IMG/VR virus record: IMGVR_UViG_3300028840_001136
Location: 1 to 26,315 of that record
Direction: 5' to 3' (one strand)
Source: a virus
DNA: 26,315 nucleotides
A model generated the notes under the pieces. It saw only the letters and a program-made list of their open reading frames with translations. It was not told where the DNA came from and made no database searches. Position 1 is the stretch's first letter; each line of letters begins with the position of its first letter. Below, piece after piece: positions 1 through 26,315 of the stretch. The position numbers were made by a program, and so were the translations under genes.

Positions 1-420
1 GGCCGATACCGAAGCGCTGGGGCTGGCGGAAATCGATGCCGATGGACTGGCCGACGGCGACCCGGATATGCTCGCGCTGGGAGACGCACTCGGGCTCGCG
101 GACATCGATGCGCTCGGCGACGTACTGACGCTGGCGCTGGGAGACGCCGAGACGCTGGCACTGGGAGATACCGACGGACTGGCGCTGGGCGACGCGCTGA
201 CGGACGGGCTGGCCGATACCGAAGCGCTGGGGCTGGCGGAAATCGATGCCGATGGACTGGCCGACGGCGACCCGGATATGCTCGCGCTGGGAGACGCACT
301 CGGGCTCGCGGACATCGATGCGCTCGGCGACGTACTGACGCTGGCCGATGGCGATGCACTGACGCTGGCGCTGGGCGAGGCCGACGGGCTGGCCGATGGC
401 GAAGCACTCGGCGAAGATTC
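1..420 (-). repeat. 210-bp tandem repeat coding for PSAS low-complexity protein
   Basis: Bases 1-135 are identical to 211-345, giving a period of 210 bp (exactly 70 codons). The rest of each unit is diverged but has the same Ser/Ala/Pro composition. The repeat continues past the left edge. Being a multiple of three, copy-number change would keep the frame of the protein on the minus strand. Confidence 0.9.
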
Positions 421-1047
421 GGCGCCGGCGATCAGCTCAATGTGTAAAATAAGCCGTGGTCCACCACTGCTGCAGGTCGCCTCTTTAGTTCCGGTGGCAC
501 CTGTTGAGGTATAGGTGGCCCACCAGGCCGCCATATCAAGGTTGGTGCGCGAATTGTCATCAAGAATCAGCGTATACGTTGGCGTGCCGCCGGGATCGTC
601 GGTAATGCCATCTGTTCTGATTGAACCACAGAATATTACCGCTGCATTGCCGGAATCCTGAATAACAATCGATGGTGCGGTTATATCCTCGTTCCAGTCG
701 TTATCGTATACCGAATCAGCATTGCCAAAGCAACTTGATGTGTCAACACCTGTAAATGCGGCAATCGAGCCGTTGATTACCTCATTTCCGCTGAAACTCC
801 ACGTGTAGTTTGACGGTTCCGAGCCACCGGCTTGCTTTGTGTAAAACCAGACATAGGTTGTCCCGATGTCCTGCTCTGCAATCAGTGACCACCCCGAGGG
901 CGCACTGCTCATATTATCGGTGCCGGCACCATTCATGATGCAAGCAATCAGCGCATCGCCGTCAGCCACACCAGAGGGCTTGTCAATCGTAATTGAACTG
1001 CCCCAACTGTTATAAGTAACTTCTGGAGTGAGATCGGAAATAGTCAT
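1..1047 (-). CDS. Tail-associated receptor/fibre-type protein with Ser-Ala-Pro repeat tail (partial, runs off left edge)
   Basis: The frame is open from an ATG at 1047 to the left edge (349 codons seen), so the C-terminus is missing. Residues 1 to about 205 form a Gly/Ser/Thr/aromatic-rich beta domain. It carries motifs ([37 protein letters not shown]) that I recognise from a domain common in phage tail and surface proteins. From about residue 210 it becomes PSAS-type repeats containing a 70-residue tandem unit. It starts 17 nt after the preceding 105-aa gene, with only a weak ribosome binding site. Its place after the J-like and spike genes suggests an adhesion or host-range role. That role is inferred; the reading frame is directly visible. 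Confidence 0.8.
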
Positions 1048-1064
1048 CGGTTACCGTTTTTTGA

Positions 1065-1382
1065 CTATACGGGCTTGACGTTGTGCAGGGCTTGAGAGAC
1101 CGATTCCCAGGAATTGCCGGGCGTGACTGCAGTTCCTTCCCAGAGATCCATAAACTCGTTAAAAAAATCTCTCAGACTTTTTGTCGCAAGTCTTTCAGGT
1201 GAGTCCGTCGCGGTCGTTCCGGGCACCTGCAGCCGGTCCATTTCGGCGACATCAAATTTGTTATACACTGTCTGTGCGGCCTCGATGCGGCATTTCATGC
1301 GGTATAGGTCGTCGCCGAATGCCTGGTTAAACGAGTATAATTCTTCCTTGCTCTCCAGCCGTTGAATTTCTGATATCGCCAT
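1065..1382 (-). CDS. Hypothetical 105-aa protein between tail receptor genes
   Basis: I do not recognise this family. The start is placed at the ATG of MAISEIQRLE because AAGGAG lies 9 nt upstream; a TTG eight codons earlier would swallow that site. The protein is mostly alpha-helical in appearance and charged (ESKEELYSFNQAFGDDLYRMK), with no Cys and no membrane segment. It sits between a secreted-type small protein and the left-edge receptor-type gene in the same direction. It may be a small chaperone or cap for a tail appendage, but nothing in the sequence proves this. Confidence 0.7.
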   Translation of the reverse strand: MAISEIQRLESKEELYSFNQAFGDDLYRMKCRIEAAQTVYNKFDVAEMDRLQVPGTTATDSPERLATKSLRDFFNEFMDLWEGTAVTPGNSWESVSQALHNVKPV

Positions 1383-1469
1383 CAGTTCAGTCTCCTTATT
1401 CGACAATCCAAAAAGTCTTGGTTTGCGTCATTACTTTTATATGAATATCTTTTTTAAACCACCACCATT

Positions 1470-1883
1470 TTATGGTATGAGACGAATCGCCTGCTTGCCA
1501 GGACGAGATTTGTTGAAAACGAAAGGGTCGGAGGGTTCCCCCTCGCCCCAAACGTTGTAATATCTCGCCCGCACGGTGTGCTGGCCGTCGGATACGCCGG
1601 ACAGGTCCCGCAAAATAAAATGTTGCTTATTGCTTTCATCGGTCCACACGCAACCGACCTGTTTTTGGGTGCATCCGGGCACGTCGAACGTATTTTCCCA
1701 GTTGCCGTCCATTTCAACCTGCGCCTGGGTTACCGGATCTTCGATCGGCGGATGCGGATCGCACGCCAGAAAGGGCGAAGCATAGCAATCCACGACGGCC
1801 AAAAATGTAATTAAAAAAACGGCCACTAAAATATTGAACACTGCAAATAATTCCTTTATCCAACGATTTTCTAATTTCTTCAT
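1470..1883 (-). CDS. Small exported protein with N-terminal signal sequence
   Basis: The start is the ATG at 1883, preceded by AAAGGTGATCAG; the longer frame upstream lacks a better site. Residues 1-12 are basic and residues 13-35 form one hydrophobic helix (FAVFNILVAVFLITFLAVV) ending in CYA-SPF, a plausible signal peptidase cleavage region. The mature part of about 100 residues is rich in Trp, Tyr, Gly and Pro and has four Cys. Its end (GQHTVRARYYNVWGEGEPSD) resembles a fibronectin-type or Ig-like beta-sandwich strand pattern. It begins 4 nt after the stop of the 52-aa ORF, so the two are probably translated together. An exported product in a tail region fits a prophage-expressed surface or lysis-related protein. 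The function is unknown. Confidence 0.75.
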   Translation of the reverse strand: MKKLENRWIKELFAVFNILVAVFLITFLAVVDCYASPFLACDPHPPIEDPVTQAQVEMDGNWENTFDVPGCTQKQVGCVWTDESNKQHFILRDLSGVSDGQHTVRARYYNVWGEGEPSDPFVFNKSRPGKQAIRLIP

Positions 1884-1887
1884 CTGA

Positions 1888-2046
1888 TCACCTTTTTTTT
1901 GATAATTGATTATATAAATCCGCCAATTCGTTGACGTGGGCATCAACTTCCCTAAGGAGCGCTTGTATCTGCGTCAACAGCATCATAACGACTATTTCAA
2001 GCTCCAGCTGCCCGTGCAGCTCCAAATTTATTAATTGATATTTCAT
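1888..2046 (-). CDS. 52-aa coiled-coil-like small protein
   Basis: This short ORF begins MKYQLINLELHGQ and continues as one amphipathic helix with Leu/Ile at heptad-like spacing (LEIVVMMLLTQIQALLREVD, then VNELADLYNQL), ending in a basic KKR. Its stop TGA lies 4 nt before the ATG of the signal-peptide protein. The stop region supplies the purine-rich ribosome binding site for that next gene, a sign of coupling. The upstream site (TTTGGATAA) is weak. A small coiled-coil protein beside an exported protein could be part of a lysis pair or an assembly cap. This is inference. Confidence 0.6.
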   Translation of the reverse strand: MKYQLINLELHGQLELEIVVMMLLTQIQALLREVDAHVNELADLYNQLSKKR

Positions 2047-2057
2047 TTATCCAAATT

Positions 2058-2222
2058 TTATTTGCACGCAGACCGTATTTTTTTTTTCATTTGTCTATGC
2101 TCCATTAAGAAATTTACGATGCCGTAGCTTCCCAGATATTCTGCCGGACCGTGTCGCTGACGTGGGCGCATTCGCCAGTTCATTACAATGCTTTTTTCTG
2201 CTATATAGCTTTGACATCCCAT
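2058..2222 (-). CDS. Hypothetical basic 54-aa protein overlapping the spike gene end
   Basis: The start is placed at the ATG at 2222 because AAGGAA lies 6 nt upstream; this start is 21 bp inside the end of the beta-helix spike gene. The product (MGCQSYIAEKSIVMNWRMRP...) is strongly basic at both ends and has no recognisable domain. The overlap and good ribosome binding site support translation. Short length and lack of family leave it uncertain. Confidence 0.5.
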   Translation of the reverse strand: MGCQSYIAEKSIVMNWRMRPRQRHGPAEYLGSYGIVNFLMEHRQMKKKIRSACK

Positions 2223-4375
2223 ATATATTTCCTTATGGAATCGCCAGCGTCGGCGCATTCGCCAGTTATTTTCATCAATAGATCGCCGGACGCATCTTCG
2301 GCCCAGCTTTCAAACCCCTGCAATAAAGTAGTTCCGTCATAACCGCGCCACATCACCCGCTGGCTCGTTTGACCGTTAAAGTGAGAAAAGATCACCTCTA
2401 AAGACCAATCATTTGTATTGTTTGCCGCGGCATGAAAGGTAAAAAAGCTAGATCCCAAATAAAACTTTAGCGTCTTGTTTCCATTTGATCCTGTTTTGGT
2501 TCCCGCAGCGACGACCTTCACACCTCCGACATTGCCAATTATTCCGCCCGGAATAGTGAAAGACTCTAATGTATCTTCGCCGGTTCCCGATGTCACGCGG
2601 TAGGTTCCATCGCGGTCGTAAGTCATGAAGCGAGTCATTGCGATGGATGTACCTGATTGCGCGTCGTATATTCCGTCGCCGACAATCTGCACACTTGAAC
2701 CCGAGGTACCGTGTACAAAATAGTGGTGTGTCGAGTCGCCGCCGACATGATTGTTTATCAGCGAGATCGAACTGTCTGAATATATTCTTGCCAAAGACGA
2801 TTGATATTCGTTCGTCGTTCCGAGACAACCGATAATCGTTCCACGGTTTCCCAGATATATCCCAGCCTGTTCCGAATCGTGGCTCGATGCGGACTGCCAG
2901 TTGTTTTCTGCATGTACGCCACTCATGAGGCAGCCGGTGCCATTTACAACACTTATTCCATACTGCTGCGCTAAAATATATGTGCCGCCGTAAATTTTAA
3001 TGTCGCCCACAGGTGATTCGGCATAAAGCCCAATCAACCCGTATCGCGTAATACAATCCCTGACGTCAATGCTGGATATTGTACCCGAAGCTTTTTGAAA
3101 TAAAATCGGGTATCCGGTTGTATTCCCTGATGAACCAAATAAATGACACCTGCTTAATGCGGTTTCAAAAACATTGCCGGAAATATGAATGCCATTGCCG
3201 TCAAATCCCTCACTACTCAGATCTTCCAGTGACATTGCGTATATGTATTCTTTATTGGCGGGATCTCCACCGTCGATTTTAATAATACCACCTTCACTAC
3301 CGCTTCCGACTACCCGCATCCCCCGGACTGACAAGTAGCGAATTAATTCGTTAGTTGTTGAAATCGTCAACATAATCCCTGACGACAACCCACTCGTGAG
3401 CGTGGCGCCATATCCGTTCATATCCAGATTTCTGGTAACGGCACCCGTGGCCGGATCGCCGTCCCCGGTAAAGGTGACCGTCAAGGCGGTGTTAATTAAA
3501 TAATTCGCGCCCGGCGCGAGCTTGAACTGGGCGCCACCCTCGCCGGTGTCACCCAGGGTTTTCCACAGATCCAGCGCGCACTGCATCGCGGTGGCATCGT
3601 CGGTCGTGCCGTCACCCATGCACCCGAACCAGCCCGGATGAACAGTTCCGCCGGTTGTTAGAACCAAGGGATCGGTTGAGTTGTTCGTGATGTTGATTAT
3701 TTGCTGCTTCGGTGAGGCGACAATGCTTTCGGAGTTATAGACCGTAAAAGATTTCCCCGCGGCCGGCTGAATGACCGCGCCCGGTTGAAAGCTAAATATT
3801 AAGTGATCGATGTTGGCCGTGCCGTCAACATCGTCGTCAATTACATATGTATGATTTCCGGGGAATTCGATTATTGCCGGACTGGCGCCGATCTGATCGA
3901 TCACCCAGGCCAGCGATCCCTCGTCCGTATCGTCGGAATGATCGGTAATGCCGCTATCCGGCGACACGTACCAGCGACGGTAGATGCTGCCGCCGTAGGC
4001 GCTGATGTCTCCCAGATAATATAAAACAGCGTTGAAGTCGTCGGCCGTGTTGCCGCCCGAACACTTGACGACAAACTCATCGGTGGCCTTTTCGACCCAG
4101 ATATCACCGATGGCGGCCGTGCGCGCGATCGCCTCAATCTTGACGGCATATTCGTTGACGGCATCCACCTCTTTGGGCAGGGCGATCGTCGTGCCGGTGG
4201 TGCCGTTAAACGTATCCGTATATATATATAGATCCGGCAGGTCGTCGATTACGCTATTGACCGATCCATAGGCCGAATCGATCAGATCGAAATTGTTGTT
4301 GATGGGCGTGTGAAAATTAAAATCACCTTGGCCCGGCTTGGCCAGGTTCAGGTTCGTGGTATACGTGTTGGCCAT
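2201..4375 (-). CDS. Tail spike/fibre with right-handed beta-helix (pectate-lyase-like) domain
   Basis: The 724-aa protein starts at an ATG with AGGAG 6-7 nt upstream. Residues 1-45 (NLNLAKPGQGDFNFHTPINNNFDLID) are the typical short N-terminal motif of phage fibres that attach to the tail. Around residues 245-275 comes HPGWFGCMGDGTTDDATAMQ, the usual opening of phage pectate-lyase-type beta-helices. It is followed by about 300 residues of short Gly/Asn/Ile-rich coils (SMEDLSSEGFDGNGIHISG-like turns). The last 150 residues are a beta-rich trimerisation or receptor domain. It likely binds or cleaves a surface polysaccharide. No catalytic residues can be assigned safely from sequence alone. Confidence 0.85.
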   Translation of the reverse strand: MANTYTTNLNLAKPGQGDFNFHTPINNNFDLIDSAYGSVNSVIDDLPDLYIYTDTFNGTTGTTIALPKEVDAVNEYAVKIEAIARTAAIGDIWVEKATDEFVVKCSGGNTADDFNAVLYYLGDISAYGGSIYRRWYVSPDSGITDHSDDTDEGSLAWVIDQIGASPAIIEFPGNHTYVIDDDVDGTANIDHLIFSFQPGAVIQPAAGKSFTVYNSESIVASPKQQIINITNNSTDPLVLTTGGTVHPGWFGCMGDGTTDDATAMQCALDLWKTLGDTGEGGAQFKLAPGANYLINTALTVTFTGDGDPATGAVTRNLDMNGYGATLTSGLSSGIMLTISTTNELIRYLSVRGMRVVGSGSEGGIIKIDGGDPANKEYIYAMSLEDLSSEGFDGNGIHISGNVFETALSRCHLFGSSGNTTGYPILFQKASGTISSIDVRDCITRYGLIGLYAESPVGDIKIYGGTYILAQQYGISVVNGTGCLMSGVHAENNWQSASSHDSEQAGIYLGNRGTIIGCLGTTNEYQSSLARIYSDSSISLINNHVGGDSTHHYFVHGTSGSSVQIVGDGIYDAQSGTSIAMTRFMTYDRDGTYRVTSGTGEDTLESFTIPGGIIGNVGGVKVVAAGTKTGSNGNKTLKFYLGSSFFTFHAAANNTNDWSLEVIFSHFNGQTSQRVMWRGYDGTTLLQGFESWAEDASGDLLMKITGECADAGDSIRKYIWDVKAI

Positions 4376-4383
4376 ATCAACTC

Positions 4384-7300
4384 CTATATCGGCGTCACGC
4401 CGCCGGCATAATCGGCATGATAATATGAGGTTAAATCGTATTGCAGCGCCCGGATCGTAAGCTCCTGACGCCCGGAACGCTGCACGGATGATATTTTGAA
4501 CTGCGTCACCTCGCCGCTGGCGCGGGTGATCATAAAGGGGTCGAAGCGGTTGACCGAGATCGGCGTAGACACTTCGACATAGTCGGTATCCACATCAAAC
4601 GGGCCGGTCACGGTAGCCGTAATGAGGCTGTCGTCAATACCGCGGACGGTCAAAATGCAGTTGCCGCTGTAGGTCGCGGCCGCCAGATTGATCTCCTGGT
4701 CCAGGTAGATCGTCGTGCCGCTGTAGCTGTCGCCGCCGGAACTCGGCGAGGCCGACGGCGTGACAGACGGTGATGCCGACGGTGACGCGCTGGCACTAGC
4801 CGATTTGCTGGCGCTGGGCGAAGCGGAGGGACTGGCGCTGATTGACGCCGACGGGCTGGCGCTGGGCGAGGCCGACGGTGTAACGCTCGGGCTGGCGGAC
4901 GCCGGCGACGAGGGAGACGTGGACGGGGATACGCTGACCGACGGACTGGCGCTGACAGATGCGCTCGGGCTGGCGCTCGGGCTGGCACTCACACTGGCGC
5001 TGGGACTCGTACTTGGGCTGGCCGATGGTGAGACGCTCGGCGTTCCCGAGGGCGAGGCCGACGGCGATATGCTGACCGATTGACTGCTCGACGGCGAGGC
5101 CGACGGTGAAGCGCTGGGGCTGGCCGACGGACTGGCGCTGACCGAGGCCGATGGCGAGGTGATATTGGGATGCGCCGCGATGCGGCCGCCGTAGGTCAGG
5201 GCGTTGCCGTCGTGGCGCACGTTGATCACGTCTCCCAGGGTGCAGCGCACGGCCTCGATGCCGCTTTGAAACTCGACGTTGCGCTTGATGTTCTCGCTGA
5301 TCTGCTGCCTGAAAATCGCCTCGCGGGTGGCCTGCTCGGTATTGTTGATTCCCGGCAGGGTCAGGCGCGTAATACGCGGCACACTGGTTAGCGACTCATA
5401 GCCGCTGCCTTTGGCGATAACGGTGTCCTGCTGCCAGTTGCTGTCCTTGTCGCGGTAGGCAATCTCGACGGCATTGGAGCGCTCGGACTGGGGCAAAAAG
5501 CTCAGGCGCGCGCTGCCGGTAATGATATTGGCCCCGTCGGCGAACAGGGCCGCGGCCGATCCGGGCTGCTCGATGACTACCCCGATCGATGTGCCGCGGT
5601 TTATTATTTTCGCCCGTCCGCAGTTTTCCACGTTCTGCATGGCCTTGTCCAGGTCGTAGTTGCCGTCAAATATCATGTTGACCTGGGCGCGCTTGTAACC
5701 GTCGATGGTTGTATCGCACCAGGTTTCCCAGGCCTCGAAATCCGCCTGCACCAGCCGCGCGGCGCTGATCCCGCCGCCGTAGATTTCATTGGTCAGCATG
5801 TCAAACGCCGCCCAGGCGTTATTGCTCGGGTTGACGGTCTGGGTGCCGGATCCGGAAAAATTTGGCACTGAGATGCTGGAGCGGTTGGAATCCACCCGGT
5901 AGACCGGCACGGCGCCGGAAAGCTCGTCCTGGGCGCGCATAGACACGGAAACGCATTGCAGATAGGGATAGTTTAAAAACTCGTCCAGAATTTCATCGAG
6001 GCTGATCCAGTTGGTGCGGTCCTGCTCGGTGGTGACGTCGGAATCCGGCGTTAAGCGCACCACCTGGATATCGTATTGGCCGCGGCTTGCAAATGTGTAG
6101 TCAAACTGTTTTTTAACCGGATAACGGCTGGCACCGCTGATGGTTTCGTCGGACGTCGTCCAGGTCGAATCGCCCACCTTGCGGTATTTGATCCGCAGGT
6201 CCACGGTGAGGCTGTCCAGGCCGCCTTCGTCGTCCGCATCGTACAGGCCCAGGCCGGCGGCGATGATAATGCTGATTTTATCCACCTCGCCACGGGTGCG
6301 GTATTCCTCCGGGCTGGCGTCGCCGGACAGCTCGGCGGTCGGCGGCGTGAAGCCGGAAAGTTGATAGGCCAGCTGTCCGCGCATCACCCGATACTCGTCG
6401 ATTTCGCAGTTACCGTAAGCCAGCGCCGGCGCCGTCACCCCGTCCCACCAGTAGGCCCGGCCCACGCTGACATACCAGGAGGGAGAGCCCGATGGCGTGG
6501 TCGGCGCACTGCTGTAATCGGCCGATGTTTTTAAAACTCCGTCCAGGTACAGGTAAACCCTCTGACCGTTGCGCGCCACCCGGATATGATGCCAGGTGTC
6601 GGCCGCCAGTGTAACCGCAACAGAAACATTATAAAAAACCGTTAACGGGCCGCCGTCCCACAGATGATACATCTGAAAAACCAGGTTGCCGCTGTGGTAA
6701 AACAAACCCCATAACCAGGCGTAGGGAAAAGCAACCGCCTCCGCCCCGCAGATCGCGCTGTCTGTCAACACGTCCTGCCGGAAGCGCGCTTCAATATCCC
6801 AGGTCCCATTACCGAAAATATTGTGGGCCGCGCTGTTGTTGCAGGAAATATGGTCGCCGGCCGTTTCCAGATCCAGACTGGCCGTACCTAAAAACGGATG
6901 CGCCGTCGACAGATCGGCGGTCGACTTACAGGTCCAGTCGTTATCCTCAAAACCATCGTCATCGATGGTTGTCGATCCGTTGGTTCCGTTAAAATGCAGC
7001 AAAACGGCCGTATCATCCAGCTTGCCGATCAGGCGCTTGTCAAAATAGCGCATCTGGTGCAGCTCCTCAAACTTGGTCAGCTGGTCGGTGTCCGGCGAGG
7101 CGCTGCCGTCGGTCGCATATACCTCGTAGTTACCGGCGCCATAAACCGACAGAGGTTCCTCGTTGGCAAAAATCTCCGTTTCCGTAATGACGTTGTTGGT
7201 CGGCCCTTCGCCCACGCACAGCAGGCTATGCGACCATTCGTCGCCGGCGTCGTCGATCTCGATGTAGTGGTTGATGACGTGCGGGTAACTCGCGGTTTCG

Positions 7301-7794
7301 CCATAGAGCACTGCAATGGCCGCGCCCTCGGTCGCCAGGTTCTGCCCGGCCTGCCAGCCATAGGTGGGACTGTCGCTGCCGTCGCTGGAGGCCTTGACGG
7401 CGGCATCGGGCATCATCGAATTGAGCAGCAGGCCGCCGGCGGTCACGGTGGCGATGGCCGCCACCGACCCCCATATCGTCGATCCGGCCCAGGTGCCGAC
7501 AGCCGGTCCGACGACGGCAAAGGCCAGCACCGACAGGGCGACCAGGCTGATGGCCTTTAACGGGTCGTCTGCCAGTTGTGGGTAGACATGCACCACGTCG
7601 CCGGGCGCCAGCCGCGCGGCCGGATCGTCATTGAGCCGCCCGTTGTGGATCACGCAGCAGCCGGCCGGATCCAGCCCGGCGCCGGCCAACACATCGGCCA
7701 CCGCCAGGCCGGGCCGGTGGGCCACGGGGCACAGTTTGCGAGCCGCCGGGTCAAACGGGTGCGGCGCCCGGACTATGGTGACATCATTTGCCAT
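4384..7794 (-). CDS. Tail tip/host-specificity protein (lambda J-like) with LamG and PSAS insertions
   Basis: The 1136-aa protein overlaps the NlpC/P60 gene by 11 bp at its start. Residues 1-75 look like a small ubiquitin-fold domain. Residues 80-128 hold two hydrophobic helices (ISLVALSVLAFAVVGPAVG, VAAIATVTAGGLLL), as in I/J-type tail proteins. Residues about 262-480 are a LamG/concanavalin-like sandwich (AVLLHFNGTNGST...WHHIRVARNGQRVYLYLDG). After it the J-type core resumes (EYRTRGEVDKISI, QNVENCGRAKI, QQISENIKRNVEF). Residues about 880-1017 are pure Ser/Ala/Pro repeat, placed between GGRIAAHPN and TIYLDQEIN, where J-type proteins normally run directly from one strand to the next. It would form the tail tip and contact the host. 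Confidence 0.88.
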   Translation of the reverse strand: MANDVTIVRAPHPFDPAARKLCPVAHRPGLAVADVLAGAGLDPAGCCVIHNGRLNDDPAARLAPGDVVHVYPQLADDPLKAISLVALSVLAFAVVGPAVGTWAGSTIWGSVAAIATVTAGGLLLNSMMPDAAVKASSDGSDSPTYGWQAGQNLATEGAAIAVLYGETASYPHVINHYIEIDDAGDEWSHSLLCVGEGPTNNVITETEIFANEEPLSVYGAGNYEVYATDGSASPDTDQLTKFEELHQMRYFDKRLIGKLDDTAVLLHFNGTNGSTTIDDDGFEDNDWTCKSTADLSTAHPFLGTASLDLETAGDHISCNNSAAHNIFGNGTWDIEARFRQDVLTDSAICGAEAVAFPYAWLWGLFYHSGNLVFQMYHLWDGGPLTVFYNVSVAVTLAADTWHHIRVARNGQRVYLYLDGVLKTSADYSSAPTTPSGSPSWYVSVGRAYWWDGVTAPALAYGNCEIDEYRVMRGQLAYQLSGFTPPTAELSGDASPEEYRTRGEVDKISIIIAAGLGLYDADDEGGLDSLTVDLRIKYRKVGDSTWTTSDETISGASRYPVKKQFDYTFASRGQYDIQVVRLTPDSDVTTEQDRTNWISLDEILDEFLNYPYLQCVSVSMRAQDELSGAVPVYRVDSNRSSISVPNFSGSGTQTVNPSNNAWAAFDMLTNEIYGGGISAARLVQADFEAWETWCDTTIDGYKRAQVNMIFDGNYDLDKAMQNVENCGRAKIINRGTSIGVVIEQPGSAAALFADGANIITGSARLSFLPQSERSNAVEIAYRDKDSNWQQDTVIAKGSGYESLTSVPRITRLTLPGINNTEQATREAIFRQQISENIKRNVEFQSGIEAVRCTLGDVINVRHDGNALTYGGRIAAHPNITSPSASVSASPSASPSASPSASPSSSQSVSISPSASPSGTPSVSPSASPSTSPSASVSASPSASPSASVSASPSVSVSPSTSPSSPASASPSVTPSASPSASPSASISASPSASPSASKSASASASPSASPSVTPSASPSSGGDSYSGTTIYLDQEINLAAATYSGNCILTVRGIDDSLITATVTGPFDVDTDYVEVSTPISVNRFDPFMITRASGEVTQFKISSVQRSGRQELTIRALQYDLTSYYHADYAGGVTPI
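4745..5157 (-). repeat. PSAS-repeat coding tract inside the J-like gene
   Basis: About 410 bp of degenerate 6-12 bp units encode [13 protein letters not shown]-type protein, about 138 residues. Bases 4964-5027 are identical to 15966-16029 in the capsid decoration gene. The opposite strand appears as a long open frame of Leu-Ala-Asp-Gly repeats, which is an artefact. Confidence 0.9.
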
Positions 7795-8182
7795 GATAGC
7801 GGTAAAAGCCCTCGATTCTGTTTTTGTAAAACGGGTGGTTGAAGGACACGGTTTCGACGCCGTGACTCCGGGTGCACTGGATAAAGCGCCCGGTGCCGAT
7901 TACGATGGCCACGTGCCCGCCGTCCGGGTCGGTCAGGATCACGGCCAGGTCGCCGATCTGCGAATGTTCGACGCGCCTAAAATGCGGTCGCAGCCGCTCG
8001 ACGATGCCGGTTGTCACGCGCCCCGCCGTGCGGCAGATGTCCTCGTAGTCGGGCAGGGGCCGCCCCAGGCGCCGGCTGATCTCCATAACCAGGCCGTAGC
8101 AGTCAAAAGCGCCCGGACCGCGGCCGTGGTCGCGGTATGGCCGGCCGATAAGATTGTCGTAATTTATGGATAATTTTTCCAT
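7784..8182 (-). CDS. NlpC/P60 cysteine peptidase, tail assembly (lambda K-like)
   Basis: The 132-aa protein starts at ATG 8182 (a TTG two codons upstream is possible). It shows the NlpC/P60 signature: FDCYGLV with the nucleophile Cys28 and GGHVAIVIG with His90. The size equals the peptidase domain alone, without the JAB domain of lambda K. Proteins of this family cut peptidoglycan peptide bonds and sit at the tail tip. The gene lies between L-like and J-like genes in the lambda L-K-(I)-J order, and its end overlaps the J-like start by 11 bp. No separate I gene is present; the I-like N-terminus appears to be part of the J-like protein. Confidence 0.88.
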   Translation of the reverse strand: MEKLSINYDNLIGRPYRDHGRGPGAFDCYGLVMEISRRLGRPLPDYEDICRTAGRVTTGIVERLRPHFRRVEHSQIGDLAVILTDPDGGHVAIVIGTGRFIQCTRSHGVETVSFNHPFYKNRIEGFYRYHGK

Positions 8183-8209
8183 GGTCAACAGCCCCGATAT
8201 AGCCCGTGT

Positions 8210-8824
8210 CTAAACATTCCAGATGCCATTGGGTATCGCCGGCTGGCCGCCGAAGCGCGCCTGGTTGCCGATCGTGATACAGGTCTCGAACCGCCGGTCG
8301 CAGCTCGCAACCGCGCCGCTGTAGCCGCAGGCCGTACCCTTGAAAACATCGTAACGGCACAAATTACGCTGGAACACATGCAGCGGAAAGCGCCGCATGT
8401 AAAAATTTTCCATGCCCAGGGTAAACGCCGCCCACTGCTCGTCACAGACCACGCTCAATATCGTGAATGTCTCCTCGATGGCGGCGTCCTCGCTGTCATA
8501 ATCGACGTGCACCAGGCGATAGATTGCGGTGTCGTTGACCAGGCCGTTGACGGTCTGCTCGATGTAGCCCTGCACCACGCGCCCGATATTTGAAACGCGG
8601 ATGTCGATCGTGTTCGTCTCCCCCTCCTGGGACTCGTTAAAATCGCCCGGCTCAAAATTAAATTTCTGCCAGGTCAGGCCGCCCCAGATCACGTCATCGT
8701 TATTGTTGGCCAGTCGTATGGTGGTCGACAGCTCCGACATCTGGATTTCCAGCAGCTCGACGAACACACCGCCGCCGGACAGCTTGTTTTTCGCGGTGAT
8801 CAGGTCGGACGGTAGTGTCAGCAT
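8210..8824 (-). CDS. Minor tail protein, lambda L-like, with four-cysteine C-terminal domain
   Basis: The 204-aa protein has an N-terminal beta domain (residues 18-150, TTIRLANNNDDVIWGGLTWQKFNF). Its C-terminus has four cysteines at residues 156, 166, 175 and 182 in the pattern LCRYDVFKGTACGY...CD...C followed by FGGQPAIP. Lambda gpL carries an iron-sulfur cluster on conserved C-terminal cysteines, and this arrangement matches that family. It should form part of the tail tip between M-like and K-like proteins. Gene order agrees. Cluster binding is inferred from the cysteines only. Confidence 0.85.
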   Translation of the reverse strand: MLTLPSDLITAKNKLSGGGVFVELLEIQMSELSTTIRLANNNDDVIWGGLTWQKFNFEPGDFNESQEGETNTIDIRVSNIGRVVQGYIEQTVNGLVNDTAIYRLVHVDYDSEDAAIEETFTILSVVCDEQWAAFTLGMENFYMRRFPLHVFQRNLCRYDVFKGTACGYSGAVASCDRRFETCITIGNQARFGGQPAIPNGIWNV

Positions 8825-8860
8825 TTTAAAATACTCCGCAAATTTGATGGATTGAATAAA

Positions 8861-9307
8861 TCAGGCCAGCTCCAGGATCGCCACGCTCACGGCCCAGCGG
8901 TTCGGCAGCCTCTCATCGTATTTTTGCACTAGGCTGTCTTCCTCAAAGCGGGCTAAAAATATCGGTCCGTCGCCCCAGCCGATAGCCTCGTCGGCATCCC
9001 AGCCGGCGGGCGGGTTGTCCACCTCCACGCCGCCCCAGCCCGAAACGCCGTATATTCCGACCGGAAACTGCCAGTAAAAGGCATCGGCGCTGCCGGAGAC
9101 CGTGCGCCAGAAAGTTGTCAGCTCCACCCAGGAGGCGGCCGTCATGGCGTGCCATATCGGCGTAAACCGTTTCTGCATGCGGGTGGAGCGCGCCCGGCTG
9201 GCCATGTAGCCCCCGCCGTAGGCGTGCTTGATCGTGTGGCAGTGCTCGGTGACCTCGATGCCGTTTGGGATGTCGATGCTTGACCAGGGGAATGTCTCGT
9301 AAGCCAT
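8861..9307 (-). CDS. Minor tail protein, lambda M-like
   Basis: The 148-aa protein starts 5 nt after the tape measure stop. It is rich in Trp (SWVELTTFWRTVSG, FYWQFPVGIYG) and ends in a beta strand (RWAVSVAILELA) typical of the short tail-tip proteins placed between tape measure and L. It probably forms the distal ring that links the tail tube to the tip complex. The assignment rests on position and general character more than on a single motif. A DUF2460-type tail protein is the main alternative name. Confidence 0.72.
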   Translation of the reverse strand: MAYETFPWSSIDIPNGIEVTEHCHTIKHAYGGGYMASRARSTRMQKRFTPIWHAMTAASWVELTTFWRTVSGSADAFYWQFPVGIYGVSGWGGVEVDNPPAGWDADEAIGWGDGPIFLARFEEDSLVQKYDERLPNRWAVSVAILELA

Positions 9308-9311
9308 GTTT

Positions 9312-10988
9312 TCAACTCCTCAAGGCATCGCGGAAGCGACGGTTTGTCATCTTGCGCTTGATGATAATGTCGGCCACCATCTTCTCGGGATCCTGGCGGA
9401 TCGTCTGGGTTTCGGCCTCCAGGGACGTGCCGGACTGGTTGTTGATGTTGATCTCGATATTGGCCCCGCCGCCGCCCAGCCTGGAATCCGGGATAACGGT
9501 TTCGTTGGCGTGAAACTCATAGCTGCGGCCGGACTGCAGGCCGATACCGGCCACCGGCTCACCGATGTGGCCGCCGGCGTCGAATCCATAGCCGCCGCCG
9601 GCCCCGCCCCGGATAGTGCTCGGAAGGCCGGACGTAAAGACGCTCGTTAAGCCGCTGAGCAGCCCGCTCATGACCATCCGCGCCTGGATCCGAACCAAAT
9701 CGCCGATCAGCGAGTCGGCAAACCCTTTGAAATCAACTTTGCCGGATGTCACAAACTCGGACAGGGCGTCCGAGGCGTGTGAAAATGAGGTGGATATGCG
9801 GCTGTCGATCGACTCGTAGGCCCCGCCCGTGTATTCGGCGTACTCGCGCACGTGGCCCGTCATGTCCTCGTAGGCCTTTTCGGAATCGCGCACGAGGGTG
9901 TCGTACTGGGCAAAACGCGACAGCTCCACCCCCATGGTTCGGTCATAAACGTCGCCCGGCGCCATGGTGTCGTATTTCATGGAAGTTTTGTCTTGCCAGG
10001 GCGGTATGGCTGGCGATCGCGCCGGCGGAATTACCGTCGGCCCCGCCGGCGGCGGTATCTTGCGGCGCACGATACTGGGGCCTTCAAAAGTAGTTTGCGC
10101 ACCACCCAGGGCTTCGTCCACCATGCGCTGGCGCTCGAAAAAACCGGCCTTGTAAAATTTCTCCCAGTCGATTTTGCCCTCGCGCGCCAGTTTGGCGCCC
10201 TGGGCGAAGGTGCCTGAGATGCCGCGCAATCCGGCATACTTGGCCACCTTGCTCATGGCGTTGGCCAGGGTTTCCACGGCCGCGGTGATCGACTCCACGT
10301 TTTCGAGCACCACCTTCGAGAAATTGACCTGGATCACCTTACCCAAATCGTCCATGGCATCCTTGGCATTTTCGGAGCCCCGGATCAGGTCGTCGTCCAG
10401 GATGACCCCCAGCCCGCGTGCTTTTTCCCCGAAGGCTTCCAGCCCGGCGGATCCGTCGCGCAGCATGTTGACCAGGGCCGCGCCCTCACTGTCGAACGCT
10501 TTAAACGCGATCCGCAGGCGCTCGGCCGGATCGGTGGTGCGCTGGATCACGTCGGCCAGGTCGCGGAACACCGCCTCGGTGGCGCGCGTGTTGCCGGCCG
10601 CGTCGCGCACGGCGATGTTGTACTGCTCCAGCACCCCGCGCAACTCGCCCTTGCCCTGGGCCGCCTCGGCCGTGCGCCGGGTGAAACGCTGCAGGGCCAT
10701 GTCCAGGGTCTTGGTTTCCACTCCGGAGCGCTCGGCCGCATATCTGTACTCCTGCAGGGCCGTGGTGGTGACGCCCAGCTTGTCGGCCGTCTTGCCGATG
10801 GCGTCGGCCGTCTCGATGCTTTTGGTGATCAGCAGCCCGAATCCGCCGGCGCCGGTCAGCGCCCCCAGGGCGCCGCGGAATGAAAAAACGGATTTGGTGA
10901 TGGCCGTGATGCGCCCCTGGAACTTGGTCAGGGCGGCCCCGGTGATGTCCTTGGCCGCTAAAATTATCTGCAACTTAGGATCGGGCAT
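9312..10988 (-). CDS. Tail tape measure protein
   Basis: The 558-aa protein starts at ATG 10988, with AAAGG 9 nt upstream. The N-terminal half is helical (IILAAKDITGAALTKFQGRI, TADKLGVTTTALQEYRYAAE) with the TADKLG-type motif usual in tape measure proteins. A hydrophobic stretch lies near residues 40-60 (ALGALTGAGGFGLLITKS). The C-terminal part (SDALSEFVTSGKVDFKGFADSLIGDLVRIQARMVMSGL in register) matches the lambda H-type tail-length protein. It fixes tail length and leaves with the DNA at injection. At about 0.15 nm per residue it would specify a rather short tail of roughly 80 nm. It directly precedes M-like and follows the chaperone genes. Confidence 0.9.
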   Translation of the reverse strand: MPDPKLQIILAAKDITGAALTKFQGRITAITKSVFSFRGALGALTGAGGFGLLITKSIETADAIGKTADKLGVTTTALQEYRYAAERSGVETKTLDMALQRFTRRTAEAAQGKGELRGVLEQYNIAVRDAAGNTRATEAVFRDLADVIQRTTDPAERLRIAFKAFDSEGAALVNMLRDGSAGLEAFGEKARGLGVILDDDLIRGSENAKDAMDDLGKVIQVNFSKVVLENVESITAAVETLANAMSKVAKYAGLRGISGTFAQGAKLAREGKIDWEKFYKAGFFERQRMVDEALGGAQTTFEGPSIVRRKIPPPAGPTVIPPARSPAIPPWQDKTSMKYDTMAPGDVYDRTMGVELSRFAQYDTLVRDSEKAYEDMTGHVREYAEYTGGAYESIDSRISTSFSHASDALSEFVTSGKVDFKGFADSLIGDLVRIQARMVMSGLLSGLTSVFTSGLPSTIRGGAGGGYGFDAGGHIGEPVAGIGLQSGRSYEFHANETVIPDSRLGGGGANIEININNQSGTSLEAETQTIRQDPEKMVADIIIKRKMTNRRFRDALRS

Positions 10989-11072
10989 CAAATCGCCTTT
11001 CTAAAATATCGACTCTCTCATTTGCGAAATATCAAACGATCTCACCCGGACGAATACCACAGGCCGCGTCTG

Positions 11073-11306
11073 TTATTCCCCGAAAAACCCATCGAACCTC
11101 AACCCGGTTGGCGGTAAAGTTTTAACAATTTCCGCAACCACGTCCAGCCTGACATCCGTAAAATGCAAAATCGCCTCCGGACACTTGCCGCTGGCGTCCA
11201 TGGTAATGTGCGCTTTTGTGCACTTGTCCTGCAGTTCGACCCCGGACTCCGTGTCAATGATCTTTACATCTCCGATGTTGCCGTTGCAGGTTATCTTGAT
11301 CGCCAT
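11073..11306 (-). CDS. Hypothetical 77-aa protein upstream of tape measure
   Basis: The start is ATG 11306, with GGGGGA just upstream; the longer frame overlaps the previous gene. The product (MAIKITCNGNIGDVKIIDTE) is predicted to be beta-rich. It has three Cys and ends in Pro-Thr-Gly-Leu-Arg-Phe-Asp-Gly-Phe-Phe-Gly-Glu. I do not recognise the family. It occurs between the gp10/Z-like gene and the tape measure in the same operon, so a small tail assembly role is likely but unproven. Confidence 0.7.
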   Translation of the reverse strand: MAIKITCNGNIGDVKIIDTESGVELQDKCTKAHITMDASGKCPEAILHFTDVRLDVVAEIVKTLPPTGLRFDGFFGE

Positions 11307-11334
11307 AAATCCCCCAGCTTGAAATCCGAAATTG

Positions 11335-11910
11335 TCAAATCCGCTCGCCGCGCATCTTGCGCCGGAAGTTTTTCGCAATATTCACTTTGGCCTCACGCTC
11401 ATGCGCCCGCCAGAAGGGATCCATAATCGGCCGCGCCGGCGTGATCAGCGTACGGGTGCTTTTTTTGAGCTTGAAATACTTGCGGTCGCTTCGGTTGCGC
11501 ATGGTCACACCGTAGTTTAGCAGGTAGCGGCGGATCCCGGCCGTCACCCGCGTGGCGAACCCTCGCTGCAGCACGCGCGCCAATATTTTCCAGCGTTTGG
11601 ATACCCGCGGACCGGTCCAGCCCACGTGCATCTCCACCGGGTCCCACCTGGGCACGTGGTAACGCACGCCCAGGGCCAGGCGCCGCAGGGGCTCGTTGCG
11701 CCCGCGGTGCATCCGCCGTTTGGCGATCTGGGAAAGCGGCGCAAATCGCCGCCCGCCCGGCGCCCCGTCGCGGATCTCTTTTTTAAGCTGGCGCATCAGC
11801 CGGAAGCCCTCCACCCGCACCGCCAGGTTGAGCGCGTAGCGCGCTCGTTTGGTTTCGCGCTGCATGTCGCGCTTTAGGGTGTCGGCCCCTTTTATCGTCG
11901 CGCTCAGCAT
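11335..11910 (-). CDS. Tail completion/connector protein, HK97 gp10 or lambda Z-like
   Basis: The start is ATG 11910 (MLSATIKGADTLKRDM), with AAGG 9 nt upstream. The 32 residues of open frame before it are overlap with the chaperone gene. The 191-aa product is very basic (many Arg/Lys). It has an N-terminal helix followed by RFAPLSQIAKRR, LRYGVRYHVP-like strands and ARPIMDPFWRAHEREAK, features seen in HK97 gp10 and phage virion morphogenesis proteins. Such proteins join the tail to the head connector. In most genomes this gene sits before the tail tube; here it follows the chaperones, which is an unusual position. Confidence 0.65.
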   Translation of the reverse strand: MLSATIKGADTLKRDMQRETKRARYALNLAVRVEGFRLMRQLKKEIRDGAPGGRRFAPLSQIAKRRMHRGRNEPLRRLALGVRYHVPRWDPVEMHVGWTGPRVSKRWKILARVLQRGFATRVTAGIRRYLLNYGVTMRNRSDRKYFKLKKSTRTLITPARPIMDPFWRAHEREAKVNIAKNFRRKMRGERI

Positions 11911-11971
11911 CGGCGGATACCTTCCCCTTTTTTCAAATTGGAAAAGAGGCGGTTTTTTACATCGCCCGAAT

Positions 11972-12298
11972 TTATTCCTTTTTCTTTGCCATCTCGCCGA
12001 GCACATAATGCTCCAGTGCCCGGATCTTGCCCATCACGCAGTTCGAGACCTCGATCTCCAGCCGCTCGGCCATGGCCCACACGGCCGGGTAGTCCAGCCC
12101 CACGATCCCCATGCCGCCGGCGCGCCATTGGGTATTGACCGAGAGCCACAGCTCCCAAACTTCCGCATTTTCGGCCATCAACTCCGGCGGGCTGCCGTAG
12201 TCGCATCCGGCGCAGGGTGAATTTTTTTTTGATTTTCGGCAGGCGTCGCAATAGTCTATTCGCTTTCGGTCCGAGAACCATTCCCAGACCGCGACAAG
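11972..12298 (-). CDS. Tail assembly chaperone T-like extension (DUF1799-like), read by -1 frameshift
   Basis: After a -1 shift at 12298-12304 the frame stays open without a stop from CTT (12298) to TAA (11972), adding 108 residues to the G-like protein. The segment begins LVAVWEWFSDRKRIDYCDAC and has a CxxC...CxxC pair (DYCDACRK, SPCAGCDYG), a likely zinc knuckle. It then runs into NAEVWELWLSVNTQWRAGG and GIVGLDYPAVWAMAERL, typical of DUF1799 phage proteins. Translation from the internal ATG at 12181 would miss the Cys cluster and has no good ribosome binding site. The fused G-T product (about 211 aa) would chaperone the tape measure. Confidence 0.8.
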   Translation of the reverse strand, partial: LVAVWEWFSDRKRIDYCDACRKSKKNSPCAGCDYGSPPELMAENAEVWELWLSVNTQWRAGGMGIVGLDYPAVWAMAERLEIEVSNCVMGKIRALEHYVLGEMAKKKE

Positions 12299-12606
12299 TT
12301 TTTTTCCTCGTCCCGGCTGCCATAGGTCTCGGCCAGCACAGCCAGCCAGACGTCCATCGCCACCCGGTTGGGCAGGTCGTCCAGCTCGTGCACCTCGTGC
12401 TCGGACAGCACCAGCTCCAGGACCTTGTCCAGGGCAGCTTCGGCGTTTTCGGCCGTGATATTGGTTAAACTAATGCCATCATCGGCCCGCAGCCGCTTGA
12501 CCTCCCCGCGGGTCAATCCTCTGACATTAAACTGCCGGCCGCTGTCTGTTCTAACAATTCTCATATTTTTCACCATATTGGGACGGGTTGCACCCGCGAT
12601 TAACAT
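12256..12606 (-). CDS. Tail assembly chaperone, lambda G-like
   Basis: The 116-aa protein starts at ATG 12606, with AAGGA 9 nt upstream; a TTG two codons earlier is not needed. It contains FNVRGLTRGEVKRLRADDG and ALDKVLELVLSEHEVHELDDL, the pattern of short chaperones placed between tail tube and tape measure. The last codons carry the slippery heptamer. The zero-frame product ends soon after (NLSRSGNGSRTESE). G proteins bind the tape measure during tail assembly. Confidence 0.8.
   Translation of the reverse strand: MLIAGATRPNMVKNMRIVRTDSGRQFNVRGLTRGEVKRLRADDGISLTNITAENAEAALDKVLELVLSEHEVHELDDLPNRVAMDVWLAVLAETYGSRDEEKNLSRSGNGSRTESE
12298..12304 (-). promoter_or_regulatory. Programmed -1 ribosomal frameshift site (A AAA AAC)
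   Basis: On the minus strand the zero-frame codons GAA AAA AAC place a perfect X XXY YYZ heptamer, A AAA AAC, 13 codons before the stop of the G-like gene. The -1 frame is open from here through the whole T-like segment. The position between G and T genes is the classical one for tailed phages. Confidence 0.85.
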
Positions 12607-12631
12607 CGACAAAATTCCTTAAATCCGCAAT

Positions 12632-13588
12632 CTAGGCGATCAGGTCATAACTGGCCGTGCCGTTGGTCACCCGCGCCACCACGGCGCTGGCTTCGGACCC
12701 GTCGGTATAGTAACCGACAAAATCCAGACTAACTATCAGCCCCTGGGGTCCGTCCACCGGCACCCCGTTGACTGAGTACAGCAGCTCCTGGACCTCCAGC
12801 TCAAACACGCTCGACGCGCTGCCGGTGACGGTCAGTTTTAAGGACGACTCGGTGTCGTCGATGGCCTTGTCCAGCAAGGTTTTGTCTTCAAAAAGCGTCA
12901 TCAGCGTGCCGGACACGGACACGATCCCCTCCGGGATATCGCCGCGCACCCCGCCGCCGCCGATTACAAACTGATTCGGATCCAGGCCAAAATCGATATT
13001 CAAACTGATCTCGGTCGCGTTGGACAAGGCACCGCCGCCCTCGGTCAAAGCCGCCTCGAAATTGTCCAGCCGTGCCAGGCTGACGGTCGTCGGGCTGCCG
13101 TCCATGGCGCTGGTTTCCTCGGACATCTCGGCCCCCATCACGCCCATGGACCCCACCAGCTCGCCGTCGCCGCCCACGGTCAGGGCCAGGCTGCCGATCT
13201 TGCAGCCCACAAAGCGTTCGTACACATTGGACGCCAGGTCGGTGAATCCCTTTTCTAAAGTGAAGCTGGCCATGCTCGATGCGATCTTGAATTCGTGCAC
13301 GTAAGGGTCGGCGCCGGTTGAGGTCGGATCGCCGAACATGGCCGCCAGCCAGTAGATCATGGCGGCCGAATCGATCGGTACCACGATGTTGCCGGTTACA
13401 TCCTGGTTGCCCACGAACGGCACCACCGGGTTGCGGGTCCCGGTCAGGGTGGCCGGGTTGTTGCGCACCTTGGACCCCACCACATCGCAGGAGTTAAGGG
13501 GCAGCACGAAGCCGGTGCTGGATGCCGTGCCAAAAGTGGTTTCAAACCCCATCTGGATAGTTGTATTGACGCCCCGTTGTTGAGTCAT
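12632..13588 (-). CDS. Major tail tube protein (lambda V-type position)
   Basis: The 318-aa protein starts at ATG 13588, with AAGGAG upstream. It begins with QMGFETTFGTASSTGFVLPL, a usual opening for tube proteins that resemble TTP families. It continues with alternating beta strands (GNIVVPIDSAAMIYWLAAMFG, EFKIASSMASFTLEKGFTDL, CKIGSLALTVGGDGELVGSM). It ends in an Ig-like strand set (SVSGTLMTLFEDKTLLDKAI...FVGYYTDGSEASAVVARV). It forms the hexameric rings of the tail. Position between the terminator-like gene and the G/T chaperones agrees. Confidence 0.85.
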   Translation of the reverse strand: MTQQRGVNTTIQMGFETTFGTASSTGFVLPLNSCDVVGSKVRNNPATLTGTRNPVVPFVGNQDVTGNIVVPIDSAAMIYWLAAMFGDPTSTGADPYVHEFKIASSMASFTLEKGFTDLASNVYERFVGCKIGSLALTVGGDGELVGSMGVMGAEMSEETSAMDGSPTTVSLARLDNFEAALTEGGGALSNATEISLNIDFGLDPNQFVIGGGGVRGDIPEGIVSVSGTLMTLFEDKTLLDKAIDDTESSLKLTVTGSASSVFELEVQELLYSVNGVPVDGPQGLIVSLDFVGYYTDGSEASAVVARVTNGTASYDLIA

Positions 13589-13641
13589 GATTATCGCTCC
13601 TTGAAAAGTTAAAATCTTGATTCTTTAAGAATCAAATTTTT

Positions 13642-14109
13642 TTAAATCGTAATCGGATCCTGGCCGATCACCAGGTGCTGACTGAACACCACCGCCAGGT
13701 CGGCCTCAAAGTACGGAAAACTGGTGATGGTATCGGTGGACAGGTCGAACTCCATAACGGCGGCCGCCGGCTTGGCTGCATAAATCGCGCCGATTATTTT
13801 ATCGATAAACGTCATCAGGTATTCGGTGGCCGCAAACTCCGCCAGGTTGCTCTCGGGATTGACCGCGTCGGGAGTCGAATTGATCAGCACGTAAACGTAA
13901 AACCCGTGATCCACCAGGCGTTGCTCCTGGTGGGCTCGCTTAAATGGCGAATGCAGACGCACGGCCGGCGCATCCCCGGAAGGGTCGCGCAGGTCCTCGT
14001 CGATCAGCACCTCGTGCGCGCTGCCGAATGTCGCCTGGCACCACGCCGTAATGTCGCTGTCCGTGGCGATCGCCGTAGACGAATCTTTTAGCAGGTCGTA
14101 GATTTCCAT
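13642..14109 (-). CDS. Tail terminator-like protein (lambda U position)
   Basis: The 155-aa protein starts with TAATG overlap on the previous stop. It has an alpha/beta pattern with a central VDHGFYVYVLINSTPD strand and a final FPYFEADLAVVFSQHLV strand, as in tail terminator proteins. It lies between a small connector and the tail tube gene. The assignment is by position and fold-like pattern; a head completion protein is the alternative. Confidence 0.6.
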   Translation of the reverse strand: MEIYDLLKDSSTAIATDSDITAWCQATFGSAHEVLIDEDLRDPSGDAPAVRLHSPFKRAHQEQRLVDHGFYVYVLINSTPDAVNPESNLAEFAATEYLMTFIDKIIGAIYAAKPAAAVMEFDLSTDTITSFPYFEADLAVVFSQHLVIGQDPITI

Positions 14110-14423
14110 TAGCGGCCGGCTTTCGGTTTCTGGTTCGCGATCCAGCGCACGCTCAGAACAGCCGCGTCGATCTTTCGCAGCCGCGGATAGCGCCAGGTCG
14201 TCCCGTCATATACCAGGGTATCCGTGCGATAGGTAATAGTCGCATAGTCGGCCGGCTGCACGGCGGTGTCCAGGAAGTCGAAAACGGAGTTGTCGTCCTC
14301 GTCCCGGCCCCGCTCCAAAACGCAGATCGTCAAAGACGCGCCGTTGAGGGTCGCGGCCACGCCCAGCCAGTCGGTGTCAAACCAGACCTGCCGGGCGGCC
14401 GTGATGATGGTGTCGAATGTCAT
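14109..14423 (-). CDS. Head-tail connector/head completion protein (putative)
   Basis: The 104-aa protein follows the major capsid gene and its stop overlaps the next start (TAATG). It is beta-rich (ASLTICVLERGRDEDDNSVF, ATITYRTDTLVYDGTTWRY). Small beta-barrel proteins at this place, such as lambda FII, link head and tail. No diagnostic motif is visible, so the call rests on gene order. Confidence 0.6.
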   Translation of the reverse strand: MTFDTIITAARQVWFDTDWLGVAATLNGASLTICVLERGRDEDDNSVFDFLDTAVQPADYATITYRTDTLVYDGTTWRYPRLRKIDAAVLSVRWIANQKPKAGR

Positions 14424-14431
14424 TTCGCCGG

Positions 14432-15439
14432 TTAAGTGACGATCGTGTCGTAAAATAAACAGCCGGCGTCGGCACAGGTGGCCTTGACGTCGAAGTTTTC
14501 AGATGCTTCCACCATGTAGGATTTAATCGGCTCCTCCCACCAGTAACGCACCTCACGATAGACATCGCCGTCAGTCATATCCGCCTCGACCGATCGCGAC
14601 CCGCTCCATGAAAACGTGTATCCGGCCGATGGTTCGTCCAGCGCCGGCACCGCCGGAGCGTAGTACAAAAAGGCCGATCCCTTGGTGGAGTTGGTCTCCC
14701 ATATGTCGGCGGCCGTAAAATCCGTTCCGGCCACAACCTCCTCGGCTGTCGATTTGATGGCCCCGGCGACGCCGACCCATTCAAGCTCGAACAGCTCGGC
14801 GATGGTGCGGGTGGTAACCGCGGCCGGCTGGTCGCTCGATCCGGTGTAGCGGATCCGCTCCAGCACGCTGAATTCCGATTTGATATTTTTAAATGTCTTG
14901 GCGTCCATCACCAGCCGGTTCGGGTAGACCCCGATCAGCTGCCGAATAACCTCTTTTTGGGCGTCGATATCCGCAATAAAAGTGTTGCCCGATCCGTCCG
15001 CCGTCGCCACCCAGGCCGCCGCCACGTCGTCGGAGGTCGTCCAGTTGCCGGCCGTGGTACACAGGCTGGCCACCGCGATCTCCTTGGACAGCAGCACTTT
15101 ATTGGTCGCAAAGCGCGTGCCGGTCTCAAAGGGTCGCACGGGTACATCGGCGTTGTTGATGATCTCGATCGGCACCTTGTGTTTGAATGCCCGCTCCTGG
15201 CAGGAATAGGTCCCGCTGGTGGTCGGGTAGCCTCCCTGGGCCGCTTCGGCGCCGGGTCCGCGCACCTCGGCCTCGTCACGAAACCAGGCGCCCTTGAGAA
15301 ATTTGAGGTAGTAGTCGCTCTGTTTTTGAACGGTCACGTTGGGAAACACCATGTCGGCCACAAACATCGGGTTTTTATACCCGATGCTCATGCCGCTTAA
15401 AAAACTGTCCACGTGGACCTGACTCATTGTAGGTTGCAT
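14432..15439 (-). CDS. Major capsid protein (lambda E family)
   Basis: The 335-aa protein starts at an ATG preceded by AGGAGG with an 8-nt spacer, the strongest ribosome binding site here, fitting a highly made protein. The N-terminus (VHVDSFLSGMSIGYKNPMFVADMVFP) and the region around residues 60-110 (WFRDEAEVRGPG, CQERAFKHKVPIEI) are typical of lambda-E-type capsid proteins with the HK97 fold. The later segment (YPNRLVMDAKTFKNIK, IAELFELEWVGVAG) also fits. Its position right after the decoration proteins and before connector genes agrees. Confidence 0.92.
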   Translation of the reverse strand: MQPTMSQVHVDSFLSGMSIGYKNPMFVADMVFPNVTVQKQSDYYLKFLKGAWFRDEAEVRGPGAEAAQGGYPTTSGTYSCQERAFKHKVPIEIINNADVPVRPFETGTRFATNKVLLSKEIAVASLCTTAGNWTTSDDVAAAWVATADGSGNTFIADIDAQKEVIRQLIGVYPNRLVMDAKTFKNIKSEFSVLERIRYTGSSDQPAAVTTRTIAELFELEWVGVAGAIKSTAEEVVAGTDFTAADIWETNSTKGSAFLYYAPAVPALDEPSAGYTFSWSGSRSVEADMTDGDVYREVRYWWEEPIKSYMVEASENFDVKATCADAGCLFYDTIVT

Positions 15440-15498
15440 GTTAAAATCCTCCTGTATGTCGTATGATATAATTTAAAATTAAGACTGCCGGACCACGG

Positions 15499-15891
15499 CT
15501 ATGCCACCATCAGGGTGTCGCTGCACAATAAAATCGCGCCCACGTCGTCCTCGGCACCCGAGGCCTTGATGCAAATACCGCGCACCAGGTCATAATCGGT
15601 GTCGGCCGCATCTCCCTTGCCGGTGTCGGCCGCGCCCACGTACTCGGCCTTGAGCTTGGTGCCCACGGTTACGGCCGCGTTCATCACCAGCTTGGAGGTT
15701 CCCGTGATTCGCACCACCGCCACCTCACCCGATTCGGGTGCGTTTTGCAGTACCCCGATCGGGTACTCGGTGGCCCCGTCCATCAGGTCGCAGGTCGTGT
15801 CGGTTGCCTGATGCACAAAGTGATATTGAAAATCACTCAGGTCCTCGGCGGCGATAAACGATATATCTATTCCGCTGTATGCTACTGTCAT
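15499..15891 (-). CDS. Capsid decoration/cement protein, DUF2190-like, short paralogue
   Basis: The 130-aa protein starts at ATG 15891, with AAGGAG upstream. The longer open frame only exists because the neighbouring PSAS DNA is open in another frame. It shares long blocks with the next gene upstream (DLMDGATEYPIGVLQNAP; LKAEYVGAAD.GKGD.ADT), so the two are paralogues. DUF2190 proteins decorate head surfaces of many lambda-type phages. This copy ends normally (LLCSDTLMVA) without a repeat tail. Confidence 0.82.
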   Translation of the reverse strand: MTVAYSGIDISFIAAEDLSDFQYHFVHQATDTTCDLMDGATEYPIGVLQNAPESGEVAVVRITGTSKLVMNAAVTVGTKLKAEYVGAADTGKGDAADTDYDLVRGICIKASGAEDDVGAILLCSDTLMVA

Positions 15892-15934
15892 TTTTATACT
15901 CCTTGTAAAATTAAGTTTAAGGTTAGCCGGCCGC

Positions 15935-16426
15935 CTAACTCGACGGGCTGGCGCTCGGGCTGGCACTCGGGCTGGCGCTCGGGCTGGCACTCACACTGGC
16001 GCTGGGACTCGTACTTGGGCTGGCCGATGCTGACGGCGCCATGCTCATGGTGTTGACCACCAGCATGACCCCAGCCACGTCGTCCTCGGCGCCGGCCGCC
16101 TTGATCACTATCGCCCGCATGTTGTCATATTCCGTGTCGGCAATATCGCCTTTGCCGTTGTCCGCCGCTCCCACATACTCGGCCTTGACGCGGGTGCCGA
16201 TCGGCATGGCCCCGTTAACCACCAGCTTGGAGGTGCCCTCGACGCGCACGATAGCCTCCTGCCCGTCTTCGGGCGCGTTTTGCAGCACCCCGATCGGGTA
16301 CTCGGTGGCCCCGTCCATCAGGTCCACCGTCGTATCCGATGCCTGGTGCACAAAGCGATACTGCTGCCCGCTGAGATCCTCGGCCGCCACAAATGAGATG
16401 TCTAATCCGTCGTAATGGATTGTCAT
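15935..16426 (-). CDS. Capsid decoration/cement protein, DUF2190-like, with PSAS repeat tail
   Basis: The 163-aa protein starts at ATG 16426 behind GAGGAG. Residues 1-129 are the same decoration domain as its downstream paralogue. From residue 130 it ends in about 34 residues of [15 protein letters not shown]-type repeat. If it is built into the capsid, its tail would be shown in many copies on the head. Both genes lie between protease/scaffold and major capsid genes, the lambda D position. The repeat DNA shares 64 identical bases with the J-like gene. Confidence 0.85.
   Translation of the reverse strand: MTIHYDGLDISFVAAEDLSGQQYRFVHQASDTTVDLMDGATEYPIGVLQNAPEDGQEAIVRVEGTSKLVVNGAMPIGTRVKAEYVGAADNGKGDIADTEYDNMRAIVIKAAGAEDDVAGVMLVVNTMSMAPSASASPSTSPSASVSASPSASPSASPSASPSS
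15940..16035 (-). repeat. PSAS-repeat coding tract at the end of the decoration gene
   Basis: Tandem degenerate units on the minus strand code for the Ser/Ala/Pro tail. Bases 15966-16029 match 4964-5027 perfectly in the same orientation and reading frame. Confidence 0.88.
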
Positions 16427-16469
16427 GGTTTATACTCCTCGTTAAAAAATAAGTTTTTTTTACGGTAGT

Positions 16470-16868
16470 CTATAATGCCGGGCCGCTGGCCGGCCGCCAT
16501 GACTGGCGCTTATTTTCCGGCGTTTCTGTCGCCGGATTATTATTCTGCGGCTCCTCGGTGCCGGCCGGTTCGGGCGCCGCGGCGGCCATTTCGGCCAGGC
16601 CGGTTGCCCGTTTGGCCTTTTCAGCCTCGTAAAATGCTTTAAATGCCGCGTCGGCCGGCGTGCCGTCACTGATGGCCACCAGGGTCTGGACCGGGTCGGC
16701 CTCGGCCCCCAGGATCTCCAGCACCCGCTCCCGCTCGGCAATAATCCCAGCAGCGTGCCCGGTTTCGTGGCCCACGGCGATGGCCTCGTCTTCGATCTGT
16801 CGCACCAGTTCCGGTGCTTCGGATTTCAACAGGTCCAGGGTAATTTGAGTTTCTTTACTTTTTTCCAT
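16470..16868 (-). CDS. Nested scaffold protein (Nu3-like), internal in-frame start in the protease gene
   Basis: An ATG at 16868 (Met305 of the protease) is preceded by AAGGGAG with a 7-nt spacer, a much better site than expected by chance inside a coding region. The 132-residue product begins MEKSKETQITLDLLKSEAPE and is helical, with an Ala/Glu/Pro-rich end (ATGLAEMAAAAPEPAGTEEP). It would be made in excess over the protease and guide capsid assembly before being cut. This follows the lambda C/Nu3 precedent; no expression evidence is available here. Confidence 0.72.
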   Translation of the reverse strand: MEKSKETQITLDLLKSEAPELVRQIEDEAIAVGHETGHAAGIIAERERVLEILGAEADPVQTLVAISDGTPADAAFKAFYEAEKAKRATGLAEMAAAAPEPAGTEEPQNNNPATETPENKRQSWRPASGPAL

Positions 16869-17780
16869 AGTTAAACTCCCTTGTTGTAGTAAATAGTTAA
16901 GTTTCCCGCCGGCGACCAGGTTGGCCGCCCGCGTGTAGGCCATGGCAAAATTACCGACATGGTCCACCAGGCCGGCGTCCGCCGCCTGCTGGCCGATAAA
17001 AATTCGCCCATCGGCCATATCTGAAAGGACCGCCGCCACTTCGACGTCGCGGTTGCGCGCGACGGTTTCCACAAAAATTGTATATAGATAATCCAACTCG
17101 GCCTGGAAGGTCTCCCGCGCCAGGTCGCTCAGCGGCTCGTCCGGGTTGCCCAGGGCCTTGTACTTGCCGGCCGTCAGATAAGTCACGTCGATGCCGGTTT
17201 TCTGATTGTAGACGCTCCAATCCTCGTGCACCATCAGCACCCCGATCGAGCCCACCATGGCCGTGGCACCGGCCACGATCTCGCTGGCGGCCGATCCCAG
17301 CTCGTAGGCCGCGCTGGCCATCATGCCGTCGGCATAGGCCACGATCGGTTTTTGGCCGCGGGCCTCGAAAATCAGGTCCACGGTTTCTTCCAGGCCGTTG
17401 ACCACCCCGCCCGGTGAATCGACGCGCAGCGCCAGTGCCGCCACCTCGTCATCGGCCAGGGCGGCCTTGACGGCGGCCTGGATGTAGGCGTAGGAAGTCC
17501 CTCCAAAAAACCATAGCGCCAGGCTCTCGCGCTTCATCAGTGGGCCGGCTATGGTGATCACGGCCGTATCTCCGTACAGGCTGTATAGATCCTTTTCGGT
17601 GCTTTTTTCCGGCAGCTCCGCGGCAAACTTCGTCAGGCCGCCGGAAATGCTCTCAAGGCACAGCCGGCGATACATTTCCTCAAATGCCGGCGGGTGGATC
17701 GGCCACATCTGCCCCTTACAGAATTCGCTCAGGTTTAAATCGGGTGTTATAAAATCATTTTGGCTTTTCTTCGGGCTCAT
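16470..17780 (-). CDS. Capsid maturation protease, S49 (SppA/lambda C-like), with C-terminal scaffold region
   Basis: The 436-aa protein starts at ATG 17780, with GGAGG 9 nt upstream, and overlaps the portal gene by 26 bp. The S49 fold is clear: RVDSPGGVV (residues 119-127), DGMMASAAYELGSAA with nucleophile Ser156, GSIGVLM (177-183) and GKYKALGNP with the likely base Lys206 or Lys208. Residues 305-436 are helical and acidic, then Pro/Glu-rich, like a scaffold domain. In lambda the C protease shares its end with the Nu3 scaffold, and the same layout is seen here. The enzyme acts inside the procapsid. Confidence 0.9.
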   Translation of the reverse strand: MSPKKSQNDFITPDLNLSEFCKGQMWPIHPPAFEEMYRRLCLESISGGLTKFAAELPEKSTEKDLYSLYGDTAVITIAGPLMKRESLALWFFGGTSYAYIQAAVKAALADDEVAALALRVDSPGGVVNGLEETVDLIFEARGQKPIVAYADGMMASAAYELGSAASEIVAGATAMVGSIGVLMVHEDWSVYNQKTGIDVTYLTAGKYKALGNPDEPLSDLARETFQAELDYLYTIFVETVARNRDVEVAAVLSDMADGRIFIGQQAADAGLVDHVGNFAMAYTRAANLVAGGKLNYLLQQGSLTMEKSKETQITLDLLKSEAPELVRQIEDEAIAVGHETGHAAGIIAERERVLEILGAEADPVQTLVAISDGTPADAAFKAFYEAEKAKRATGLAEMAAAAPEPAGTEEPQNNNPATETPENKRQSWRPASGPAL

Positions 17781-19287
17781 CGTCTGAATCCTCCGCGCCC
17801 TTGGCGCTGTGGTAAATGGTCACCCGGCGACTATCGATGGCGGTGCGCTCGCGCGCCAGCTGGTCCAGGTTTTCCTCCCAGTCGTCTCCCTGGGCCGCGG
17901 CCTCCTTGGCCAAGGTGCTCAATCCGTAATCGATCGCCTTGCGGCTCGCCTCGACCTCCTTGACCGGATCGACCCAGCCCCAGCCGCCGCCGATCCAGGC
18001 CGCACGGGTATATTCATGATAATATTTGTAAAAATCCGGCGCGTCGAACTCGCCCCGCAGATAGGCCTCCTCGATCACCAGCTGCCAGATCGGATGGCAA
18101 AACTTGGACGCCAGCCAGCCGCGCCAGGTTTTAAACACCCGCCGGCCTTCGAGCAGGGACGCCCGCGCGCTGGAGTAATTGGTTTTGGAAAAGTCTTTTA
18201 CCAACAGCTCGTAAGGCAGTCCCAGGGCCACCCCGATCAGCCGCAGGATCGACTCCACAAAGGGCGCGAACGAATCGCCCGGCCGCTTGGGATCGACCAC
18301 GTTGATCGACTCGCCCATCCCCAGCCGTGCGATCAGCCCCGGTGTCAGCTCCTGAACTGTTGAATCGCTCGAACTTTCCCTGCCGGTCAGCCCAAACTGC
18401 TGGTCCTTGCTGATAAACACGCTCAAGCAGGCCGCCACCCGCGCCGCCACGATCTCGGCCTCCAGGTAGTTGGCCAGATCCTGAAAATAAGTCAGCACCG
18501 GCGCAAAAAAAGGAATGCCGCGCATTTGTCCCGGCCGCCGCGTCGGAAATACGTGCAATATCTTGGGCCGGCCGGCGCGGTCCCGCGCCGGTACGGTCAG
18601 GTATTCGGTAAGGGAATTGGCCTTGCGGATGTAGTAGGTCTGAGGCTCGCCGCGCCGGCCGGGTTTGATGCCGTGCTGCACCGATTTGTCGATCCGGGCC
18701 CGGTTGCCCGGCGTCGCCAGTCGCTCGGACTCCAGCAGCTCGATGCAGCGCCCGTAGGGCCGCCATGATTCTTGAGCCCAGGTCGGCAGGGCGATAATCT
18801 CGCCGTCCTCGACGGTTTTTAACAGCGCCACAAACTGCAGCTCGTCAAAGCTCAACCGGTTGTCGGCCGAGGCCAGCGGCGCCCACTTGGCAAACGCCGC
18901 CTCGGCCTGCAGCTGCAAATCGCCGCCGCGGCTTTCGGATATGCCTAAAATTTTATAGGGAATTCGACTCTGGGGCTTGAGCCCGCTGCCCACGATGTTG
19001 TGGGCCATGGTGTCGCTGGCGCCCGCCGCGACCGGGTGGTTGCGGTTGGCGTCGCGGCTGCGGATGCGCAGTAATGATAATTCATAGCCTGACGGCGTCT
19101 GGCCGCTGCCGCGCGCCGCGCTGATCCAGTCGGTCCTCAGGGTGGTCTGGTCAGCCCCTTTGTACTGGGTCGCATAGGACAGCATCTCGCGCTTGACGGT
19201 TCGCTGCAAGGCCCAGGACGGCGACAGATAGCCGATGATCCTATCCAGACGGCTGGCCGGTGTGGCGGCCGCTGGTTGGCCCATCAT
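17755..19287 (-). CDS. Portal protein (lambda B family)
   Basis: The 510-aa protein starts at ATG 19287 behind AAGGAG, overlapping the gpW-like stop by 4 bp. The N-terminal third (LRTDWISAARGSGQTPSGYE, LRIRSRDANRNHPVAAGAS, DTMAHNIVGSGLKPQSRI) and the region near residues 310-360 (PGLIARLGMGESINVVDPKR, LIGVALGLPYELLVKDFSKT) are hallmarks of lambda-type portals. So is the end (AWIGGGWGWVDPVKEVEASR). It forms the dodecameric DNA channel at the head vertex and docks the terminase. The length is close to the family norm of about 500-530. Confidence 0.93.
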   Translation of the reverse strand: MMGQPAAATPASRLDRIIGYLSPSWALQRTVKREMLSYATQYKGADQTTLRTDWISAARGSGQTPSGYELSLLRIRSRDANRNHPVAAGASDTMAHNIVGSGLKPQSRIPYKILGISESRGGDLQLQAEAAFAKWAPLASADNRLSFDELQFVALLKTVEDGEIIALPTWAQESWRPYGRCIELLESERLATPGNRARIDKSVQHGIKPGRRGEPQTYYIRKANSLTEYLTVPARDRAGRPKILHVFPTRRPGQMRGIPFFAPVLTYFQDLANYLEAEIVAARVAACLSVFISKDQQFGLTGRESSSDSTVQELTPGLIARLGMGESINVVDPKRPGDSFAPFVESILRLIGVALGLPYELLVKDFSKTNYSSARASLLEGRRVFKTWRGWLASKFCHPIWQLVIEEAYLRGEFDAPDFYKYYHEYTRAAWIGGGWGWVDPVKEVEASRKAIDYGLSTLAKEAAAQGDDWEENLDQLARERTAIDSRRVTIYHSAKGAEDSDDEPEEKPK

Positions 19288-19502
19288 GACGGCTCCTTGA
19301 ACGATGCGGTCTGCAAAAAGCCGGCGGTGCCCGCGTTGATGTCGGCCGTGATCAGATTGCGTAGTCTCTGCAGTTTGTCCAGATCGGCGGCCTGATAGCG
19401 GATTGTCTTGCCGGCGATCTCGACCTCGACCACGCGTTCGCCCGAGGCGATGGCCACCATGGCCGCTTCGACGGCTGTGAGATTTGCTGCGGTAAACGCC
19501 AT
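19284..19502 (-). CDS. Head-tail joining protein, gpW-like
   Basis: The 72-aa protein starts at ATG 19502, with AGAGGG 8 nt upstream; earlier in-frame codons overlap the preceding gene. It has the gpW layout of two helices around a beta hairpin (LTAVEAAMVAIASGERVVEV, AGKTIRYQAADLDKLQRLRN). The length is close to lambda W (about 68 aa). It lies immediately before the portal, as W does before B. Confidence 0.85.
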   Translation of the reverse strand: MAFTAANLTAVEAAMVAIASGERVVEVEIAGKTIRYQAADLDKLQRLRNLITADINAGTAGFLQTASFKEPS

Positions 19503-19516
19503 AAATTCAACCCTCT

Positions 19517-19765
19517 TTAAACGGCCAGTGGCTTGCGCCAGTATTGGCAATTTGATTTTGGTTTTTTCGGATCCAGCTCGATGCGCAGTTTATAACAGCG
19601 CCGCCCGTCGGCCGACTTCCAGTCCGGCGTCCGGCAGGTGGTGCAGTTTTTTCTTTTCGCCCGCGCGGCCGGCTTTTTTCCCGCGCGCCGGTTTAGATCC
19701 GCCGCCGCCCGCAACTGCTCGGCCGCGATGTCGATGTCGGCCAGGGCCGCGTCCGGAATTGTCAT
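19517..19765 (-). CDS. Small Cys-containing protein upstream of gpW
   Basis: The start is taken as ATG 19765 (MTIPDAALADIDIAAEQLRA), with GAG about 10 nt upstream. An ATG at 19801 is directly preceded by a T-run and has no ribosome binding site. The product is an Ala-rich helix, then a basic linker (RRAGKKPAARAKRK), then CTTC...C...C in the last 40 residues, which may bind zinc. I do not recognise a family. It is the first gene after the accessory island and reads into the head operon. Confidence 0.6.
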   Translation of the reverse strand: MTIPDAALADIDIAAEQLRAAADLNRRAGKKPAARAKRKNCTTCRTPDWKSADGRRCYKLRIELDPKKPKSNCQYWRKPLAV

Positions 19766-19805
19766 GGAATCATCTCGATTGCCCTTCGACTGCTCAGCCA
19801 TAAAA

Positions 19806-19890
19806 AAAACCCATGATACGGTAGTTTTTAAAAAATAAACCCCAAAATATGGTAGCCTTTTGATTGTACTGCCACCATATCATGGGGTTT
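19806..19890 (-). terminator. Two mutually exclusive hairpins sharing one 5' arm
   Basis: On the minus strand one arm (19890-19872) can pair with 19855-19837, followed by ATTTTTT. It can instead pair with 19824-19806, followed by a further T-run just before 19801. The three 19-bp copies differ at only a few positions. The first hairpin also ends in TTTTT on the plus strand. It is either a terminator between the cassette island and the head operon or an attenuator-like switch. Confidence 0.6.
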
Positions 19891-19955
19891 TTGGACGAAT
19901 CTGGAATTGTACCGGAAAAAGACGGATTAGACCCGGAAAATGGTCGTTAAATTAC

Positions 19956-19987
19956 TTGACATAAATTTTGCGGGCAAAATTTATATT
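19956..19987 (+). promoter_or_regulatory. Promoter-like hexamers overlapping an 11-bp perfect palindrome
   Basis: TTGACA at 19956-19961 and TTTATA at 19980-19985 are spaced by 18 bp. Between and over them lies ATAAATTTTGC-GG-GCAAAATTTAT (19961-19984), an 11-bp inverted repeat that could be an operator. A transcript would run on the plus strand, opposite to the cassettes. The same palindrome could instead be a weak hairpin. Confidence 0.4.
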
Positions 19988-20001
19988 GATTTAAGAAAGC
20001 T

Positions 20002-20116
20002 GGCTAACGTTGGGCATGACTTGCCGGGACGGTTTGGCCGGATGCGACTTTTAACATGCACAAACCTACGAAGCCGCTACGATTCCCGGTCAAGTCCATG
20101 CCGCTTGTTATATGCC
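20002..20116 (-). repeat. attC recombination site (integron cassette type), site 1, 115 bp
   Basis: On the minus strand: R'' GGCATATAAC, 5-nt spacer AAGCG, L'' GCAT-G-GACTTG-A-CCGGGA, a 54-nt variable centre, L' TCCCGGCAAGTCATGC, 5-nt spacer CCAAC, and R' GTTAGCC. L'' and L' form 16 base pairs with two extrahelical bases in L'' only. This is exactly the attC plan. R'' is the perfect complement of the R' of the preceding site (GTTATATGC), so both belong to the same small cassette. Confidence 0.85.
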
Positions 20117-20188
20117 AGGGCAGCTTTTGACTATGTTGCCTAGGACATGCCTTTTGCTTTACTAATTTCGCCCCGGCAAATCTATAAA
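20117..20188 (-). other. ORF-less gene cassette body between attC sites 1 and 2
   Basis: The unit from the crossover G/TT at 20197 to that at 20008 is 189 bp. It consists of 72 bp of unique AT-rich DNA plus its own attC. No start codon with a ribosome binding site or reasonable ORF is seen on either strand. Its start GTTATATGCT and end GGCATATAAC are complementary. ORF-less cassettes are known in integrons; this one may carry a promoter or RNA. Confidence 0.65.
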
Positions 20189-20251
20189 GCATATAACGAT
20201 TAGCTGAGCCGCCCTGCTTTTCGGGTCGGCTCAAGCGGCTGGTTGTGTGCC
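20189..20251 (-). repeat. attC recombination site, site 2, after the HNH gene
   Basis: On the minus strand: R'' GGCACACAAC, spacer CAGCC, L'' GCT-T-GAGCCG-A-CCC, 8-nt loop, L' GGGCGGCTCAGC, spacer TAATC, R' GTTATATGC. The stem is 12 bp with two extrahelical bases (T and A) six bases apart, as in site 1. Both spacers are exactly 5 nt. It begins 21 nt after the HNH stop. R'' is the complement of the R' GTTGTGTG at 21624-21617, which marks the start of the same cassette. Confidence 0.88.
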
Positions 20252-20272
20252 GAAATTATATTAACATTCGTT

Positions 20273-20479
20273 TTATTCAAACCCATTTGACTTACGACGA
20301 TTACAGTCAGCATGAGTAATTCTCAAATTACTAACGTGGTTGGTCCCGCCTTTCGATTTTGGTATAAAATGATCGATTTGTAGCTCACCGCTCAATTTAC
20401 ACCAGCATATAGGGCATCTACCGGATTGCATCTTGGCCAGCTTCAGGCGTTTGCCTGGACTCATTTTCAAACGGCGCAT
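20273..20479 (-). CDS. Small HNH endonuclease
   Basis: The start is taken at ATG 20479, where GGAG lies 9 nt upstream; the ATG at 20488 directly abuts that GGAG. The 68-aa protein shows CPICWCKL, then LQIDHFIPKSKGG with the His-His/Asp core, then NLRITHADCNRRKS. These are the two Cys pairs and the HNH box of a zinc-stabilised beta-beta-alpha-metal nuclease. HNH proteins often lie next to terminase genes and aid packaging in HK97-type phages. Here the gene is the last one of an attC-bounded cassette, so it may be a passenger. It overlaps the end of the 195-aa gene. Confidence 0.85.
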   Translation of the reverse strand: MRRLKMSPGKRLKLAKMQSGRCPICWCKLSGELQIDHFIPKSKGGTNHVSNLRITHADCNRRKSNGFE

Positions 20480-21005
20480 TTTCGACATCTCCGAAAGTTA
20501 AATCTTTTGGGTTGTAGCCATGGATTCCGGCCATATCAATAAGCCTATCAGCACGCTGCAGCTGTTCTTTAATCATTTCTGCCTTATTCTCTTTTTGCTC
20601 CCAAGCCTTCGCTAATTCGTCAGCTTCTTTTCGAGTCTGCTTTAAAAAGCCATCTAAAATTTCACGACCGTCAACCAGCGAAACTTCACGGTAATGTTTC
20701 TTTTTGTTGCCTATAAACATAAACTTGGGCAGCTTAAATGCCGGCTCATTGAATAAGCTCATTTGACGGGTTTCTATCCAGCGATTAGGATCCCTGGTAG
20801 AATCTCGATCCATTGCATCCAGCTTTTGGTTAACTGTATTCAATGTCAAAGTTACAAACACACTGTCCCTGTCCATTCCAGGCCAATTATCCTCAATTAC
20901 CTTGTCGATATGGATATTTCTATCATCGACATCGGAGAATAGAATCCTTTGCTTTTGCACATCGTTAGCGAATTGTTCGGCAGTTTTATCTATCTGGTAG
21001 TTCAT
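20418..21005 (-). CDS. Unknown 195-aa protein in the cassette
   Basis: The start overlaps the previous stop (ATGA) behind GGAGGTCAAGAA. The product is acidic and helical. It begins MNYQIDKTAEQFANDVQKQR, has a central segment (FVTLTLNTVNQKLDAMDRDS, FKLPKFMFIGNKKKHYREVS), and a C-terminal coiled-coil stretch (ETRKEADELAKAWEQKENKA). I do not recognise a family. It is translated with the 200-aa gene upstream and the HNH gene downstream, all inside one attC-bounded unit of low G+C. A partner of the upstream DNA-binding-like protein is possible. Confidence 0.75.
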   Translation of the reverse strand: MNYQIDKTAEQFANDVQKQRILFSDVDDRNIHIDKVIEDNWPGMDRDSVFVTLTLNTVNQKLDAMDRDSTRDPNRWIETRQMSLFNEPAFKLPKFMFIGNKKKHYREVSLVDGREILDGFLKQTRKEADELAKAWEQKENKAEMIKEQLQRADRLIDMAGIHGYNPKDLTFGDVENAPFENESRQTPEAGQDAIR

Positions 21006-21601
21006 TTCTTGACCTCCGCAATTTTTTTATTGATAAATAATGAAACTTTTTCCCAGCGGTTGCATAGTTCAATTAATTTATTTTCCGGTATAAATGTCGC
21101 GGTTTTTTCCTCCACTGACAAATCAATACGCTTTTCGATAATTCTTATGGCGCCTAGAATAACCCCGTACATCATGGATGCCTGCAAATCAGGATTGTTT
21201 TTAATATGCTGCTTATTTTTCTTTTCCAGTTCTAAATATTCTTCTTCTTTTTTGTGAAGTTCTCCGATTTTTTTATTTAATTCGATTATTAAATGCTGTT
21301 TACTTAGTGTGCCAGCACCTTCACGCTTACCGCCCCTATATGTTCCATCCTTCGATTTTTGTTTGATACATTCAGAAGTATCTGTTTTAACTTTATTTTT
21401 TTTACTTGGGACATTTGTCCCAAGACTATTTCTTGCTCTTAAATCTTTTTTTCTTATTGTCTCTGGCTCAACATCCCGGCCCAATGCCTCAGAAAAAATC
21501 CCGGCCAACCACTTGGCCGCCTCATTGCGAGACATCCCATTTGCGGTGCATTCATCAATTTCTTTTTTCACTTCAAACTTACATATTTCAGAAATTGCCA
21601 T
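21002..21601 (-). CDS. Unknown 199-aa protein with HTH-like N-terminus and coiled coil
   Basis: The start is taken at the second ATG (21601), with GGAG 6 nt upstream. Residues 1-55 (NGMSRNEAAKWLAGIFSEAL, VEPETIRKKDLRARN) look like a DNA-binding helical segment. Then comes YRGGKREGAG, a short basic Gly-rich motif often found in phage DNA-binding proteins. It is followed by a Lys/Glu coiled coil (LNKKIGELHKKEEEYLELEK). It starts 13-16 nt after the R' of attC site 3, the usual distance for a cassette's first gene. The function is unknown; replication or regulation is possible. Confidence 0.75.
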   Translation of the reverse strand: MAISEICKFEVKKEIDECTANGMSRNEAAKWLAGIFSEALGRDVEPETIRKKDLRARNSLGTNVPSKKNKVKTDTSECIKQKSKDGTYRGGKREGAGTLSKQHLIIELNKKIGELHKKEEEYLELEKKNKQHIKNNPDLQASMMYGVILGAIRIIEKRIDLSVEEKTATFIPENKLIELCNRWEKVSLFINKKIAEVKK

Positions 21602-21616
21602 CATTTACTCCATTTA

Positions 21617-21671
21617 CACACAACGTGCAGATCACTTGCGCTTTTTAGTCAAGTGAAACTGCTGGTTGGCG
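21617..21671 (-). repeat. attC recombination site, site 3
   Basis: On the minus strand: R'' CGCCAAC, spacer CAGCA, L'' GTT-T-CACTTG, 11-nt loop region, L' CAAGTG-ATC, spacer TGCAC, R' GTTGTGTG. An extra T lies at the same place in L'' as in sites 2 and 4. One mismatch is present in the outer L pair. The site begins 5 nt after the stop of the 68-aa Cys-rich gene. Its R' matches the R'' at the end of the next cassette. Confidence 0.75.
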
Positions 21672-21675
21672 AAAG

Positions 21676-21882
21676 TTATCGCCATATTTCACAGTCTCCA
21701 AAGCACCCATCATAACCGCAGTTATCGCAAGGGCCATAATCATCTGGATCAGCTTCCCACGGCGCACTTCCATATGCAAAGAATGTATCGCATAATGTGC
21801 AACGATACCCATAGTATTCTTCTTCCCATTTATGCTTGTTCCATTCACAAGTAAAAAAACCAGTGTCTTTATTTCGTTTCAT
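21676..21882 (-). CDS. Cys-rich 68-aa protein in a cassette
   Basis: The start is taken at ATG 21882 (MKRNKDTGFF) with GGAAAG upstream; the longer frame runs through an attC-like hairpin. It has cysteines as single or CxxC pairs (FTCEWNKHKW, RCTLCDTFFAY, YGPCDNCGYDGCFGDC) and many Tyr, Asp and Trp, so it probably binds one or two zinc ions. I know no family. It is followed within 5 nt by attC site 3. The previous site (21880-21928) has lost its R', so its start codon sits at the place of the old crossover. Confidence 0.7.
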   Translation of the reverse strand: MKRNKDTGFFTCEWNKHKWEEEYYGYRCTLCDTFFAYGSAPWEADPDDYGPCDNCGYDGCFGDCEIWR

Positions 21883-21928
21883 TTTCTTTCCGCTCACTTG
21901 CGAAGACAAGTGAAGCATTTGGTTGGCG
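21880..21928 (-). repeat. Degenerate attC site 4 without R'
   Basis: On the minus strand: R'' CGCCAAC, spacer CAAAT, L'' GCT-T-CACTTG, loop TCTTCG, L' CAAGTGAGC, then GGAAA and GAAAATG where R' should be. The L stem is a perfect 9 bp with one extrahelical T, as in site 2. The missing GTT suggests an inactivated site. The R'' 7-mer is identical to that of site 3. Confidence 0.65.
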
Positions 21929-21963
21929 TCATTGCCGTATATGCTTGATATTACGAGATAAAA

Positions 21964-22018
21964 AGCCAACCAGTAGTTAAGTAGTTTCTGTATAACTTCA
22001 AATTTGAGATGTTATGCC
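21964..22018 (-). repeat. Degenerate attC-like site 5 at the outer edge of the island
   Basis: GGCATAAC (22018-22011, minus) and GTTGGCT (21970-21964) fit R'' and R'. The inner stem is short: TT-G-AAGT pairs with ACTTAA, with one extra G. Spacers are irregular (9 and 6 nt). R' GTTGGC is the complement of the GCCAAC in R'' of sites 3 and 4. It starts 15 nt after the HTH gene and marks the upstream end of the island. Confidence 0.45.
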
Positions 22019-22032
22019 GCAATTACCTGCCT

Positions 22033-22248
22033 TTATTCCGCATCCCGGGGGATCTCGTTTTCGGCGTGCCGGGTAATCTGTTTGAAAAACTCGTCGATGT
22101 TTTCGCGGTGCGCATACCAGCGGTTATTGATCACCCGCGCCGGCAGCCCCATCTCGACAAATTGGTAAAACATCGGCTTCCCGATTTTCATGTAGTTTAA
22201 AATATCGCTTAGTCCGATCAGGGTTTTGCTGCCGTTTTTGTCGCCCAT
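22033..22248 (-). CDS. Small HTH DNA-binding protein (excisionase/MerR-like)
   Basis: The start is ATG 22248, where TAATG overlaps the stop of the 32-aa ORF; a GTG two codons earlier also exists. The 71-aa product has TLIGLSDILNYMKIGKPMFY, then QFVEMGLPARVINNRWYAHR, then ENIDEFFKQI, the standard layout of winged-helix excisionase-type proteins. It may control the accessory region or assist packaging, like a second Nu1-type HTH. It stands just upstream of the cassette island. Confidence 0.8.
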   Translation of the reverse strand: MGDKNGSKTLIGLSDILNYMKIGKPMFYQFVEMGLPARVINNRWYAHRENIDEFFKQITRHAENEIPRDAE

Positions 22249-22346
22249 TAGCACACCCGAAACAGCAATTCACAGGTTTCGCGGTTGTAGTTAAAATCAT
22301 TAAAGTCGGCCATCAGACAAATTAGCCAGATCCGATAGGTTTTCAC
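22248..22346 (-). CDS. 32-aa small ORF with GTG start and perfect Shine-Dalgarno
   Basis: AAAGGAGG lies 6 nt before a GTG at 22346, the best ribosome binding site in this part. The product is MKTYRIWLICLMADFNDFNY followed by a short Cys-containing end, with three Cys in all. Its stop overlaps the ATG of the HTH gene (TAATG). It could be a true small protein or a leader peptide that couples translation to the HTH gene. Confidence 0.55.
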   Translation of the reverse strand: MKTYRIWLICLMADFNDFNYNRETCELLFRVC

Positions 22347-22385
22347 TCTAAACCTCCTTTAACTCGTTAAATTTGCGTTAGACAG

Positions 22386-22628
22386 TTACAATGCACCCAG
22401 ATCCACGATCTTGAGCCCGTCATCGATGCTTTTCAAGCCCTTGTCGCTCGCGTTGTATAACCCGGACGCATCCTGGCCGAACGGCCGCGCCGGCATGCCA
22501 TAAATCCGGTCGGCGTATTCCATCCGCCGGCGGCAGGTGGCGCATGGATACCGCGCAAGTTTTTTATTAAGCCGTTTTAGATGAATCGGGCAGTCAATAC
22601 ACGGTGATTTTTCACAATCAATACCCAT
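22386..22628 (-). CDS. Cys-rich 80-aa protein following the large terminase
   Basis: The start overlaps the terminase stop (TAATG). Residues 5-40 hold five Cys in CEKSPCIDCPIH and CATCRRRMEYADRIYG, a likely zinc-binding pair of knuckles, then an acidic tail ending LKSIDDGLKIVDLGAL. I do not recognise the family. Tight coupling to the terminase suggests a packaging accessory role, which is inference. Confidence 0.7.
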   Translation of the reverse strand: MGIDCEKSPCIDCPIHLKRLNKKLARYPCATCRRRMEYADRIYGMPARPFGQDASGLYNASDKGLKSIDDGLKIVDLGAL

Positions 22629-24577
22629 TATCGTCCTCCGATCCAGCCCGATCGCCCGCCGCCGCCAATCCAGCTATCACCTTGCGTTTCTGGTTTTTCC
22701 GGTGGCGGCGGCGTTTCGGCCTTTGTTTCCAAATAATGTGCCAGGCTGGTCAAATTCGGCTGCCAGGAAATGTCCGCACAACCGGCGGCATAGACCTCGC
22801 AGTCCAGCAAATGATTGTCCCGCCTGACCTGTTTCCAATACATCTTGCCGCGCCGGTCACGACGCAGCTCCTCAGCTAGAAATTGCCGTGCGTAATCCAT
22901 ACCGGTCTCGGCGTGCAAGTAAAACCGCTGGCTTTCCGCCGGCATGGGCTCGTCGTTTTCGTCGGTCGGGTTTTCTTTGCGGCTCAACCGCCACCACAAT
23001 AACCCTTTAATCTGGGCCGTATCCAGCATGCGAATCGTCACCAATCCGCGCCAGCCACGGCGCCTGCCGCTGGCTATCGGCTTGGCCTCGACCTGCTTTT
23101 CGGGTCCCACCCGCTGGAACTGACGCCGACTGGCCCCCTTGATCCCGTATAATATGCGGTCTCCGTACTTGTGGCGCAGCTGGGTTATAAAGTTGTAGAC
23201 CTCCTCGGTGCGGGTGTCGGTTTCGCTTTCGCCATCACCGCCGCCGGTGTCCATGGCCGCCCGCCAGATCGGCAGGGTTTCATTTTTGCCGTCGACGGGA
23301 TAAGACGTGTTGTAAACCAGGTTTTCGACGTCCTCGAAGGTTGCCAAATAGCCATACTGTACCAGGTGACTGGTCAAATCCCCGCCCCAGGCCCGCACCA
23401 CAAACCAGAATCCGCGTTTTTGCGTATCGATGCCGGCCGTCAGGGCCACGGCCCAGTCCGGCGCCACTCCGGGCGGCAGGTCGTTTTTATGCTTTAACAG
23501 CTCACTTTCCACCTGGCGCTCCACCCGCTCGGTCCAGGGCTGGCATTTGTGCTGGGTGACATAAGCCTGGTATTTGTTGGGGTCCTCCTGGGCCCTAAAA
23601 AATGCCGCCAGCGGTGTCGATAGGCTCACAAAGGGCGAGTACCAGGAGGCCAGCTCCCGGAAAGCCACCGCCACGGGACGCTCCACCGGGTGCTCGGCTT
23701 TCCAGCGCCCGGCCGCCACCGCCTGGTTGCGCATGTAATCGTCCCAGTCCATTTTGCAGGCCGTGCAGGTATAGCGGCCCATTTTTTTACGGCGGATGTC
23801 GCGCGGATCCCGGCAGCCGCCAGCGTGCAGGTTGGCATCTTCCATGATCTGTAACGCATTGCACACCGGGCAGCGTGCATGGTAGCGCCTCACCTCGTCT
23901 GGCTCGGTTTTTAGTAACAGGTCAAAGGCGTCGCCCTCTAAATTAGGCGTGGAAAAATATAGCGACTTGCTGGTATTCTCATAGGTGTTCTGGCGCTGGT
24001 CGCCCAGAGAAAACGGGTCGGCCTCTTTGCCGGACCATTCCGGGTATTTGCCGGGCTCGTCGTAAAACATATATTGAATTGATTCGCTGGCCAGGGCCGC
24101 CGCAGATGAGGCCCAGGCCATCATCAAGTCCATACCATTGACAAAGCGCACCGCCAGGGTGGTGACATCGTCGGCCCGCGTGCCCAGCAGCGCCGAGGTG
24201 CGCGGTGACTTGCGAAACATGGGGATAAGCTGCCGGCGGGCGATGCGCTTGGCTACCTTTTCGTCCGGCATGATATACATGGCTGGGCCGGGCGCCACAT
24301 CGATGCAATAGTTTAAACAGTTGGTGGCAAAAGTCGTTTTTCCCGTCTGCGGCGCCCACTCCACGAATATTTTACGCACCCAGGGCAGGTTAAAAGTGTT
24401 CATGGGCTCGATGGCATACGGTGTCAAATTCGGGTCATAGTGTGATCCGTCACGAAATTTGCGATACTTGGTGGCATGTTCCGCCACCGTGATCCGGTCC
24501 CGCGCCCGAAATACCAGCCTCTCGGCATCGGTAAACCGAAACGATTCAGTCTCTATTTTCTCTGCCAGTTGCTGCAT
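22628..24577 (-). CDS. Terminase large subunit (lambda GpA family)
   Basis: The 649-aa protein has an ATPase with Walker A at residues 75-82 (APQTGKTT), Walker B at 168-174 (QYMFYDE) and a coupling motif STPN at 209-212. A zinc ribbon follows, with C236-PVC239 and C271-TAC274. The C-terminal RNase H-like nuclease has Asp384 (GIDTQKRG) and Asp443 (AAMDTGGGDG), and HLLDCEVYAA near the end. It cuts concatemeric DNA and drives it into the procapsid through the portal. Length is equal to lambda A (641). In lambda the next gene is W; here about 3 kb of other DNA lies between. Confidence 0.94.
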   Translation of the reverse strand: MQQLAEKIETESFRFTDAERLVFRARDRITVAEHATKYRKFRDGSHYDPNLTPYAIEPMNTFNLPWVRKIFVEWAPQTGKTTFATNCLNYCIDVAPGPAMYIMPDEKVAKRIARRQLIPMFRKSPRTSALLGTRADDVTTLAVRFVNGMDLMMAWASSAAALASESIQYMFYDEPGKYPEWSGKEADPFSLGDQRQNTYENTSKSLYFSTPNLEGDAFDLLLKTEPDEVRRYHARCPVCNALQIMEDANLHAGGCRDPRDIRRKKMGRYTCTACKMDWDDYMRNQAVAAGRWKAEHPVERPVAVAFRELASWYSPFVSLSTPLAAFFRAQEDPNKYQAYVTQHKCQPWTERVERQVESELLKHKNDLPPGVAPDWAVALTAGIDTQKRGFWFVVRAWGGDLTSHLVQYGYLATFEDVENLVYNTSYPVDGKNETLPIWRAAMDTGGGDGESETDTRTEEVYNFITQLRHKYGDRILYGIKGASRRQFQRVGPEKQVEAKPIASGRRRGWRGLVTIRMLDTAQIKGLLWWRLSRKENPTDENDEPMPAESQRFYLHAETGMDYARQFLAEELRRDRRGKMYWKQVRRDNHLLDCEVYAAGCADISWQPNLTSLAHYLETKAETPPPPEKPETQGDSWIGGGGRSGWIGGR

Positions 24578-24597
24578 TGATGGTGCCTATGACGTGG

Positions 24598-25197
24598 TTA
24601 TTTCCAGGTTCCAACATCGTCTATGGTTTCCCCCCTGAATCCCATATCGGGAGTCCAGGAGTCGGGCTTGCCGTCTTTATGTTCTGCCACCCATTGACGC
24701 AAATACTCTTGAACATTGTAAAACCATTGTCGCCGAATATCCGAATAAACATTCATGCTTCCATACTTGGATTCACCGGCTTCTGTTCTGGCCTTAGCAA
24801 GCGCCATGTATTCTCGAATTTCGCCTGTCAGAATAACCCTGGGCAGATAAAGCCACCATGGTTCAAGTGCCACAGCCAGCTTGTCGGCTACACATAGCCT
24901 TGAAAATGACTCCCCTGCTGCCTTTGCAATGAACCGACTATGAAAAAGACAGAAGTCATACCACTCAATCCCAAATAGGCAGCCCATCAGTCGGGCGGCA
25001 AAGTATGGGTGCTTTTCTCCTTCCGGGCCATCCATATTTGGTTTACCCCAATAACCCAAGTCATGCGTGAAAAACGCAATCCACAATCGCGGATCAAATG
25101 GAAAACTGTAGATTCTCCACCAGGCATAGGCCACAAACCACGGATGAATCAGAAACTGATGTGCTCCAAATAAAACGCTTTTAGTTCCGATTTTCAT
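24598..25197 (-). CDS. HD-domain-like accessory protein (199 aa)
   Basis: The start is ATG 25197 behind GAGGAGAG. The order of possible metal ligands is His18, His45-Asp46 (FFTHDLGYWG), His63 (EKHPYFAARL), His86 (CLFHSRFIAK) and Asp105 (CVADKLAVAL). This is the H...HD...H...H...D pattern of HD phosphohydrolases, which act on nucleotides or phosphodiesters. Many Trp and Tyr are present. It lies between small packaging-region genes and the large terminase and is less G+C-rich than these, so it is probably an accessory gene with a host- or defence-related role. The family is inferred from the motif alone. Confidence 0.6.
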   Translation of the reverse strand: MKIGTKSVLFGAHQFLIHPWFVAYAWWRIYSFPFDPRLWIAFFTHDLGYWGKPNMDGPEGEKHPYFAARLMGCLFGIEWYDFCLFHSRFIAKAAGESFSRLCVADKLAVALEPWWLYLPRVILTGEIREYMALAKARTEAGESKYGSMNVYSDIRRQWFYNVQEYLRQWVAEHKDGKPDSWTPDMGFRGETIDDVGTWK

Positions 25198-25235
25198 AAA
25201 CTCTCCTCGGTCTCAAAGTAACGGTGGCCTCGCGG

Positions 25236-25427
25236 CTAAATAATCTCTTTTTTCTTCGCCAGCCACTCGGGAATGACAACCCGGTATGTAATCTCCGTCA
25301 CCGGGTCGTATTCGACAATCTGGCTTTTCGGGATCCAGAACTCATTCAACCCGTCCGAAAACAAAAAAGCCAAATCCGTCTCCCGCCTCAAATCCCCATA
25401 GAACTCCACTTCATCCGCTTGCGGCAT
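25236..25427 (-). CDS. Small hypothetical protein (63 aa)
   Basis: The start ATG at 25427 is 3 nt after the previous stop, with GGGGGAATAG upstream. The product (ETDLAFLFSDGLNEFWIPKS, then VVIPEWLAKKKEII) is a short beta-rich unit with a final IPEWLA motif, a type I have seen in many phage genomes without function. It could fold as an SH3-like barrel. Confidence 0.7.
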   Translation of the reverse strand: MPQADEVEFYGDLRRETDLAFLFSDGLNEFWIPKSQIVEYDPVTEITYRVVIPEWLAKKKEII

Positions 25428-25430
25428 CGT

Positions 25431-25646
25431 CTATTCCCCCAATATCTCCGCCGGCAACACCCCCGCCAGATCGGCCCCGGACTCCAGAAACAGCCGGATC
25501 AGCTCTCCCTTTTTGCAGCTCTTGTAGTTGCCCCGCTTTTTCAGCAGATCCTCGAACAGAAAATCTTTTACACATTGCTGTTTTCCCCACACAAACGCCG
25601 CGCAATACTCACAAAACCCGCTGTTTTTTGCCTGATTTTTAGTCAT
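25431..25646 (-). CDS. Small Cys-containing hypothetical protein (71 aa)
   Basis: The ATG follows directly after the small terminase stop (TAA-ATG). Cysteines lie in FCEYCAAF, QQCVKDF and KSCKKGE, a possible zinc site, followed by ELIRLFLESGADLAGVLPAE. No family is recognised. Coupling to the terminase gene implies co-expression. Confidence 0.65.
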   Translation of the reverse strand: MTKNQAKNSGFCEYCAAFVWGKQQCVKDFLFEDLLKKRGNYKSCKKGELIRLFLESGADLAGVLPAEILGE

Positions 25647-26231
25647 TTATCCCACCACACGCTCCAGATTGTCGATATCCACCTCCGCCGGCAGTTCAAA
25701 TTCCTGGTTTTCGGAATACCGCGTCAGCCACTCCTCCGACTTGTCAAGCCAGAACTCGATCAAATCCGGTGCCCGTGTCGCGTCGCCGGCCGCCAGGGCG
25801 ATCATTTCACCGGAGTTATTTCTGATAAAATTCTCAATATCGCTTTTAAAAACCGCCGCCCGGCGGGCCAGAGCCCTTTCAAACGCCACCCGCTCCACAT
25901 ATTCGCCGCGCAAAATTTTGGTTTTTATTTCCCAGTGCTCGGCCTGGGCTGCGATCTTGCGGGCTTCGGCTTGTTTTTTTTCGCGCTGCGCCACCGGCTC
26001 GATTCTGCTTTTATTTCTCCCGCCGGATCCGTCGGCCATCTTTAGCCAGTCCCGTGCATACCGCTCCACCTCAGAAATTAAAAATGTCCCGTCAACCTGC
26101 GGCCCGATTTTGCCCTGGTCCCGATGCCGGTAAACTGCCGACTTGGAAACCTTCCACCCAGCTGCTTTCAAAAACTCCACCACTTCCAAAAGGTTTTTTA
26201 GACCGCCATATTTTTCGGGCTCATCACTCAT
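25647..26231 (-). CDS. Terminase small subunit, Nu1-like
   Basis: The 194-aa protein opens with a winged-helix segment (residues 12-56: NLLEVVEFLKAAGWKVSKSA, VYRHRDQGKIGPQVDGTFLI) that matches the Nu1-type DNA-binding fold. A linker with Lys/Arg/Ala helix (QREKKQAEARKIAAQAEHWE) follows, and then a C-terminal helical domain (FERALARRAAVFKSDIENFI) for contact with the large subunit. It recognises the packaging site. It is the first gene of the block, as Nu1 is in lambda, so the cos or pac region should be at or just beyond the right edge. Confidence 0.85.
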   Translation of the reverse strand: MSDEPEKYGGLKNLLEVVEFLKAAGWKVSKSAVYRHRDQGKIGPQVDGTFLISEVERYARDWLKMADGSGGRNKSRIEPVAQREKKQAEARKIAAQAEHWEIKTKILRGEYVERVAFERALARRAAVFKSDIENFIRNNSGEMIALAAGDATRAPDLIEFWLDKSEEWLTRYSENQEFELPAEVDIDNLERVVG

Positions 26232-26315
26232 GCATCAATTCCCATTCCCTTCTATTCCTATTTTCCCATCCCCTTTTTTTCTCCAAAAGTACTGAACACC
26301 CGCGCTGAGGGGAAC
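26232..26315 (-). other. Purine-rich leader upstream of the small terminase
   Basis: On the minus strand, bases 26283 to about 26235 are almost all purines with repeated GGGAAT/GGAATAG units, preceded by a G+C-rich stretch with GCGCGGGTG. It contains no ORF of note. The place directly before a Nu1-like gene is where lambda keeps cosB. No cohesive-end sequence can be proved here. Confidence 0.35.

Follow-up and report, generated by a model that had tools for sequence, protein, structure and literature searches.

Do the hairpins that lie between the packaging and head genes of an uncultivated lambda-type phage represent genuine attC recombination sites, and could they mark gene cassettes drawn from the integrons of its hosts? 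The window, by which we mean the whole stretch of DNA analysed here, is IMG/VR virus record IMGVR_UViG_3300028840_001136, a linear fragment of 26,315 bp. All genes of the region are encoded on the minus strand, in the order small terminase, unknown gene, large terminase (gpA type), small ORF, small HTH gene, a variable interval that we term the slot, small gene, gpW-like gene, portal and head protease (Table 1). A sequence-only reading had proposed an integron-type cassette array with five attC sites in this module. Our analysis supports the array with three of those sites, and we conclude with high confidence that the slot, within the packaging/head module of this lambda-type tailed phage, holds a cluster of attC sites lacking an integrase (CALIN). 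Integron-bearing Desulfobacterota are the likely hosts.

Anatomy and scores of the attC sites

We used a scanner built for attC anatomy: an R'' box (xxxxAAC), a spacer, a stem with two bulges on its left arm only, a second spacer and an R' box (GTTxxxx). Sites 1 and 2 were its top two matches over both strands of the window (scores 16.7 and 15.2), with the third-ranked match at 10.2. When the window was shuffled 400 times with dinucleotides preserved (10.5 Mb, searched on both strands), a score of at least 15.2 was reached twice and one of at least 16.6 never, and 4000 shuffles of the slot reached 15.2 once. When checked on 40 bacterial loci beside integron integrases, scanner matches of at least 13 were unidirectional within each locus.

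Rfam at gathering thresholds returned no match in the window, and covariance models were therefore built in this analysis from bacterial loci, with no window sequence among the training sites. Model R1 was trained on 10 short attC-like sites and model R2 on 43 attC-like sites adjoining integron integrases in Desulfobacteria-class genomes, one of the 43 being the opposite strand of another training site. Structurally poor alternatives were set aside, namely a MAFFT alignment of mixed-length attC sites, a 15-site short set and a long-site set; the 10 short sites were adopted and then iterated. The window was searched with R2 with filters off, and the model E-values are rough because calibration was short.

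The sequence-only reading had named an attC covariance search of the minus strand as its check, and R2 returned three convincing sites, every one on that strand and in gene direction: site 1 (58.4 bits, E 1.6e-10), site 2 (35.2 bits, E 1.4e-5) and site 3 (34.5 bits, E 1.9e-5). The next match was the opposite strand of site 1, at just 15.8 bits (E 0.18). R1 scored site 1 at 61.2 bits (E 1e-13) and site 3 at 21 bits (E 0.004), and did not recover site 2, which is of the long type, whereas its training sites were short. Site 3 was missed by the structure scanner and was placed in register by the covariance model. Over 340 kb of 31 related loci, the only R2 matches below an E-value of 4 were sites 1 and 2 of a near-identical contig, L027.

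Sites 1 and 2 display the full anatomy: an R'' box, a spacer of about 5 nt, a stem, one extrahelical base, a 6-bp stem, an extrahelical A, an inner stem, a bulge-free L' arm, a further spacer of about 5 nt and an R' box. In site 1 this reads as R'' ACACAAC, spacer CAGCC, left arm GCT[T]GAGCCG[A]CCC, a loop of 8 nt, right arm GGG CGGCTC AGC, spacer TAATC and R' GTTATAT, with the extrahelical bases bracketed. The combination of R''/R' boxes (RYYYAAC-like and GTTRRRY-like), spacers of about 5 nt and paired L''/L' arms was identified by the scanner in sites 1 and 2 and by the model in all three, and the extrahelical bases are confined to L'' throughout, the second always being A ([T]..[A], [G]..[A] and [T]..[A] at sites 1, 2 and 3). 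Folding supports the three hairpins (z -2.5 to -2.7 for site 2 and -3.0/-3.5 for site 3), and their folded bottom strands may be substrates for an integron integrase. The full architecture ascribed to two sites thus agrees with their top scanner scores and R2 matches, and the description of the third as keeping most of it holds, with one mismatch in the outer stem.

The remaining two sites of the sequence-only reading were not upheld as attC by model search and folding. The fourth, judged by eye, retains R'' and a hairpin (GCCAAC, CAAAT, then GCT[T]CACTTG..CAAGTGAGC), with an arm resembling that of site 3 and GAAAATG at the R' position; it gave no R2 match at E<=10 and folds weakly (z about -1.6). 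The fifth has only GTTGGC, complementary over 6 bases to the GCCAAC of the fourth, and it folds at chance level (z -0.4/+0.4) with no convincing R2 match.

Table 1. Features of the cassette array and its surroundings in the window.
Feature	Position	Strand	Evidence or remarks
Portal protein, lambda family	17755..19287	-	PF05136 2e-84; TIGR01539 above cut-off
gpW-like head-tail joining protein	19284..19550	-	NF047331 E 4.5e-6, under that model's curated cut-off
Conserved non-coding block, right slot border	19815..19995	-	aligned with L028, L030, L001
attC site 2 (long type, 54-nt loop region)	20002..20113	-	R2, scanner, fold
Cassette C, 189 bp, without convincing ORF	20008..20196	-	9/9 linkage
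attC site 1 (short type, 8-nt terminal loop)	20191..20248	-	R1, R2, scanner
Cassette B, 1427 bp, between the R' cuts of sites 3 and 1	20197..21623	-	ORFs of 200, 195 and 71 aa
71-aa HNH endonuclease, third of cassette B	20273..20488	-	PF01844 E 1.2e-11; phrog_2118 E 4e-14; stop about 24 nt ahead of attC site 1
195-aa ORF, second of cassette B	20418..21005	-	4-nt overlap; orphan
200-aa ORF, first of cassette B	21002..21604	-	begins about 20 nt past cassette boundary; no Pfam/PHROG match
attC site 3 (one outer-stem mismatch)	21618..21671	-	R1, R2, fold
68-aa ORF with paired CxxC motifs	21676..21882	-	stop 4 nt ahead of attC site 3; longer reading 21676-21969
Fourth site, possible decayed attC (R'' and hairpin kept, R' lost)	21880..21928	-	by eye
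Fifth site, unsupported	21964..22018	-	only GTTGGC
Small HTH/excisionase-like gene, left slot border	22033..22254	-	71-75% identical in L028-L030
Terminase large subunit, lambda gpA type	22628..24577	-	PF05876 1e-49, PF20454 7e-39, phrog_15

Box linkage and cassette content

In a linear array the bases past the cut in an R' box already belong to the cassette that follows; once that cassette is circular, they pair with its own R'' box. Consistent with such an arrangement, site 3 has an R' (GTTGTGTG) that pairs without mismatch with the R'' of site 1 (CACACAAC; 8/8), and site 1 in turn has an R' (GTTATATGC) that pairs without mismatch with the R'' of site 2 (GCATATAAC; 9/9), while the R'' and R' boxes within each site pair over 3-4 bases only. 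Complementarity reaching 8 occurred in 3 of the 1053 GTT-AAC combinations in the slot. Bacterial arrays served as a positive control: among 19 pairs of neighbouring detected sites, 11 showed perfect complementarity between R' and the R'' that follows, compared with 3.3% all against all. The linkage therefore supports two complete cassettes, B and C, whose boundaries are placed between the G and TT of the R' boxes, as is usual for integrons. This complementarity between neighbours was additional to the evidence offered in the sequence-only reading, and it fits cassette-by-cassette assembly.

ORF stops precede sites 3 and 1 by 4-24 nt, as in compact cassettes, upholding the claim that the sites follow gene direction with attC at the gene 3' end; together with the next cassette starting at R', this is the layout of a gene cassette array. 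Searches of viral_contigs, phages and class genomes with the cassette ORFs yielded the near-identical twin contig and one weak match, nothing more. The 200-aa ORF had its only relative in viral_contigs on the twin and none in phages, and the 195-aa ORF likewise matched the twin alone in viral_contigs and nothing in phages, with the one weak match among 389 class genomes. No family match was found for the 68-aa ORF, and BLASTN of the slot against phages and plasmids gave no match. PADLOC matches of the HNH endonuclease were set aside as generic.

The three attC sites fall within 1.7 kb with no IntI nearby, and the 26-kb record, itself a fragment, contains no tyrosine recombinase (PF00589). The locus consequently has the form of a CALIN, as the sequence-only reading had suggested, and not that of a complete integron with intI beside the array. 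We know of no general consensus for attI sites outside the core site.

The slot in related phages and the likely hosts

The slot is limited on one side by the small HTH gene and on the other by a conserved hairpin upstream of the small gene and gpW-like gene, and its GC content is 34-47% vs about 60% in the terminase and portal genes. At the left border, visible homology to the cousin phages stops at the stop codon of the HTH gene. At the right border, alignable sequence resumes about 10-25 bp past the R' of site 2, and the hairpin CCCCATGATATGG...CCATATTTTGGGG (window 19800-19895, minus strand) precedes a T-run and the start codon (ATG) of the adjoining gene. This hairpin is kept in four phages with a variable loop and folds at z -3.6 to -6.5; a partial second copy occurs in the window only. 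The placement of the island where lambda A and W would otherwise adjoin is accordingly to be corrected: the slot extends from the HTH gene to the conserved hairpin, and cousins fill it with other genes.

Phages L028/L029 and L030 share the HTH gene (71-75% identity) and portal (77-87%) with the window, yet their slot ORFs are unrelated to those of the window; in L001 the slot measures about 40 bp. An R2 search of these related loci detected attC in none of them. The sequence-only reading had accepted that the same genes and hairpins in all relatives would count against it, and the relatives differ in both. The slots of the cousins (L030:1025-2250 and L028:2846-3876) hold other orphan genes, among which we observed one sigma-70 region 4 type domain and one weak endonuclease likeness. 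L029 also has an insertion of ~91 nt at the end of a slot ORF (L029:4324-4417) relative to the otherwise 99.97% identical L028; it was rejected as a cassette, having no attC anatomy. Elsewhere, two stretches of ~380 bp resembling a tandem duplication (positions 9860-10241 and 10398-10776 on the reverse-complemented window) cross-match between the window phage and its cousins at about 70-76%.

A separate IMG/VR contig, the twin L027, is 99.97% identical to the window over 11.7 kb and spans the right-hand junction, cassette C, most of cassette B and sites 1 and 2, stopping short of site 3. Since it repeats the junction at this identity, an assembly accident is unlikely. No cassette exchange between near-identical phages was seen, the single twin having the same array as far as it reaches.

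By terminase, the nearest prophages are those of a Desulforapulum MAG and of Desulfoluna butyratoxydans (49-53% identity). Terminase identities of 45-53% point to integron-bearing Desulfobacterota as the likely hosts, and these hosts are probably sulfate-reducing bacteria. Of 241 genomes sampled from the class to which the closest prophage host belongs, 117 encoded an integron integrase above the curated cut-off, as did both genomes holding related prophages (G001 and G002). The phage array resembles the chromosomal integrons of the class Desulfobacteria (loci L067-L106) in its attC anatomy, with site 1 scoring 58-61 bits vs 57-70 bits for training sites, and in the box linkage between neighbouring sites. 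Unlike them, it has no adjacent integrase, is flanked on both sides by phage genes and shares no cassette with the loci examined.

Origin of the array and cassette clusters in other phages

Two accounts would deny that phage attC sites are present at all. Ordinary phage features, such as terminators, packaging signals or operon processing sites, could look like attC by chance, and the intergenic position of the hairpins in an AT-rich stretch and the conserved terminator-like hairpin adjoining the slot lend this some plausibility. We nevertheless regard it as very improbable, given that three model matches with E-values of 1e-5 to 1e-10 fall in one 26-kb window, bulges are found on L'' only alongside exact R boxes, the gene strand has no T-run after sites 1 and 2, a terminator has no need of complementarity between neighbouring boxes, and relatives are devoid of these hairpins. 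A chimeric contig, or a bacterial integron wrongly filed under viruses, is less probable still: metagenome assembly and repeat-rich cassette arrays make such errors conceivable, but the array is embedded on one strand between phage terminase and portal genes and its junction recurs in L027, another IMG/VR record.

A far stronger contender, to which we assign a probability somewhat short of even, accepts the sites as attC and holds that they are a dead, now inactive fragment of a host array, which entered through homologous or illegitimate recombination and which IntI has never mobilized in the phage. The absence of an integrase from the record and the decayed look of one or two upstream sites agree with this account, as does the uptake of other genes without attC into the slot of the cousins, from which it follows that another uptake route exists there. 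Against it stand the intact sequence and fold of sites 1 and 2 and the perfect box linkage of cassettes B and C; the right border, within about 10-25 bp of the conserved block, also speaks against it, yet is compatible with entry by either route.

Under the reading of a CALIN acquired from a host, the cassettes would have come from a chromosomal integron of the host, IntI having used their folded bottom strand as substrate. Insertion may have occurred at a secondary, attG-like GTT within the slot, the empty target being hypothetical, or a ready-made array fragment may have recombined into the slot. IntI acts at secondary GNT/GTT sites, with insertion of cassettes outside the integron cited in the same work (PMC10127599), and a passage of PMC11023631 refers to off-target integron recombination at attG sites (Loot et al. 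2024). The first route would resemble the reaction in these sources, so far as they describe it, in that cassettes land outside the integron at a GTT-type target, and would differ from it in that for the present phage the reaction is a proposal. Once in place, the cassettes would be transcribed together with the phage genes of the same direction and, staying excisable, could be excised or exchanged by host IntI, which would make the phage a carrier of host cassettes. The more ambitious idea that the slot beside the packaging genes is an outpost of host integrons, with phages repeatedly loading and swapping host cassettes via host IntI, we consider rather unlikely; if true, viral accessory genes would be exchanged through integron recombination during infection. 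The possible passage of integron cassettes between bacteria by way of phages has been little mapped. In the present case the array occupies a delimited, tolerant slot in the packaging module of a phage, and the likely hosts belong to a class rich in integrons.

Cassette clusters in phages have been reported earlier, but rarely. A survey of 10,705 phage genomes recorded 17 CALINs, 3 complete integrons and 1 In0, and phage attC sites recombined with attI1 in E. coli given IntI1 (Qi et al. 2023, PMC9892861); no later survey of phage CALINs was found among the open-access papers searched. As such CALINs are already published, the present array joins a known kind: those cases too comprise attC runs without an integrase in phage genomes, some with same-direction cassettes, and the CALIN flanks in Shewanella prophage M16-3 include terminase, tail and scaffolding genes (PMC9892861). 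In contrast to them, the window belongs to an uncultivated phage with relatives in Desulfobacterota, a group absent from PMC9892861, its array lies between terminase and portal in a hypervariable slot with an HNH endonuclease among the cargo, and it is known from sequence alone.

We scanned IMG/VR with one degenerate, narrow attC-arm pattern, which amounts to a partial census, and used as control the same pattern with the bulged A changed to T. The pattern retrieved 42 stretches vs 6 for the control; full-length R2 matches at E<0.01 were present in 16 of the 42, many of them arrayed, and in none of the control stretches. The 16 include the twin contig (L136), and L133/L134 and L117/L151 are among those with identical sites, leaving ~15 further IMG/VR contigs with attC sites, several of which encode phage hallmark genes: a portal (L135), terminases (L149, L151), a tail fibre J protein (L118) and a tail protein (L134). 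Pooling the window with other arrays, ten in all, gave 21 links between neighbours; 9 were perfect, two of them the window's own. Because one narrow pattern sufficed to find 16 R2-positive stretches, phage CALINs probably occur more often in uncultivated phages than published numbers indicate, and the rarity of attC in phages asserted in the sequence-only reading was overstated. An attC census across viruses would address the frequency with which integrons supply phages with accessory genes, or phages supply integrons.

Individual contigs from the scan differ in content. In L135 (399-1470 and 4675-7446), three attC sites enclose a gene for a DNA methylase (N6_N4_Mtase); the same-strand portal lies downstream, and its ORF also contains an HNH-like stretch. 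L118 carries six consecutive attC sites (409-3299). The other R2-positive stretches were L122, L127, L139, L113, L133/L134, L148, L149, L151/L117, L152, L129 and L141. In L148 a Xer-like tyrosine recombinase adjoins two attC sites, but its score rules it out as IntI (27.9 bits vs a cut-off of 265). In L122 a DNA methyltransferase gene lies between attC sites, and L129 (639-2354), also a contig with attC sites, encodes a DnaB-type helicase with an intein splicing domain.
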